Positions 1 to 64,000 of a stretch of 64,000 nt of DNA are shown piece by piece. The DNA lies in NCBI GenBank assembly GCA_004292515.1, contig RDXB01000031.1, forward strand, positions 1-64,000, in the 5' to 3' direction. A program made the position numbers and the translations under genes. The stretch's first letter is position 1. Each line of letters begins with the position of its first letter. Under the pieces are notes generated by a model, which searched no databases, had not been told where the DNA came from, and worked only from the letters and a program-made list of their open reading frames with translations. Source of the DNA: Oscillatoriales cyanobacterium. GTDB taxonomy: Bacteria; Cyanobacteriota; Cyanobacteriia; CACIAM-69d.

Positions 1-1
1 A

Positions 2-46
2 GCGGATGAAGCCGACTTCGCCGCGATGAAGCAGGAAGTTTCCTGA
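2..46 (+). CDS. 3' end of an unidentified gene entering from the left
   Basis: An open frame runs from the window edge to a TGA at 44-46 and encodes ADEADFAAMKQEVS. Only 14 codons are visible, so neither the family nor the reality of the gene can be judged. The composition (acidic, helical) would suit the C-terminus of a soluble protein. The next gene is convergent and ends at 175, so a short convergent intergenic stretch would follow. Confidence 0.3.
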   Translation, partial: ADEADFAAMKQEVS

Positions 47-174
47 TTGCTGCATTTGCTAGTCAATTGCAGCAATTGTTAGTGAATTAGTGACGGCTGT
101 CGATTAACCCTTGGTCTGAAACCGAAGGTCTGAGCGATCCCTTAGGATCTGAGTGATCCTTTAGTAATAGTCGG

Positions 175-1596
175 CTAGTAATAGTCGGCATTGGCAGTAC
201 TGCTGGGGGGGATCGATCGTGGGTCGGGGGCGATCGCTAACCACAAGGGGAATTGCAGAATTGAGAGGCTAATGCGCCCATCAGACTCATCGATCGCAAT
301 GAAGGGTACGCCGCCGTTGCGCTGGATGCGATCGGCGCGCTGGGCCAAGGGTTCGGGCGACTCAAACAACATCACCCCTTGCTCGGCTCCAAAGTCCGCG
401 CGGGAAATGCCCAAGGAGTCTTGCAAGCCGCGTCGCCAGTCGCCCAGGCGCTCGGGACTGTCGATCAAAATCAATACCCGCAGCCGATCGCCATGCATCG
501 CCCGCAACACGGAGACGATCGCCGACACGATCAAAATGTTTTGCAGACGGCTGCCCAAGGTGCGCACGGCTCCTCGACCACCCAGCTCAAAAAACCACTG
601 GCCCACGCGATCGGCATGGACTTGCTCGAAGGTGCGCCGCAACCGCCAAGGGGGGCCGTAGTAGTCGGGGCGGGTGCGATAGCGATCGAGGAGTTGCTCA
701 ATTTTGCGGCGATCGGTTTGGAAGCGGCCCTCGATCGCGGGTGGGGCCTCGGTCGGAGCCGGGGCGGGCGCGGGGCGATCGGGCGGGGCCGCGGGGGCAG
801 GGGGGCGCAGGGGCAATTCTTCGGCCGCCGCCACCAACTCCTGCAAACTCCCCACCAAATAGTCCTTGAAGCCCTGAACGCGAGCAGCCACATTTTGGGA
901 GGCTCCCGCGAAGGTGCTCTTCATTTCTTGGCGGATGCGCTCTTGGCGGCGCTCCAGTTGTTCAATGCTGGCCAGCAGGGTTTGGCGGCGCTGTTCCAGT
1001 TCCGTTGTGCCCATGACGATCGTTTGGGCCAAAGCTCGGCGGGCCTGTTCAACTTCGGCCAGCAGCCGATCGCGCTCGGCGACCAAATCAGCTCTCTCGG
1101 CATCGGAGAAGTCGCCCGTGGTTGAGTGAGTGGATGGGGCGATCGGGTTGGGGGTTGCGGCTGAGGATGGGGCGGGCGATGGCTCGTTGGGGGCGATCGC
1201 GGCGGTTTTGATGTCTTGTGGGTTGTCCTGAGTTTCCTGGTTTTCCTGGGCTACCTGAGTTTCCTGAGTTTCCTGGGCTGTCTGAGGTTCTTGGGCCACG
1301 GGAGCCTGGGCAAGGTCGGCAGCAAGCGGGGTCTCGCTGGTAGGGGCTGCTGTTGCTTCCGGCGATCGCGGCGTTGCCTCCTCCATTGCGGAAACACTTA
1401 CCCTCTCAGGCACTGCCGCTGGCTCCGATGTTTGGGGAGCAGCGGTGGGCGCTTCGGGGGCGATCGGGGTGGCGGCGGGCAAGGTTGCACCGGGCAGGGG
1501 CAACTCGTCATCCCAGTTACTTTCGGAAGACGGGGCGATCGACTCAGGAAAATCAGCAGACTCAGAAATCTCAGAAATCATGGAGATGGCGTTCAC
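175..1596 (-). CDS. DUF3086 domain protein with coiled coil
   Basis: Conserved cyanobacterial protein of unknown function, 473 aa. The first ~160 residues are low-complexity, rich in Ala/Pro/Glu, with a run of Gln-Glu-Thr repeats around residues 105-125. A coiled coil follows (about 165-230, ERADLVAERDRLL onward). The C-terminal ~190 residues form the DUF3086 domain (RPDYYGPPWRLRRTFEQ through LPLWLAIAPDP-like end). The start is uncertain: GTG at 1596 or ATG at 1581 (MISEISES), and neither has a clear ribosome binding site. The gene lies 37 bp downstream of the co-directional DUF3119 gene, so the two may be co-transcribed. The coiled coil suggests a scaffold or oligomer, which is inference only. 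Confidence 0.85.
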   Translation of the reverse strand: MNAISMISEISESADFPESIAPSSESNWDDELPLPGATLPAATPIAPEAPTAAPQTSEPAAVPERVSVSAMEEATPRSPEATAAPTSETPLAADLAQAPVAQEPQTAQETQETQVAQENQETQDNPQDIKTAAIAPNEPSPAPSSAATPNPIAPSTHSTTGDFSDAERADLVAERDRLLAEVEQARRALAQTIVMGTTELEQRRQTLLASIEQLERRQERIRQEMKSTFAGASQNVAARVQGFKDYLVGSLQELVAAAEELPLRPPAPAAPPDRPAPAPAPTEAPPAIEGRFQTDRRKIEQLLDRYRTRPDYYGPPWRLRRTFEQVHADRVGQWFFELGGRGAVRTLGSRLQNILIVSAIVSVLRAMHGDRLRVLILIDSPERLGDWRRGLQDSLGISRADFGAEQGVMLFESPEPLAQRADRIQRNGGVPFIAIDESDGRISLSILQFPLWLAIAPDPRSIPPSSTANADYY

Positions 1597-1633
1597 AAAT
1601 GAGCATGAATAGTTGGGGCAAATTGCCCAATCG

Positions 1634-2074
1634 CTACTGCCACGATCGACGGGTGGGCAAATTTCTGGCTTCTAGGCAAGCCCGTAATAGTTTGGGGTCA
1701 AATAAAATGGGCAAAAAGTGAATGCTTTTAACTTCTTTAAAGTAAAAAAGAGTCGGGAGATAGTACCAAAAAATATCCCAGTTTTCCCACTCTGCATAGG
1801 GGAAGCGGCGAATTAGGCTGTCGCCTCGATAAATATCCAAGGCCGTGGCCGTAAACCGCAGACGGAGGGTGGCTGCTTGCAGGGTCAAAAAGGCTGCAAA
1901 AATTGCCAACAATAACCCCGCCCACAGACTCCAGCCCAACAGGGGAATGGCGAGGGCAGATAGGCCCGTGGGTAAGACAAAATTGGGCGGTAATTCGATG
2001 TCGGCTGTGGGGTCGGCGATCGCGGCTGACGATGCGATCGCGGGGTCAACATTCGGCGGGATAGAGTCCGGCAT
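1634..2074 (-). CDS. DUF3119 family membrane protein
   Basis: Cyanobacterial/plastid-lineage protein of unknown function, 146 aa. I chose ATG 2074 (MPDSIPPNVD) because the frame upstream of it overlaps the divergent VOC gene and encodes simple-sequence shadow. Two hydrophobic stretches (LSALAIPLLGWSLWAGLLLA, IFAAFLTLQA) form a hairpin near residues 42-72. A short PH-like soluble tail follows with FTATALDIYRGD and WENWDIFWYYLP. The gene is divergent from the VOC gene, with 175 bp between starts, so both promoters probably lie in 2075-2249. Confidence 0.8.
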   Translation of the reverse strand: MPDSIPPNVDPAIASSAAIADPTADIELPPNFVLPTGLSALAIPLLGWSLWAGLLLAIFAAFLTLQAATLRLRFTATALDIYRGDSLIRRFPYAEWENWDIFWYYLPTLFYFKEVKSIHFLPILFDPKLLRACLEARNLPTRRSWQ

Positions 2075-2249
2075 AAACGAGGGAAAACAGAACCAACGAA
2101 GGGGCGATCGACGGCCAGCGAGTCGGCAGCGAGTCGGTGCTGCCCGATCGCTGTCCCATTTTAAGGGGCGGAATGGAGAATCGGATGGGTTCGGCTCTTT
2201 CCTGGCTGCCCTGCTAGGCTGGGACGGTGGGTGGCCAGAGGAAGCAGCC

Positions 2250-2810
2250 ATGACAACAGCCGTGACAACAGCCGTGACAACAGCCATGACAACAGCAACG
2301 GAAACGACGATCACAACGATCGCGCCCCCTACGGAGATTGCGGAGATTGCGGAACCCGTCGCGAGCCGATCGGCAGGAATCGATCGCGGCTGGTTGCGTC
2401 GAGTCCACCACATTGCCCTCAATGTGCGGGATCTGAACGGATCGCGCCGGTTCTATGGCGATTTGTTGGGCTTGGAGGAACTGACGGGCGATCGCGTGCC
2501 CAGTACCCTGCGCCAACTGGTGGCCGATGGCAAGGTGGCTAATTTCTTGCTGCCCGATGGGTTGATTTTGGATTTGTTCTGGGAGCCAGAATTGTTGCCG
2601 CCCGATCCTGACCCCGATCGGCAATTTACCCGCGCCAATCACTTAGCCTTTGACACCTTGCCTCAGCAGTTCGATGCTATTTGTCAGATTTTGCAGGATC
2701 AATCCATTGCGATCGCCTTGGGGCCCGTCGCTCGGCCAACGGGTCGTGGCATTTATTTCTACGATCCCGATGGATTCATGATCGAAATTCGCTGCGATCC
2801 GCTGCCATAG
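2250..2810 (+). CDS. VOC-family (glyoxalase/dioxygenase fold) protein
   Basis: Single-domain vicinal-oxygen-chelate protein, 186 aa. The fold starts at RRVHHIALNVRDLNGSRRFY (about residue 50). Probable metal ligands are visible: His in VHHIALNV, His in ANHLAFDT and Glu in MIEIRC. That matches a two-repeat beta-alpha-beta-beta-beta module of the glyoxalase I type; the substrate cannot be told. The start ATG 2250 has GAGGAA 6 nt upstream. The first 16 codons are four near-exact copies of a 12-nt unit (TGACAACAGCCG), giving an N-terminal MTTAVTTAVTTAMTT tail, so the true start could lie further in (ATG 2286). Confidence 0.8.
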   Translation: MTTAVTTAVTTAMTTATETTITTIAPPTEIAEIAEPVASRSAGIDRGWLRRVHHIALNVRDLNGSRRFYGDLLGLEELTGDRVPSTLRQLVADGKVANFLLPDGLILDLFWEPELLPPDPDPDRQFTRANHLAFDTLPQQFDAICQILQDQSIAIALGPVARPTGRGIYFYDPDGFMIEIRCDPLP

Positions 2811-3150
2811 CCAGGGACTGCGGGCCGATTGTTCAATCCCCCAAAACCCCGATTCCACCGTGACGCGATCATGGGAGAGCAGGGGGCTTACGTGATCGTG
2901 GGGGCAAGGGGCTTAGGGACTGTCATCAAATCGCCCAAAACCCTGATTCCGCCGTTACGGGATCGTTGGGAGCAAGGGGCTTAAGCCCCTTGTTACGACG
3001 GTTGGGGCACGACCTTGTCTACGACGATTGGGGCATAGAAAATCAGCCTCTTAGCTTCAATTGATTGAAATTGAAATTGAAATTGATTGAATTTGATAAC
3101 AAGCCCTCACCCTTTTTAATCAGTCCTTTCATTCGTAACCCGATTAACCG
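2811..3150. repeat. Intergenic repeat: two copies of a ~57-bp unit plus CAAGGGGCTTAAGCCCCTTG palindrome
   Basis: There is no gene here. Two direct copies of a unit (about 2833-2890 and 2927-2983) share the text CCCAAAACCC-GATTCC-CCGT-ACG-GATC-GGGAG and end in GGGGCTTA. The second runs into the perfect 20-bp palindrome CAAGGGGCTTAAGCCCCTTG at 2973-2992. A third relative of the unit lies at 28371-28445 after aspS. The stretch 3055-3100 is an AT-rich TTGAAATTGAAATTGA tract directly upstream of the next gene. Confidence 0.75.
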
Positions 3151-4083
3151 ATGACTTTGACCCCCACCAGCACCCCGATCGCCACCGAGTTTTATGACTG
3201 GCGCGGCCATCGTTGCACCTACGATCGCTGGGAACCGGCCACAGAACCAGCCGGGAACGATCGCCCCGTGTTGTTGTTAATTCACCCGATCGGGGTGGGC
3301 CTGTCGCGCCGGTTTTGGGATCGATTTATCGGAGCTTGGCAGCGATCGGGCGGCCCCGTGGCGATCTACAACCCCGACCTGTTGGGCTGTGGCGAAGCAG
3401 CCAAACCACGATACGCCCTCTACCCGGAAGATTGGGCCGATCAACTGTTGGACTTTGTGCAAGCGATCGTGCGGCGGCCGGTGATTGTGGTGGTGCAGGG
3501 GGCGCTGTTTCCGGTGGCGATCGAAATGGTGCAACGGGCGGGCGATCGGGCTGAGATTCGCGGTTTGGTCTTGTCGGGGCCGCCCGCTTGGCAGGTGATG
3601 GCGGAAGTAGCCCCCCGCTGGCAACAAAAACTGCTTTGGAATGGGCTGTTTGACTCCCCGATCGGCGCGGCCTTTTTTCAATATGCCAAGCGACGCGGGT
3701 TCCTCAAATCCTTTTCGATTAAGCAACTGTTCGATCGCGCCGAGGACGTAGACGACGAGTGGCTAACCACGCTCGATCGCGGAGCCGCCGACCCCGCCAG
3801 TCGCCATGCGGTCTTTGCCTTTTTGGCCCGCTTCTGGCAGCAGGGCTATGCCGACGCGATCCGCGCCATTCCGCAACCAACCCTCGCCCTGTTTGGTGCA
3901 ACAGCCTCCAGCATCAGCAACAGCGGCAAAACCGAAACCCCCGACGAGCGCTTGCAGTTGTATGTGCAAAACCTGCCCAAGGGGCGCGGCCAAAAACTGC
4001 CCGGCCGCAATGTGCTGCCCTACGAATCGACAGAAGCCTTTACCCAAGCAACGATCGCCTTCGTCCGCTCCCTGGACACTTAG
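3151..4083 (+). CDS. Alpha/beta-hydrolase-fold protein, probably catalytically dead
   Basis: 310 aa with the N-terminal core of the alpha/beta hydrolase fold: VLLLIHPIGVGLSRRFWD (oxyanion-type HP-G) and YNPDLLGCGEAAKP. The usual nucleophile elbow G-x-S-x-G is replaced by VVQGALFPVA, with no Ser. The usual C-terminal catalytic His region reads GRNVLPYESTEAF, with no His. Family-level inference: a non-hydrolytic member, possibly binding a ligand or chaperoning. The start ATG 3151 follows an AT-rich spacer. The gene stands alone; its stop runs directly into an old mobile-element end (GAGAATGTCTGAAAAG). Confidence 0.75.
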   Translation: MTLTPTSTPIATEFYDWRGHRCTYDRWEPATEPAGNDRPVLLLIHPIGVGLSRRFWDRFIGAWQRSGGPVAIYNPDLLGCGEAAKPRYALYPEDWADQLLDFVQAIVRRPVIVVVQGALFPVAIEMVQRAGDRAEIRGLVLSGPPAWQVMAEVAPRWQQKLLWNGLFDSPIGAAFFQYAKRRGFLKSFSIKQLFDRAEDVDDEWLTTLDRGAADPASRHAVFAFLARFWQQGYADAIRAIPQPTLALFGATASSISNSGKTETPDERLQLYVQNLPKGRGQKLPGRNVLPYESTEAFTQATIAFVRSLDT

Positions 4084-4181
4084 AGAATGTCTGAAAAGCC
4101 TGCAGGGCGGGCAATGCCCACTGACTAACCGCTTCATCGCCTCTGCGATCGGATGTACCAACCGTTTGAGGTCAAGGCTGC
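4082..4181 (+). repeat. ~90-bp TACAG/GGGCAATGCCC repeat (family D, copy 1)
   Basis: The core GGGCGGGCAATGCCCACTGAC is followed by the conserved block CGCTTCATCGCCTCTGCGAT and ends GTTTGAGGTCAAGGCTGCAT. It is joined on the left to a 131-bp-element-like end, GAGAATGTCTGAAAAGCC. An inverted partial core (GGCGGGCATTGCCCACCCTA) follows at 4203-4222. Confidence 0.75.
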
Positions 4182-4241
4182 ATGTTGTCTTTACGTCGGT
4201 TGGCGGGCATTGCCCACCCTACTCCCTGCAAATAGCCCCAA

Positions 4242-4292
4242 GACTCGCCCAAAAAACTTGCCCAAAAACTTGCCCAAAAACTTTGCACAAAC
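4242..4292 (+). promoter_or_regulatory. Four tandem 12-13-bp repeats upstream of the sigma-like gene
   Basis: The unit ACTTGCCCAAAAA occurs as ACTCGCCCAAAAA, ACTTGCCCAAAAA, CTTGCCCAAAAA and CTTTGCACAAAC in direct tandem. It ends 24 bp before the GTG start at 4317. The spacing and directness resemble a multi-site operator. The regulator is unknown and function is inferred from position only; it could equally be simple slippage. Confidence 0.4.
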
Positions 4293-4316
4293 GTCGCGAT
4301 CGCCCTTGATAAAAGA

Positions 4317-5111
4317 GTGATCGCGGCCCAGTTGCCGACATTCAACAGGTTTCGATTTGCCGTGGCCGGATATACCTTTCAACCTCCACCTCCCCAGCGA
4401 CCTGACCCCGATCGCGATCAGGCGATTGATGCCACGCTCAAGGCACTCGTTTTGCAAGCGCAGTCCCTCCCGATCGATAGCCCAGATCATCAGATCCTAA
4501 TCGGTGAAATTATTGCCACGCTTTATGAGTCGGGTCGGTTATTACGCAACCTCAAAACTAGCAAGGTATACCCCGACCACTATCGCTATCGGGAATTTTA
4601 TGACCAAGCCATTTTCCTCCTATTTAGTTGGCTCGCCCAGTCGATTCGACAGCGGCAGTATGATCCCCAAAAAGGGGAAGTCTTAGCTTGGGTCAACAAA
4701 AAGCTGCAATTCCTATTTATTGATGCAGTGACGGATTTGACAGGTATCAAAACACCCTACGCCACTGGAGTTGATATCGAAAATATCGATGATTATAAAC
4801 TGGGTAGCCAAGCAGATCCGATGGATCAGTTAATAGACCTAGAGATGCTGAATTGGTCAGCACTTTGGCAAGCCTATCAAGAGGCTGATCCAGATGGAAT
4901 TCTAAACAAGCGCGTCACTGGATCGATCACATTTCAACAACTCCTAAATGCCAAGATTGAGCGCAAAAGTATGCGAGAACTCGGTGAAGAGCTAGGCGAA
5001 AACTGTCACACCCTAGGTTCAGTCTTTGGTCGATATAAACCTAAATTCATGGCATCTTTCCGACGATTCTGCCAAGAACAAGGGCAAGACATTAGTGAAA
5101 TTAGCAACTAA
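4317..5111 (+). CDS. Sigma-70-like protein of the DUF1822-linked type
   Basis: 264 aa, GTG start. The N-terminal part (LLFSWLAQSIRQRQYDPQKG, VLAWVNKKLQFLFIDAV, residues ~100-140) resembles region 2 of sigma-70-like proteins (R-x-Y-x-P through V-W-x-N). The C-terminal part (SITFQQLLNAKIERKSMREL, GEELGENCHTLGSVFGRYKP, ~200-250) looks like a helix-turn-helix region 4. From family knowledge, such divergent sigma-like genes often precede DUF1822 and CHAT/CHASE2 genes in cyanobacteria. Here the DUF1822 gene starts 22 bp downstream. Predicted cytoplasmic transcription regulator; no anti-sigma is adjacent. AT-richer than its neighbours upstream. Confidence 0.7.
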   Translation: MIAAQLPTFNRFRFAVAGYTFQPPPPQRPDPDRDQAIDATLKALVLQAQSLPIDSPDHQILIGEIIATLYESGRLLRNLKTSKVYPDHYRYREFYDQAIFLLFSWLAQSIRQRQYDPQKGEVLAWVNKKLQFLFIDAVTDLTGIKTPYATGVDIENIDDYKLGSQADPMDQLIDLEMLNWSALWQAYQEADPDGILNKRVTGSITFQQLLNAKIERKSMRELGEELGENCHTLGSVFGRYKPKFMASFRRFCQEQGQDISEISN

Positions 5112-5133
5112 GTTATTTGTGGCTCAACCAATC

Positions 5134-6156
5134 ATGACATCGACTGATCACCAAACCCGGAATTTGAACATATTCAATCGCCCACCCAAGATTGCCTTGC
5201 GTGCTACCCACATTAAGCTGGCCCAACACTTTGCAGAGAGTGCTCAAAATAATCAGCAACGGGATTCGATCTACCACAACACCTTGGCCATCTTGGCGAT
5301 CAGTGATTGGCTGACCTGGTTGGATATTCCGCATACACATCATGGTTGTGATAGCTGGGATTCCACGGCTCGGTGGTTTGATGATGTGGCAGATCTCACC
5401 CTCTACGGGTTGGGGCGCATTGAATGCCGACCGATCTTGCCAGGGGATTCGGTGATGAAAATTCCCGTTGAATCCCAGGGCGCTCGCACGGGCTATTGGG
5501 CGATCGGGTTGGATTTGGCAGGTGATTGTGCAATGTTATTGGGGTTTTTGCCCGCTGAATGGGTGGGCGATCGCGACCAAGTTTCCCTAGATGAGTTGGA
5601 AGACGTAGGAGCCTTTCTGCATTGGTGTCGCGATCAGCAATTGCGAGTTGATGTGAACCTGGCAGATGCAATTCAACTCGGTGATTGGTTAGTCGAAAAG
5701 TTTGATCATGGGTGGCAAAAACTCAGCACCCTACTCAATGAATTGGTAGACCCTACAGAACTTTCCCTCAACTATCGCCGTAACACCGGTATGACTGGGG
5801 CGCGTGTGGTTGAAATGGGGGGCGATCGGATTCAGGCGATCCTGAGTGTTGCGATGAATTTGGCAGAAAGCGAAGAAATCGAAAGTGAAGAAACCGAAAG
5901 CGAAGAAACCGAAAGCGAAGAATATGAATGGGACATCACGATTCGCCTGCAACATCGCAATCCTGATTTGATGTTGCCTAATGATCTCAAATTAGCCGTT
6001 TTTGATGTTGTGGGGCGAGAAACAATTGTGGTTTATCCCACGGATCATACGAATTTGCAAGTCAGTTTTACGGCCGAACCTGGAGAAGGATTTCAAGTGC
6101 AATTAAGTTGGGAGGGCCAAACCCTTGCCGAAACCTTAGTAGCACCCATTGCGTAG
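5134..6156 (+). CDS. DUF1822 family protein
   Basis: Cyanobacterial family of unknown function, 340 aa. ATG 5134 was chosen because it lies just after the stop of the sigma-like gene; the open frame upstream of it overlaps that gene. There is no signal peptide or membrane segment. A Glu/Ser/Thr repeat (ESEETESEETESEEYEW) sits at about residues 250-268 and is encoded by near-perfect 15-nt repeats. It is followed by a beta-rich C-terminal domain. It is probably in one operon with the sigma-like gene and perhaps with the TPS exoprotein 82-139 bp downstream. The role is unknown; the co-occurrence suggests regulation or sensing for the CHAT partner. Confidence 0.75.
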   Translation: MTSTDHQTRNLNIFNRPPKIALRATHIKLAQHFAESAQNNQQRDSIYHNTLAILAISDWLTWLDIPHTHHGCDSWDSTARWFDDVADLTLYGLGRIECRPILPGDSVMKIPVESQGARTGYWAIGLDLAGDCAMLLGFLPAEWVGDRDQVSLDELEDVGAFLHWCRDQQLRVDVNLADAIQLGDWLVEKFDHGWQKLSTLLNELVDPTELSLNYRRNTGMTGARVVEMGGDRIQAILSVAMNLAESEEIESEETESEETESEEYEWDITIRLQHRNPDLMLPNDLKLAVFDVVGRETIVVYPTDHTNLQVSFTAEPGEGFQVQLSWEGQTLAETLVAPIA

Positions 6157-6238
6157 TTATGTAGTGTTGTGAGTAGGGTTATGAAGGCGGAGTCATCATC
6201 TACTAAAATGCCTTTGGCATCCGTCAGGGGAACGCATC

Positions 6239-9200
6239 TTGGGGTCTTTTCCGCAACAGTGGTACGCTAGCCAGCCCAGCACAATCACTCACCCAATGAC
6301 CTGGTCGATCCTGGCGATCGCATTGGCGACGCCCGTTGGCCCGGCGATCGCGAATCCGGTGTCTGATGGTTCCCTGTCCACAGAGGTGGCGCAACCGGCG
6401 GTGAATCGCTGGACGATCGAAGGGGGCGATCGGGCCGGGAGCAACTTATTCCACAGTTTTCAGCAGTTTTCGATTCCCACGGGGGGCAGCGTCCACTTCA
6501 ACAACGCTGCGGATGTGGCCAATATTTTTTCGCGAGTGACGGGTGGGCAACGATCGACCATTGACGGCGAACTCAGCGCCAATGGTGGGGCGAATCTGTT
6601 TTTGTTGAACCCGGCGGGGATTTTGTTTGGGCCGAATGCGCGGCTGAATTTGGGTGGGTCGTTTTTTGCGAGCACGGCTGATCGCCTGGTGTTTGCGGAT
6701 GGGCTGAGTTTTGGGGTCAACGATGCGGCGGGTCGGCCGTTGCTGTCGATGACTGTGCCGGTGGGGTTGCAGTATGGGGCCGCGCCGGGGCCAATTCGGG
6801 TGGAGGCGCGATCGACCGATCCAACTGCGACCGTTCCCACTGGGCTGGAGGTGAAACCGGGTCAGGCGATCGGCTTGTTTGGTGGGTCTTTGGCGTTTGA
6901 CCAGGGTTGGGCGATCGCGCCGGAGGGTCGGATTTGGGCGGTGGCGGCGGGGCCGGGAACGGTGGTGAATTTCAACCGCTTGCTGGATACGCCGATCGCG
7001 CTGGGTGCGAACCTGACGTTCCAAGGGGGCGGGCTAGCGGTCAGCGGCAATGGTGGCGGGGAGTTGGTGGCGATCGGCGATCGGGTGCAACTGAGTCAGG
7101 GGGCGCTGTTGGCGGCGAACACCTTGGACACGGGGGACGGTCGGGGGCTGTGGGTGCGATCGGGGGAGTTTGGGCTAACGGATCGATCGGCGGTTTCTAC
7201 GATTACGTTGGGCAGTGGTCGGAGTGGCGATTTAAGTCTCACGGCCGAGCGATCGATCAGTTTATCCAGTGGGCAAGACTTTGCTGCTGTTATCAACCAA
7301 TTACTGAATAACCAATTTACGGAAAATAGTATTGAAGGGGGCTTGTTTTCCGTCAGCTTAGGGACTGGAAATGCTGGACAAATTAATTTAATTTCAGAGG
7401 ATCTGATCCTGAGCAATGGTTCAGTGATTGTTTCATCAACTTTTAACTCCGGTCGCGGCGGTGATGTCGTGATCAATGCGACCAGAACCGTTCGGCTGAG
7501 TCGCGCTGGTCTTTTTTCAGGAACAGCCGGATCGGGGCGATCAGGTGATCTGATCAGTCGATCCAGATATTTTGAACTAGTCAATACGGGAGCTGTGTCC
7601 TCGCTAACGCTGTCTAATGGCCCAGCAGGCAATATTGACATTGAAGCATCGGACTCAATAACCCTGATTGGTGGTGATCTTATCCCATTAAATATTGGAA
7701 ATTTTCGATCTGATACTAAAGGTGGTATTGAAGCCTCTGCATTTTTAGGTGGAAGTGCCGCAGGAGGAATTCAGTTAACCAGTCCTTCAATATCATTAGA
7801 TGATGTTACGGTAGTCTCTACTTCAGTTGATTTTCCTGGCAGAAATTCTAGTATTGGCACGCCTGGTGATATCAATCTCAATTCTGCTCAAATTTTGATT
7901 AGAAATGGAGCAGCGATCTCAGCTGGACGTCTTGTCCAATCTTCCTCGACTGAAATTAATGACCCTATGAGTTCTACGCAAAACGGAAGAGTAGTCATTA
8001 ATTCCACAGAATTAGTTGAGGTAGATGGAGATTATCGCGATAGGCCTAGCCAGGTAAGTTCTAGTATTGAAGTTAGTTATTTCTCTGATGGCATCGATGG
8101 TTCAGATAGCAATTCTAATGCTTCCTTTAATGCTGGAACAATTGAAATTTTTACAAGAGTCATGAGAGTGATTAGAGGTGGACAAATTCAAAGCACTACA
8201 TCCACAGTTGTTGATCCTAAAATTGAGCAATTTTCAATACTAGGCAATGGTGGAAATATTCTAATTTCTGCTAGTGAAAGAATCGAATTAGATCACTTGC
8301 GATCCTATCAGCTCAATGAACCACTCGGGCCAGCTGGTTTGTTCACAAGCACTAATTTTACTACGGTCGATGGGCAAGGAATTGATCCGGTATCTCTGTT
8401 CCCTTCGGGTCGAGCAGGGAATATTCAGGTCATAACACCTGAATTGCTCTTGCGAAATGGAGCACGAATCACTGCTAGTAGCTTTGGCACAGGTGGCGCA
8501 GGTAATATCGATATTCAAGCGAATCGGATTCGGATCATTGGCGAAAATAGCGCGATTCGATCGCTCTCTGGGGCGGGCGACGCGGGCAACATTCGGATTC
8601 AAGCCAATGAAATTGAACTGCGCGATGGCGGCACAATCACCACCGATGCATTCTTCACCGCAACCGGCGGCAACATTGAAATTGATACTGACACCCTGGC
8701 AGCCCTCGGCAATAGCGACATTTCCGCCAATGCCGTCACCAACTTTGGCGGGCGGGTGAATTTGCGCGCTCAAGGCGTATTTGGCACAGCGTTTCGGAAT
8801 GCGCCGACCGATCGCAGTGATATCACCGTCAGCTCGGCGCGGGGGCCCGAGTTTAGCGGCACGGTGCAACTGGAAGTGCTGAACCCCAACCCAGCCCAAG
8901 GGGCGATCGCCCTGCCCAGTAACGTAGGTGTGCCGCCGGAGCCGGCCCAAACCTGTGGCCCCGTCGATCGCCCCGAGCAAATTGGCTTTTTCCCGTTGGG
9001 GCGCGCCGGTCGGCAACCCACACCCCTGGAACCAGCGGCGATCGAGAATGGCAATTTTTGGGCCGACTTGCGACCGATCGCCCCCAGCACCACCGCAACC
9101 ACACCGCTACCCGCGATCGCCGCCGCCCCCGTGGAAGCCACCGGCTGGCAAACCGGGGAAGACGGCCGGCTAGAACTGGTGGCCGTTGGGGCGGCTCCCG

Positions 9201-9256
9201 TGACAGTGGGGCAACCGATCGAAGGGCGCATCTGTCGGCCGGGGAGTGCAAGATGA
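6239..9256 (+). CDS. Two-partner-secretion exoprotein (filamentous haemagglutinin N-terminal domain)
   Basis: 1005 aa if TTG 6239 (AGGGGAA 7 nt upstream) is the start, 986 aa if ATG 6296 (MTWSILAIALATPVG). A signal peptide ends near AIA|NPVSDG. The TPS/haemagglutinin activity domain spans about residues 45-170 (NLFHSFQQFSIPTGGSVHF, ANLFLLNPAGILFGPNARL). Then come many short beta-helix repeats with GGNI/AGNI/SGDL turns, and a C-terminal Cys-containing domain (AQTCGPVDRPEQIGFFPLG). From family knowledge, such proteins cross the outer membrane through a TpsB/FhaC barrel. None is in this window. The stop overlaps the start of the CHAT gene (ATGA). The middle third is markedly AT-richer than both ends. 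Confidence 0.88.
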   Translation: MGSFPQQWYASQPSTITHPMTWSILAIALATPVGPAIANPVSDGSLSTEVAQPAVNRWTIEGGDRAGSNLFHSFQQFSIPTGGSVHFNNAADVANIFSRVTGGQRSTIDGELSANGGANLFLLNPAGILFGPNARLNLGGSFFASTADRLVFADGLSFGVNDAAGRPLLSMTVPVGLQYGAAPGPIRVEARSTDPTATVPTGLEVKPGQAIGLFGGSLAFDQGWAIAPEGRIWAVAAGPGTVVNFNRLLDTPIALGANLTFQGGGLAVSGNGGGELVAIGDRVQLSQGALLAANTLDTGDGRGLWVRSGEFGLTDRSAVSTITLGSGRSGDLSLTAERSISLSSGQDFAAVINQLLNNQFTENSIEGGLFSVSLGTGNAGQINLISEDLILSNGSVIVSSTFNSGRGGDVVINATRTVRLSRAGLFSGTAGSGRSGDLISRSRYFELVNTGAVSSLTLSNGPAGNIDIEASDSITLIGGDLIPLNIGNFRSDTKGGIEASAFLGGSAAGGIQLTSPSISLDDVTVVSTSVDFPGRNSSIGTPGDINLNSAQILIRNGAAISAGRLVQSSSTEINDPMSSTQNGRVVINSTELVEVDGDYRDRPSQVSSSIEVSYFSDGIDGSDSNSNASFNAGTIEIFTRVMRVIRGGQIQSTTSTVVDPKIEQFSILGNGGNILISASERIELDHLRSYQLNEPLGPAGLFTSTNFTTVDGQGIDPVSLFPSGRAGNIQVITPELLLRNGARITASSFGTGGAGNIDIQANRIRIIGENSAIRSLSGAGDAGNIRIQANEIELRDGGTITTDAFFTATGGNIEIDTDTLAALGNSDISANAVTNFGGRVNLRAQGVFGTAFRNAPTDRSDITVSSARGPEFSGTVQLEVLNPNPAQGAIALPSNVGVPPEPAQTCGPVDRPEQIGFFPLGRAGRQPTPLEPAAIENGNFWADLRPIAPSTTATTPLPAIAAAPVEATGWQTGEDGRLELVAVGAAPVTVGQPIEGRICRPGSAR

Positions 9257-11850
9257 ATGCTCGTGGGTCGCGGCGGTGGTTTTTGGGGCTGTTGGGTTGG
9301 GGCGGCGCGATCGCCCTGGCCGGTTGGGGTGAGCACACGGGGGCGATCGAAACCGTGGCGATCGAAGCTGACCCGGCGATCGAGCAGGGCCGCCAAGCCT
9401 ATCGGGCCGGTCGCTATGCCGAGGCGATCGCCCTTTGGCAACCGGCGGCGGCCCGGGCCGAACAACGGGCTGATCGATCGCTGATCATTTTGTTGGCGGC
9501 CTATTTGGCTTGGGCGCAGTTGCAGGCGGGTGATCCAAACCAAGCGGCGGCGGCGGTGGCCCGTGGCCAGGCCCAACGGACGGGGACGATCGGCCCGGCC
9601 TTGGAAGCGCGGCTCTGGGGGGCGATCGGGGCAGTGGCGGCGGCCCAGGGCGACTGGTCGGCGGCGGCGGCGGCCTACGATCGCGCGGCCGATCGCTACC
9701 GATTGGCCAACGACCCGGTGGGGGAACTAGCCAGCCAGCTCGACCAGGCCAGCGTTTGGCAAGGGGCCGGCAGCACTCGCCGGGCCTTGGAACGGCTTCA
9801 GGCCTTGGCGGCCACTTGGCTGGAGCCGCCCCAAGAGCTGGCCGAAGCGGAAGTTCGGGCTTTGGGGTTGCATCGGTTGGCGATCACGCTGGCTTGGGCG
9901 GGCGATCGCGATCGGGCCTTGGCGGTGGTTCAGGAAGCGGCTTCGGAGTTACCCGCGGCCCGCTTGACCCTGGCGCGGTTGGTGGCCGAAATGGCGATCG
10001 CCGCGCCATCCCCCGAACAGCAGGCCGAGTTGGCCGAGCAGGCGATCGTCTACTACGACAGCTTGGCCCAAGCACCGGATCAGTCCCTTCAGCGATCAGC
10101 CTTGGTCAGTTGGTTGGCCCTGGCGATCGCGCGGCCCAATTCAGAAACGGCGGCCCTGATCGATCGCACCTTGGCCGCCGCCCGCCACTGGACAGGCGGC
10201 CGATCGGCGATCGCCCAGCAATTGGCCGTTACCCAATCACTTTTGAGTCATGCCTCCTGGCCCGATGCGGGGCGATCGCTGATTGAACAGGCCCGGGAAC
10301 AGGCGCGACAACTGGGCGATCGGCCCCTGCTGGCCCTCGCGGAACAACAGTGGGGGGCAGCGGTCGCCCGCCAAGGTCGCTGGGAGGCAGCAGCCCAGGC
10401 CACCAACCAAGCGATCCTGATTCTGGAGCCAATGCAGCGGCCCGAATGGAGCTATCAAGCCCTTTGGCAACTGGGGCAGATCGAAACCCGGCGAGCCAAC
10501 GGGGCCGGGGCGATCGCCGCCTACGGAGCCGCCGCCCTGGCCGCCGACCAAGCTCGCCAGGGATTGACGGGCCTGACGTTGCGGTTGCCGGAGTTGCCGA
10601 TTACGGGGCCGCGCGACTGGCTCGATCGCACGGAACCGCTCTACCGGCAGCAGATGGGGGCGTTGCTGGCTTCGGCGAATTTCGACCATTGGCAATTGGC
10701 GGGTCAGCAGTTGCAAGGGTTGCAACTCCAGCGGATTGAAAATGTGCTGCAATGTCGGCTCGATCGGCCCACGCCGCAAGAATTGCAAGATTTGGCGCGA
10801 TCGACCGTGGGGGAACGGGTGGCCACGGTGGTGATGGCGGTGACGGAATCCGTAAACGACCCAGGGCAATGGTCGATCGATACGGTGGTGCGCTGGCCCG
10901 AGGCCGGCAGCGCGGGGGGCGAGGCCGTGCGGCAACATCGCCAGCCGGTGGCGCGGGCGGAGTTGCGGGCCTTGCTCGATCGACTGGTGGCCAACCTGGC
11001 CGATGTGAGCGAGGAGCAACTGGTGCGCCGCGACGGGAAACAACTCTACCGCTGGACGATCGCCCCCTATCGATCGGTGCTGGCGGCGGCGGGGGTGACG
11101 TTGTTGGCCCTGGTGCTCGATCCGAACTTGCGGAACATTCCGATCGATGCGCTGTTTGATGGTCAGCGCTATTTAGTGGAGTCCTTTGCGGTGGCGATCG
11201 CGCCGGATGTGAAGTTGGCGGCAGCTTCGGACAGGGCGCGATCGGGGCCAGTGTTGTTGGCGGGGTTGGCCCAGGGGCGATCGAACTTGCCAGCCTTGCC
11301 GCTCGTGCCCCAACAGTTGACCAAGCTGCAACAACTGCTGGGCGGTGTGGTGCTCCTAGACGATCGCTTCACCCAACGGGCGCTGGAGTCGAAGTTGGTG
11401 AATGAGCCGATTTCGATTTTGCATTTGGCAACCCACGGGCAGTTCAGTTCCGATCGCCGAGACACATTTTTGCAAACTTGGGATCAGCGGTTGGATGCCG
11501 ATCGGTTGGATCAAGTCTTGAGCCAACGCCAAGCTCGGCGACCGGAGCCGTTGGATTTGTTGGCGATGTCGGCCTGTCAAACGGCCAAGGGCGATCGCTA
11601 CGGGGCGTTGGGGATGGCGGGGATGGCCGTGCGGGCGGGGGCGCGCAGTCTGATTTCGGCGCTCTGGAAAATCCCGGCAGACAACACGCCCGACCAGCTT
11701 TTTGAGGCGTTTTATCGGGCTTGGTTGGGGGGTGCTTCCAAGGCACGAGCACTGCAACAGGCGAAAGTGGCGATGTTGCGCGATCGGGCGGCGGGGCGAT
11801 CGGGCCCGCACTTTTGGGGTGGGTTTGTCTTGATCGGCGATTGGCGCTAA
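9253..11850 (+). CDS. TPR-CHAT caspase-like protein with Tat-like signal
   Basis: 865 aa. The start overlaps the TPS gene stop (ATGA 9253-9256), implying translational coupling. The N-terminus MNARGSRRWFLGLLGWGG has SRRWFLG followed by a hydrophobic run, a good match to a twin-arginine signal. Residues ~45-500 are Ala-rich TPR-like helices (GRQAYRAGRYAEAIALWQPA). The C-terminal CHAT domain (about 590-865) keeps the His of LHLATHGQF and the Cys of LLAMSACQTA, the His-Cys dyad of caspase-like peptidases, and ends HFWGGFVLIGDWR. Inference: an exported protease working with the co-translated exoprotein. The substrate is unknown. Confidence 0.88.
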   Translation: MNARGSRRWFLGLLGWGGAIALAGWGEHTGAIETVAIEADPAIEQGRQAYRAGRYAEAIALWQPAAARAEQRADRSLIILLAAYLAWAQLQAGDPNQAAAAVARGQAQRTGTIGPALEARLWGAIGAVAAAQGDWSAAAAAYDRAADRYRLANDPVGELASQLDQASVWQGAGSTRRALERLQALAATWLEPPQELAEAEVRALGLHRLAITLAWAGDRDRALAVVQEAASELPAARLTLARLVAEMAIAAPSPEQQAELAEQAIVYYDSLAQAPDQSLQRSALVSWLALAIARPNSETAALIDRTLAAARHWTGGRSAIAQQLAVTQSLLSHASWPDAGRSLIEQAREQARQLGDRPLLALAEQQWGAAVARQGRWEAAAQATNQAILILEPMQRPEWSYQALWQLGQIETRRANGAGAIAAYGAAALAADQARQGLTGLTLRLPELPITGPRDWLDRTEPLYRQQMGALLASANFDHWQLAGQQLQGLQLQRIENVLQCRLDRPTPQELQDLARSTVGERVATVVMAVTESVNDPGQWSIDTVVRWPEAGSAGGEAVRQHRQPVARAELRALLDRLVANLADVSEEQLVRRDGKQLYRWTIAPYRSVLAAAGVTLLALVLDPNLRNIPIDALFDGQRYLVESFAVAIAPDVKLAAASDRARSGPVLLAGLAQGRSNLPALPLVPQQLTKLQQLLGGVVLLDDRFTQRALESKLVNEPISILHLATHGQFSSDRRDTFLQTWDQRLDADRLDQVLSQRQARRPEPLDLLAMSACQTAKGDRYGALGMAGMAVRAGARSLISALWKIPADNTPDQLFEAFYRAWLGGASKARALQQAKVAMLRDRAAGRSGPHFWGGFVLIGDWR

Positions 11851-11865
11851 TCACCAAAGCCGTAG

Positions 11866-11922
11866 GGTGCATGGGAGCACGATTGGGAATAAACGACCAT
11901 CATCATTCCGCTCCCATGCACC
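11866..11922. terminator. Stem-loop after the CHAT gene
   Basis: Perfect 13-bp inverted repeat GGTGCATGGGAGC (11866-11878) / GCTCCCATGCACC (11910-11922) with a 31-nt loop, beginning 16 nt after the CHAT stop. There is no T-run after the stem, so it may protect the 3' end or be a small repeat rather than an intrinsic terminator. A second hairpin, TTCCCAC/GTGGGAA, lies at 11972-11992. Confidence 0.45.
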
Positions 11923-12072
11923 GCAACCCGTCACGCATTCAACAACCCATTCAACAAGCATTTATTGAGCATTCCCACATTCAACGTGGGAACGATAAGG
12001 GAGTAGGGCAGGGCGTGTCATCAAATGAGCTTGATTGGGGCTGGAACGACCCATTTTCCTAGCCCAACTGCC

Positions 12073-12384
12073 CTAGACAATGCGTAGGGAACAATGACAA
12101 AATCGCGCGACTTCTGCAATGATCGGCGCGATTAATAATTCACGTTTTGCGGCCTCGGAAGAGGGGAGCGTTAGGCGCAAAATCTCTTCGATTTCTTGGG
12201 CAATGGCTGGTAGGCGTGGGGGCAATTCTGCGCTGTGGGGCAAGGCGAGCCGATCGGTTCTGAGTTCATAGCCAAATTCGGCTAGGACTTCATCGGTTTC
12301 ATAGGGCAATTCAAAATAAGACCGAAAGGTGTAGTGGCGATCGGGATCGAGAATGGGGCGTTTCAGCATGATTTGAGACTCCAA
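12073..12384 (-). pseudogene. Conserved cyanobacterial hypothetical, probably C-terminally truncated
   Basis: 103 aa (or 98 aa from ATG 12369, MLKRPILD). The text YTFRSYFELPYETDEVLAEF and SSEAAKRELLIAPIIAEVAR resembles the N-terminal half of a ~200-aa cyanobacterial family that, as I recall it, continues into a nuclease-like half (NLDYLL...VVEAK). Here the frame ends right after CHCSLRIV, where that half should begin. It lies antisense between the CHAT gene and a relic of a second CHAT 3' end. The call as truncated is from memory of the family, so treat it as moderate. Confidence 0.5.
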
Positions 12385-12385
12385 T

Positions 12386-12445
12386 CGCGATCGGGCGGCG
12401 GGGCAATCAGTCTGGCATTTTTGGGGTGGATTTGTCGTGAATTGA
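12386..12445 (+). pseudogene. Relic of a second CHAT 3' end
   Basis: Translated in the frame starting at 12386 this reads RDRAAGQSVWHFWGGFVVN then TGA. The C-terminus of the intact CHAT protein (codons covering 11778-11847) reads RDRAAGRSGPHFWGGFVLIG. The nucleotide match is also clear (CATTTTTGGGGTGGATTTGTC against CACTTTTGGGGTGGGTTTGT). Homology stops abruptly upstream of 12386. It is a remnant of a duplicated CHAT gene or of a duplicated gene end. Confidence 0.75.
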
Positions 12446-12506
12446 ACTGAGATTTTGGGCAGGGTAGAGGTCTATCTATCCTGCCCATAGTTTAGCAATT
12501 TAGCAA

Positions 12507-14449
12507 TTACGATCCGGCGCGGAGTTTGTCGAGTACCGATCGATCTTCTAGGGTCGAAGTATCACCCGCGATCTCTTGGCCCGAAGCGAGCGATCGCAAC
12601 AGACGGCGCATGATTTTGCCCGATCGCGTCTTCGGCAGCGCATCCGTGAAGCGAATTTCACCGGGCCGGGCGATCGCCCCGATTTCCTTCACCACGTGCT
12701 GTTTCAGCTCCTTAATCAGCGCCTCACTGGCCGCCGCCGTCCCTTCCAAAGTCACAAACGCCACAATATCTTCGCCCTTCAGATCGTCCGGCTTGCCCAC
12801 CACGGCCGCCTCCGCCACCGCCGGGTGCGACACCAGCGCCGACTCCACCTCCATCGTCCCCAGTCGGTGGCCCGACACGTTCACCACGTCATCCACGCGG
12901 CCCATGATCCAGTAATAACCATCGGCATCCCGGCGCGCCCCATCCCCCGCAAAGTAGAAATACTGCCCATCTTTGGGGGCGATATGTTCCCAGTAGGTGC
13001 GGCGGAAGCGATCATCGTCGCCAAACACCGTCCGCATCATGCTCGGCCAGGGGTGCTTGACAACTAGGTAGCCGCCTTCGCCTTCGCCGACCGGGTTGCC
13101 ATCGAGATCCACCACGTCGGCCAAGATGCCGGGGAAGGGCTTGCAGGCGGAACCGGGCTTGGTGGGGATCGCCCCCGGCAGCGGCGTGATCATGAAGCCG
13201 CCGGTTTCCGTTTGCCACCAGGTATCGACGATCGGGCAGCGCTCGCCGCCAATCACCCGGTAGTACCACATCCAAGCTTCCGGGTTAATCGGTTCGCCGA
13301 CGGTTCCCAAGAGGCGCAGGGAGGTGAGATTACGAGCCTTGGGCAGATGTTCGCCCATTTTGATGAAGGCGCGGATCGCGGTGGGGGCGGTGTAGAAAAT
13401 CGTCACGCCGTATTTTTCAATCACATCCCAGAAGCAGCCGGGATTGGACGATCGGGGCGCGCCTTCATACATCAGCGTTGTTGCGCCGTTCGAGAGCGGC
13501 CCATACACGATGTAGCTGTGGCCCGTAATCCAGCCCACATCGGCAGTGCACCAATAGACATCAGTTTCTTTGATGTCGAACGTCCATTTGAACGTCATGT
13601 GGGTGTAGAGGTTGTAGCCCGCCGTGGTGTGGACAACACCCTTGGGTTTGCCGGTGCTGCCGGAGGTGTAGAGCACAAATAGCCGGTCTTCGCTGTCCAT
13701 CGGCTCGGCGGGGCAGTCGGCGCTGGCGTTCTGTTGCAGCTCGTGCCACCAATGGTCGCGGCCCGGCTCCATGTGCACGTCCTGGCCCGTGCGCTTCACG
13801 ACCAGCACGTTTTCGACGCTGGGGGCGGCGTTGTTTTCGAGGGCGCGATCGACCTGGATTTTGAGGGGCACGGCGGTATCTTTGCGGAAGCCCCCATCGG
13901 CGGTGATCACCAGTTTGGCCTTGGGGCGCTGAACCCACCAAACACGACGCTATGGGCCGCGCCAATCCGAGCACAGGCCAACATGGCGATCGCCGCTTCC
14001 GGGATCATCGGCATATAGATGCCAATGATGTCGCCCTTTTGCGCGCCGAGGGATTTGAGGACGTTGGCAAACTGGCAAACTTCCCGATGCAGTTGGGCAT
14101 AGGTGAGGGTGCGCGAGTCGCCGGGTTCTCCTTCCCAAATCAGAGCAGCTTTGTTTTTACGCCAGGTGGTTAAGTGGCGATCGAGGCAGTTATGGGAAAT
14201 GTTGATTTTTCCGCCGCCAAACCATTGAGCAAAGGGTGGTTGCCAATCGAGGGTGGTGTCCCATTTTTGGAACCAGTCGAGTTCTTTGGCGGCCAGTTCT
14301 GCCCAAAAAGCGGTGGGGTCGGCGGCGGCGCGATCGTACAGGGCTTGATAGTCATCGAGGCTTTTAATTTCGGCATTGACCGCCAAATCCGCAGGCGGCG
14401 CAAAGGTGCGATTTTCTTGAAGGATCGATTCGATCGTCGGTTGTGACAT
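12507..14449 (-). pseudogene. acs: Acetyl-CoA synthetase, frameshifted
   Basis: AMP-forming acetate-CoA ligase split into two frames: residues 1-180 from 14449 ([14 protein letters not shown] to [13 protein letters not shown]) and 467 residues from 13910 ([17 protein letters not shown] to the end). Intact family members read FGGFSA-EALRDRINDA[11 protein letters not shown]. Here about ten codons (best fit 28 nt) are missing at ~13924-13930, which shifts the frame to a stop. Restoring 28 nt gives 656 aa, the usual length. All other motifs are intact: [31 protein letters not shown] with the catalytic Lys. It is either a real recent inactivation or a sequencing/assembly error. Confidence 0.85.
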
Positions 14450-14652
14450 GACAGTTCAACTGATCAGCGTTTGCTCTCAGTCGAATGTAGTACGAGCCGG
14501 GGCTACGGGCGATCGTCATGCCCGATTCGTTAATGCGTTGTAAACCTTTGAGATAAATTCACTTTTGGTAGATATTATTAAAAGATGATATGCATGATAT
14601 TTGAGTCATGTATGAATAGCTGATGTACTGATCAATCTCCGAAGGTGGTTAT

Positions 14653-15018
14653 ATGTTTCATAAGCTGCTCTCTCTAGGATTCATTTTCTTCACTACTACA
14701 GGGCTGGTAGTTCATGTTCCTCAATCTCATGCTGCTGAACCTCCAAGCGACACCATCTTGCCAGCAGAAAACACCTACTTGGCTGAAGCGAATGCGGTGG
14801 TGTATTGCTTGGTTGTCAATATTCAGCGCGGTCAACTGGCTGTTCGCTCTGCCCCTGGCGGTCGGTCAGTGGCTGGTCTGAACAACGATAATGCTGTGCG
14901 ATTTATCAGACAGCAAGATAAGTGGTACTACGTGGAAGTTGTTAATGGCCCTAATTCTCGTGTGAATGGTATTCGAGGATGGGTTAATTCAGATTATCTA
15001 GAGTGTGCATGGGATTAG
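14653..15018 (+). CDS. Small secreted SH3-like protein (copy 1)
   Basis: 121 aa. A signal peptide (MFHKLLSLGFIFFTTTGLVV ... SHA|AEP) is followed by one bacterial SH3-like domain: VNIQRGQLAVRSAPGG, FIRQQDKWYYVEV, GIRGWVNSDYLEC. GAAGGTGG lies 6 nt upstream of ATG 14653. A Cys near the start of the mature protein and one at the C-terminus (YLECAWD) could form a disulfide. Predicted periplasmic or extracellular, perhaps cell-wall binding; the function is unknown. The neighbour at 15259 is a clear tandem paralogue. Both are AT-richer than flanking housekeeping genes. Confidence 0.8.
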   Translation: MFHKLLSLGFIFFTTTGLVVHVPQSHAAEPPSDTILPAENTYLAEANAVVYCLVVNIQRGQLAVRSAPGGRSVAGLNNDNAVRFIRQQDKWYYVEVVNGPNSRVNGIRGWVNSDYLECAWD

Positions 15019-15258
15019 GAGTCCATAGGGTAGCGATCGTTCACTACTACTTAACCAAGGCAGCACTCATTTTCAAAGAAATTAACTGTTCCCATAACAT
15101 GATCAAATAGCTGTGGTACGGGAGGTAGGTAAGCATTACCCACCCTACTAATCTGGTCAACCCATTTGCATGAATTCATCCTAATGACCTAGGAGATACA
15201 CTTCTCGGGATTGCTAAACTTTATCAATTAGCTCCAAGGAAATCTGCAGGAAAATCAT

Positions 15259-15585
15259 ATGGTTTATAAACTGTTTCGCCTATGTCTTATTTGCTGTGCT
15301 ATCACATTTCTGACTAATACTAATCAATCATGGGCTGTTGAGCTGGATGAAGCCAACAATACGGGTTGTCCTGTCTTACTGGTTGATATCCAGAGTGGTC
15401 AACTTGCTGTTCGGATGACTCCTGGTGGTCGAATGATTGCTGGACTGAGTAACTACAATGTTGTTCAATTCATTAGGCAACAGGGTGCTTGGTACTATGT
15501 AGAAATTACCAATGCCTCTAACCCTCGTCTCAATGGAACTCGAGGTTGGGTTCATTCAAAATATCTAGAATGTGGATGGGATTAG
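15259..15585 (+). CDS. Small secreted SH3-like protein (copy 2)
   Basis: 108 aa, tandem paralogue of the preceding gene. It has a signal peptide (MVYKLFRLCLICCAITFLTN), then VDIQSGQLAVRMTPGG, FIRQQGAWYYVEI, GTRGWVHSKYLECGWD. The SH3 region matches copy 1 at most positions, whereas the signal peptides and the linker differ. AGGA precedes ATG 15259 by 9 nt. The 240-bp gap between the copies holds a TAAGCATTACCCACCCTAC repeat fragment and its own AT-rich leader, so each copy may have its own promoter. Confidence 0.8.
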   Translation: MVYKLFRLCLICCAITFLTNTNQSWAVELDEANNTGCPVLLVDIQSGQLAVRMTPGGRMIAGLSNYNVVQFIRQQGAWYYVEITNASNPRLNGTRGWVHSKYLECGWD

Positions 15586-15702
15586 TAGGGTGGGCACTGC
15601 CCACCTCACAGGCTATTGAGAAATATCCTGGAGATTGATGGATTCGCAAGCTCGATCGGCAGCTTCAGTGTTATGGAGGAAATTTTGACGTTACATTAGC
15701 TG

Positions 15703-16113
15703 TTGCTTGCTGGCAATGTCGCTGGTGCGTTGGCAATTGTTGAGGAACTCGAAGAGATGGGGCGTAGCGCAATTACGGATCAGATCTATAGCTATGCAAT
15801 GATTCTTCTGATTCATCTCATCAAACAAAAAGCAGAACAGCGATCGACTCGTTCTTGGGAAGTTGCTATTCGGAATGCAGTCCACTACATTCAGCGAAAA
15901 AACAAACGCCGAAAATCTGGTGGCTATTATTTATCGGTTGATGAGTTACAAGAAATCCTAAATAAAGCCTATATCAGTGCGCTTGATTATGCCGCGTTGA
16001 AAGCCTGTGAAGGGCGACATGAGGCTGAAGAATTGGCGGCAATGGTCGATCGCTCAGAACTTTTCAACCAGGCGCTCACCTTGATTGAAGCGATCGAAGA
16101 AACTGTGGGGTGA
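15703..16113 (+). CDS. DUF29-like protein, start unclear
   Basis: 136 aa read from a TTG at 15703. The text AIVEELEEMGRSAITDQIYS, AMILLIHLIKQKAEQRSTRSW and SALDYAALKACEG fits the DUF29 family of cyanobacterial proteins of unknown function, with ELEEMGRS and a Trp-x-x-x-I-x-N-A helix. The usual first 20-30 residues (Y-x-x-D-x-x-x-W-L) are not in frame, and a TAG at 15697 closes the frame. The gene is therefore either N-terminally decayed or frameshifted near 15690. No neighbour suggests a role. Confidence 0.5.
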   Translation: MLAGNVAGALAIVEELEEMGRSAITDQIYSYAMILLIHLIKQKAEQRSTRSWEVAIRNAVHYIQRKNKRRKSGGYYLSVDELQEILNKAYISALDYAALKACEGRHEAEELAAMVDRSELFNQALTLIEAIEETVG

Positions 16114-16329
16114 TTGTCCAGATAGTCGCAACCTATCGGGCGGACAATGCTCACTACAACTGAAGAGTCTATTGATATCAGGAAAGATTTGACATCAGGA
16201 AAGATTGATCGCTGTATCGCCCAAAACCTAGTAGGCTCATTACCCAAGAACTGTTTAGTAGCCATATTATGATTTGGGCGATCGCACTGGCTCAAGCCAC
16301 ATTTCTGCAATGGCATGAGGTCAGCAAAA

Positions 16330-17163
16330 TTACCAGCGATCGAATTTCAGAATCCAGTAATTGAGCAATCGCAGCCGACTCACAAACTCTAGTGCCAAAG
16401 TCTGAAAGAGTGCTGATGGCTCAAACTGTTTTAACTCCGCTCCAAGCTGGCGAAGACAATCATAGGTTGGCAAAGTTTCGCCGGTAATATCACGTTCAAG
16501 TGCCAGACAAAATCCGGTTTTTTGAGCTAGATCTCGATAGGAATTGATGGTGCAGCTAATATCAAATCCTCCATAGAAACTGTAGTCGGCAAGACTGGTT
16601 TTTAGTAGCGGAATATTGGCAAGGATATCAGAGGGCAAGAAGTCGGAAATAGCCAGTTGACCACCCGGTTTGAGTACCCGACGCACTTCCTTCAAAAACT
16701 GCTGGCGATCGGGGAAGTGAAAAATACATTCAACAGCCAAGACAATATCGACCGATGCATCATCAAAGGGTAGATCGATCGCATTGGCTTCGACCCAATT
16801 AATAACATTGTTGTTTTGGGGAGTCACCCATTCCTTGGCGCGATCGAGCTGGCGTGGATCGATATTGACACCCGTGAGCTTCAGGTCTGCAAAATGCTCA
16901 TTGAGACTGGCGATCGTGCCGCCAAAACCACAACCCACGTCCACAATGGTTTGACCATTAGCGATCGCAGCTGCACCATACACTTCCCGGCTGAGTCGTT
17001 CTGCGGCGATCGCGAAATCTTCAGCCGTGAACCTTGCCTGTTGGGGGTTGGGCCAATATCCCCAATGCACATGGCGGTTAAACGCAGTTTTGATGGTGGG
17101 TGATTGATCAATAAAATCCAGTAAAAGGTCAAAATACGGCAAGTTAACAGTCGATTGAGCCAT
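16330..17163 (-). CDS. Class I SAM-dependent methyltransferase
   Basis: 277 aa. Motif I is IVDVGCGFGG (residues ~83-92), followed by GVNIDPRQLDRA, the acidic DLPFDDASVDIVLAVECIFH and LKEVRRVLKPGGQLAISDF. It resembles the tocopherol/sarcosine/cyclopropane small-molecule methyltransferase group (GYWPNPQQA, AAERLSREVYGAA). The acceptor cannot be assigned. ATG 17163 (MAQSTVNLPYFD). It sits between DUF29 and miaA with its own intergenic space, so probably monocistronic. Confidence 0.8.
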   Translation of the reverse strand: MAQSTVNLPYFDLLLDFIDQSPTIKTAFNRHVHWGYWPNPQQARFTAEDFAIAAERLSREVYGAAAIANGQTIVDVGCGFGGTIASLNEHFADLKLTGVNIDPRQLDRAKEWVTPQNNNVINWVEANAIDLPFDDASVDIVLAVECIFHFPDRQQFLKEVRRVLKPGGQLAISDFLPSDILANIPLLKTSLADYSFYGGFDISCTINSYRDLAQKTGFCLALERDITGETLPTYDCLRQLGAELKQFEPSALFQTLALEFVSRLRLLNYWILKFDRW

Positions 17164-17555
17164 GGTGAATTAAATACTTGTGAATGGCTCTCATGTTCTA
17201 ACACAGTCACTTCCGCGATCGCAGACTGTGTTCATAAATAACAGTCAATAAATAAATGATCCTGATGGAGTTAACGATAGTACAGCAGCCTGCGGAGTGG
17301 GCCATACCCACTGACTAACAGCTTCATAGCATCTGCAATCTGGTGTGCCAATGGTTTGAGGTAAAAGCTGTAAATGATCTTGATGGAATTTAACGATAGG
17401 AGCCTGAAACTCCTATCTCAAGCATCAAGATTTCAGGGGATATGGTTTCTTGAACTTTTCTGCTCTAAAACCATCTGGATAGAGTCTGTCTTGATAGCGT
17501 TTGCAACGGATAGTTTCAAGGAGAAGATTAATTACCTGAAAAAACTTTCATCTCA
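17164..17555 (+). repeat. Family D repeat (copy 2) flanked by ~28-bp direct repeats
   Basis: No convincing gene lies in this gap. The element at 17281-17372 begins TACAGCAGCCTG, has the core GTGGGCCATACCCAC and ends GAGGTAAAAGCTGTA. It is bordered by direct repeats: TAAATGATCCTGATGGAG-TTAACGATAG (17253-17280) and TAAATGATCTTGATGGAATTTAACGATAG (17371-17399). The flanks are unlike those of other copies, so the duplication belongs to this site. Confidence 0.7.
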
Positions 17556-18596
17556 TCAGTCATGATTCATTGACGACAATGTTAGAAATTGGTCAACGAG
17601 ATTTTTTGCTTGTTTCAGCAATTGTGGATCATCAGCATCGAGCCACTGAATCGTGGGATCAGCGCGGAACCAAGTACGCTGCCGTTTAGCAAATTGCCTG
17701 GTATGTAAGGCTGTCAGTCGCTCGGCTTCCGCAATGGTGATTTTACCTTGCAGCGCATCTGAAACTTCCCGATAACCTAAAGTTTGAAACAAAGGAAGTT
17801 CTGACCCATAGGTTTGCAGCAGTGAGGATACTTCATCCACAAAGCCATTCATAAACATACTAGAGGTTCGTTGTTGAATTCGACAAGATAGGCGATCGCT
17901 TAAAGAGGCTTGTCTAACTTTAAAGTCCGTATGATTTTGTACTTGCTGTTGAGCTGATTGTTTCATATTAATCGGTGCTTGATCTAAACAATCAATGCCA
18001 ATTTGGAGAACTGGATAAGGCGGTGGCAATTCACCCTGGAGGGTCGAAATGCCTTGTCCCGTAGCGTAGAACACTTCTAGGGCGCGGGTTATGCGAGTGT
18101 CATCATTGGGGTGAATAATGCCTGCTGATTTCGGGTCAACTTGTTGCAGTAGTTGGTAACGATAATCGCGATCGAGATTAAACAATTGTTGACGCAATTC
18201 TGTTTGGGCTGGCACTTGTGGAATTTTGAGACCCCGCACAATAGATTTGATATAGAGGCCTGTACCACCCACTAACAAAGGAATCGTGCATTGAGTATGC
18301 CAATACTGAATTCGATTAAACGCCTGGGCTTGAAATTCTGAAACCGTAAAATTTTCGGTTGGTTCACAAATATCAATAAGTTCATGGACTGCAGCCGCAC
18401 GATCGACCAGCGAAGGCTTGGCAGTACCAATCGTAAAGTGCTTATAGATTTGTCGCGAGTCGGCCCCTAGGATCACGGATTGCAAATATTGAGCAAGGGC
18501 GATCGCTAGTGATGATTTACCCGCAGCCGTGGGGCCAACAATGGTAATAAGTCTAGGGCTAAAGAAGGTTAAAGAGTTGTTGTTGAGATCAACCAT
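17556..18596 (-). CDS. miaA: tRNA dimethylallyltransferase
   Basis: 346 aa, normal family length. It transfers a dimethylallyl group to A37 of tRNAs that read UNN codons. Visible motifs: P-loop IVGPTAAGKSSLAIALA (residues ~18-34), GADSRQIYKHFTIGTAKPS, VGGTGLYIKSIVRGL and the C-terminal RQFAKRQRTWFR tRNA-contact motif. ATG 18596. Neighbours are unrelated, so it is probably a single gene. AT-richer than the average of the window. Confidence 0.95.
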   Translation of the reverse strand: MVDLNNNSLTFFSPRLITIVGPTAAGKSSLAIALAQYLQSVILGADSRQIYKHFTIGTAKPSLVDRAAAVHELIDICEPTENFTVSEFQAQAFNRIQYWHTQCTIPLLVGGTGLYIKSIVRGLKIPQVPAQTELRQQLFNLDRDYRYQLLQQVDPKSAGIIHPNDDTRITRALEVFYATGQGISTLQGELPPPYPVLQIGIDCLDQAPINMKQSAQQQVQNHTDFKVRQASLSDRLSCRIQQRTSSMFMNGFVDEVSSLLQTYGSELPLFQTLGYREVSDALQGKITIAEAERLTALHTRQFAKRQRTWFRADPTIQWLDADDPQLLKQAKNLVDQFLTLSSMNHD

Positions 18597-18800
18597 AGCT
18601 GAAATGGTAAGTCACTGTGGTCAAAGTCACTGTGGTGATTACAGCCCATGAGCGAAAGTCTTTAGTATCATTCATGACTATCCCAGAAATATTCCATCTG
18701 AAGATTATCTCATCTCGAAATTGGCTCTGATCTGTCCTAGTTAGATGGTTTTAATCTTCGTTTTGATACTTGTTGCGATACTTATTTTGATACCCCTAGT

Positions 18801-18900
18801 TAGCCCATAAGGTGGACAACACTCACCCATTCATAGCCTTACAATGGCGGCTTCGTGGTATGTTCGATCGGGCGCACCCATTGTTTTAGGTCAAGGCTGC
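18801..18900. repeat. Diverged family D repeat overlapping the kinase 3' end (copy 7)
   Basis: AGCCCATAAGGTGGACAACACTCACCC, then CTTCGTGG and TTTTAGGTCAAGGCTGCGTTG, match in order the core and end of the family D element. The last codons and stop of the histidine kinase (18886 onward) lie inside it. Confidence 0.5.
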
Positions 18901-20541
18901 GTTGTAAGCAGCAGAGGTAGTTGCTAGCTCTGGTAGACGTGGTAGCGCAATATAGAATGTGCTGCCTTTCCCTAGCTCGCTTGTTACCCAAATTCGACCT
19001 TGATGCTGCTCAATAATTCGTCGGCACAGAGTTAGCCCCACTCCTAGCCCACCCTGATTTCGGGAGTCAGAAGAATTAACTTGATAAAATGGCTCAAACA
19101 CCTGCTCTAGATCCGTTGAGGGAATCCCGCAGCCTTTATCTTGAATTTGCAAAACAATTTCCTCTGCATAAAAGGCTGAGTGAATTGTGATTGCTGAGTT
19201 AGGCTGAGAAAACTGAATTGCATTATCTAAGAGGCGATCAAACACTTCTGCCATTGCCTCTGAATTGAGGAGCAATACTAAATCCTGGGGCACATCTAGA
19301 CTAATTGTGATGCCTTGTCCCTGTACTTTTGATTCAAGTCGTTTGATCGCCTGTTCAAGCAGTTCACGCAATTGGCAATGCTGCTGAATCAGTGATTCTG
19401 TTGAGGCCAGATCGGCTAGTTTTAATACGACATTAATGGCTTGACCCAAGCGCTCTGAACTGCGCAGTGCCATGGTAATTAGCTGTTGCCCCTGCACGGA
19501 TTGCAAATCACAACGTCCAGTCGCAAGCAGTTTTACCGCCCCTTGCAACGAGCTAAAGGGCGTACGCAATTCATGGCTGACAATAGAGACAAACTCGTCC
19601 TTCATCCGCTCGATCGCCTTATATTGTGTGATGTTTCGGCACATCAACCGTACCCCATCCCCCAACCTACAAGCATCAACTCGAAACCAACTATTGAACC
19701 GGCGATCGAACACTTCTCGCGATCGGGTTAAATCCTGGGCAACTACTGGCAGCAACCAGGCAAATAGCTCATGGCTGGCCTGTTCCGCCAAACCAGCTAC
19801 GGATTCGAGGGAAGTAGCTGACACCCCCGTAAACGGCAACGCTGCTTGGGCTCCCGGCATGGATCCTATCGACAGCAAGTATGCTTCCGATAGCACTGAT
19901 GCTGCATGACCGATCGAGCGTTCCGCAGCCGGATTGATTAGTCGCCATTGAAAATCAATAATCCGATTGCAGGGATCTCGAATGGCTTGTAAAACAGCGA
20001 TCGCATCGGGCGATAAATTCAAAATATCTGTTAAAAAAGCCTGAGAATCTGCCAATCTCAACTCAGATTGTTTCCGCTCAATGGCATAGCGAATTGAACG
20101 GACTAACAATGTGGGCGAAATTTCACCCTTAATTAGATAGTCCTGTGCGCCCAGCCGCAGGGCCGCCACACCTGCCTGTTCATCGCCCGTGGCAGTCAGT
20201 ACAACAATTGGTACCGTTGGTTGTGCATCCTGAATCGCACTGAGAGTGTCCAACCCCGTAGAATCGGGTAAGGACAGATCCAAAAGTGTCACATCAAATG
20301 TTTGATACCCGATGCAAGTGATGGCCTCTGCCAAGGTTCCAGCCACTGTCAGCTCAACCTGTGCGATCAAGGCTTCCGCCTTGCGCAACATCAATTGCAC
20401 TAGGCGCACGTCAATCGGGCTGTCTTCTACCAACAGCACCTTTGGCGTAAATCCAGTCGCCGATTGACCCAGTAACGAATCGCTCTGAGGAGCGGAATCA
20501 GACAACGTCATATGCCCAAACACGGGGGCTAAAAAAAGCAC
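18886..20541 (-). CDS. Response-regulator/PAS-like/histidine-kinase hybrid
   Basis: 551 aa (or 541 aa from ATG 20511, MTLSDSAPQS). The N-terminal receiver domain (residues ~33-150: VLLVEDSPIDVRLVQLML, phospho-Asp in DVTLLDLSLPDS, PIVVLTATGDE) is followed by a PAS-like segment (LTDILNLSPDAIAVLQAIRD) and HisKA (FVSIVSHELRTPFSSLQGAV, His near residue 326). The HATPase_c domain shows N-box LLDNAIQFSQ, G1 DKGCGIP and G2 GGLGVGLTLCRRIIEQHQGR. It is cytoplasmic, with no membrane segment. The N-terminal receiver implies it acts within a phosphorelay; no partner regulator is adjacent. The last residues are encoded by repeat DNA. Confidence 0.9.
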   Translation of the reverse strand: MLFLAPVFGHMTLSDSAPQSDSLLGQSATGFTPKVLLVEDSPIDVRLVQLMLRKAEALIAQVELTVAGTLAEAITCIGYQTFDVTLLDLSLPDSTGLDTLSAIQDAQPTVPIVVLTATGDEQAGVAALRLGAQDYLIKGEISPTLLVRSIRYAIERKQSELRLADSQAFLTDILNLSPDAIAVLQAIRDPCNRIIDFQWRLINPAAERSIGHAASVLSEAYLLSIGSMPGAQAALPFTGVSATSLESVAGLAEQASHELFAWLLPVVAQDLTRSREVFDRRFNSWFRVDACRLGDGVRLMCRNITQYKAIERMKDEFVSIVSHELRTPFSSLQGAVKLLATGRCDLQSVQGQQLITMALRSSERLGQAINVVLKLADLASTESLIQQHCQLRELLEQAIKRLESKVQGQGITISLDVPQDLVLLLNSEAMAEVFDRLLDNAIQFSQPNSAITIHSAFYAEEIVLQIQDKGCGIPSTDLEQVFEPFYQVNSSDSRNQGGLGVGLTLCRRIIEQHQGRIWVTSELGKGSTFYIALPRLPELATTSAAYNAALT

Positions 20542-20905
20542 TGGTAAAGTTGCAGTCTTCCCGAAGAAAGATAAATCAGACTAAGAGTTAGAACAATCTT
20601 GTACAGTCACTATAACTGTCATTCGCACGATTAACGAATCCAGTCTAGTGTTTATCTATTGATTCTACGCCACAAACACTTAGGGGCCGATCAATACTCA
20701 GGAGTCGATCATTGAAAACACTCCAGGGTTTTGTGACTGAATATCTTTAATAGTTATTGCGAGCATTTTTCCGAAATTTCACAAACTTTTCTTCTTAGAG
20801 AGTATTATCAACCCAACCAAAAATTTACACTTCTTAAATCTGATTAATTTTTTGCAAATCATTTTTCCTCACGGCATTGATTGGATTTGATGGAACTGCA
20901 TCTCA

Positions 20906-21036
20906 GGGGATGTCTGGGAAGTATTTTTTGGACCAGTCTAAGCACCAATAGTCGTGGGAGTAGGATACTCAAGCTCCTTGTTTGCGTCGATCGCTGAGGC
21001 ATACAGAGTATCAATTTTGGCTTGTTAAACATCCTC
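20906..21036 (+). mobile_element. 131-bp MITE-like element (family C, copy 1)
   Basis: It begins GGGGATGTCTGGGAAG and ends ..GTTAAACATCCTC, imperfect inverted ends. It is exactly 131 bp and flanked by TCA on both sides (20903-20905, 21037-21039). The central palindrome is degenerate (GATACTCAAGCTCCTTG). No coding capacity. Confidence 0.8.
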
Positions 21037-21085
21037 TCAGGGATTGAGTTATCTGTGGTGGTTTCAACCGACGGCTAAGATCATC

Positions 21086-21173
21086 AGTAGCCCGTGGGGT
21101 GGGCAATGCCCACCGACTAACAGCTTCATAGCATTTGCGATCTGATATACCAATCGTTTGAGGTAAAGGCTGT
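21086..21173 (+). repeat. Family D repeat (copy 3) flanked by ~37-bp direct repeats
   Basis: The core GGGGTGGGCAATGCCCACC is followed by ACAGCTTCATAGCATTTGCG and ends GAGGTAAAGGCTGTA. The flanks repeat each other: ATCTGTGGTGGTTTCAACCG... (21051-21087) and ATCTATGGTGGTTTCAACTG... (21174-21209). As in copy 2, the duplicated text is specific to this site. Confidence 0.75.
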
Positions 21174-21726
21174 ATCTATGGTGGTTTCAACTGACGGTTA
21201 GATTATCAGGGAGATGGTTAAAGTCTCTGCCAGAAAGAATTTTAGGCCGTAGTGTATCTCATTTTGACCCAAACTGCTATAACAACTCTCAGTTAGTCTA
21301 CGTTGGCACTAGAAGGGTCAAGAGCGGCACTTCAAATTAACCGCTTCCCTGTTGCTGAAATGGAACTCTAGTTGTAGGACTTGATCCATCACGAGGTAGT
21401 TCAAACTATCTTTGGGAACATAGGTTGGAGCTGGTTTACAACTATGATTATCCGTTCAGTTGTCCCTTCAGGCATAGGTTCAGGCATGGGTCAACTAACC
21501 TCATGATCAATGCCCAGACTGTGGATCTGGTGACAGTGGACACGATCGCCTGTTACCCTGGCTTCGGTTCCACAGGATCGTGATCTTGAGATGAGTCTTC
21601 CCTCGTTCAACCACGTCTTAATGGACATCGAATTTGAAGAGCATGGAGGCGGAGACCGCTGGCTAGCTCCCTCACCAATACCCTTAGCCTAAAACTTAGT
21701 CAATATAATGCTGATCCCCACCACAA

Positions 21727-21806
21727 TTTTCTAGGTTTCTCATTGGGTCTAGCGGTCTTTGGAGAACCCACGATTCTCATTAATCTCACCTGATAAACCT
21801 AGAAAA
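21727..21806. other. 80-bp inverted-repeat segment
   Basis: Perfect 12-bp inverted ends TTTTCTAGGTTT (21727-21738) and AAACCTAGAAAA (21795-21806). Inside is a second short pair, TGGGT...ACCCA, and immediately downstream lies the hairpin CCCAAAAATGGG. It could be a small structured RNA, a terminator cluster for the oxidoreductase (which ends at 21915 on the minus strand), or a tiny mobile element. Confidence 0.4.
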
Positions 21807-21914
21807 ACCCAAAAATGGGTACTGTATCTTCGCATTTCAAGCAGCGACTCTGGGATACTCCTCAATCATTAACTGCCTAAAGCTAGTGCCAGTTAGTTTT
21901 TTAGTTTTTTAGTT

Positions 21915-23876
21915 CTACCACCACCACCGCAGTCCCTGGCTTTTGAGGTGTTGACGGAGTTGAGGGATTGTTTGCTGAGTCACAATGTTGGCAGCAATGC
22001 TTGAGCGGGGTTGCTGTGTCAGCCAGCCTGCTGTTGATCCGGCCGCAGCCCCCGAACTCCACTCGCTGTAGTGAATGCGGGTGATGCCGTTCACAATGTG
22101 GGATACGGCGATCGATTTGCCGCCCACCAACAAATTATCAACCCCTCGGGGCACCAGGGCTTCTAGGGGAATCGCCACGGGCCGCACGTGGGCGATGTCG
22201 GCGCTGGCATTGGTGGCTTCGCCGGGATCTTCCCAATTGCGATAGGCACAGCCTTGGATGTCGATGTCGTAGTGCATCATGGCGATCGCCGTGGCCGAAA
22301 AGTCGCGCATGTTGGTGATCCCCTTATGCACGTCGTTTTCTCGCACCATAAAGGCATTTTGGCGATAGGCGCTGCGGCCGAGGATGCGGCGGCCTTCGCG
22401 AATGTAGGGCAGCAGGCTCAAGCCCGATCGCGTCCCCATCGGTGTGTTTGGCCCCGCCAAGTGCATCAGGGGAAATTCTTTGGTGGCGAGGGTTTTCAGC
22501 ACCCATTCCGAGAAAATCAGCGCCCGTTCTTCGCCGTGGTGCAAGGCTTCCGTCGAGACACCGCCCATCCAGTTGCGGTACTGATCGGTATCCATCAGCC
22601 GATCGTTGGTCAGAATCAGGGGCGGATTCATCAGATTCCAGTTGTTGCCGTAGCCCCAATTGATCATGGCCATGTCGCCGGGGCTGGGCTTGCCGGTAAT
22701 CCGGTTATCCAACCGCATACTGACGATCCGCCGATATTTAAAAAAGCTGCGATCGAGAAAGGCAGGAAAACCCCAGAGGGAGAAGGTGCGCTGGTGTTCG
22801 TGCTTGGGAAAAGTCGGCTTGATTTGCCCCAGTTGCTTCAGGCTGCGACCCTGATCATTGGCGATCGCCACCACAAAGGGGAAAGTAAACGCCTGGGTAC
22901 ATTGGGGATTATCCCAGGTGGCCGCATTCGGTTCGCCCAGGGTGCGGCGCGACTCCGACCCCACGCGATAGGGCACGCGGGCCCAGGCCACCAACTCCGC
23001 CGTATCCGTCGCATCAATCACCGTGAACCGCTTACCCGGCAATGGCTCTAGGCGAATCGGCGTTTTGCGAAAGGTGTCATCACTGTTCCAGGAATACCAG
23101 GCGGGCAACTCCTGCGACAGACGACCCGAGGGCACATAGTCTGCCCGAGGGGTGCGCCGCACAGCATAGATCGCCGTGATGTTGCGTCCCGTGGAGTCAA
23201 AGGCCGCGCCCTTGAAGGCGGTGGAACTGCTCCAGCGGCTGCCGGGGGCCAGTTGGGAAGCATCGGCCAAGGCTTCCCGGGCTGCCACATCGCCGGCCGA
23301 CGCGGGAAAACAGAGCGACCCCACCCAGCAGCTATCCACATCCCGCACGGTTTTGACGGGTTGGGTGCGATCGGCCCAGCCGGGAATTTTGACGGGTTGG
23401 CGATAGATGCGCGCTTTAAAGGCCTTCCAACTTTCCGACAGGTTGCCCGCCAAGATCATGTCCGCAGACTCATCGATCGCCGACACCCCCTGGGCACTGA
23501 TTTGGCCACCAATCCAGGGCGAAACCTCCACCAGGCAAGTACGCGCGCCCGACTGCATGGCATGGACTGCTGCCCCCACGCCTGCCAAGGAGCCACCCAC
23601 CACTACCACTTCGCATTGCCAAACTTCCTGGGGTTTGGGCTGGGGCGACAAAATCGGCCGCCCATTGACCCCAAAGGAAGCCGTAATTCGCAACTCTTCG
23701 GCTAACTCATTGGCTGGGCCGATGGCGGCGATCGGGGGTGGGTTCGACTCTGTGGGGCCCAGACTGCTGCGCAAGGGGCGACCGTCAAAGGCCGCTAAGG
23801 TTGCACCAGCCACGGCCGCGCTCAAGCCGAGGGCCACTTGCCCAAACCGTTGCCACAGGCCGATCAATCGCTGCAT
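21915..23876 (-). CDS. Exported FAD-dependent oxidoreductase
   Basis: 653 aa from ATG 23876 (MQRLIGLWQRFGQVALGLSA), which has AGG about 6 nt upstream. An in-frame extension to 23990 lacks support. A hydrophobic signal/anchor (VALGLSAAVAGATLAAF) is followed by an FAD-binding Rossmann motif, VVVVGGSLAGVGAAVHAMQSG, and WIGGQISAQGVSAIDES, typical of the FAD_oxidored family with GGQ-S. VIDATDTAELVAWARVPYRVG and LLVGGKSIAVSHIVNGITRI complete the fold. The substrate is unknown; it is predicted to act outside the cytoplasm. Probably monocistronic. Confidence 0.85.
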   Translation of the reverse strand: MQRLIGLWQRFGQVALGLSAAVAGATLAAFDGRPLRSSLGPTESNPPPIAAIGPANELAEELRITASFGVNGRPILSPQPKPQEVWQCEVVVVGGSLAGVGAAVHAMQSGARTCLVEVSPWIGGQISAQGVSAIDESADMILAGNLSESWKAFKARIYRQPVKIPGWADRTQPVKTVRDVDSCWVGSLCFPASAGDVAAREALADASQLAPGSRWSSSTAFKGAAFDSTGRNITAIYAVRRTPRADYVPSGRLSQELPAWYSWNSDDTFRKTPIRLEPLPGKRFTVIDATDTAELVAWARVPYRVGSESRRTLGEPNAATWDNPQCTQAFTFPFVVAIANDQGRSLKQLGQIKPTFPKHEHQRTFSLWGFPAFLDRSFFKYRRIVSMRLDNRITGKPSPGDMAMINWGYGNNWNLMNPPLILTNDRLMDTDQYRNWMGGVSTEALHHGEERALIFSEWVLKTLATKEFPLMHLAGPNTPMGTRSGLSLLPYIREGRRILGRSAYRQNAFMVRENDVHKGITNMRDFSATAIAMMHYDIDIQGCAYRNWEDPGEATNASADIAHVRPVAIPLEALVPRGVDNLLVGGKSIAVSHIVNGITRIHYSEWSSGAAAGSTAGWLTQQPRSSIAANIVTQQTIPQLRQHLKSQGLRWWW

Positions 23877-24086
23877 GGTGCCTGATGATCCTTCGTTGAG
23901 AATGCGAGATTGCTGAAAATGCGGGGGTGTGGAGCCATGTGAGGTGGTAGCGCATTCGATGATCTGGCAGTTGATCTTGACCAGATTCATGCCAGATTTA
24001 CGCCAGATCTATGCTGGATCGACGACGGAGCCAAGCACGCTACCCAATCACCAGCCCAAGGACTGAGCGATCGCATCCGTATTAGG

Positions 24087-25598
24087 CTAGCGCTGAAAGA
24101 GGACGATCCCACCGCGATCGAAGGCGATTTTGTAGGCGGGATTCGATCGCAATTGCTGATCTAATGATTGAGCAAACTCATGGGTGCTACCCCAGCCCGG
24201 ATGCTTGAGGTTCAGCAACACCCAATCGTATTCGGCCCAGTTGGGCGGCGGCGCGGTGGCGATCGTTTGGCGCAACATGGTTCGGTGGCTGAGGTGGGGC
24301 CCCAAGTCGGCGGTGGTGAGGATGCCGCCCCGTTGGTTGGCGGGGATCGATCGCTCTTGGGTTTGAATCAGGGCGATCGCGGCGCGACTGTCGGCCCAGG
24401 TGTCTAGTTCAGTCAAATAAATTGAGCCAAAATAGCCAAATTTGGCCAGGGCCAAAAAGCCAATCAGCGACCAAACCCAAATGGCTCGGCCGCTAGCGAT
24501 CCAGCCCCGCAGCTGATCGCCCATTGCGCCCAGGCGATCGAGCCAATCCCAGCGGCCATGGGCCAAGCTGTCGATCGCCGCCACCAACAAAAACGGCAAG
24601 ATCGGCAGGGAATATTGATGAACCAAGTCCCGCTGCTCGGCCACCGTCGAGAGCGCGTTCAAGCCGATCGCCGGAGCCGCCGCCGCCCAGGCCCGCAACC
24701 GGCCGCCCCCAAACCAAGGCAGCAGCGGCCCCAAGATCAGCAGCAAGTAGATCAGCGTGTCCATTGAGAACAGCTTCCCCAACACCAATTGCGGCTTCAG
24801 CACCAAATTCAACGCCGCCTCGGACACGCTGGAACCCAAGTAGGCATAGCGCCCGATCGCATCGTGGCTCAGACCGTTGTTAAAAGCCGGGATCACCGCC
24901 TGGTTCGCCACCAAAAACCACCCGACCCCCATCCCCAGCGCCACCAGCCCAGGCCAGCGTTTGCGATCGAGCAGCAGCAACCAAGCGCCCATGGCCGCCA
25001 CCGTAATCGACAGCACCGCCTTGCAGCCCATCACCCACACCAACACCAGCGCCAGGGCGATCAGTCGGTTGGCCCGCCCCAGCCAAATCGCCCCCAGCAG
25101 CCCCGCGATCGCCATTACTTCCGGGTGAAAGTCAAACAAATTGACGTTAAACACCACGGGATAGAGCAAATAGGCCCAGGCGATCGCCAGGGATTGGCCC
25201 GGATTCAGACCCGCCTGTTTGGCCAAGGCCCAAGCCGGGATCGCCCCCGCCGCCAGCCCGATCGCCTGCACCACAAACAGCCAATAGATGCTGGGAAAAA
25301 TCGCGTAGAGCCACCCCACCGCAAAGAAGCTGTAGGCCGCATGGTTGCCCATGTGGTGCATATCCGACACGGTGGAAAACGGCGTTTCACCGCGCCCCAT
25401 CAGGTAGGCCACTTGGTCATAAATCGCCAGGTCAAAGGCCGTCGATTGAAACAGCTCGTGGCGCACCACGCTGCAAATCAACAGGACGATCGCCCAAATC
25501 CCCACCGACCACCAGAGCGATCGGGGGATCGATCGAAACCAGCTTGCAATCGAACTTGCAGTTGAGCTGGCAATAGATGTCCAGATGGGCGATCGCAT
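24087..25598 (-). CDS. DUF2079 polytopic membrane protein
   Basis: 503 aa from ATG 25598 (MRSPIWTSIASST); the longer frame to 25703 would leave only 8 bp to the divergent Uma2 gene. It has about ten hydrophobic segments. Family hallmarks are FDLAIYDQVAYLMGRGETPF and MGNHAAYSFFAVGWLYAIFP in the N-terminal third. The fold recalls GT-C glycosyltransferases (Asp in the first loop), and the soluble C-terminal part is ~130 residues. A role in transferring sugars from lipid carriers is inference from fold; the family is uncharacterised to my knowledge. Confidence 0.8.
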   Translation of the reverse strand: MRSPIWTSIASSTASSIASWFRSIPRSLWWSVGIWAIVLLICSVVRHELFQSTAFDLAIYDQVAYLMGRGETPFSTVSDMHHMGNHAAYSFFAVGWLYAIFPSIYWLFVVQAIGLAAGAIPAWALAKQAGLNPGQSLAIAWAYLLYPVVFNVNLFDFHPEVMAIAGLLGAIWLGRANRLIALALVLVWVMGCKAVLSITVAAMGAWLLLLDRKRWPGLVALGMGVGWFLVANQAVIPAFNNGLSHDAIGRYAYLGSSVSEAALNLVLKPQLVLGKLFSMDTLIYLLLILGPLLPWFGGGRLRAWAAAAPAIGLNALSTVAEQRDLVHQYSLPILPFLLVAAIDSLAHGRWDWLDRLGAMGDQLRGWIASGRAIWVWSLIGFLALAKFGYFGSIYLTELDTWADSRAAIALIQTQERSIPANQRGGILTTADLGPHLSHRTMLRQTIATAPPPNWAEYDWVLLNLKHPGWGSTHEFAQSLDQQLRSNPAYKIAFDRGGIVLFQR

Positions 25599-25711
25599 CT
25601 CGGGTTCCTGCGGCACAAATCGCCAACAGCCTACCACCGCCGAGCCGCATGGGGGCGAGTGGCTAGAATTGATCCAGCCGCCGCCCAATCGCGCCAGTTC
25701 CATCCATCCCT

Positions 25712-26311
25712 ATGATTGCTGCGCCCCAATTCCTCAGCCCCGACGACTATTTAGATCTCGAAGCCCAAAGCGATATTCGTCATGAATATTGGGATGGGCA
25801 AGCCTACGCCATGGCCGGTGGTACAGATGCCCACAACACGATCGCAGGCAATCTGTTTGCTGAACTGCGATCGCACCTGCGGGGGACTGGTTGCCGCGTC
25901 TTCATGTCCGATATGAAGGTACGCATCAATCAAGGAACCAAGTTTTTCTATCCTGATCTGATGGTGACTTGCGACTCGGGCGATCGGAACCAAAAGCTGT
26001 ATAAATCCGCGCCCTGTCTGATTGTGGAAGTGTTATCGGATTCCACAGAAGCGTTCGATCGGGGTCGCAAATTCGCCGCCTATCGCCAGCTCGATCGCTT
26101 GCAAGAATACGTTTTAATTTCTGCCCACCAGCCCCAAGTAGATCTTTTTCGGCGATCTGAAACGGGCCAATGGGTGCTGCAAAGTGATGAAGGGATCGAC
26201 GCAGCATTGGTTTTGGAAACCGTGGGCTACCGAATTGGGTTCGATCGCCTCTATGAAGATGTGGTTTTTGATGAATTACCCACGGAATCTGGTGTGGAGC
26301 AAGGGGTTTAA
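25712..26311 (+). CDS. Uma2 family (DUF820) endonuclease-like protein
   Basis: 199 aa. PD-(D/E)xK-type fold of the Uma2 family, abundant in cyanobacteria. It starts LSPDDYLDLEAQSDIRHEYW, then DAHNTIAGNLFAEL, KFFYPDLMVTCDSGDR with the Asp, CLIVEVLSDSTEAFDRG with the Glu, and KFAAYRQLDRLQEYVLI. The stop codon lies inside a 20-bp palindrome (CAAGGGGTTTAAACCCCTTG, 26300-26319), so the last codons (EQGV) are repeat-derived. The cellular role is unknown. Confidence 0.9.
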   Translation: MIAAPQFLSPDDYLDLEAQSDIRHEYWDGQAYAMAGGTDAHNTIAGNLFAELRSHLRGTGCRVFMSDMKVRINQGTKFFYPDLMVTCDSGDRNQKLYKSAPCLIVEVLSDSTEAFDRGRKFAAYRQLDRLQEYVLISAHQPQVDLFRRSETGQWVLQSDEGIDAALVLETVGYRIGFDRLYEDVVFDELPTESGVEQGV

Positions 26312-26319
26312 ACCCCTTG
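26300..26319. repeat. 20-bp palindrome, core of the CAAGGGG family
   Basis: Perfect palindrome CAAGGGGTTTAAACCCCTTG spanning the stop codon of the Uma2 gene. Related cores lie at 2973-2992, 28509-28528, 33898-33917, 38792-38811, 40506-40525, 46615-46634, 51827-51846 and 62430-62449. Confidence 0.85.
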
Positions 26320-26564
26320 TCTGGAGCGGTGGGATTTAGAAAAATCGGTCATCCAGGCCTCAACGAATCGAATGGGCAACCCGCCCTAGGGCGATCGCAA
26401 CCATCCCCCACCGTCGAACAGGGCGATCAAGTCGGCTTTCGACCAGCAACAGTTGTTGGTAAAGGGCGGCATTTCTCAGCGGGCCACGCGATCGGGGTAG
26501 GATATTGGACTTGCACCCCAGCGCATTCACGTTTCGTTACATCCCAGTCCCATTCTGAGTCACC

Positions 26565-28364
26565 ATGCGTACCCACTCTTGCGGTCAACTGCGCGCCGAA
26601 CAGGTTGGTAAAACCGTCACCCTTTGCGGTTGGGTCGATCGCCGCCGCGACCACGGGGGAGTCGTGTTTGTGGACTTGCGCGATCGCTCGGGGATCGTTC
26701 AGGTGGCCTCGAACCCGGACTTACCCGAATCGTTTCAAATTGCCGATTCCCTCCGCAATGAATATGTGGTGCGGATTACGGGAACCGTCACCCAGCGGCC
26801 GCCCGAGTCCGTAAACCCCAAGCTGGCTACGGGCGAAGTGGAAGTGTTGGCGGATCAAATCGAAATCCTCAGCGCCGTCAGCAAGCAACTGCCGTTCCAG
26901 GTTTCCACCTCCGAAAACGAAACCGTTCGCGAAGAATTGCGGCTGAAATATCGCTATCTGGATTTGCGCCGCCCCCGGATGCAGCAGAACTTGCAACTGC
27001 GCCATGCGGTGGTGAAGGCCATGCGCCGGTTCCTGGAAGATGCCCAGGGCTTCATGGAAATCGAAACGCCGATCTTGACCAAATCCACGCCGGAAGGGGC
27101 GCGTGATTATCTGGTGCCCTCGCGGGTGAATCCGAGCGAGTGGTTTGCCCTGCCCCAGTCGCCCCAGTTGTTTAAGCAATTGCTGATGGTGTCGGGGTTC
27201 GATCGCTACTACCAAATCGCCCGTTGCTTCCGCGATGAAGACCTGCGGGCCGATCGCCAGCCCGAGTTCACCCAGCTCGACATGGAAATGAGCTTCATGT
27301 CCATGGAAGAAATTTTGGAGCTGAATGAGCAACTGGTTTGCCACATCTTCAAAACCGTCAAGGGCATTGACCTGCCGCGCCCCTTCCCGCGCTTGACCTA
27401 CGCGGAAGCCATGGATCGCTACGGCAGCGATCGCCCCGATACCCGCTTTGGCATGGAACTGGCGGACTGCTCGGATCTGTTCAAAGATTGCGGGTTCAAG
27501 GTGTTCTCGGGTTCGATCGCCGCTGGCGGAATCGTCAAAACCTTGCCCGTGCCTGGCGGTAACGATGCGGTGTCCAACGTGCGGATCAAGCCCGGTGGGG
27601 ATTTGTTCGCGATCGCCTCGGAAGCCGGAGCCAAGGGGCTGGCCTTCATCCGCGCGCGCGACAACGGCGAAGTGGACACGATCGGGGCGCTGAAAGACAG
27701 CCTAACCCCGGAAATCACCGCCGAACTGCTGAAGCGTACCGGGGCCCAAGCGGGCGACCTGTTGCTGTTTGGCGCTGGCCCGGCGGAGATCGTGAACAAA
27801 ACGCTCGATCGCCTGCGCTTGGCCCTGGGTAAAGAGCTGAACCAGATTGATCCCGACGCGCTCAAGCTGCTGTGGGTGGTGGACTTCCCGATGTTCGAGT
27901 ACAACGCCGACGAACAGCGATTGGAAGCCCTGCACCACCCCTTCACGGCTCCCAACCCGGCAGATTTGGCAGACCTGAAGACCGCCCGCGCCTTGGCCTA
28001 CGACATCGTGCTTAACGGCACAGAGATCGGCGGTGGCAGCTTGCGGATCTATCAACGGGATGTGCAAGAGCAGGTGTTCGCGGCGATCGGCCTGACCGAC
28101 GACGAAGCCCGCGCCAAATTCGGCTTCCTGCTCGATGCCTTTGAATATGGCACGCCGCCCCACGGGGGGATTGCCTACGGTCTCGATCGGCTGGTGTCGA
28201 TTTTGACCGGCGAAGACTCGATCCGCGACGCGATCGCCTTCCCCAAGACCCAACAGGCCCGCTGCTTGTTGACCGATGCGCCGTCCTCGGTAGAAGCCAA
28301 GCAATTGAAAGAATTGCAAGTGGCTTCCACCTACAAACCCAAAAAGCCGGAAGCCGAAGCCTAG
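26565..28364 (+). CDS. aspS: Aspartyl-tRNA synthetase
   Basis: 599 aa class II synthetase of bacterial type. It has an N-terminal OB anticodon-binding domain ([40 protein letters not shown]) and motif 2 ([25 protein letters not shown]). The bacterial GAD insertion lies around residues 300-420, and motif 3 is [13 protein letters not shown]. The start ATG 26565 is preceded by an AT/CC-rich leader. It is not in an obvious operon; repeats flank both sides. In many bacteria without asparaginyl-tRNA synthetase this enzyme is non-discriminating; that cannot be judged here. Confidence 0.97.
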
Positions 28365-28370
28365 GGGCTG

Positions 28371-28580
28371 TCATCAAATCCCTGAAACCCTGATGCTGCC
28401 GTTACTTGATCGTGAGGGGCAAGGGGCTTAGGGGGTGTCATCATTGCCTGTAATCAGTCTGGAATCATCGACTGTCCATGCCTCACTTCCATGCCTCAAT
28501 CGTCGTCACAAGGGGCTGAAGCCCCTTGTCTATGTCGATCGCTGAGGCGTGCAGGGGGAGCAAGTTTGGCTGCTCAGATA
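28371..28580. repeat. Repeat cluster after aspS
   Basis: 28371-28445 repeats the unit seen at 2833-2983 (CATCAAATCCCTGAAACCCTG ... GGGGCAAGGGGCTTAG). 28509-28528 is a CAAGGGGCTGAAGCCCCTTG core. 28530-28580 matches the right half of the 131-bp element (TCGATCGCTGAGGCGTGCAG ... GGCTGCTCAGATATCCCC). This is an old, rearranged element. Confidence 0.6.
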
Positions 28581-28584
28581 TCCC

Positions 28585-29142
28585 CTAAGGCTCACTGGTT
28601 GACAAGCTGGCGGCATCGGTAGGCTGCTCTGCCAGACCGTCTGCCAGCCGTGCAAATACCTGTGTGACAACAGTTTGTGCCTTAGCATCTAGCCGATGCC
28701 AATCCACATCGCCATCGTCACCAATCAGTTGCGTGTCGATCGTCACTTCCACTTCGTCGCCGCTGCTGAGGGTGCTGAGGGCTTGGTAATCCCGAAAGCA
28801 GATGTTGTAGCACAGCTCCCACACATCCACACGGGTCGATCGCCCGTCGCGCTGCAAGGTGAACCAATAGCCGGGGTAGGGTTGCGGCAGATCATCCAGG
28901 GCGGCAGCAATTTCCGCAGCCCGATCGCCCTCGGCCGTGGTCAGCTCCTGTTGCAGCAACATCACCCGGGCCTGGATTTCCTCAGATGTGCCATAGGGAA
29001 ACATCGGAAATTCTTCGTAAGTGCCTTTCCAGCCCGAGCTTTCGAGCTGTTTGCGAATGTTATCGATCGCCCGCAACAGGGCAGGCTGCATCAACAGTTC
29101 AGCTAGATACCAATCATTCAAATCGGTTAATTTGGGACGCAT
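28585..29142 (-). CDS. Conserved cyanobacterial hypothetical protein
   Basis: 185 aa from ATG 29142 (MRPKLTDLNDWYLAELLMQP); the frame extends further upstream without support. Text includes LLRAIDNIRKQLESSGWKGT, DDLPQPYPGYWFTLQRDGRS, VDVWELCYNICFRDYQ and a Ser/Thr/Ala-rich acidic tail. There is no signal peptide or membrane segment, so a soluble cytoplasmic protein. I do not recognise a named domain. It is convergent with aspS. Confidence 0.65.
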   Translation of the reverse strand: MRPKLTDLNDWYLAELLMQPALLRAIDNIRKQLESSGWKGTYEEFPMFPYGTSEEIQARVMLLQQELTTAEGDRAAEIAAALDDLPQPYPGYWFTLQRDGRSTRVDVWELCYNICFRDYQALSTLSSGDEVEVTIDTQLIGDDGDVDWHRLDAKAQTVVTQVFARLADGLAEQPTDAASLSTSEP

Positions 29143-29949
29143 TTGTCCAAAAATCCTGATAGATTCACACTTTTTCAAAGTCGATCGCCAGGGAGCAAGA
29201 TCGCCCATGGGGTGAGGGATCGGCGATCGCCAGTTGGGAATCTGGCTGCGTCTCCCCCTGTGCAAGACCCGCGATCGCTCCCCAGTCCACAGCCGACAAA
29301 GCCCGCAAGCTGGTGGTTTCGCCCCCGCAGCTCACCGCCCGTCCCAAACCAGATCGATCGGTGGCACAGGTTAGCTGATCGCCCTCCACTCAGCCTCGCT
29401 GGGTTGAAGGAGCGTTAGGGAAATCTGCCCACCAGATCAGCGTTAGGGTCTCGCCATCGTTGACTTCTAGCTTATCCGCTCCCACTGTTGGGGTGCATCC
29501 ATCCTTATCTTGGCGATTCTTGCTTATCCGCTCCCACTGTTGGGGTGCATCCATCCTTTCTTGGCGATTCTTGGCGATTCTTGGTGATTCTTGGCGATCG
29601 CGTTGGTTCTGAGCGGTTGGCATCAGCCACCAGTCATGATCACACCAGCCATTCACAATCGTCCAAGCGCCTAACCTACCAGGGGCGATCGCCCGGTCAG
29701 CCTAGCAATCGCCGGTTGCGGACTGACCCAACTACGCCAAATATCCCGTGATCGCCGACGGATCGCCGATGGGTCGCCGATGGATCGCCTGTGCCACTCT
29801 GTTGGAGCCTGCCGGAACCCGGACTAATCGCGTTAAGATTCTCAAAACTTCGCAAATCTTTTTGCAACCCCTTTTGCAAATCGCCAAAATTTGCAAATCG
29901 CCAAAAACCGTTGTTGCTAACCACCCGCCCGTAGGACGTGGCGAACCCC
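29143..29949. other. ~800-bp region without a gene, rich in tandem repeats
   Basis: Short frames in this region look spurious. Three repeat types are visible. There is a 52-bp direct repeat with two units (29470-29521 and 29522-29572: CTTATCCGCTCCCACTGTTG onward). It is followed by 10-bp units GGCGATTCTT (29563-29600), then GATCGCCGATGG-type 12-bp units (29749-29790). AAATCGCCAAAA/TTTGCAA repeats (29855-29910) lie just before the ABC permease gene. Confidence 0.6.
29470..29600 (+). repeat. Two 52-bp tandem units plus 10-bp units
   Basis: The unit begins GCTTATCCGCTCCCACTGTT and ends CTTGGCGATTCTT. The second copy differs by a 1-2-nt indel and grades into repeated GGCGATTCTT, ending in a HIP1 site GGCGATCGCG. 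This is slippage-type expansion. Confidence 0.8.
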
Positions 29950-31236
29950 ATGGCAAAACAACGGTTGCGCCCGTCGCCCGTTGGTGCCCACGCCATGCCC
30001 TCGATCGCCCGCAAAAATCTGTTTGAAGATATTCCCCGCTTGCTTGTGGCCCAGGCTGGCATCCTGTTTGCCGTCACCCTGGTTACGGTGCAAACAGGTG
30101 TGCTCAAGGGGTTCACGGATTCGGCATCATTGCTGGTCGATCGCTCCAAGGCTGACCTGTGGGTAACTTCTAAAGATCTCGTCCATCTCGAACTGACCTT
30201 GCCCCTAAACTTCGAGCAACTGGGGCGAGTCCAACGCCTGAAGGGGGTGGCCCGCGCAGAGCCGCTAGTGTTTGGCAAGGTGCTGTGGCGCACGCCCAAC
30301 GATCGGATCGAGTCGGTGATTACCCTGGGGTTTGAACCCAACGGCCAACTCTTCCAACCCTGGAACCTGATCCAAGGCGATCGCCAACAGGTGAAACAGC
30401 CCTACGGAGCAATCACAGACATTACCAACCTCAAAAAACTCGGGCTAAAGGGTGTGGGCGATCGCGGCTCCGTTGGGTCCACACCGATACAGGTGGTGGC
30501 CGTGGGCGAGGGGATGCAGTCGATCGTCTTCAGCTCTTTCCTATTCATGTCCGTGGCTTCTGCCAATGGGTTGATCAGCGCTGGGCGGGAATCGCGGCTC
30601 ACCTGCAATGTCTTGCCCGACGGTGGTTTGGATTGTGTCAACCGCGTTAGCCCACGCCCCGCACAGGACAACCAGCCCGCCCCACCGCGATCGCCCAACG
30701 CCTCCGACCCAGTGAACTACATTTTGGTGCGGGTGCAGCCCGGCACATCGATTCCCGATCTAAAGCGTCGGATCGTGGCCGCCGTGCCCGACAGTCGGGT
30801 GTTTACCCGAGCCGAGCTGGCTCGTCTGTCCCAAACCTATTGGCGCGATCGTACGGGGGTGGGCAGCATTTTGATCTTGGGGGCGATCGTCGGGACAATT
30901 GTCGGGATCGCCACCGTCGGGCAAATTCTCTACGCCTCCGCCAGCGAGCGAATTCGGGAGTTTGCCACCCTCAAGGCCATGGGGGCATCAAGCAACGTGC
31001 TGCGCGGCATCATTGTCGAGCAGTCTTTGTGGATGGCCCTGTTGGGCTATCTCCCCGGCATGGGCCTGTGCCTAGGCATTGCCCGCTTTGCCACCACCCT
31101 TGGAATCATGATTACGATTACGCCAACCAGTGCCGCCCTAACGTTTGGGATCACGGTGGCAATGTGTGTCAGCTCGGCGCTCTTTGCCATTCAGAAGGTC
31201 AATCGTATTGATCCTGCTGTTGTTTTTAAAGCCTAG
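29950..31236 (+). CDS. devC: DevC-like ABC transporter permease
   Basis: 428 aa from ATG 29950; GTG 29938 and ATG 29995 (MPSIARKNLFEDIPRLLVAQ) are alternatives. MacB/FtsX-type permease: TM1 at AGILFAVTLVTVQTGVL, a large periplasmic domain, then three C-terminal TM segments (GSILILGAIVGTIVGIATVG, SLWMALLGYLPGMGLCLG, AALTFGITVAMCVSSALFAI). ATLKAMGASSNVLRGIIVEQ is the coupling loop typical of DevC. The ATPase gene follows 303 bp downstream. No DevB-type adaptor is present in the window. From family knowledge, DevBCA pumps export lipids or other compounds with TolC. Confidence 0.8.
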   Translation: MAKQRLRPSPVGAHAMPSIARKNLFEDIPRLLVAQAGILFAVTLVTVQTGVLKGFTDSASLLVDRSKADLWVTSKDLVHLELTLPLNFEQLGRVQRLKGVARAEPLVFGKVLWRTPNDRIESVITLGFEPNGQLFQPWNLIQGDRQQVKQPYGAITDITNLKKLGLKGVGDRGSVGSTPIQVVAVGEGMQSIVFSSFLFMSVASANGLISAGRESRLTCNVLPDGGLDCVNRVSPRPAQDNQPAPPRSPNASDPVNYILVRVQPGTSIPDLKRRIVAAVPDSRVFTRAELARLSQTYWRDRTGVGSILILGAIVGTIVGIATVGQILYASASERIREFATLKAMGASSNVLRGIIVEQSLWMALLGYLPGMGLCLGIARFATTLGIMITITPTSAALTFGITVAMCVSSALFAIQKVNRIDPAVVFKA

Positions 31237-31539
31237 GATGACCAATCCGCCATGATTTCCCCTGGTTTAAATGCTGAGTTGATGATTGTTCTGCCCCGTT
31301 CAATTTGCCCTGCCCAATTTGCCCTGCCCAGTTTGCCATGATGGAATTCCCCTAATTACGAATTCGCCAGCGATCGCTTAAGGTTAAATAAGATTAAAGC
31401 AGCTATGTCGTGAATCATGAATCGCCCTTATCCAGATCCCTACTCGGGGCTTCTCAACGGTTTCTATCTTCAGCAAATTTCAGCCGACTGCGCCTAATTT
31501 AACTGCCTTCCCTAACGTTCCCAACCGTCTTTTCCACTC
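31237..31539 (+). other. 303-bp gap between ABC permease and ATPase
   Basis: No gene. It contains a short direct repeat, AATTTGCCCTGCCCA (about 31302-31336, three imperfect units). The rest is AT-rich and could hold a promoter for the ATPase. The gap is unusual because permease and ATPase genes of this family are usually adjacent. Confidence 0.5.
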
Positions 31540-32313
31540 ATGACTGCGTCTACTAACTTTCCGACTTTACCGTCTCTGGCGGCTCCATTAGAGCCGGTGT
31601 CAGTGCGTCGTAGTCAGTGCAAAGACCAAATAATGGATTGTACTTGGGCGATCGATGCGCGTCACATCGAAATGAGCTATCGCACCAACAGCGAAACCAT
31701 TCATATCCTCAAAGACATCAGCTTACGAATCAAGTGCGGAGACATTCGCTTGCTGATGGGGCCATCGGGATCAGGCAAAACAACCCTGCTGTCAATTTTG
31801 GCGGGTATTTTGACCCCAACCAGTGGTCAAGTGGATCTGCTGGGTCAAAACATTACGCAACTGTCGCCAAAGCAGCTAGCAAAGTTTCGGTTACACAATA
31901 TTGGATTTGTGTTTCAAGGCTTTAATCTTTTTCCGGCCTTGTCGGCGGTGGAAAATGTGGAGGTTGCCTTAAATCTGAAGGGAATCTACGGCAAACAAGC
32001 CCGCCAAATGGCAATTAAGCTGCTCGATCGCGTGGGTCTCAGCCATCGAGTTCATCACCTGCCCAAACTGTTATCGGGTGGTGAAAAACAACGGGTGGCG
32101 ATCGCCCGGGCCTTGGCTGGCAATCCCCCATTAATTTTGGCGGATGAACCGACGGCGGCCCTCGATTCCCACAGCGGCCATGAGGTGATGGAGCTAATTC
32201 GCAGCCTAGCCAAGGAAGACGGCAGCACGATCGCGATCGTTACCCACGATCCCCGAATTCAAGATATTGCCGATCACATTACCTATCTCGAAGATGGCGA
32301 GCTGCGAGATTAA
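31540..32313 (+). CDS. devA: DevA-like ABC transporter ATPase
   Basis: 257 aa from ATG 31540, or 226 aa from ATG 31633 (MDCTWAIDARHIEMSY), which is closer to family length. Walker A GPSGSGKTTLLSILAG, Q-loop FVFQGFNLFPALSAVENVEV, signature LSGGEKQRVAIARAL, Walker B LILADEPTAALD and switch His VTHDPRIQDIADH are all intact. LolD/MacB/DevA group. It partners the permease upstream. The first ~30 residues have no counterpart in the family and may not be translated. Confidence 0.85.
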   Translation: MTASTNFPTLPSLAAPLEPVSVRRSQCKDQIMDCTWAIDARHIEMSYRTNSETIHILKDISLRIKCGDIRLLMGPSGSGKTTLLSILAGILTPTSGQVDLLGQNITQLSPKQLAKFRLHNIGFVFQGFNLFPALSAVENVEVALNLKGIYGKQARQMAIKLLDRVGLSHRVHHLPKLLSGGEKQRVAIARALAGNPPLILADEPTAALDSHSGHEVMELIRSLAKEDGSTIAIVTHDPRIQDIADHITYLEDGELRD

Positions 32314-32319
32314 TGGCCA

Positions 32320-32610
32320 ACATCCGCAGACCTAGCTGCTCGGCGGTGAGCAGTCCATGACCCCAATCGTCGTAATAAGGGGCTTAGAGGATCTCTGAAA
32401 AGTATCTTTCGGCCCGAACCAAGCATCAACCAAGCATCAATAGTCGTGGCAGCAAGATGCTCAAGCCCCTTGTTGCCGTCGATCAATGAGGCATACTCGA
32501 TGAGGCATACCGAGTATCAACTTTGGCTGTTCAGACATCCTCTTAACTCCTTGTCTGCGTTGACTGCTCGGGCGTACGGGGCATCAACGCTTGGCTGCTC
32601 AGACACCCTT
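32320..32610. mobile_element. Nested pair of 131-bp-type elements
   Basis: An element at 32387-32542 (GAGGATCTCTGAAAAG ... GTTCAGACATCCTC) is flanked by TTA (32384-32386, 32543-32545). The flanking DNA joins up as AAGGGGCTTA|ACTCCTTG. That is the CTTAAG centre of an older copy's palindrome, whose right half continues to GGCTGCTCAGACACCC at ~32609. The inner copy is 156 bp: 131 bp plus two internal duplications (ACCAAGCATCA and TGAGGCATACNCGA). Confidence 0.75.
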
Positions 32611-32712
32611 TTAGAGATCCTCTTAACCTGAATCGGCTGGCTTGACCGCTAGTATAGCGATCGGGCAATTTCAGGCCTCTTTTCGACTTCCTTACAGAAT
32701 CCACAAACCGTT

Positions 32713-33816
32713 ATGCCAAAACCTAAAGGACGCAAAATTGACCCCACCCCGATCGCTGCTGATATTGGCGTGGTGGATTTGATCGATCGCTATTTCACCG
32801 CCTACAACTCCGCGCGCCTCAAGGAAGCCTGCCAACTTCTGGCCCGGCGAGTTTTTCAGCCGGGTGTCACCGTTGGCATGAGCCTTTCGGGAGCCATGAC
32901 CCCTGCTGGCTTTGGGATGTCTGTGCTGGCTCCCTTGATGCGGGCCGGCTTCATTGATTATTTGATTTCCACCGGGGCGAATCTCTACCACGATTTGCAC
33001 TACGGATTGGGTATGAATTTGTTTTCAAGTACGCCCTTTTTGGATGATGTGGAGCTTCGCAAAACCGACACTATTCGGATCTATGACATCATTTTTGACT
33101 ATGATGTTTTGCTCGACACTGATGCCTTTGTGCGGCAAGTGATCAAAACTGAACCCTTCCAAAAGCGGATGGGTACTGCTGAGTTTCATGCACTCCTCGG
33201 TCAGTCAATTCTAGAAGTCGAAAAACAGCGCGGCGCAACGGCCCATTGTTTGCTTTCGACGGCCTATGAATGTGGTGTGCCGGTGTTTACTTCGTCGCCG
33301 GGGGATAGTTCGATCGGGATGAACGTGGCAGCAGTGGCCCTCGAAGGGTCTGAGTTGGTGATTGACCCCTCGATCGATGTGAATGACACTGCCTCGATCG
33401 CCTACTTTGCCCGCGAAAACGGCATCGACAGCCAACCCGGCCAAAGTGCTGCGATCATGATTGGTGGCGGCAGTCCCAAGAATTTTCTGTTGCAAACCCA
33501 GCCGCAAATTCACGAAGTTTTGAAACTGGAAGAACGCGGCCACGACTACTTCGTGCAAATCACCGATGCGCGCCCCGACACAGGGGGCTTGTCTGGGGCA
33601 ATTCCCAGCGAAGCCGTGAGCTGGGGCAAGGTCGATCCCGATGCTTTGGCGGATACGGTGGTTTGCTACACCGACAGTACGATCGCCCTGCCGCTGATTG
33701 GGGCTTATGTGTTGAACCAAACCCCAGCGCGATCGCTCAAGCGCCTGAACGACAGCCGGAAAGCGCGCCTGGCCGATTTACGCGAGCAATACCTCAAGGC
33801 CCAAGGTGACGCTTAG
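32713..33816 (+). CDS. Deoxyhypusine-synthase-like protein
   Basis: 367 aa, close to the length of eukaryotic/archaeal deoxyhypusine synthase. NAD-binding features: GMSLSGAMTPAGFGMSVLAP, FIDYLISTGANLYHDLH. The catalytic-Lys segment EAVSWGKVDPDALADTVVCY matches the family motif SWGK, so the enzyme is probably active. Bacteria lack the eIF5A substrate; from family knowledge, bacterial homologues make homospermidine or take part in other polyamine steps. Soluble. Its stop (TAG 33814-33816) runs into a mobile-element end. It is preceded by a 400-bp repeat region that should contain its promoter. Confidence 0.88.
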   Translation: MPKPKGRKIDPTPIAADIGVVDLIDRYFTAYNSARLKEACQLLARRVFQPGVTVGMSLSGAMTPAGFGMSVLAPLMRAGFIDYLISTGANLYHDLHYGLGMNLFSSTPFLDDVELRKTDTIRIYDIIFDYDVLLDTDAFVRQVIKTEPFQKRMGTAEFHALLGQSILEVEKQRGATAHCLLSTAYECGVPVFTSSPGDSSIGMNVAAVALEGSELVIDPSIDVNDTASIAYFARENGIDSQPGQSAAIMIGGGSPKNFLLQTQPQIHEVLKLEERGHDYFVQITDARPDTGGLSGAIPSEAVSWGKVDPDALADTVVCYTDSTIALPLIGAYVLNQTPARSLKRLNDSRKARLADLREQYLKAQGDA

Positions 33817-33920
33817 AGGATGTCTGAACAGCCAAAGTTGATACTCTGGATGTCCCTGGATGCCCCATGGCCTGGATGCCCCATTGATCGATGGAGACAA
33901 GGGACTTCAGCCCCTTGCTA
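33816..33920 (-). mobile_element. 131-bp-type element, truncated (family C, reverse orientation)
   Basis: It begins GAGGATGTCTGAACAGCCAA, the right end in inverse orientation, and follows TTA. It keeps the palindrome CAAGGGACTTCAGCCCCTTG at 33898-33917, then stops. What follows is the coding sequence of a truncated GNAT gene. The other end of the element and the 3' end of that gene are both missing, so one deletion took both. Confidence 0.65.
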
Positions 33921-34099
33921 CCTTGGGGATCATCATCCACCAGCCAGACCTGATCGCCTTGGTTCGGATTGGCCCAATAGCCGTCGAGTAGGCTGTTAAG
34001 CAGGGCTAGCTCCTCCGTTTGGAACCCGATCGCCTGAGTCACGGCCAGCAGGGCCAGGCGATCGGTGGGCATGGGCGGACGGATGTGGGAATTCACCAT
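33921..34099 (-). pseudogene. 5' fragment of a GNAT acetyltransferase gene
   Basis: The frame from ATG 34099 reads MVNSHIRPPMPTDRLALLAV, then EELALLNSLLDGYWAN and QVWLVDDDPQG. That matches the first ~60 residues of GNAT N-acetyltransferases (IRPATPxD, then WLVxDDD). The family's acetyl-CoA-binding core is missing: the frame runs into the mobile element at 33816-33920 and ends at 33794 after ~40 unrelated residues. A 93-bp element sits 2 bp upstream of the start codon. Confidence 0.6.
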
Positions 34100-34100
34100 C

Positions 34101-34193
34101 GGGTAGGGCCGTCATTCAGTAATGATGAGCGGGTGAAAGCCTTACGGTGTAAGCGATCTTTTTCCAAAAAGCATCACCTCACAGGCACTACCC
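34101..34193 (+). mobile_element. 93-bp MITE-like element (family E, copy 1)
   Basis: Ends GGGTAGGGCC and GGCACTACCC form a 9/10 inverted repeat. The host sequence ACCATC is duplicated on both sides (34095-34100 and 34194-34199). The interior TCAGTAATGATGAGCGGGTG ... AAAAAGCATCACCTCACA is shared with copies at 51535 and 58477. Non-coding. Confidence 0.85.
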
Positions 34194-34251
34194 ACCATCG
34201 GACTTGGGGATACGGACAGTCGGATCGAAACAGGGGAGCGACACAGGAAAC

Positions 34252-35646
34252 CTAGGAACGTACCAAGCTCAGGAAGGCAACGCACTCGACGTGAGGCGTT
34301 TGGGGGAAAAAGTCGGCGGGCTGCACCCGATCGATTTGATATAGCCCATCGGCACAGAGCAGCTTCAGATCCCGCGCCAGGGTGGCCGGTTTGCAGCTCA
34401 TGTAAACAATGCGAGCTGGGGCGATCGCCCGGAGGGTATCAATCACGCCGGGTTCGCAACCCTTGCGCGGCGGGTCGAGCAACACCACATCGGGCTGCAC
34501 ACCCAGCTCGGGCAACAGATTGACAACTTTGCCCACCCGAAATTCCACGTTTTCCAGACCGTTGCGATCGGCATTGCGGCGACATTGTTCAACGGCTTCG
34601 GCCTGCACTTCTACTCCGATCGCCCGGCCGGCCCGCTTGGCCAGAGGCAGGGTCAGAGTGCCCACACCGCAATAGGCATCCACCAGCGTTTCAGTGCCAG
34701 TGAGGGCCAACTGATCGGCGATCGCCTTCAACATCACCTCCGTTTGTTCGGTGTTCACTTGGAAAAAGGTTTCCGCGCCGATCTCAAAGGCCAAGCCATC
34801 GAGCAGTTCCACAACGGTTGATCGCCCCTCAACGCAGCGGGTTTCGGGCCCAAAAATGGCATTGTTGCGCTGGGGTTGTTGATTGATGCAAACCCCCACC
34901 AACTCGGGGAAGCGATCGAGCCAATCCCGGGCCTGATTTGCCAAACCCGGCAGATCCCAATCGCGCACCACCAAGGTCAGCAGCATTTCGCCTGTGCGCC
35001 GCCCAACGCGCAAGGCCAAGTGACGCAGAGTGCCCGTGTGGGTGGTTTCGTCGTAGGGCTCCCAGCCGCTAACTGTCAGATCCTGTTTGACCTGGCGCAG
35101 TAGGGGATCGAGGCGCTCATCTTGCACAGGGCATTGATTGAGATTGACGATTTTGTGGCTGCCCTTTTGGTAGTAGCCGGCCCGGATCGTCTCGTCGGGG
35201 CCAGGGGCGATCGGGTAAGTGGACTTGTTGCGGTAGCCCAAGGGGTTCGCCACCGCAAAAATCGGCAGCACGGGCGGCTCATCAAACCCGCCCAACCGAG
35301 TGAGGGCCTGTTCGACTTGGCGCTGCTTGGCCAACAACTGAGCGCTGTAGTCCACGTGCTGCCACTGACAACCACCACACTTGTCGGCCACGATGCAGCC
35401 GGGACGGACGCGGTTGGGCGAGTCCTCCAAAATTGACAAAATCTTCCCCCGCGCAAAGGTGGGTTTCACTTGCAGCAGGCGCACCGCCACGAAATCCCCA
35501 GGCACGGTGTCTGGCACAAACACCACCCGATCGTCCCAACGGCCCACGCCATCGCCCGAATCGGCTAGGTCGGTGATTTCCAGCTCGATCGCCGCGCCCT
35601 GTTTCCATTCCGGTTGGCTAATGGAGTCATCAAAGGGGGTGGTCAT
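34252..35646 (-). CDS. rlmD: 23S rRNA (uracil-C5)-methyltransferase, RlmD/TrmA family
   Basis: 464 aa from ATG 35646 (MTTPFDDSISQPEWKQGAAI). N-terminal TRAM domain (IELEITDLADSGDGVGRWDD, residues ~18-75). An iron-sulfur-type Cys cluster is present, CIVADKCGGCQWQHVDY. The SAM-binding core is LVDAYCGVGTLTLPLAKRA, then VVLLDPPRKGCEPGVID, and the catalytic Cys is in IVYMSCKPATLARDL. From family knowledge it makes 5-methyluridine in 23S rRNA (or a related target). The precise position is inferred from the Fe-S-containing subfamily. It is divergent from secA, with 276 bp between starts. Confidence 0.88.
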   Translation of the reverse strand: MTTPFDDSISQPEWKQGAAIELEITDLADSGDGVGRWDDRVVFVPDTVPGDFVAVRLLQVKPTFARGKILSILEDSPNRVRPGCIVADKCGGCQWQHVDYSAQLLAKQRQVEQALTRLGGFDEPPVLPIFAVANPLGYRNKSTYPIAPGPDETIRAGYYQKGSHKIVNLNQCPVQDERLDPLLRQVKQDLTVSGWEPYDETTHTGTLRHLALRVGRRTGEMLLTLVVRDWDLPGLANQARDWLDRFPELVGVCINQQPQRNNAIFGPETRCVEGRSTVVELLDGLAFEIGAETFFQVNTEQTEVMLKAIADQLALTGTETLVDAYCGVGTLTLPLAKRAGRAIGVEVQAEAVEQCRRNADRNGLENVEFRVGKVVNLLPELGVQPDVVLLDPPRKGCEPGVIDTLRAIAPARIVYMSCKPATLARDLKLLCADGLYQIDRVQPADFFPQTPHVECVAFLSLVRS

Positions 35647-35922
35647 GGTTCGATCGGCCTCCGATTCAATAGCGAGCAGTGACAGACAATGGCCCTTGAG
35701 ACAGCCCATCCTACATCCTCAAGGGCGGTGGACATCCACCAGCTCGGCGGGAAACCACACCAACTTGGCGCAAAGATGCGGTGATACGATGGAATGGCGC
35801 GCCGCCGCCCGATCGCTCTGTCCATCAGGCGATCCAAATGGCGATCCAATCAGGCGATCGCCAACCGCCCATGGCTTCGGCCCCCATTATCCCGCCCTAA
35901 GTACGTCACCCGATCGCCTGCC

Positions 35923-38733
35923 ATGTTGAAAGCTCTGCTGGGAGACCCCAACGCCCGCAAACTCAAGCGGTTCCAACCCGACGTGGTGGAAGTCAACCTC
36001 CTTGAGGATGAAATTTCCCGGTTGTCGGACGACGAATTGCGGGGCAAAACCGCAGAGTTTCGCCAAAAGCTCGATGGGGCCCGCACCGACAGCGATCGCA
36101 AAGAACTGCTCGATGAAATTTTGCCCGAAGCCTTCGCCGTGGTGCGCGAAGCCGGCAAGCGAGTGCTAGGCATGCGGCACTTTGATGTGCAACTGCTCGG
36201 CGGGATTGTGCTGCACAACGGGCAAATCGCCGAAATGAAAACCGGCGAAGGCAAAACCCTGGTGGCCACCCTGCCGTCCTATTTGAACGCCCTCACCGGC
36301 CGCGGGGTGCACGTGGTGACGGTGAACGACTACCTGGCTCGCCGGGACGCGGAATGGATGGGCCAAGTCCATCGCTTTTTGGGCCTGTCGGTGGGGCTGA
36401 TTCAGCAGGGCATGAGTCCTGAAGAGCGCCGCCGCAACTACGCCTGCGATATCACCTACGCCACCAACAGCGAGCTAGGGTTTGACTACCTGCGCGACAA
36501 CATGGCCGCCACAATCAATGAAGTGGTGCAGCGCCCCTTTAACTATTGCGTGATCGACGAAGTGGACTCGGTGCTAATCGATGAAGCCCGCACGCCGCTA
36601 ATTATTTCGGGCCAAGTCGATCGCCCCACCGAAAAGTACATGGCCGCCGACGAATTGGTACGGCAATTGGTGCGGGATGAACATTACGAGGTTGATGAAA
36701 AAGCCCGCAATGTGATCATGAGCGATGATGGTTTCATCGCTGCTGAATATATCTTGGGAGTCACCGATCTATTTGATTCGGAAGATCCTTGGGCCCACTA
36801 TGTGTTCAATGCCCTCAAAGCCAAGGAACTCTACCTGCGGGATGTGAACTACATCGTGCGGGCCGGCGAGGTGGTGATTGTGGATGAATTTACCGGGCGG
36901 GTCATGCCGGGTCGCCGCTGGAGTGATGGCCTACACCAGGCGATCGAAGCCAAGGAAGAGGTGGAAATTCAAAACGAAACCCAAACCCTCGCCTCAATTA
37001 CCTATCAGAATTTCTTCCTGCTCTATCCCAAACTCGCAGGCATGACCGGCACGGCCAAAACCGAAGAAGCCGAGTTTGAAAAGATCTACAACCTGGAAGT
37101 GACGATCATTCCCACCAACCGGGTGAACTCGCGCAAAAACTACTCGGATGTGGTCTACAAAACCGAGATCGCCAAGTGGAAAGCGGTGGCCGAAGAATGC
37201 TTGGAAATGCATGAAATGGGTCGCCCCGTTCTGGTGGGAACCACTAGCGTCGAAAAGTCAGAGTTACTCTCGGACTTGCTGACTGAACGGCATATTCCCT
37301 ATAACCTGCTGAACGCTAAACCAGAAAATGTGGAGCGGGAGTCGGAGATTGTGGCCCAAGCCGGTCGGCGCGGGGCCGTGACGATCGCCACCAACATGGC
37401 CGGTCGCGGAACGGACATCATTCTTGGTGGGAACGCCGACTACATGGCCCGGCTGAAGGTGCGTGAATACCTGATGCCCAAGATTGTCCAGCCCGAGGAT
37501 GACGATGAGTTTGGCGCGCTGGCTGTGCCCGGTTTGGGTGGCCGGCAAAAGGCCCAGGGCTTTGGGGGCGATCGCAAAAAGCAAAAAACCTGGCAGGCCA
37601 CGCCAGAAATTTTCCCCACCGCGATTTCGGCCGGCGCTGAAAAGATGCTGAAGGATGCGGTCAGTTTTGCAGTCAAGACCTATGGCGAGCGATCGCTCCC
37701 TGAGCTAGAGGCCGAAGAATTGCTGGCGATCGCCTCGGAAAAAGCTCCCACCGACAACGAAGTGGTGCAGGCCCTGCGGGAAGCCTATAACCAAATTCGT
37801 CGCGAGTATGAAGCCTTCACCGAAAGCGAACATGACGAGGTGATCCAACTGGGTGGCCTGCACGTAATCGGCACCGAGCGCCACGAATCCCGCCGGATTG
37901 ACAATCAGTTGCGCGGACGGGCGGGCCGTCAGGGCGACCCCGGTTCCACCCGGTTTTTCCTGAGCTTGGAAGACAACTTGCTGCGGATCTTTGGGGGCGA
38001 TCGAGTCGCCGGCCTGATGCAAATGTTCCGCGTCGAAGAAGATATGCCGATCGAGTCGGGGATGCTGACCCGATCGCTCGAAGGGGCCCAACGGAAGGTC
38101 GAAACCTATTACTACGACATCCGTAAACAGGTCTTTGAATACGACGAGGTGATGAACAACCAACGTCGGGCGATCTATGCCGAGCGCCGCCGCGTGCTGG
38201 AAGGCGAAGATCTGAAAGAACGGGTGATTGAATATGCCGAGCGGACGATGTACGACATCGTGGATGCCTACGTCAACGCCGACCTACCCGCCGAGGAATG
38301 GAACCTCGACAAGATGGTGGACAAGGTCAAGGAGTTTGTCAGCACGATCCAAGACATGACTCCTGACCAGATCGAAGACTTCGGCCCCACCGAAATCAAG
38401 ACCTTCCTGGCCGAACAAGTGCGGATCGCCTACGACATCAAAGAAGGTCAGGTAGACAGCCTGCGCCCGGAACTGATGCGCGATGCTGAACGCTACTTCA
38501 TCCTGCAGCAAATCGATACCCTCTGGCGTGAGCATTTGCAGCAAATGGATGCCCTGCGCGAAACCGTGGGTCTGCGCGGCTACGGTCAGAAAGATCCGCT
38601 GGTGGAATACAAGAGCGAAGGCTATGAGTTGTTCTTGGACATGATGACCAACATGCGCCGCAACGTGGTCTATTCCCTGTTCCAATTCCAACCGCGCGTG
38701 CAGGAACCGGAACCAGAAACGGAAACCGTTTAA
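35923..38733 (+). CDS. secA: Preprotein translocase ATPase SecA
   Basis: 936 aa from ATG 35923 ([20 protein letters not shown]); the upstream open frame is not family-like. It drives protein export through SecYEG. Walker A is [20 protein letters not shown], Walker B-like [23 protein letters not shown]2 has [17 protein letters not shown], and [20 protein letters not shown] follows. The preprotein cross-linking domain and the helical wing/scaffold domains are complete. The C-terminal zinc-binding SecB tail is absent (it ends [10 protein letters not shown]), as in other cyanobacteria. An insertion around residues 520-560 ([20 protein letters not shown]) is also seen in cyanobacterial SecA. Confidence 0.97.
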
Positions 38734-38791
38734 TCCCGACCTGATCCCCTGAATCGATAGGGGGTTGATTGTCCTGTGCCAATCGTCGTAA

Positions 38792-38811
38792 CAAGGGGCT
38801 GAAGCCCCTTG
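38792..38811. repeat. CAAGGGGCTGAAGCCCCTTG core after secA
   Basis: 20-bp near-perfect palindrome preceded by CCAATCGTCGTAA, the same flank seen at 28501 and 40496. It lies 59 bp after the secA stop and could act as a transcriptional or 3'-end hairpin as well as a mobile relic. Confidence 0.7.
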
Positions 38812-38989
38812 CTGCTTCATGGTCTGGTTGCGGGTTCCTGCTTCACGATCCGATTGCAGTGGGATCGGGTTTGTTGGCCGTTCAACGTTGGCTGTGGCGC
38901 GATCGGGGTGGCCGTGACTTTCGTTCGGAGTTGGCAGTTAGGGCGCAACCTGCACGGTATAGTTACCCCAACTCGTTTTTCGCGCAACC

Positions 38990-40414
38990 ATGTACGACAA
39001 GATTACGCCCCCCACCGTTGGTGAAAAAGTTCGCTTCGAGAACGGCCAGCCGATCGTCCCCGACAACCCGATCGTCCCCTTCATTCGCGGCGACGGGACG
39101 GGCATTGACCTGTGGCCGGCGAGCCAACGGGTGCTCGATGCGGCGATCGAACAAGCCTACGGCGGCCAGCGCAAAATTTCTTGGTTCAAAGTCTATGCGG
39201 GTGATGAAGCCTGTGAAGTCTACGGCACTTATCAATACTTGCCCGAAGACACCCTGACGGCTATTCGCGAGTATGGGATGGCGATCAAAGGCCCCCTGAC
39301 CACGCCGGTTGGGGGTGGGATTCGATCGCTCAATGTGGCCCTGCGGCAAATCTTTGATCTGTATGCCTGCGTGCGCCCTTGTAAGTACTACAACGGCACA
39401 CCTTCTCCCCACAAGAACCCCGAAAAACTCGATGTGATTATCTATCGGGAAAACACCGAAGATATCTACCTCGGCATTGAGTGGAAACAGGGCACTCCCG
39501 GCTGTGACAAACTGATCCAGTTTTTGAATGAAGATCTGATTCCTGAAACGCCTGAACTGAAGAAAAAGCAAATTCGTTTGGATTCGGGAATCAGCATTAA
39601 ACCAATCAGTATCACCGGTTCCCAGCGCCTGGTGCGTCGCGCCATTCAAAATGCCCTGCGTTTGCCAAAAGCCCAGCAGGCCGTGACCTTGGTGCACAAG
39701 GGCAACATCATGAAATATACCGAAGGGGCATTTCGGGATTGGGGCTATGAAGTGGCCACGGGTGAGTTTCGGGCGGAATGCATCACCGAACGGGAATCTT
39801 GGATTTTGAGCAACAAAGAGAAGAATCCGGATCTATCCGTGGAGGCCAACGCCAAGCTGATTGACCCCGGTTATGACAGCTACCCGCCGGAAAAACGGGA
39901 AGACATTTGCCAAGAAGTGCGTGATGTACTTGAAGCGATTTGGGACAGCCACGGCAATGGCCAATGGCAAGAGAAAGTGATGGTGAACGATCGGATCGCC
40001 GACAACATTTTCCAACAGATTCAGATTCGCCCCGATGAATATTCGATCTTGGCGACGATGAACCTAAATGGGGATTATTTGTCCGATGCGGCCGCCGCGA
40101 TCGCGGGCGGTTTGGGCATGGCTCCGGGGGCAAACATTGGCGACAATGCAGCTATTTTCGAAGCGACCCACGGCACGGCTCCCAAGTACGCTGGGTTGGA
40201 TCAGGTCAATCCGGGTTCGGTGATCTTGTCGGGCGTGATGATGTTGGAATTCATGGGCTGGCAGGATGCGGCTGATCTGATTAAAAACGGCTTGGCCAAG
40301 TCGATCGAACAGCGGGAAGTCACCTACGATTTGGCCCGCCAAATGGAGCCGCCGGTTGAGCCACCGCTGAAGTGTTCGGAATTCGCCGAAGCGATCATCA
40401 AGAACTTCGGCTAA
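38990..40414 (+). CDS. icd: NADP-dependent isocitrate dehydrogenase
   Basis: 474 aa, the usual cyanobacterial length. It oxidises isocitrate to 2-oxoglutarate, the nitrogen-status signal and carbon skeleton for ammonium assimilation. Substrate-binding region: [20 protein letters not shown] and [30 protein letters not shown] and [20 protein letters not shown] with [11 protein letters not shown] complete the active site and the NADP-type coenzyme pocket. A TATAGT hexamer at 38959-38964 could be a -10 box for a very short leader. I found no canonical NtcA box (GTA-N8-TAC) at the right distance. Confidence 0.96.
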
Positions 40415-40505
40415 CTCCCTTCTGACTGGTTGGAGAGAGGTGTTGTTGGGCGGTCTATATCTTCTGTACCCAAGTGGTTGACTTTCGATCCCCCAATTGT
40501 CGTAA

Positions 40506-40525
40506 CAGGGGGCTTAAGCCCCTTG
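40506..40525. repeat. CAGGGGGCTTAAGCCCCTTG core after icd
   Basis: 20-bp palindrome with one mismatch between icd and the convergent methyltransferase gene. It is preceded by CCCAATTGTCGTAA and followed by TTGCTCCACGGTC, like the copy at 38792. Confidence 0.7.
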
Positions 40526-40595
40526 TTGCTCCACGGTCAGCTCACAATCGATCAGGAATTGGATCGATTGAACAACACTCCCTCAGTATCGATTC

Positions 40596-41225
40596 TTAGG
40601 CGGGTTTAATACCAATCAAAAGCGCCATTTCCAGCCATTTCCAATAGCAATCGACTTCCTGAAAGCCAATATCTCGGAACCATTGCAGTTGGGTTTCCAC
40701 GTCCAATAATTGATTTGACGGGTCATCTTCTTCTAGCCGGTAGCCGATCGCTTGTAGAAACTTTTCATGCAAGCTGGCTGTGGGTGAAGCCACATGTTCT
40801 AAGTTGGCGAAGATGCCGCCGGGATTGAGCCGATCGAACAGGTCTTGATAGAGCGATCGCTTGCGGCTATGGCTCAGGTGGTGAATCGCAAAGCTAGAAA
40901 CGATCGCATCAAACTGACCCAGATCCGGCAGTGGTTGATCCAAGTTGTGGGCCACGATTTCCACCCGATCGTCTCCCGCAAAGCGATCGCGCACAGCCGC
41001 CAACATCGTTTCGGAAAAATCGAGCGCAACCCCCGCCGCTTCCGGGCGATCGACCTTCAACAACCCCAACAGTCGCCCATCCCCCGTGCCCACATCCAGG
41101 ATACGCCCCACTGTTTTAGGCACTTGTTCGAGCAAAGCTGACTCGCCCTCCGTGCGCCGGGGGATGCGATCGGCCCGCGCCAGATAACTCAGGGCATGGT
41201 CTGTGGAACTCCAGCGATTGGTCAT
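40596..41225 (-). CDS. Class I SAM-dependent methyltransferase
   Basis: 209 aa from ATG 41225 (MTNRWSSTDHALSYLARADR). Motif I is RILDVGTGDGRLLGLLK, the acidic motif AGVALDFSETML, then FDAIVSSFAIHHLSHSRKRS and LNPGGIFANLEHV. It resembles the trans-aconitate/ubiquinone-type group acting on small molecules. The substrate is unknown. It is convergent with icd. Confidence 0.8.
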   Translation of the reverse strand: MTNRWSSTDHALSYLARADRIPRRTEGESALLEQVPKTVGRILDVGTGDGRLLGLLKVDRPEAAGVALDFSETMLAAVRDRFAGDDRVEIVAHNLDQPLPDLGQFDAIVSSFAIHHLSHSRKRSLYQDLFDRLNPGGIFANLEHVASPTASLHEKFLQAIGYRLEEDDPSNQLLDVETQLQWFRDIGFQEVDCYWKWLEMALLIGIKPA

Positions 41226-41682
41226 AGGGCCTGTCCTTATGGTGGGTAGGAACGCTGAAACAGTAGGCGCTCTTGGTGACAATGATCGGTTTAGAACCAT
41301 TAACCATCATGTCAACCATGCAGGTGGTTTGATGCTCGTTGCGAGCACCCATTTCGTCACTTGTTTCGATTAAATACAGCCGCTACCTCAAACGATGTAC
41401 ATCCGATCGCAGATGCTATGAGGCTGTCAGTCGGTAGGTATTGCCCACCCTACGGGCTGCTGTACCGTGAAGCTGTTGGTCGGTGGGTATTGCCCACTCT
41501 ACAGGCTGCTGTTAGTCGGTGGGCATTGCCCACCCTACAGGCTCGTTTCGATCAGATATATCGAAGGCCATCGAGGCCGAAAGTCCCTGTGGCCCCGTCG
41601 CTGCAACGGATTTCGCCCAAAACGATCGCCAAATCATTAACTTGGGAACTCTGAAACCAACAGTCGCGTCTGGAAAGGTGGG
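41226..41682. repeat. 457-bp gap with reverse family D element and two partial copies
   Basis: The element at 41375-41464 begins TACAGCCGCTACCTCAAACG and ends CCCTACGGGCTGCTGTA, in reverse orientation. Two shortened copies of its core half follow in tandem (41469-41510 and 41511-41548: GTCGGTGGGTATTGCCCACT.. and GTCGGTGGGCATTGCCCACC..). The rest should hold the promoter of the sigma-factor gene; no gene is seen. Confidence 0.7.
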
Positions 41683-42363
41683 ATGTCCACCAACCCAGAT
41701 GCGCGTATGAGCTACTCTCCGCCCGTGCCCTGGTCTAAGATCGAGGCTGCTTTGCCCCAAACGCCGCTGCCGCCTCAAAAGCTGTCGAGTACCGATTTGG
41801 TGCTGCGTTGCCAAGCTGGCTTGCAGCCCGACCGTGCGGCGTTTGCGGAATTATTGCGACGATATCAGCCCCATGTCGATCGGGTGCTGTATCACTTAGC
41901 CCCAGATTGGTCTGACCGGGCCGATCTTGCTCAGGAAGTGTGGTTGCGGGTTTACCGACACCTCAATCGCCTGAAAGAACCGGAAAAGTTTCGGGGCTGG
42001 CTGAGTCGAATTGCAACAAACTTGTTTTACGACGAACTGCGGAAACGCAAGCGCGATCGCGCGCCAATTTCCCTCGATGCGGCTCGCCAACTCGATGATG
42101 GTGAGATGGATTGGGAGTTGCCTTCCACTGATCCCGGGCCAGAAGAGCGCCTATCTTCGCAAGAGTTTTATGACAAACTCCGGGAAGCGATCGCCGACTT
42201 GCCCGAAGCATTTCGCACAACGATTGTGTTGCGTGAAATCGAAGATCTGCCCTACGAGCAAATTGCCGAAATGACTGGCGTATCGCTCGGTACGGTGAAG
42301 TCCCGCATTGCTCGGGCGCGATCGCGGTTGCAAGCGCAACTACAGGGCTACCTGAATCATTAA
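41683..42363 (+). CDS. sigG: ECF (SigG-type) RNA polymerase sigma factor
   Basis: 226 aa; AAAGG precedes ATG 41683. Region 2 is FAELLRRYQPHVDRVLYHLA, DLAQEVWLRVYRHLNRLKEP and FRGWLSRIATNLFYDELRKR. Region 4 is AIADLPEAFRTTIVLREIED and LPYEQIAEMTGVSLGTVKSR, a helix-turn-helix. Regions 1 and 3 are absent, as in ECF sigmas. It directs RNA polymerase to envelope- or stress-response promoters in other bacteria. The downstream gene encodes a probable membrane anti-sigma. The symbol sigG is by resemblance to the essential cyanobacterial ECF factor. Confidence 0.85.
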   Translation: MSTNPDARMSYSPPVPWSKIEAALPQTPLPPQKLSSTDLVLRCQAGLQPDRAAFAELLRRYQPHVDRVLYHLAPDWSDRADLAQEVWLRVYRHLNRLKEPEKFRGWLSRIATNLFYDELRKRKRDRAPISLDAARQLDDGEMDWELPSTDPGPEERLSSQEFYDKLREAIADLPEAFRTTIVLREIEDLPYEQIAEMTGVSLGTVKSRIARARSRLQAQLQGYLNH

Positions 42364-42762
42364 GGTTAATCTTGGATGAGGGTCTTAGTCCTCATCTCTT
42401 GACTAAAGCTAATTGATATCACTCAGGGTTGATCCCGTCTCGATCCCGTCTCGATCTTATCCAAATTCATCGCAATCAAGCGCGATCGCAGTCAGGATAG
42501 GCTAAGGCATAGGGTGTTGAAACGTGGAATATTGGTAGAGCTGGCTGCTAACACTGTTGGCTAATGGATAGTTGGCTAATGGATATTAGCTTTAGGGATT
42601 TAGCTTTAGGGATAGAGATACTGTTCGGCTATGATTTGGTTGATCGATCGCTAGGCTAGTTTAGTTGACTCGTTTGATTGACTTTGGTTTAGTTCACAGT
42701 TAGTTCACAGTTTGAGCGGGTTGTGCTGTTGTGAGTGGTTCGTTAAGGGCTGTGGTGCTGCT
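42364..42762 (+). other. ~400-bp leader between sigma and anti-sigma genes
   Basis: No gene. It contains short tandem duplications: GATCCCGTCTC (42433-42456), TAGTTGGCTAATGGATA (42545-42582), TTTAGCTTTAGGGAT (42589-42615) and AGTTCACAG (42691-42711). These could mask a promoter or structured leader. A separate promoter would let the anti-sigma be controlled apart from the sigma factor. Confidence 0.5.
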
Positions 42763-43443
42763 ATGACTTCCGAAATGCGTCCCCATGGACAAGACCCGAG
42801 TTGGGCTGAAGCGTTCTGGTCGCGCGCTGCTGAATCGTCCGGTGCACCGGAATTGCCGTTTGATTCATTTGATTCATCTGAATGTGGACTTCCATCAGAT
42901 GCGCTGAATGGGTGCGGTGCAATGCCTTCTGACCCAGATACCGTTGCAGGTGGCGATCACCGCGATCCCGTCTCGTCCCTCAGTTGCGAGCAGTTTGAGC
43001 TGCTGAGTGCTTATCTTGATGATGAAGTGACTGACCCAGAGCGCACCCTGGTTGAGGGTTGGTTGGCCACAGATCCGATGATTCGGCAGGCTTTTCAGAA
43101 TTTGGGCGGCCTGAGCCGATCAATCTCGCAAGTGCCTGTTCCCCAAGCGGCCACGGTTGAGCAAACGGTGCGAGCTGTGATGGCGCGAATCGATCGCCGC
43201 CATCGCCGGATTCACTGGCTGGGTGGATCGGCGATCGCTGCCGCCGTGACCGCCGTGATCGCTTCCGTCAGCACCGGACAGCACGATCTAGGCTGGCAGT
43301 TGGCCAGCAATCGGCCTGCGCCTGAATCTTCAACGGCCCTCTCCAGTGAATCACCGGAAGCAGCCTCACCGAGCAGCGTGAAGGCTGCTAAGTCGGTTGC
43401 TGTGGAGCGATCGGTGGTGGAACGAGCGCTGATTGTGGAATAA
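42763..43443 (+). CDS. Probable membrane anti-sigma factor for the ECF sigma
   Basis: 226 aa from ATG 42763 (MTSEMRPHGQDPSWAEAFWS); a longer TTG frame from 42712 is possible. The central anti-sigma domain (residues ~85-145: CEQFELLSAYLDDEVTDPER, TLVEGWLATDPMIRQAFQNL) resembles RsgI/RseA-like or ZAS domains without the HxxxCxxC zinc motif. A single TM segment (WLGGSAIAAAVTAVIASVST) follows at ~165-185, with a short periplasmic Ser/Glu-rich tail. The N-terminal ~80 residues are acidic and low-complexity. The pairing with the upstream sigma factor is inference from order and domain type. Confidence 0.72.
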   Translation: MTSEMRPHGQDPSWAEAFWSRAAESSGAPELPFDSFDSSECGLPSDALNGCGAMPSDPDTVAGGDHRDPVSSLSCEQFELLSAYLDDEVTDPERTLVEGWLATDPMIRQAFQNLGGLSRSISQVPVPQAATVEQTVRAVMARIDRRHRRIHWLGGSAIAAAVTAVIASVSTGQHDLGWQLASNRPAPESSTALSSESPEAASPSSVKAAKSVAVERSVVERALIVE

Positions 43444-44227
43444 GCTGCCCATCACGAGATCCGCAGGCGAGATTCACAGGCTCGTCAATTGGCACACCCA
43501 ATCAGTACTTGACCCGACCGGTATTTGACTTGATCAGCACTTGACTTGATCAGTACTTGGTCGGCCATTGAGTAACTCGCCCAACAACTTGCTCAACAAC
43601 TTGCTCAACAATCCCGATGGAGCTAGCCTGCGCAGACCAGATGCGCCGCTGTCCCATCGGGGTTTTGTTGTTAAGGGCGATCGGGAATGGTTGCATTTGC
43701 CTGATGGCGTGATGCCTGATGGCGTGATGCTTGATAGCACAAGCCAAGATCCCCAAATGCCCAGGGGTCAGATGGCTTGAAATGCTTGTTGTCCTTGGGT
43801 GATGATGAGGAGCGATCGCCTCAGCAAGCCGGCAGTATGGACGCAAATTGGTGCGCTGGCCGTCAGTTCCCCAGCCATAGCTCAGGATTTGTGTAGATTG
43901 TGCGATCGTGGGAGCTTTTTAGGCTAAACCGCGTCTGAGACCCTATCGACAGTCATCAAGGGTTCAGTAAACGATTGGGTGCGCGATAGTCTCCGCCTGT
44001 TTAGTCCCCAGCCCGTAAAGACTTCAGAGGATATTCAGCCCTTACGTTCCTGGCTCGGTGAAGCTGGCTAGGCGAATGCTGGGGGGTGATGTTGCCGAAG
44101 GATTGCCGCTGGGTTGGCCGGCCCGGGTCATCGCGCCACACCCTAGCCCAGCGATCGAGGCCCGCTGCCATTGCTGCTTTCGCGCTTGCCTTTCTTCTTA
44201 TTTTCGTTTTGGTGTGTGAGTTTTTCT
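43444..44227. other. ~780-bp region of short tandem repeats, no clear gene
   Basis: Short frames on both strands look spurious. Repeats are TACTTGAC/TATTTGAC/CACTTGACTTGATCAG (43506-43558), AACTTGCTCAAC units (43574-43612) and CTGATGGCGTGATG units (43700-43735). A conserved-looking leader just before COP23 (44086-44227) is GC-rich and unassigned. Confidence 0.5.
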
Positions 44228-44767
44228 ATGAAGTCTGTCGCAAAATGGGCGATCGCCGGATTGCTAGCCATCAACCTACCCTGGATGGCCACAGAATCGG
44301 CCCAGGCCGGATCAATCAAATCCCTGGCTTCCTTTCAGTGCCAGCAGGTGAATGGCTACTACGCCACCGTCGCTGTGCAGCGCAGCGGCCGATCGGCTCC
44401 TGTGATTGCTTGGACGAGCGAGGAATTTAGCGACGCGGGCTACACTCCCCAGCGGCGCTGCGGTGAAGTGACCAGTCGGCTAAACAGCGTGCTACGCGAC
44501 AATGGCAACCGACTCAGTAATCTGTATCTCACGGTGGGCCGAGTCAATAGCCACACGGTTGTTTGCAGTGTCAACAACACGCAATCGGGCTGTAATCGCA
44601 GTAACGTCTTGTTTACGCTGAGTCAAACCAATCGGCGATCGAACGATCCCCGCGAAATTTTGGCCCGACTCTTTAATACGCGCGTACTGAGCAGTGGTAG
44701 CTCGGTGCAAGAGTCCGGCGGTCAACCCTACGTCAACCTAGAGCGCCTGGTGAATCAACTGTTTTGA
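44228..44767 (+). CDS. COP23 domain secreted protein
   Basis: 179 aa from ATG 44228 (MKSVAKWAIAGLLAINLPWM). A signal peptide is cleaved near AQA|GSI. The COP23 domain runs ASFQCQQVNGYYATVAVQRS, VIAWTSEEFSDAGYTPQRRC, SNLYLTVGRVNSHTVVCSVN to VLFTLSQTN. Four Cys could form two disulfides. From family knowledge, COP23 was named as a circadian-oscillating membrane-associated protein in cyanobacteria, and its molecular role is unknown. Predicted periplasmic or envelope location. Confidence 0.85.
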   Translation: MKSVAKWAIAGLLAINLPWMATESAQAGSIKSLASFQCQQVNGYYATVAVQRSGRSAPVIAWTSEEFSDAGYTPQRRCGEVTSRLNSVLRDNGNRLSNLYLTVGRVNSHTVVCSVNNTQSGCNRSNVLFTLSQTNRRSNDPREILARLFNTRVLSSGSSVQESGGQPYVNLERLVNQLF

Positions 44768-44844
44768 CGCGGTTGCTTTGAGGTTGTGCTGTGATCCCTT
44801 GGCACTGGGCAAGAGCAACCTGCATGCACTAGCCGGGATCTACC

Positions 44845-45711
44845 TCAGCTAGCGATCGCCTCAATTTGTAGGCTGAAGGTCATCGCTGCCGTTGCACCCC
44901 GGCCGCGAAAGGCCCCAGGCAACGGCGCTGTCTGTTGATGGAGGCTGCTGGCGGCTAGGGGAATGTGGCGATCGGCCGTCACGAGTCCCTGGGTGGGATC
45001 GTAGCCCCGCCAGCCTGCCCCGGGCAAAAACACCTCAACCCAAGCGTGGAGATGCTTTTCGAGACAGTCGGGATCACCCACTTCATAGCCACTGACAAAC
45101 CTTGCCGCCAGGCCCACCACTCGGCAAGCTTCCATAAACAACACTGCCAAATCACGACAGGAGCCGCGTTTTTGTCGCCAAGTGATGCCTGGTGGCATGG
45201 GGTCGCCTGTTTCTCGCTGTTCGTAAGTGCATTCCTGGTGAATGCGTTGATTAAGCTCGCCGAGGAAACCGATCACGTTGCCATGGTGCTGATCAGCCAG
45301 GGTTTGGGCCAGCTCCCACAGGGTCGGATCAAGGCGATCGCTGCCAAAACGTCGATCGCTCAGGTAGGGCTGTAGTTGACCCAACATTGAACTGGGATAG
45401 TCGATCGGCAGGCTGACGGCCCAAGGCTCCAGCAAAAAGTTGAAGGGATTCGATCGCAGGGTTTCCACTTCGCTGGCCACCTTAACCACAAGGTGATCGA
45501 CCAAGGCGGAGGCAAACCAGCACTGAATCGTGGCGTTCCCTTCGATGTCGTATAGGTCGGCAATCCCTAGGGGATCTGGTGTGACCTGCAAATGAAAATC
45601 GTGCATCAGCAACGATCCATCGCAGCGGGGCCGCAGCCGCAACACGTGGGGCAGCAGTTCCACGGGCTGGCTGTAGGTGTAGTGGATTTCGTGATGAATG
45701 CGATAGCGCAT
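44845..45711 (-). CDS. Transglutaminase-like cysteine peptidase
   Basis: 288 aa from ATG 45711 (MRYRIHHEIHYTYSQPVELL), or 294 aa from ATG 45729. The N-terminal bacterial transglutaminase-like domain (HYTYSQPVELLPHVLRLRPR) is followed by the core with catalytic Cys (RQKRGSCRDLAVLFMEACRV), His (LHAWVEVFLPGAGW) and Asp (GYDPTQG). There is no signal peptide, so cytoplasmic. Such proteins are often near peptide-ligase-type genes, but none is adjacent here. Confidence 0.88.
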   Translation of the reverse strand: MRYRIHHEIHYTYSQPVELLPHVLRLRPRCDGSLLMHDFHLQVTPDPLGIADLYDIEGNATIQCWFASALVDHLVVKVASEVETLRSNPFNFLLEPWAVSLPIDYPSSMLGQLQPYLSDRRFGSDRLDPTLWELAQTLADQHHGNVIGFLGELNQRIHQECTYEQRETGDPMPPGITWRQKRGSCRDLAVLFMEACRVVGLAARFVSGYEVGDPDCLEKHLHAWVEVFLPGAGWRGYDPTQGLVTADRHIPLAASSLHQQTAPLPGAFRGRGATAAMTFSLQIEAIAS

Positions 45712-45786
45712 GGGGGAAGCTAGGGGCATGAGGAGCGGCCCGCTCGCTATTCTACGAGGATTGCATGGGGATGGCGGCGATCGCGC

Positions 45787-46482
45787 CTAACGCTCTGGGG
45801 ATCGCCCTGGGGATCGCCCTGGGGATCGTCGTGGTGATTGCCCTGGGGATCGCCCGGTTGGTTTGCTCGGTTGGGTTGGCCTGCCCGGTTGGGTTGATTT
45901 GCCCGGTTGGGTGATCGCCCGCAACGTCGCCACCTCAGTGGGTTCCAAGTCGCGCCATTGACCCGGTTGCAGCCCCGCTAAGGTCAGGGAACCGATCGCC
46001 ACCCGTACCAGCCGCAAGGTCGGAAAGCCCACGGCCGCCGTCATCCGTCGCACTTGCCGATTGCGCCCTTCCGTCAAAATCAGTTCGATCCAGGCGGTCG
46101 GTACAGATTTGCGAAACCGAACCGGCGGATCACGCGGCGGTAAATCTGGCTCCTCGGTTAACAACCGGACTTGAGCTGGGCGGGTGCGATAGTTTTGGAT
46201 CTCCACGCCTTGACCTAATTGGGCGATCGCCTGCGGGTCGGGAACTCGCTCCACCTGGGCCCAATAGGTGCGCGGATGGCCCCATCGGGGATCGCTGAGA
46301 CGATGTTGCAAAACCCCATCATCAGACAGCAGCATCAGCCCCTCGCTGTCCCAATCCAACCGCCCGATCGGGTAGATGTCTGGAACATCGATGAAGGCTT
46401 TCAGGGTGGTTTTGCCGTCATCCGTGGGGCTGAACTGGCTCATCACCTGAAAGGGTTTATAAAACAGGACGTGGCGGGCCAT
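45787..46482 (-). CDS. rluE: Pseudouridine synthase, RsuA/RluE family
   Basis: 231 aa. It has no S4 domain, like RluE. The catalytic Asp is in YPIGRLDWDSEGLMLLSDDG (residues ~34-53), followed by LILTEGRNRQVRRMTAAVGF. The last ~40 residues are a Ser-Pro-Gly-Arg/Gln repeat (QPGKSTQPGRP, then RSPGRSPGRSPER) encoded by repeats of GGGGATCGCCCT and CCCGGTTGGGTT. These look like slippage-expanded HIP1-like DNA. rRNA target inferred from subfamily. Confidence 0.85.
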   Translation of the reverse strand: MARHVLFYKPFQVMSQFSPTDDGKTTLKAFIDVPDIYPIGRLDWDSEGLMLLSDDGVLQHRLSDPRWGHPRTYWAQVERVPDPQAIAQLGQGVEIQNYRTRPAQVRLLTEEPDLPPRDPPVRFRKSVPTAWIELILTEGRNRQVRRMTAAVGFPTLRLVRVAIGSLTLAGLQPGQWRDLEPTEVATLRAITQPGKSTQPGRPTQPSKPTGRSPGQSPRRSPGRSPGRSPER

Positions 46483-46614
46483 GGGCGATCCAAAACAATC
46501 GAGGCGATCGGTTCCTGTACTCTCGCGGGGCGCGGCCTAGTGGCGTGGTAAGCCCAAAGGGTGGGGTTAAAGTTGCAAAATCAGCCGTGGTAGAGCAGGA
46601 TCAGCCGCAGCAGA

Positions 46615-46634
46615 CAAGGGGCTTAAGCCCCTTG
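46615..46634. repeat. CAAGGGGCTTAAGCCCCTTG core upstream of rluE
   Basis: Perfect 20-bp palindrome followed directly by CCCCTT. It lies between flv1 (ending at 46685) and the pseudouridine synthase gene, both on the minus strand. Confidence 0.75.
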
Positions 46635-46684
46635 CCCCTTAACGAGTGGGTCATGCAACTGATCGAAGTTAGCGGGTGATGCTG

Positions 46685-48421
46685 CTAGTAGTGGCTGCCC
46701 GATCGACGGTGGTGCACAGCCGTGACCCCGCTGGAGTCGAGCACCTTACCGCTATCGGTGGTGGCATAGACCACCCAGTGATCGCCGCACTCCATTCGAC
46801 TCCGCACGGTGCATTCCAAAAAGGCCAGGGAATCAGTCAGGATTGGACAACCGTTGCTGGCCGTTTCCACCGTCAGACCTTCAAAGCGATCGGCTCCGGG
46901 GGCAAAGTTTTTCATGAAGTGCCGCCGCAGTTGTTTCCCCTCGGCCAGGATATTCAGCACAAACACTGATCCCTCGTGCAGCAACGACTCGATCGCCCGT
47001 TCCTTGGCAACCGCCACAGTCAACCCCGGCGGTTTAAATGTGGCCTGCGAAACCCAAGAAGCCAGCATGGCCGTTTGCACGTCATCCTGGCTAGCCGTCA
47101 CGATGCAAAGGGAACCCACAATGCGGCCCACCGCTTGGGCCGTGCGATCAGCCGTGCCCGCCGTCGGTTTGGGGGCGCGGCGTTTGCTGGCCCGCTGCAA
47201 CGCCTGGGCAAAATCCGTGCCCGCCTCTTCGCATTGCTGCAACACCGCCTGGGTGGGGGCAAACTTGACCCGAATTGTGGGCATGGCGAACTGATAGCCG
47301 CCGTCTTGCAGTTTGGTTTCGAGCAGGTCGATCGCCTCGCCACTCCAGCCGAAGGAGCCAAACACCCCGGCCGGCTTGGTTTTATCCGCAGTCGAAAGCA
47401 CAATCCCCAAGGCCGTTTGAATTTGGGTCGGTGCATGGCCGCCTAGGGTGGGCGAGCCGATGATGAAGCCGTCGCACTTTTCGATCGCGCCCTTCAGCTC
47501 ATCTGCATTCAGATACTCACAGTTGATTGACTCAGCCGCTACACCGGCCTTGGCGATCCCGTGGGCAATGCTTTGGGCGACCGCCGCCGTGTTGCCGTAG
47601 GCCGAAGCGTAAATTAGCGCCACCGATAGTTCTTTGGCTGTTTGCTGTTGGGTCCAGTTGCGGTAGGCGTGGCGCAGTTCCGTGAACCCATAGCGAACGA
47701 TCGGCCCATGACCCGGTGCGTAGGCAATCGCCGCAAACCCGTCGAGCTTGTCGAGGGCGGCGCTAACTTGCTTGGACTGGGCTGCATGGAGGCAGTCGTA
47801 ATAAAACCGGCGATCATCCTCGTAGGTTTTCCAGCCCTCATCAAAAATTTGGTCGCCGCAAACATGTGCTCCGTAGAGCTTGTCCGTAAAGACGATTTCG
47901 CTAGCTGCATCATAAGTAACCATGCCATCGGGCCAGCGCGGCGTGGGCACAGTCACAAATTTCAGCAAGTGCCCTTGACCCAAATCGAGGGTTTCTTCGC
48001 CGCGCACAATCTCGATCGCCAAGTCGCGATCGGGAAAGAGCGATCGCAGGGTTTGGGCCGCCGGGTTCGAGCAAATGAAGCGTGGTGGTTGGCTGGCTTC
48101 GAGCAGCTTTTCGAGGGTAGCCCCACGATTGGCATTGACGTGATTCAACACGATGTAGTCGATGGCGCGGCCGTTGAGGCGTTGGGCCAAGGTGGCCAAA
48201 AAGCTGTCGCTGAAGGTGGTTCCCGGCGGGTCGAGCAAGGCCACGCGATCGCCTTGGATCAGATAGGCATTCGCCGTTGTGCCCTTTTTCAGGGAATATT
48301 CGATCTCAAACTTCAGTCGATCCCAAGTGCGCGATCGCAGCACCATCGTGCCGGGGCCGATCGGCATCACTTGCACGTCGCGAGGTTTGGTCGATTGGGG
48401 GTTGGCAGTGGCGATCGTCAT
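46685..48421 (-). CDS. flv1: Diflavin flavoprotein, Flv1-type
   Basis: 578 aa. Three domains in order: metallo-beta-lactamase-like (1-240), flavodoxin (265-405: VALIYASAYGNTAAVAQSIA, GSPTLGGHAPTQIQTALG) and flavin reductase (430-575: VGSLCIVTASQDDVQTAMLA). The diiron ligands are non-canonical: HVNANRG replaces H-x-E-x-D-H, and PTPRWPDGM has Arg at a ligand position. From family knowledge, Flv1 has such substitutions and works as a heterodimer with Flv3 to reduce oxygen to water downstream of photosystem I. Flv3 is not in the window. ATG 48421. Confidence 0.85.
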   Translation of the reverse strand: MTIATANPQSTKPRDVQVMPIGPGTMVLRSRTWDRLKFEIEYSLKKGTTANAYLIQGDRVALLDPPGTTFSDSFLATLAQRLNGRAIDYIVLNHVNANRGATLEKLLEASQPPRFICSNPAAQTLRSLFPDRDLAIEIVRGEETLDLGQGHLLKFVTVPTPRWPDGMVTYDAASEIVFTDKLYGAHVCGDQIFDEGWKTYEDDRRFYYDCLHAAQSKQVSAALDKLDGFAAIAYAPGHGPIVRYGFTELRHAYRNWTQQQTAKELSVALIYASAYGNTAAVAQSIAHGIAKAGVAAESINCEYLNADELKGAIEKCDGFIIGSPTLGGHAPTQIQTALGIVLSTADKTKPAGVFGSFGWSGEAIDLLETKLQDGGYQFAMPTIRVKFAPTQAVLQQCEEAGTDFAQALQRASKRRAPKPTAGTADRTAQAVGRIVGSLCIVTASQDDVQTAMLASWVSQATFKPPGLTVAVAKERAIESLLHEGSVFVLNILAEGKQLRRHFMKNFAPGADRFEGLTVETASNGCPILTDSLAFLECTVRSRMECGDHWVVYATTDSGKVLDSSGVTAVHHRRSGSHY

Positions 48422-48558
48422 CTCTGGCTCCGTGGGGGTTCACGCCCGATCCCGTCTGTTGCCATCCTAGCGGGATCGCGGGCCGAAACGACCGGCCAGC
48501 GGTTCAAGAATTGCAATCAATCCGTTAATTAAATGTAGGGGACAGCATTGACGGTCGG

Positions 48559-49170
48559 TTACGGCTCATCGGTGGGCTGTGCTGGGTTTGAAGGAAACGC
48601 GATCGCCTCGTAGAGATCCGCAAGAGCCAGCTCGATCGACACCGCATCCAGCATGACCCGATCGCTCAATTGGCAATATTCACTAAACAGCCATTGACGA
48701 TCATCCTTGCGGGAATAGAATTCCACACGGGGCTGATATTGGTCAATTAATAAATAGTTTTGTAGCGTCGAAATTGTGCGATAGGCAGCAAATTTTTCGG
48801 TGCGATCGTAATCTTGAGTTGACTTGGAAAGCACCTCAGCAATCAGGATGGGATTCATCACCGTATCGTTGCGATCAGGCTTCCGTTCAATGGGTCGCCG
48901 CGCCACCATCACATCAGGATAGGTATATAAATTCGGCTCCGGAATCCATAGTCGTTGATCCGCCAAAGCGAGATCATAAGCTTGTCCTCGCAAGGCGAAT
49001 TTCAGAATCGTAATCAAATTAATCGCAATAAAATTATGTTCCGGTGTGCCACCCGTCATGGGAACAACCACTCCATTGCGATATTCATTGCGCGTTTCGG
49101 ATAGAAATTCTTGGGCTAAATAATCATCCGCAGTGATGATCTTAGGTTCCGGCGACAGGGCGATCGACAT
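48559..49170 (-). CDS. Uma2 family endonuclease-like protein (tandem copy B)
   Basis: 203 aa from ATG 49170, 6 bp after the stop of copy A. PD-(D/E)xK-like fold: NLYTYPDVMVARRP and PILIAEVLSKSTQDYDR hold the Asp and Glu. The N-terminal 45 residues and residues ~72-150 are almost identical to copy A in protein and DNA. The segment FIAINLITILKFALRGQAYD and the C-terminal 45 residues are different. Function unknown; possibly an operon with copy A. Confidence 0.9.
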   Translation of the reverse strand: MSIALSPEPKIITADDYLAQEFLSETRNEYRNGVVVPMTGGTPEHNFIAINLITILKFALRGQAYDLALADQRLWIPEPNLYTYPDVMVARRPIERKPDRNDTVMNPILIAEVLSKSTQDYDRTEKFAAYRTISTLQNYLLIDQYQPRVEFYSRKDDRQWLFSEYCQLSDRVMLDAVSIELALADLYEAIAFPSNPAQPTDEP

Positions 49171-49176
49171 AACCAA

Positions 49177-49755
49177 TTAGAACTCCAGAGCTTCATATAG
49201 ATCAGACAGGGAAATTTCTACCCCGATTTGCTCGGTGATGATTTGATCACTCAGTTGGTTGTATTGACTTAATCGCCATTGCTGATCGCTAGTGCGGAAA
49301 TAGAGTTCCGCATGGGGCTGATATTGGTCAATTAATAAATAGTTTTGTAGCGTCGAAATCGTGCGATAGGCAGCAAATTTTTCAGTGCGATCGTAATCTT
49401 GAGTTGACTTGGAAAGCACCTCAGCAATCAGGATGGGGTTCATCACCGTATCGTTGCGGTCGGGCTTCCGTTCAATCGGTCGCCGTGCAACCATCACATC
49501 AGGATAGGTATATAAATTCGGCTCTGGAATCCACAGCCGCTGATCGGCCACAAAGATGCTGTATCCCTGCCCTTTTAAAGCAGTTCTGAGCAGAGCATTC
49601 AAGACACTCGCAATTTCATTATGCTCCGGTGTGCCACCCGTCATGGGAACAACCACTCCATTGCGATATTCATTGCGCGTTTCGGATAGAAATTCTTGGG
49701 CTAAATAATCATCAGCGGTGACGATTTTAGGTTCCGGCGACAGGGCGATCGACAT
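49177..49755 (-). CDS. Uma2 family endonuclease-like protein (tandem copy A)
   Basis: 192 aa, upstream gene of the pair. It shares MSIALSPEPKI-TADDYLAQ and LWIPEPNLYTYPDVMVARRP with copy B. It differs in EIASVLNALLRTALKGQGYS and in the C-terminus HAELYFRTSDQQWRLSQYNQ. The pattern of identical and divergent blocks points to gene conversion or recombination between the pair. ATG 49755. Confidence 0.9.
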   Translation of the reverse strand: MSIALSPEPKIVTADDYLAQEFLSETRNEYRNGVVVPMTGGTPEHNEIASVLNALLRTALKGQGYSIFVADQRLWIPEPNLYTYPDVMVARRPIERKPDRNDTVMNPILIAEVLSKSTQDYDRTEKFAAYRTISTLQNYLLIDQYQPHAELYFRTSDQQWRLSQYNQLSDQIITEQIGVEISLSDLYEALEF

Positions 49756-49897
49756 GGCAACACTCCCGAATGATCGCTAGGGACTTTGACCGAAGCCTTC
49801 TAACAGGTGGCCTGATCCCAATCCCAAAAGAGGGAGAGTTGATCTCCCCCTAGTTCATTTTATCGTGTGAATTTGGGTGAGCGATCGCCCTGAATGC

Positions 49898-50620
49898 TTA
49901 CGAGTCGATCGCGCGAGATCCTGACGACTGCAACCGGCGCGATCGCTGACGAATGCCCCACAGCCCCAGCATCATCAACCCAGCCCCCGCCACTCCCGGT
50001 TCCGGCGTGCTGGCCACTCGTTCCATCGTCCAAGTACCGCGCAAATCATAGCGAGGGATGGGAGTTCCCCGAGTTGCCGGATTTGAGAACCAGTCACCCC
50101 AGCGATCAAACGGTACTTCCGAATAGGACATTGACCAAGTATTCATCTGGTCGGGCTGAGAGGAACTGTTCATATAGAGTGTTTTGTCCACCGGACGGCC
50201 GCGACCGTAGAAATTGGTGAACCACCAGGTGCCCAAGTTTACATAATCCGTCGGATAGCCAGTTCTGGAGACCTGGCCGAGTTGACCATCATCGACAACC
50301 CAGCGAGTCGCGTTCAAACCAGAGACTGGCTCCCCAGCCGACCAAGGCACTGCTCCTACTTGGAAGTTAAAATCCGTCACCACATTGGTGGTTGTGTAAG
50401 TGCCGCTGGCAAAAGGGTTTCCAGGTTGTCTTTCCAAAACACCAAAGGTCTGCGGTTCGGTGTCGGTGATGAAGTTGCCGCTACCAAAGGCTGCGCCCAT
50501 TTCGTCAAAGAAGTTGACTTTCCAGGTGAGTTTGGCTGCTTCGGCCGGTTGGGTCGCCAAGGTGGTCAGCGTGGCTAGCCCGATCGCAGTGCCCAGAATG
50601 CGGGTCAGGGTTTTGTGCAT
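49898..50620 (-). CDS. PEP-CTERM secreted protein (copy 1)
   Basis: 240 aa from ATG 50620 (MHKTLTRILGTAIGLATLTT). A signal peptide ends near AEA|AKLTW. The beta-rich body has WKVNFFDEMGAAFGSGNFIT and RPVDKTLYMNSSSQPDQMNT. The C-terminal sorting signal is TPEPGVAGAGLMMLGLWGIR then QRSRR, the PEP motif, TM helix and basic tail read by an exosortase. No exosortase gene is in the window. Predicted to reach the cell surface or sheath; function unknown. Confidence 0.85.
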   Translation of the reverse strand: MHKTLTRILGTAIGLATLTTLATQPAEAAKLTWKVNFFDEMGAAFGSGNFITDTEPQTFGVLERQPGNPFASGTYTTTNVVTDFNFQVGAVPWSAGEPVSGLNATRWVVDDGQLGQVSRTGYPTDYVNLGTWWFTNFYGRGRPVDKTLYMNSSSQPDQMNTWSMSYSEVPFDRWGDWFSNPATRGTPIPRYDLRGTWTMERVASTPEPGVAGAGLMMLGLWGIRQRSRRLQSSGSRAIDS

Positions 50621-50788
50621 AGGTCGTAGTTTTGCAAGGAGAGATATGGCAGACATAGTCCAGGCGATCGCAGAGATCGCCTGTAGGCATCATGATGAGT
50701 GACTCATAAGCCATCTATACTTAAACCAGAATTTGTGCACTAAAGGTGCGGTTTGCTCTGTAACTACCGGACAAGTTGAGACAGAGGA

Positions 50789-51478
50789 TTAGGAGTCAAT
50801 CGTCCGCGATGTTGATTGCAGCGATCGGCGCGATCGCTGACGAATTCCCCACAACCCCAACGCCATTAACCCAGCCCCCGCTATCCCCGGTTCTGGTGTG
50901 CTGGCTAGAGGCTCAACCCGCCAAGTCCCTCGCAGGTTGTAAGTTGGAATACTCTGTCCCTGATTTGCGGGATTCGAGTACCATTCACCCCACTGAGCAA
51001 AGGGAACTGCCAAATAGCTCATTGTCCAATCATTGATTTGACCGGGCGAAAATAGCCCATTGAGATAGAGCGTTTTATCAACAGGGCGACTCCGATCCAA
51101 ACCTGAAATAAACCGCCATGATCCTAAGGATGGATAGGCCGTGGGATAGAAAAAACTTTGGGTAATAGTTCCCATCCGTCCATCATCCGCAATCCACCGA
51201 TCATACCAAAACGGTCCATCTCCTTTAGCGTAAGGCCAAGTAACGGGGCCCACTTGAAATTGAAAGTTGGTGACTATATTACGGGTCGTGTAGGGGCCGG
51301 CTAATGTTGAAAGCGTCCCCGGCTCTGTTTCTACAGTCACGTTACCAGATCCAAAGGCTTGACCAGCTTCATCCCAAAATGAAATGTTCCAAGTCAGTTG
51401 AGCCGCCCTAGCAGGTAAGTCGTTCCAGCTAAACACCCCTATTACTAGGCCAATCGTGGCGGCTAGAGTATTTTTCAT
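50789..51478 (-). CDS. PEP-CTERM secreted protein (copy 2)
   Basis: 229 aa, tandem paralogue of the preceding gene, 168 bp upstream of it. Signal peptide MKNTLAATIGLVIGVFSWND ends at ARA|AQL. The body LTWNISFWDEAGQAFGSGNV and RPVDKTLYLNGLFSPGQIND is followed by the sorting signal TPEPGIAGAGLMALGLWGIR then QRSRR. The two copies match best in the body middle and at the C-terminus. Each gene has its own leader. A 93-bp mobile element lies 57 bp upstream of the start. Confidence 0.85.
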   Translation of the reverse strand: MKNTLAATIGLVIGVFSWNDLPARAAQLTWNISFWDEAGQAFGSGNVTVETEPGTLSTLAGPYTTRNIVTNFQFQVGPVTWPYAKGDGPFWYDRWIADDGRMGTITQSFFYPTAYPSLGSWRFISGLDRSRPVDKTLYLNGLFSPGQINDWTMSYLAVPFAQWGEWYSNPANQGQSIPTYNLRGTWRVEPLASTPEPGIAGAGLMALGLWGIRQRSRRSLQSTSRTIDS

Positions 51479-51534
51479 AGCAATTCAACAACCCCAGTTT
51501 CTGTGATGATGATCGTGACTATGGCTTGTTTGCT

Positions 51535-51627
51535 GGGTAGTGCCGTAATTCAGTAATGATGAACGGGTGAAAGCCTTGCAGTGTAAGCAGTCTTTTTCCA
51601 AAAAACATCACCTCACAGGCACTACCC
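51535..51627 (+). mobile_element. 93-bp MITE-like element (family E, copy 2)
   Basis: Perfect 10-bp inverted ends GGGTAGTGCC / GGCACTACCC. The interior matches the copy at 34101 almost base for base. No clear target duplication. Confidence 0.85.
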
Positions 51628-51770
51628 TGATGCTGAACTTAGATCAGAGCCAGTTGGCAACCTATGGCAAGGCTAACTGAAAAATTCGATTCAATCTCGG
51701 CTTTAGGCAGTGACTTCACTGAATCTTTAATTTTGAATCATCAATTCCAAGCCAGAAACATTTGACCTGA

Positions 51771-52062
51771 GAGGGTATCTGAAAGGCATCTTTTGGCACG
51801 GACTAAGCACCATTCAGTTGTGGGAACAAGGGGCTTAAGCCCCTTGTCTAAGTCGATCACTGAGGCATCCAGAGCGTCGAGTTTGGTTTTTCAAATATCC
51901 TCTTACAGGCTTGCTCAACTTGGGAGTTTGAGAAGATGTCCAGCCAGAAGCTTGCGGCATGAGTCAGGCGCCAATCATCGTAGCCGCCAGGGTCTTAAGC
52001 TCGTCATTTCCATTGATTAATCGGGTATCCAGCGTATCAACCTTGATTGTGCGGCCATCCTC
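51771..52062 (+). mobile_element. Two tandem 131-bp elements (family C)
   Basis: The first is 51771-51902 (132 bp; GAGGGTATCTGAAAGGC ... CAAATATCCTC) with the perfect palindrome at 51827-51846 and flanks TGA/TTA. The second, older one is 51932-52062 (131 bp; GAAGATGTCCAGCCAG ... GCGGCCATCCTC) with TGA on both sides (51929-51931, 52063-52065). The rest of the gap 51479-52233 holds no gene. Confidence 0.75.
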
Positions 52063-52233
52063 TGAATCGATAATTAGGATTTAGTCCTTTGAAAGGTTAA
52101 AAAATATCAAGTAGGTTTTAAACAAATTTATCGGGATTTTGAGAAATAAGACGGCAAATCACCCAGAACTTAGTTTTGGTCAATGACTGATTTGATGCAA
52201 ACTAATAAGTGATTGGCTCGATGAGCTAATGGG

Positions 52234-55200
52234 CTAAAGCACCACGCCCAAAACTTGGGTCTGTGCGCCTCGGGCTTGGGTCACGCCAATCACCCGATCG
52301 GATGCTTCAATGGTGGGCCGGCGCAAACTAACCACGATGAACTGCGCTTCGGCGGCCTGTTGTTTCACCATTTTGGCTAGGCGCTCCACGTTGGAACCGT
52401 CAAGGAACATATCCACCTCGTCGAAGGCATAGAACGGCGAGGGGCGATAGCGCTGGAGGGCAAAAATGAAGCTGAGGGCCGTCAGGGATTTTTCGCCACC
52501 GGACATGGAAGCTAGCCGCTGCACCGGTTTGCCCTTGGGGTGAGCAACGAGGTTGAGTCCACTTTCTAGGGGCGTTTCGGGATCATCCAATTGCAAGCGG
52601 CCATCACCTTGGGATAGCTCGGCAAAAATGGTTTGAAAGTTGCGATCGACCGCATCAAAGGCCTCATAAAATGCCTGTTGGCGCAAGGTGGTGAAGTTTT
52701 CTACTCGCAACAATAATTCTGTGCGTTCTTGCTCGATCGTCGCTAGCTTTTCGCTCAGTTGATTCAGACGGCCTTGCACCTGATCATATTCTTCCAAGGC
52801 CAGCATATTCACCGGCTCTAGGCTTTCTAACCGCCGCTGCAAAGTGCGAATGGTTTGATCCAGTTGTTCGCGGTGGGCGGCTAGTTGGATGGGATCACTG
52901 GGCAAGGGTTCCGAGTCAGGCGGCAGCTCGGGACGATCGCCCTCGGCCCGGTTTTCCAACTCTTGCAACTCCGCTTGCTGTTGTTGTTGGGTTTCTTGGA
53001 GTCGATCGCCCTGAAATTCCAGGGTTTGCAGGGCTTGGCGTTGACGATTTAGCGCGGTTTCTTGGCGATCGCGCGCTTGTTTGGTTTCGCCTAGGGTGGT
53101 TTCTAGGGTGGCAATTTGAGTTTGCAGATCGGCAATTTGCTGATCAAGATTGGCTTGCTGCCTTTGCAGTTGTTGGAGCCGATCGCCCGCTGTGGTGATT
53201 TGATCCTGGGCTTGGGCAATCTGTTGTGAGAGTTGTTGGCGCTGTTGGCTGAGGCGATCGGCTTCGCGGGTTTGATCGGCCCGTTGCGCCTGGGCTGCCC
53301 GCAAGTTATCCGCCAATTGTGAGAGCACTGATTCCCGATCGCGAATTTCCGTTTGGGCCTCGCTCCATTGGCTGTGGGCGGGCGAGTCCTCCAGTTGGGC
53401 GATCGCCTGTCGCAGGTTGGCCAACTGGCGCTCGGCGGCCGGCAGGGCCCGATCGAGCGTGGCCAAGCGTTCCCGGCTGGTGGTCAATTCCTGGGTTAGC
53501 CGATCGCGCTGTTGGGCCAGGCGATCGCGCTGGCCCGTGGTGGCCGTCAGGGCCGCTTGCAGTTGCTCCAGTTGTCGTTGAGCATCGCGGCGGGACTGGC
53601 GCAACTCATTAATGGCTTGGGTGTGGCGCTGGCTGTCTACTTGAGCCTGGGCGATCGCCCCATCACAACGCCCCAGAACCCGATCAATATCCCGCAGTCG
53701 ATCGCGCAGTTCCGCCGCCGCCTTGGCTTCTTCGGTTTGCTCGCCGCCACCAAACCGGAGGCTCCCCCGCGACTTTTGCAAGCTACCGCCGGTCATGGCC
53801 CCGCTGGTTTCCAGCAATTCCCCATCCAGCGTCACGATCCGATGGCGACCCAGGAGCGATCGCGCCTGATCCAACCGCTCAAACACCACCGTCCCGCCAA
53901 ACACATACTCAAAAATGTGGCGGTAGCGATCGTCAAAATCCACCAGATTGACCGCGTAATCAATCCAGCCCGCCACCGCCGCCCGACCCCGGGCCATGGC
54001 CGCCGACTCGCCGCCGCCACCGCCGCGAATTTTGTTTAGGGGCAAGAAGGTGACCCGCCCGGCCCGCTCCCGTTTCAGGATTTCGATCGCCGCCGCCGCC
54101 ACCGCATCATCTTCCACCACCAAATGGCCCAGCCGCGCCCCGGCCGCAATTTCCAACGCCACCTGATAGGCCGGTTCCACCTGACCCAAATTAGCCACCA
54201 ATCCACAGATGCCCGGCAAATCACTTTGCAGCAACAATTGCACCCCAAACGTCCCCTGAGCTTCCCGTTGGGCCTGGGTTTGGGCTTCCAGTTTGTCCAG
54301 TTGCCGTTGCACCTGTCGTTGCTCATCTTGCAGGCGGCTGCGGGTTTTCTGTTGGAGCTGCAATTCCTGCTCGGCGGCGGCCAACTGCTCGGCGGCCGTT
54401 TGGACTTGGGGTTCCAGGCTGCGGGTTTGCCGATCGACCGTTTGAAATTCCTGGTCGTGCTCATTCAGGCGATCGCCCGCCCGCTCCCATTCCGTGGCGA
54501 TTTCCGCCAACTGGGTTTCAATCTGCTTCAGCCGCTCCTGCAACGTTGCCCGCTCCGTGCGTTGGGGATCGATCGACTCTTGGATCGTCTCCAACTGATG
54601 GCGCAAGTCCGTTTGCTGTTGCACCCAAGCCTGGGACGCTTCCGCCAACTCCGCCGCCTCCGCCCGGGCCCGGTTCAGGTTGGCCGCCGCTCGATCGTGG
54701 GCCTGTTGCAACTCCTCTAGGCGCTCTTGCAATTCCGGCCCCGTGGCGGCCAAGGCGGCTTCGGCGCGATCGACCTCCGCCACCTCGGCCGTTAACCGGG
54801 CGATCGTCTTTTGTTGGGCCTGTTGCTGTTGGGTCAGTTCCGTTTGTTGGCGTTGGTTTTGATCCCGTTGGGCCCGGTGGGTGGCCAGCTCCGTTTGCAG
54901 GGCGATTTGTTCCGATTCCCCCAGGGATTTCACGGTTTGGTTCAGCCGCTCCAGTTCCGCCACCTGGGTAGCCACCGCCGCCCGTTCCGCCACCAGTCGA
55001 TCGGCCAACTGTGCCAGATCCCGTTCCCGCTGGGCGATCGATTGGCGCAACTGCTCCACTTTCGATTGTTCCAGCAGCCAATCCACCACCGCCAAGCGCC
55101 CTTGCTGGCCCTGCATTTCCTGGCGAATTTGCTGATATTTCAACGCCTTGGTGCGGTCTTTGGCCAGGCGATCGCACTGAATTTGCAACTCCTGCTCCAG

Positions 55201-55869
55201 GATGCGGCAACGATCTTCCCGCTCCTTCACCTCTTCCAGGGTTTGCTTGGTTTGGGTAATTTTGCGATCGAAGTTGGCCACCCCCGCCAGCTCATCGACA
55301 ATTTGCCGCCGCTCTCGGGGGTTCATGGAAATGATGCTGGTCACGTCCCCTTGCAGCACCACGTTGTAGCCCTCGGGATAGATCCGCAGCTTCGAGAGGG
55401 ATTGGTGCAACTCGCTGAGGGTGCAGGGTTCGCCGCCAATGTAGTAGTTGGAGGTATAGGTTCCCTGCTGGGTGACGCGCAGTTTGCGGGTGACAGTCCA
55501 TTCACTGAGGGGCTGGCCGTCGGCATCGCGCAAACCGGGCAGGTCTTCGGCGGCTTCGGCGGAAACGGTGGCCAGCAGAGCGGCTTCTTCGCTCAGATCA
55601 AAGGTGACGGCGACGGCGGCTTCTACGGTCGATCGCTTGCCTTTGCCTTGACCTTTGCCCATTTGGCTTTGGTTCACCAAGTCGGGCAGGCGATCGGCGC
55701 GCATCCCTTTGGAGGAGGACAGGCCAAGGGCAAACAGCAGCGCATCGAGAATGTTGGATTTGCCGGAGCCGTTGGGGCCGGAAACCACGGTGAATCCGGG
55801 CAGCAACGGAACGCGCGTTGTGCCGCCAAAGGATTTGAAGTTCGTGATTTCAACTTGCTTGATGTACAA
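52234..55869 (-). CDS. smc: Chromosome segregation SMC protein
   Basis: 1211 aa, family length. The N-terminal ATPase half has Walker A ([20 protein letters not shown], residues ~29-48). Two Gln/Leu/Arg-rich coiled coils of ~330 residues flank the hinge ([20 protein letters not shown] to [15 protein letters not shown], ~530-660). The C-terminal half has the ABC signature ([20 protein letters not shown]) and Walker B ([12 protein letters not shown]). ATG 55869. It compacts and segregates chromosomes as an ATP-driven ring. The kleisin partner genes (scpA/B) are not in the window. Confidence 0.97.
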   Translation of the reverse strand: [1211 protein letters not shown]

Positions 55870-56173
55870 CGGGCCGGCGACCGCTCACGGGGCGGGTTAC
55901 AAGGACGGGGCAGACGGAAACAGCGTTCCACCGCGCTATCTTACCCAAAACTCTCGCGAAACGGCGATCGGCTAGTAACCCCACCGAACTTCTGTGCGAT
56001 GGAGCCTGTGCCTATCAGTATGGGTTGAGCATCGCAGTGCACACCTCGGGCTTAATCTTCAACTATCGTATTCCATGCCTACAGCGGAAGCCGTCAGGCT
56101 TGCTACTAATAGAAAATATGTCTATGATTTAGCGTAAGATTTGATGTAATTCCATAAGCTCTTTTTGTTTGTC
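55870..56173. other. 304-bp divergent intergenic region
   Basis: It lies between smc (minus) and the protein kinase (plus), so promoters for both are expected. There is a sharp change from GC-rich (before ~56050) to AT-rich sequence (TAATAGAAAATATGTCTATGA, 56108 onward). I saw no repeat family member here. Confidence 0.5.
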
Positions 56174-57685
56174 ATGACATTTTTACTAAATAACCGTTAT
56201 CAAGTTGAGAAAAGAATTGGCTCTGGCGGCTTTGGTGAAACTTTCTTGGCTCGTGATATCAATCTTCCTTCGCAGCGTTACTGTATTATTAAGCAGCTTA
56301 AGCCTGTTGTAGCAGATCTGCAACTGTATCAATTGATTCAGGAGCGATTTAATCGAGAGGCTGTCACTCTAGAAAAAATAGGTAATTCCAATAGTAATAT
56401 TCCAAGTCTATATGCTTATTTTGAAGAAAATGGTCAATTCTATTTAGTTCAAGAGTGGGTTGATGGCTTAACACTCACAGAGAAAGTTCAAAAAGAAGGA
56501 GTTCTCAAAAATGAAGTGGCTCAAGGCATTTTAATTCAATGCTTATCCGTATTAGATGTAGTTCACGCTCAAGGTATTATCCATCGAGATATTAAGCCGG
56601 ACAATATCATTTTACGAGAATCAGACGGACAGCCTGTTTTAATTGATTTTGGGGCTGTAAAGGAGACTATGAATACAACAATATCTCCTGACAATTATCA
56701 GGCTTCCTCGATTGTGATCGGGACACAGGGCTTCATGCCTTCAGAGCAATTTGCTGGCAGACCAGTGTTTAGCAGTGATCTATATGCGCTAGCTTTGACT
56801 GTGATTTACTTGTTAACGGGTAAACTTCCTAAAGACTTAGGAACAGACCAAGTTCATGGATCAATTAGCTGGCAGCAGTACGCTCCTGAGTCCAATCTTC
56901 AGCTATTTCCAATCTTAGATAAGGCAATTCAGCCCCATTCACGTGATCGCTTCCTTTCCGCCAAGGAAATGATTAATGCATTGAAGAATAACAATCCTAT
57001 GAAAACAGAAATGGCTACTCAAGTAATTCAGTATCCGGTTGCCACTGTTGTAGGTGAAAAGTCTGTAGCCGAAAAATCACCTTCAAAGCTGGATAATTGG
57101 CAGAAATATTTGGTTTTAGGAACTATTATTGGAAGCTTTACTTTAGTTGGTTTGGTAGCAGTAGCTTTTATATTAAGACAACCTATGGCAAATGTTATTG
57201 AGTCTCCTTCTCCTCGCGAGAAAGGGGAAGGTCTTAGTAGTGATGGCGATCAGTCTTCTCCTGCCCCTAGTCTAGAAACCTTGCCTCGGACAAATTCAGA
57301 GCTGACTCAACCTGAGAGAACTGCTCAGGCTGAGATTGCAGCGAAGCCTGGTAGACCTCCAGCACAGAAAGTAATTTCTGAATACTATGAACTGATCAAT
57401 CGGGGGGATTTTCAGAGCGCCTGGACTATGCTTCCCCTCGAATTAAGAGGCAATCGTCAAGTTCATCCTAATGGGTATAACTCTTTCGCAGAGTGGGTTC
57501 AGAAAATCAGTCCGGTTAACGTCAATAATTTACAAACAATTCAAGAGTCACCTCAGTACTCAGTTGTTGATATAAGCTACAGTTGCTATCTAAACAACAA
57601 GCCTTTATTCATGAAACTTAGGTATCAGCTGAAATGGGATTCGTCTCAAAGTCAATGGATGATCCAGTCCGTCAAAAAAATCTGA
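56174..57685 (+). CDS. Ser/Thr protein kinase with C-terminal extracytoplasmic domain
   Basis: 503 aa from ATG 56174 (MTFLLNNRYQVEKRIGSGGF). Kinase domain (residues ~8-275) with Gly loop GSGGFGETFLA, catalytic Lys CIIKQLKP, HRDIKPDNIIL, DFGAVKE and GTQGFMPSEQ. All key residues are intact, so probably active. A single TM helix (LGTIIGSFTLVGLVAVAFIL, ~315-335) and a Ser/Pro linker follow. The last ~105 residues (VISEYYELINRGDFQSAWTM ... KWDSSQSQWMIQSVKK) look NTF2-like/cystatin-like and may sense an external ligand. The gene is clearly AT-richer than its neighbours and stands alone. Confidence 0.9.
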   Translation: MTFLLNNRYQVEKRIGSGGFGETFLARDINLPSQRYCIIKQLKPVVADLQLYQLIQERFNREAVTLEKIGNSNSNIPSLYAYFEENGQFYLVQEWVDGLTLTEKVQKEGVLKNEVAQGILIQCLSVLDVVHAQGIIHRDIKPDNIILRESDGQPVLIDFGAVKETMNTTISPDNYQASSIVIGTQGFMPSEQFAGRPVFSSDLYALALTVIYLLTGKLPKDLGTDQVHGSISWQQYAPESNLQLFPILDKAIQPHSRDRFLSAKEMINALKNNNPMKTEMATQVIQYPVATVVGEKSVAEKSPSKLDNWQKYLVLGTIIGSFTLVGLVAVAFILRQPMANVIESPSPREKGEGLSSDGDQSSPAPSLETLPRTNSELTQPERTAQAEIAAKPGRPPAQKVISEYYELINRGDFQSAWTMLPLELRGNRQVHPNGYNSFAEWVQKISPVNVNNLQTIQESPQYSVVDISYSCYLNNKPLFMKLRYQLKWDSSQSQWMIQSVKKI

Positions 57686-58120
57686 TATCTATGTTGCCAG
57701 ATTAGTAAACTGAGTTAGCAGAGATTAATGTGATCCATGTGGTTTTCAGATCTGGACTATTGTATTAATGATTATTAGTAGTGAGTAGGGTGGGCACTGC
57801 CCACCATCCCCCCACAAGCAGAATCGACTTCAGGATCAGAGTTTATTACCTTGGGTGTAATCGCGTTGCTTTAGAGCAGCGATGATTGGTGGGCAATGCC
57901 TACAGCTCTCCTCCCCCACAAAAGCGGAACTAACTTTAAGCCCAGGGACTATGAGCTTGGGTGCAATTTCATTGCTTTAGAAAAGGTTATTGGTGGGCAA
58001 TGCCCACCCTACGCTGTTTCTCTCCCACTTTAAGATTATGGTTCCTGATCTTGGGTGCAATTTCGTTGCTTTAGAAAAGGTTGTTGGTGGGCAATGCCCA
58101 CCCTACGCTGTTGCGATTAG
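57686..58120 (+). repeat. Tandem array of ~90-105-bp units with GGTGGGCAATGCCCACC cores
   Basis: Three imperfect units (about 57852-57955, 57956-58042, 58043-58115) each carry CTTGGGTGCAATTTCGTTGC, TTTAGAAAAGG and GGTGGGCAATGCCCACCCTA, then a CTCTCCCAC/CTCCTCCCC stretch. A further core with GGGTGGGCACTGCCCACC lies at 57788. The units expand the family D core in tandem rather than dispersing it. Confidence 0.7.
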
Positions 58121-58173
58121 CGCTTAGGAATTGCCGTAAGGTATCTTGCAGATATCCTCCTCCTGATCGAGCC

Positions 58174-58452
58174 ATGATCGTTGCCATGATGGATATTATG
58201 CCTGGGGAATTTGAAGCCCTCTCCCTCGTGGCCCCGGCGATCGCAGGGCTAGCAATTGGTGGAGTCCTCGCATTCAGCTTGCTGATGGTCTCGATCTTGG
58301 TGCGCCGCGACTCATCTCCAGGCATCTTAAAAGGCTGGGCGATCGCCGCCCCCATCATCTGCGACATCAAAATCAAAGAACCTCTCGACAAGCTTCCAGG
58401 AACAAGCGATCCTAAAGGTAGGCGGCGATCGAGCACTCCACAGATGGCTTGA
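58174..58452 (+). CDS. Possible small membrane protein
   Basis: 92 aa from ATG 58174 (MIVAMMDIMPGEFEALSLVA). One strong hydrophobic segment (PAIAGLAIGGVLAFSLLMVS) is followed by ILVRRDSSP and a Lys/Arg-rich tail. There is no good ribosome binding site, and an antisense frame of similar length exists. I do not recognise a family. It may be spurious. Confidence 0.3.
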   Translation: MIVAMMDIMPGEFEALSLVAPAIAGLAIGGVLAFSLLMVSILVRRDSSPGILKGWAIAAPIICDIKIKEPLDKLPGTSDPKGRRRSSTPQMA

Positions 58453-58476
58453 GAACAGCTGATTTAAACCAGTTGT

Positions 58477-58569
58477 TGACAGTGCCTATGGGGTGATGCT
58501 TTTCGGCAAAAGATTGCTGATGTGGTAAGTCTTTGACCCGTTCATCATTACTGAATTACGGCCCTATTC
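58477..58569 (-). mobile_element. 93-bp MITE-like element (family E, copy 3, diverged)
   Basis: The reverse complement matches copies at 34101 and 51535 over the whole 93 bp (AGTGCCTATGGGGTGATGCT ... CATCATTACTGAATTACGGC). The outer few bases of both ends have decayed, so this is the oldest of the three. Confidence 0.75.
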
Positions 58570-58622
58570 AGTCACCAATCCGCTGATCGCGATTTATTCA
58601 GATTTATTCATCTGTGCTGTTT

Positions 58623-58714
58623 AAAGCCTTGATCTCAAACACTTGGCACATCAGACCGCAGATGCCGTGAAGCGGTTAGTTGGTGGGCATTGCTCAACCC
58701 CACAGGCTACTGTA
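58623..58714 (-). repeat. Family D repeat (copy 5, reverse)
   Basis: AAAGCCTTGATCTCAAACAC ... GTTGGTGGGCATTGCTCAAC ... CACAGGCTACTGTA. A second copy of the element end (GAGGTAAAAACTGTATC) follows at 58728-58744. Upstream of the universal stress gene. Confidence 0.65.
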
Positions 58715-58828
58715 CTGATTCTGCGAGGTAAAAACTGTATCTATGCTGTTTGTTAGATCTCAAGGACTTACTCAAGGACTGAACTCGTTAGCAACAAGCA
58801 ATTGATCGAGAAACTGGGAGCTTGGGTT

Positions 58829-59350
58829 ATGTATTCAAAAATTCTAGTCGCGATCGAAGATCCAGCCGCCGATCGCCAGCCCTACCGTCAAGCCGTTGAC
58901 TTGGCCGCCAAAACAGGTGGCTCGTTGATGCTGTTGCATGTGCTCTTTCCTGGTGAAGGAAACGCCCCGATACCTCCCGGCGAAGAGCTTTTTTTCGTGC
59001 CCACCTTGATGCCAGATGATGCAGCACTCGAGCGATATCAACAGGCTTGGAAAGACTATACAGAGGAAAACTTGCGCCGATTGGAAGTCCTTGGGCAAGT
59101 GGCCACCGAGCAGGGTATCCAAACGGAGTGGTCTCAAAACTATGGCTCCCCTGGCAAAACTATCTGTCAGGTTGCCCACGGTTGGGGCGCAAGTTTGATT
59201 GTGGTTGGTCGTCGTCAGCAGTCAGCTTTGAGCGAGTTGTTCATGGGCAGCGTTAGTAACTATGTATTGCACCATGCGCCTTGCTCAGTGCTCGTGGCCA
59301 AGGAACCCGGGGAGCTAGCGGCCACGCCCCACCAGCCTTCAACTACCTAG
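58829..59350 (+). CDS. Universal stress protein (UspA family)
   Basis: 173 aa from ATG 58829 (MYSKILVAIEDPAADRQPYR), with GGAG 8 nt upstream. Single Usp domain: KILVAIE at the start, then the ATP-binding motif VVGRRQQSALSELFMGSVSN, YVLHHAPCSVLVAK. The G-x2-G-x9-G-S pattern is present in modified form (G-R-R-Q-Q then GS), so nucleotide binding is plausible. Cytoplasmic. Neighbours give no pathway hint. Confidence 0.88.
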   Translation: MYSKILVAIEDPAADRQPYRQAVDLAAKTGGSLMLLHVLFPGEGNAPIPPGEELFFVPTLMPDDAALERYQQAWKDYTEENLRRLEVLGQVATEQGIQTEWSQNYGSPGKTICQVAHGWGASLIVVGRRQQSALSELFMGSVSNYVLHHAPCSVLVAKEPGELAATPHQPSTT

Positions 59351-59967
59351 ACACGCCAGGGGCGATCGCTAGCTCACATGCTGGCCGGTAGTCATGGGCC
59401 ATGATGGTTAGCGAACCGTGGACTGCGATCGCCCGGCTGGTTGGAGCCTCTTGCTGCATTTTGTTGCCTCGATAGAGTTAGCAAAATTGGCAAAACCAAC
59501 GCCTCCTGGCATCTGTGTGCATCTTCCTGAGCTGGGGAAGCGGCCAAGAAAACCTGACAACCTAGGGTTGGTCATCAATTTAACCGGAGCAGCTCTGCCA
59601 TCGACTGGACAACCCAAACAGTTGTGGCACTGCCAGGCTTCGGGTTTAGATGGCTTCTATGGATGGGTCAGGACGGAATTGGGTTCGATTCCTAATCCCC
59701 TACTGCTCATCATCTTGGTCTATGCTAGGCTCAACTGGAGGTGCGTTGGGGATAGATCCCCACAGCATTGAAAGAGCCTCGTTGCAATATCCTGGCCCAT
59801 CGGTCAACGCTCACAACGCAATACCGCACGACTAAAACATTTTGGCTAGAACGCTCTCAGTCGCTCAATTGGGGTAGCCATCTACGGTCTCCCCACTTAG
59901 AGAATTGCGATCAACTAGCTTGCCCAATCCGGATCTATCGGTTCCGGTCTTGTTTGATGTAGGCAAT
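59351..59967. other. ~600-bp stretch without a supported gene
   Basis: One plus-strand frame of 117 codons (59418-59771) has no family resemblance, no ribosome binding site and an odd composition. A T-arm-like text, TTGGGTTCGATTCCTAA, at 59683-59699 has no matching acceptor stem upstream, so it is not a tRNA. The promoter of the hydrolase gene is expected near 59840-59960. Confidence 0.4.
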
Positions 59968-60822
59968 ATGGAGATTGCGCTTTCACCCGATTTTCTAGTC
60001 CGCTTTTGGGGCGTGCGCGGCAGCATCCCTGCGCCGGGCAAGTCCACTGTCCGGTATGGCGGTAATACGTCCTGCATCGAACTTTGCATCGGTGGTCGGC
60101 GGTTGATCTTTGACGGCGGTACGGGGCTGCGATCGCTTGGTGATGCTATTGCACCGGGTGAGACCCTGGATGCATTCTTGTTTTTTACTCACTACCATTG
60201 GGATCACATCCAAGGTGTTCCCTTTTTCAAGCCTTTATTTGAGCCGGGACATCGACTGACCATTCATGGTTCTTGTACGAACACGGGTGAAGCCCTCAAG
60301 CACCATTTTTGCGAGCGCATCCTAAGCGCTCATTCGCCGATCCCGGTGGGTGTCATTCAAGCAGAACTTGACTTTTGCGACTTGTCCCCAGGCGATTCAT
60401 TCGTGCTGGATGGGGACATTAAAATCGAAACGGGACAACTCAACCACCCTAATGGAGCCATGGGCTACCGGGTGAGCTGGAATGGCAAAACTGTCGTGTA
60501 CGCGACTGATACCGAGCATTTGCCCGATCGCATGGATGAGCACGTGGTGAATCTGTCGCAGGGAGCCGATGTGCTGGTCTATGACGCGATGTATACGGAT
60601 GAGGAATATAACAATCCGCGATCATCGAAGGTGGGCTGGGGCCACTCAACTTGGCAAGAGGGTGTAAAGGTTGCTGAGGTGGCTGGGGTCAAGCATTTGG
60701 CGGTGTTCCATCACGAACCTAACCACAGCGATGACTTTCTGGATGAGGTCGAGCGGCAGCTTAAGGAGCGATCGCCTGCGTCATTCCTGGCCCGTGAGGG
60801 AATGGAATTTAAAATCCCTTAG
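59968..60822 (+). CDS. Metallo-beta-lactamase-fold hydrolase
   Basis: 284 aa from ATG 59968 (MEIALSPDFLVRFWGVRGSI). The N-terminus VRFWGVRGSIPAPG and GGNTSCIELCIGG is typical of the PhnP-like/cyclic-phosphodiesterase branch. The metal motif is FFTHYHWDHIQGVPFF (H-x-H-x-D-H), further ligands are in VVYATDTEH (Asp) and LAVFHHEP (His). No signal peptide. The substrate is unknown; cyclic nucleotides or phosphodiesters are typical for this branch. Confidence 0.85.
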   Translation: MEIALSPDFLVRFWGVRGSIPAPGKSTVRYGGNTSCIELCIGGRRLIFDGGTGLRSLGDAIAPGETLDAFLFFTHYHWDHIQGVPFFKPLFEPGHRLTIHGSCTNTGEALKHHFCERILSAHSPIPVGVIQAELDFCDLSPGDSFVLDGDIKIETGQLNHPNGAMGYRVSWNGKTVVYATDTEHLPDRMDEHVVNLSQGADVLVYDAMYTDEEYNNPRSSKVGWGHSTWQEGVKVAEVAGVKHLAVFHHEPNHSDDFLDEVERQLKERSPASFLAREGMEFKIP

Positions 60823-60825
60823 GGG

Positions 60826-60970
60826 ATACCTGAAAAGCCCAACTTGCTAATCGGTGCGCCCTAGGGTATCCGTCCTAGGTGAGCAATGCCCACTGGCTAA
60901 CAGCTTCATCGCATCTGCGATCAGATTTACCAATCCTTTGTACCAATCGTTTGAGGCAAAGGCTGTATCT
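60826..60970 (+). repeat. Old 131-bp-element end joined to family D repeat (copy 6)
   Basis: After the hydrolase stop: GGGGATACCTGAAAAGCCCA (old element end, 60824-60843). Then GGTGAGCAATGCCCACTGGC, AACAGCTTCATCGCATCTGC and GAGGCAAAGGCTGTATC (to ~60967). The D copy has an internal duplication (TACCAATC). The same junction of the two families occurs at 4082-4181. Confidence 0.65.
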
Positions 60971-61048
60971 TCTGACGGCTGACGGCTGACATCTGACAAA
61001 CGTTCTCTGAACTGATATCCCAAACTGACGCTAACCCGAGTCAAACTT

Positions 61049-62227
61049 CTAGCCCAACCAATCACGGAGGCGATCGCGGAACGCCTCAACACCAAACAGA
61101 CTCAGGGATTCCTGTCGCAACCAAGATCCATCCCGACGACGATCGCCCTTGGCCGTGAGGGCCGCGATCGCTGCTCGGGCCACCGCTTCGGGATTCCGAT
61201 GGGGCACGCGCCAACCCAATCGCCCATCCTGTAAGGGATCGGCCGAGCCGTCATCGTCGCCAGAAATCACCGGAATGCCCGTTGCCATGGCTTCTAGATA
61301 GGCAATGCCAAAGCCTTCCTGGGATGGCATCACGTAGAGATCGGCCGTGCGGTATAAGTCCGGCAAATCCGCTGTGGGCACAAACCCTGCAAACACTACC
61401 CGATCGCCCACCCCAATTTCACAGGCCAGGGCTTCCAGGCGCGGGCGATCGTCCCCACGCCCAATCACCAGGTATTTCACGTTGGGCACGACTTGGGCAA
61501 TGATCGGCAAAGCCCGAATGGTCACATCCACGCCCTTGTAGCGATCACCCGACCAGAGCCGCGCCACCGTCATCAGCACCTTAGCCCCAGTCAATTGGTA
61601 GCGATCTAGGACGGCCGGTGGCTTGATCCCCGGTCGAAACGTATCCCCATCCACGGGACAGGGCATCACATAGATCTGTTTGGGGTTAAGTTGGTTGGCT
61701 TGGCTGGCTCGATCGCGGGAATAGCGACTGACAATCCACAGATCGCGAGCCTGTTGCAATGCCCGGCGCGTCGGCATTGGCAGCGGATCCCATACCTCTT
61801 TGCCGTGGGTCAGCACCGTGTAGGGAATTTGGCGGAGCCGACAGATCCAGGCGATCGCCCTGACCAGGTTGATGTGGCCACAAAACACCTGGCGCGGCGG
61901 ATCGCACCACAGGGCCCAAGCCAAACTCAGCAGCAGTTGCAACCGACCAGCCATGGGCGATCGCCGATCACCAAAGTAGGAAAACTGCAATCGTCCCTTG
62001 CCGATCGGGATGCCGTGGCAGGGGCGATCGCGCAGAATCCAAACCCGCCCCTGCATCGTTAGATCAGCAACGCGATCGTAGGATTCCAGCAGGTTTTGGT
62101 TATAGGTTTGGATGCCACCCTCGTGCTCAAACACTTCCAAAAAAACAAAGGCATCCCAACGGCGGCCGCGCAATGATGGCACCACTGCTGGTCTAGCCCG
62201 CATAGGTTTAGACGGAACTTTTTGCAT
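61049..62227 (-). CDS. Glycosyltransferase family 4
   Basis: 392 aa from ATG 62227 or 62203. GT-B fold: N-terminal acceptor half with GGIQTYNQNLLESYD and VFCGHINLVRAIAWICRLRQ. The C-terminal GT4 donor half has TVARLWSGDRYKGVDVTIRA, LVIGRGDDRPRLEALACEIG and the E-x7-E signature EGFGIAYLEAMATGIPVISG. It retains the donor nucleotide-sugar. Likely makes part of surface polysaccharide. There is no other sugar gene next to it. Confidence 0.9.
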   Translation of the reverse strand: MQKVPSKPMRARPAVVPSLRGRRWDAFVFLEVFEHEGGIQTYNQNLLESYDRVADLTMQGRVWILRDRPCHGIPIGKGRLQFSYFGDRRSPMAGRLQLLLSLAWALWCDPPRQVFCGHINLVRAIAWICRLRQIPYTVLTHGKEVWDPLPMPTRRALQQARDLWIVSRYSRDRASQANQLNPKQIYVMPCPVDGDTFRPGIKPPAVLDRYQLTGAKVLMTVARLWSGDRYKGVDVTIRALPIIAQVVPNVKYLVIGRGDDRPRLEALACEIGVGDRVVFAGFVPTADLPDLYRTADLYVMPSQEGFGIAYLEAMATGIPVISGDDDGSADPLQDGRLGWRVPHRNPEAVARAAIAALTAKGDRRRDGSWLRQESLSLFGVEAFRDRLRDWLG

Positions 62228-62752
62228 GACCAGTCAACTTACCCAAAATGCTACTCACGATTGGGAATTGCCTTAGGCGACGCGATGGGTAGGTCCTCAG
62301 AAGGCGACTCTGAATCAGACCACTAGCGGCGAACTCCGCGAACTTCGCTGTGCTGCGGGCGATCGGTCTCTCAGAGGATGTCTGAAAAGCCAAAATTGAG
62401 CCTTTGCCCACTCCATCGATCGACACAGACAAGGGGCTGAAGCCTCTTGCCCCCACGACTATTGGTGCTGGGCCCGGGCCAAAAGATACGTTTCAGACAT
62501 CCTCTCAAATCCTACGCGGTGGCCCTCGACAAAATCCGGCAGGTTTGATCGGTCTCTAGACTCAGCACCATGGGCAGGCAACCGCCTGTGATCTCATGGG
62601 TTTGTTTTAGCCTAGCAAGATCATGTAGCCGATTTAACGCGATTCAGGGTGATAGACCGGTTCTGGAGTGGATGCCAACTCAGTGGGGTTAGCCAGTTAC
62701 CCGCCAGTTAACCCACTTGATTAGATGGGAAATCGCGCACCCGCTACGATCC
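62228..62752. other. 525-bp gap with a 131-bp element
   Basis: No gene. A 131-bp element occupies 62374-62504; before it, 62260-62370 holds unassigned sequence, and after it 62520-62700 is unassigned. The porin gene ends at 62753 on the minus strand. Confidence 0.5.
62374..62504 (-). mobile_element. 131-bp MITE-like element (family C, best preserved)
   Basis: Exactly 131 bp, GAGGATGTCTGAAAAGCCAA ... GTTTCAGACATCCTC, with TCA on both sides (62371-62373, 62505-62507). The palindrome is at 62430-62449. Inverted ends of ~16 bp with few mismatches. Confidence 0.88.
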
Positions 62753-64000
62753 CTAGAAGCGGAAGGTGGTGCGGATTGTTCCCACCACGATCGCCCCGCG
62801 TTGATCCTCATGTTCCGATTGAGTGACCACAAAAACCCCCGGTGTAATTGAAATTCGATCGCCCACCCTGAATCGATAGAAGGTTTCGAGATGCCAGCCC
62901 CGGCCCGAGTCGGCTGCCACCTCGCCAGTGCCCCGAGCCAGCCGCAGGGGTTGCCCCACCACAAAGGCCCACAGATCCCCTTCGCGGCCAAAGGGATCAG
63001 ACCAGGCGATCGACCCCGCGTAGGTGGTGGACAGGGCCGCATCCTGGCGATCGAGGTAGTTAGTCCAGACCCAACCGCCCCAGGCCGAGAGGGTGATTTG
63101 TTCTGAAGCTCGCCATTGCACCGTGCCGCTGAGACCGTGAATCTGAGCGGCTTTGTCGAGCTTGCCAGACAGGTCGGCATTCAGGCTGCCGGTGAAGGTG
63201 TTGAGATAGCCGCGATCGTCGTAGGCATTGATGTAGGCGATGCCCGTCAGCACCGTGGCGGCGGGCTTGGTCAGCAGTTGCACCCCCCAAGCACTGCGAT
63301 CGCTGCCCAGGATTCCTTGATTCGGGTTGGCGCTGTTGCCGGTTCCGTAGGCAAATTGCAGCCGTCCCTTGTCCCACAGCAGCCAGTCGGCCCCCACCCC
63401 CGCATCCAATGCGCCCAACTTAAACAACGGACTACCTTCGGCAAATCGGGAAATCGCCCCCCGCCCGGTGTCGAAAAAAGGCGAGTTGGCCGTCAGCACG
63501 CTGCTGAGGTCAAAGCCCACGGGCCGCAGAGTCAGCACCACCCGATCGCCCCAGGCTGCAAACCGATAGTCCAGCAGATCCAGTTGTAGGTTGTTGTCTA
63601 AGTCGGCTTGGTAGGACAGGCGGGCCATATCTGTGCCCAGGGATTGGCGACCCGCATAGCCGTTGTTGGCCAGGTTGCCGGTGGCCAGTTGCAGGCGCAG
63701 GCGATCCTTGCCTGTAAACGAAGTCACCAGTTGCAAGCGGGTTAAGTGGGAAAAGGTGGCGGCATTTTCGTTGTCGCCGGGGGGATTGTCGCCCGCTGCG
63801 GCTGCCAACCCCAAAATGGCCTCACCACCCAGCAGCATTGTGGGCGAAAAGCGTTGGCGCTCTAGTTGTTCCACCTGGGATTCGAGGGTGGTGACGCGCC
63901 CGGCCAGTTGACTCAGTTCGGCCCGAAAGTCGGTTTGCAGCCGCTCGATCGCCGCCAAATCAGCCCGCTTGACTGCCGAATCCGCGGCCTGGCCGATCGC
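62753..64000 (-). CDS. Cyanobacterial SLH-type outer-membrane porin, 5' end beyond the window
   Basis: The open frame runs off the right edge, so at least 415 aa of the C-terminal part is here; the TTG at 63958 is not a start. Coiled-coil spacer with KRADLAAIERLQTDFRAELS and RVTTLESQVEQLERQR, then a beta-barrel of iron-uptake/OprB type (MLLGGEAILGLAAAAGD, RLRLQLATGNLANNGYAGRQ). The barrel ends in aromatic IVVGTIRTTFRF. The SLH domain and signal peptide are expected upstream, beyond 64000. Located in the outer membrane; substrate unknown (ions or small solutes). Confidence 0.88.
   Translation of the reverse strand, partial: AIGQAADSAVKRADLAAIERLQTDFRAELSQLAGRVTTLESQVEQLERQRFSPTMLLGGEAILGLAAAAGDNPPGDNENAATFSHLTRLQLVTSFTGKDRLRLQLATGNLANNGYAGRQSLGTDMARLSYQADLDNNLQLDLLDYRFAAWGDRVVLTLRPVGFDLSSVLTANSPFFDTGRGAISRFAEGSPLFKLGALDAGVGADWLLWDKGRLQFAYGTGNSANPNQGILGSDRSAWGVQLLTKPAATVLTGIAYINAYDDRGYLNTFTGSLNADLSGKLDKAAQIHGLSGTVQWRASEQITLSAWGGWVWTNYLDRQDAALSTTYAGSIAWSDPFGREGDLWAFVVGQPLRLARGTGEVAADSGRGWHLETFYRFRVGDRISITPGVFVVTQSEHEDQRGAIVVGTIRTTFRF

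Follow-up and report, generated by a model that had tools for sequence, protein, structure and literature searches.

What unites a putative sigma-like regulator, a DUF1822 protein, an exoprotein of the two-partner-secretion (TPS) type and a caspase-like CHAT protein encoded in one row of genes, and what might such a set do for a cyanobacterium? The question is raised by a locus in the window analysed here, the first 64,000 nucleotides of contig RDXB01000031.1 from an Oscillatoriales cyanobacterium, whose own genome (G000) comprises 3.98 Mb in 111 contigs.

Organization of the window locus

A sequence-only reading had described four co-directional genes with short gaps and an ATGA overlap, preceded by tandem repeats, and all of these were recovered on the plus strand. 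The features are listed below; G001 and G002 are two genomes of the same genus.

4235-4291, +: direct repeats of 12-13 bp (GCCCAAAAACTT), upstream of the sigma-like gene
4317-5111, +: sigma-like protein (window-type 'sig' family), 264 aa; open reading frame with an HTH-like C-terminal end
5134-6156, +: DUF1822 protein, 340 aa (PF08852, E 9.5e-36, profile positions 1-369 of 370)
6239-9256, +: TpsA-type exoprotein of two-partner secretion, up to 1005 aa (PF05860, E 3.7e-50; TIGR01901, E 2e-25)
6356-6952, +: TPS secretion domain of the exoprotein
7199-8638, +: variable passenger middle of the exoprotein, AT-rich, diverged from G002 while both ends are conserved
8639-9256, +: conserved C-terminal part of the exoprotein, with a C...F..GRxG motif starting at 8954
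9253-11850, +: TPR-CHAT caspase-like protein, 865 aa (PF12770, E 8e-49), predicted to be exported
9253-9345, +: twin-arginine-type export signal of the CHAT protein (MNARGSRRWFLGLLGWGGAIALAGWG), recognized by its sequence and kept in G001 and G002
11029-11841, +: CHAT domain, with the dyad His728 (codon 11434-11436) and Cys775 (codon 11575-11577)

The sigma-like and DUF1822 genes are separated by 22 bp, and the exoprotein gene follows after 82 or 139 bp, depending on whether it starts at TTG 6239 or ATG 6296. Its stop codon and the CHAT start share the ATGA at 9253-9256, a 4-bp overlap that points to translational coupling. The interval 6156-6296, where a transcription stop had been named as an observation that would count against a joint system, yielded no terminator-like site, and over the whole region such sites were no commoner than in shuffled sequence. 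The upstream repeats were not seen 5' of the same gene in G002. Within the DUF1822 gene, a 15-bp tandem repeat (5866-5922) encodes an acidic ESEET repeat that is species-specific, being absent from relatives. No CHASE2/EACC2-type gene was found in the window neighbourhood and a DUF928 gene is likewise missing from the window; the CHASE2-type and DUF928-type genes of G000 lie on other contigs (C30 and C40).

Linkage of the module across cyanobacteria

Absence of linkage between the first two and the last two genes had been proposed as a reason to abandon the system; what we found instead is that the order recurs. G002 carries sig, DUF1822, TPS and CHAT genes in succession, with a convergent DUF928 gene, and G001 carries sig, DUF1822 and two TPS genes up to a contig break, followed by a TPS 3' end and CHAT. 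This order is kept in both genomes although their proteins are only 45-53% identical to those of the window.

Across the class, 39 loci were defined around the top relatives of the CHAT N-terminus and compared with 20 control regions from the same genome set, placed ~400 kb from DUF1822 loci. TPS genes were present near CHAT relatives in 23 of the 39 loci (Fisher p 2.6e-6), FhaC in 12 (p 0.0035) and CHASE2 and DUF928 in 18 each (both p 9.6e-5), against 0/20 controls in every case, in locus samples that are biased towards near relatives of the query and do not count as independent draws. A single control region held a weak TPR-only match. At CHAT loci, co-occurrence above chance was seen for these four families, but not for DUF1822 (4/39 against 0/20, Fisher p 0.18); the regulator pair is therefore an optional part of the module. 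Immediately upstream of TPR-CHAT genes, TPS, FhaC or a fused TPS was encountered in 21 of 45 cases, and about half of the TPR-CHAT genes had no TPS, FhaC or DUF1822 directly upstream.

A further set of 80 named loci, the nearest relatives of the Gloeocapsopsis CHAT, included TPS in 48, CHASE2 in 47, DUF928 in 45, DUF1822 in 25, sigma types in 16 and FhaC in 10. In Gloeocapsopsis crepidinum LEGE 06123 every part lies within about 12 kb, and most parts are present in Calothrix PCC 7103, Calothrix PCC 7716, Nostoc calcicola and others. DUF1822 occurs together with TPS and CHAT in many named genomes, several loci place two or three TPS genes beside CHAT, and the full set elsewhere includes CHASE2 and DUF928 genes. 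On plasmids of Planktothrix agardhii, Nostoc ATCC 53789 and Pseudanabaena ABRG5-3, independent annotation agrees on these neighbourhoods. Linkage of the module is beyond chance, and chance adjacency was rejected, given its recurrence across cyanobacteria and the empty control regions. Judged by gene order and protein families, the four window genes are a compact form of a conserved cyanobacterial module.

Variants of the set were also recorded. Plasmid pNsp_b of Nostoc sp. ATCC 53789, typed as conjugative, carries sigma, DUF1822 and CHAT genes in the vicinity of genes for lanthipeptides, two genes of the caspase family and a TPS gene, and plasmid p1 of Planktothrix agardhii groups an FHA-type TPS, ShlB/FhaC, CHAT, DUF928, CHASE2 and an AAA-like gene adjoining transposases. 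At four loci (L167, L169, L174 and L178), a shorter CHAT of about 470 aa stands beside sigma, DUF1822, CHASE2 and DUF928 genes without TPS; this form groups with TPS-CHAT fusions in the CHAT tree. Outside cyanobacteria, CHAT relatives match 47 Pseudosulfitobacter and 5 Shinella plasmid records.

The sigma-like/DUF1822 pair

A sigma-type gene was found in 40 of 40 DUF1822-centred loci, 33 of them with a Sigma70_r4-type family (a label taken from the members tested) and eight with the window type, one locus having both. These loci also contained CHASE2 (21), CHAT (12), DUF928 (11) and TPS (4). The 12/40 frequency of CHAT contrasts with 0/20 controls (p 0.004); the pairing of sigma and DUF1822 genes beside caspase-like genes is already published (PMC8195603). 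A second sig-DUF1822 pair of G000, on contig C102, stands alone without TPS or CHAT.

In position, the window-type sig corresponds to the sigma-70-region-4 proteins of other DUF1822 loci, and it has an HTH-like end. Its proposed sigma-like identity draws on this gene position and on weak fold matches; the window protein has no Pfam match even at E 1. The best Foldseek match of its predicted structure (pLDDT 78.7) was WhiG (E 0.16), a profile match to the ECF factor SigE reached E 0.97, and when the two sigma-type families were compared as profiles, the alignment was confined to the HTH end and was not significant. From gene position and these weak matches, the sigma-like label is plausible. 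DUF1822 is described in the literature as a TPR protein; Foldseek of our low-confidence model (pLDDT 67.8) gave no clear fold match, and searches with both models returned nothing below E 0.001.

An exchangeable middle in the exoprotein

Comparison with G002 divides the window exoprotein into three parts, with 59-89% identity over residues 1-240, 21-32% over 241-800 and 49-81% over 801-1005; the CHAT proteins of the two loci are 53% identical overall. The passenger middle has a GC content of 38-52%, compared with 60-68% on either side of it within the gene; no HIP1 site occurs over 7250-8530.

More closely related strain pairs display a similar pattern at the DNA level. Between Desmonostoc geniculatum and Nostoc calcicola, identity is 88-99%, falls to about 50% over ~2 kb inside the TPS gene and returns to 79-100%, while the sigma, DUF1822, CHASE2, DUF928 and CHAT proteins are 92-97% identical. 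Conversely, the N. calcicola passenger recurs at 84% identity in Anabaena lutea, where CHAT identity is only 77%. Among pairs with CHAT identity of at least 80%, the middle was far more divergent than both ends in six of eight, counted over pairs that overlap; passenger exchange was absent from some strain pairs, and two pairs showed variation in a neighbouring TPS gene as well.

In G001, two tandem TPS genes (L312, contig C24, 3443-8581; L313, contig C16, 5087-5890) lie between DUF1822 and CHAT, with alike N-termini and different middles, the contig break falling inside the second. The first is of the G002 type (88% overall), and the middle of the second is of the window type, identity being 84-94% over the roughly 250 aa that follow the shared start and declining thereafter. 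In these comparisons, the exoprotein middle behaves as an exchangeable cassette within an otherwise constant module.

The CHAT protein and its fusions to TPS

The His-Cys dyad positions are intact in all 80 aligned CHAT domains, and the N-terminal half of the TPR-CHAT family is TPR-like. By a simple hydropathy test, 49 of 51 TPR-CHAT proteins begin with a signal-like hydrophobic segment, and one of the two exceptions is cut by a contig end. The proposal of an exported Tat-type CHAT protease thus held for the export-type N-terminus and the intact dyad and has to be narrowed for the pathway: the twin-arginine motif of the window protein (SRRWFLG) is conserved in both same-genus relatives, but this form is mostly a trait of the genus, seen in its three members and one other, whereas other relatives look Sec-like.

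TPS and CHAT are also joined in single open frames. Two such fusions occur in G000, one of 1698 aa on contig C24 (L024, 5829-10925) and one of 827 aa on contig C13 (L025, 13092-15575), the latter without the TPS C-terminal motif. In a quick tree, fusions fall in at least three separate CHAT lineages. In the three TPR-type fusions, the TPS C-terminal motif is retained and precedes the TPR part, as would result from a joining of the two genes.

Candidate FhaC partners

The sequence-only reading had noted no TpsB/FhaC transporter. None is indeed local to the window TpsA, but G000 encodes two ShlB/FhaC proteins on other contigs, together with six TPS matches, 12 CHAT and two DUF1822; TPS and CHAT are found together on the small contigs C50 and C79. 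FhaC is present in 33 of 33 TPS-bearing genomes searched and was not found in the TPS-free genome G018. Loci of other species place the FhaC gene next to TPS and CHAT or between them.

Proposed function and alternative readings

Starting from architecture, linkage, fusions, export-type N-termini, an intact dyad and cassette replacement, all established at the sequence level, we give about an even chance to a two-partner-secretion system served by a dedicated caspase-like protease outside the cytoplasm, which would mature, release or be displayed with a polymorphic exoprotein. TpsA would first reach the periplasm; from there, one of the two FhaC-type barrels whose genes lie on other contigs would presumably carry the window protein across the outer membrane. 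The translationally coupled TPR-CHAT cysteine protease, with its export signal, would act outside the cytoplasm, and we infer that its target is TpsA or lies at the same surface site; binding of the exoprotein or of an envelope partner would most likely fall to the TPR part, and cutting of the exoprotein to CHAT. Such cleavage would mature or release the surface protein on cue, like periplasmic LapG acting on CdrA. We consider the sigma-like/DUF1822 pair the most likely regulator of the operon. If the middle is a recombining cassette, binding by the surface protein would therefore vary between strains, the variable middle probably meeting a changing partner, while the secretion and protease parts remain constant.

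The main rival is a conflict, kin-recognition or cell-death system, in which CHAT would be the effector or executioner, the polymorphic exoprotein would provide recognition, and CHASE2 (EACC2/caspase-like), DUF928, DUF1822 and sigma would form the signalling arm. It holds this place because ECF sigma and DUF1822 genes have been described adjoining EACC2-caspase genes in proposed conflict systems (PMC8195603). The CHASE2 proteins of related loci carry a CHAT-like region (their alignment for catalytic residues was uninformative), the exoprotein varies while the machinery is constant, and one plasmid locus lies near caspase-family genes. Nevertheless, no recurrent immunity gene was noticed, the CHAT protein is predicted to be exported rather than cytoplasmic, and the window is without CHASE2 and DUF928. 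PADLOC profiles match none of the four window proteins, and known anti-phage defence systems were rejected on that ground. We regard this reading as somewhat unlikely.

A related possibility, which we judge unlikely, is a recognition-and-response system in which the exoprotein with its swappable middle would be the outer sensor or display, the exported protease the responder, and a sigma-DUF1822 arm (with CHASE2 and DUF928 where present) the link to gene expression. Its use would lie in recognizing kin or non-self or in surveillance of the envelope. Less probable still is that the exoprotein serves adhesion or a surface layer and that its passenger changes in step with substrates or to evade phages, CHAT being a housekeeping protease for quality control or turnover. 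Most studied TpsA proteins are adhesins (PMC5422565), and the exchange of passengers and the tandem TPS genes are consistent with antigenic variation; this explanation, however, does not account for the recurrence of a specific CHAT, also fused to TPS, instead of a general protease. That the two gene pairs are mere neighbours without a common function is very improbable, for although pairs are also found apart, as on C102, their order persists in G001 and G002 at low protein identity, CHAT is enriched at DUF1822 loci and many named genomes combine DUF1822, TPS and CHAT.

Comparison with known systems

The favoured TPS-protease system shares with type Vb secretion (FHA/FhaC) the N-terminal TPS domain, a long beta-rich passenger and an FhaC/ShlB protein in the genome, or in relatives in the locus; it differs in having a caspase-like protease gene in the operon or fused. 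LapG-CdrA of Pseudomonas aeruginosa also combines an exported cysteine protease, which is not known to be a CHAT protein, with a TPS adhesin. LepA, in the LepA/LepB system, belongs to another protease class. A 2017 review states that TPS operons appear to lack genes for maturation proteases and that periplasmic LapG releases the TPS adhesin CdrA (PMC5422565); regulated release in the window module is a proposed analogy drawn from sequence. LepA leaves the cell by two-partner secretion, as TPS-CHAT fusions would (PMC5422565), whereas the window protease is a separate exported protein.

An ECF sigma factor, sigma-VreI, drives the PdtA/PdtB TPS locus (PMC7035377); the sigma assignment in the window is putative, and the window has DUF1822 and no VreR- or VreA-like gene was seen there. 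EACC2-caspase systems likewise have a sigma-type gene and DUF1822, often with CHASE2 proteins, and the paper describing them does not mention hemagglutinin (PMC8195603); the window, in contrast, has TPS and a putatively exported TPR-CHAT in place of an EACC2/CHASE2 gene. Contact-dependent inhibition (CdiA/CdiB) resembles the locus in its TPS exoprotein with a variable segment, but was rejected: the variable part of the window protein is the middle, the C-terminus is conserved, CHAT follows directly, and no C-terminal toxin or immunity gene follows.

Significance

A literature search whose scope was open-access papers found no report of TPS-CHAT linkage, of the fusions or of the whole set, and nothing joining the CHAT domain with two-partner secretion, with hemagglutinin and cyanobacteria, or with CHASE2. 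If the favoured reading is true, two-partner secretion would gain a dedicated, operon-encoded protease, contrary to the 2017 review (PMC5422565), and caspase-like CHAT proteases would be placed outside the cytoplasm. DUF1822 and DUF928 proteins, for which only two and one open-access papers, respectively, were found, would also be placed in a context. The cassette-like exoprotein would make cyanobacterial strain recognition testable by swapping one gene segment between laboratory strains.
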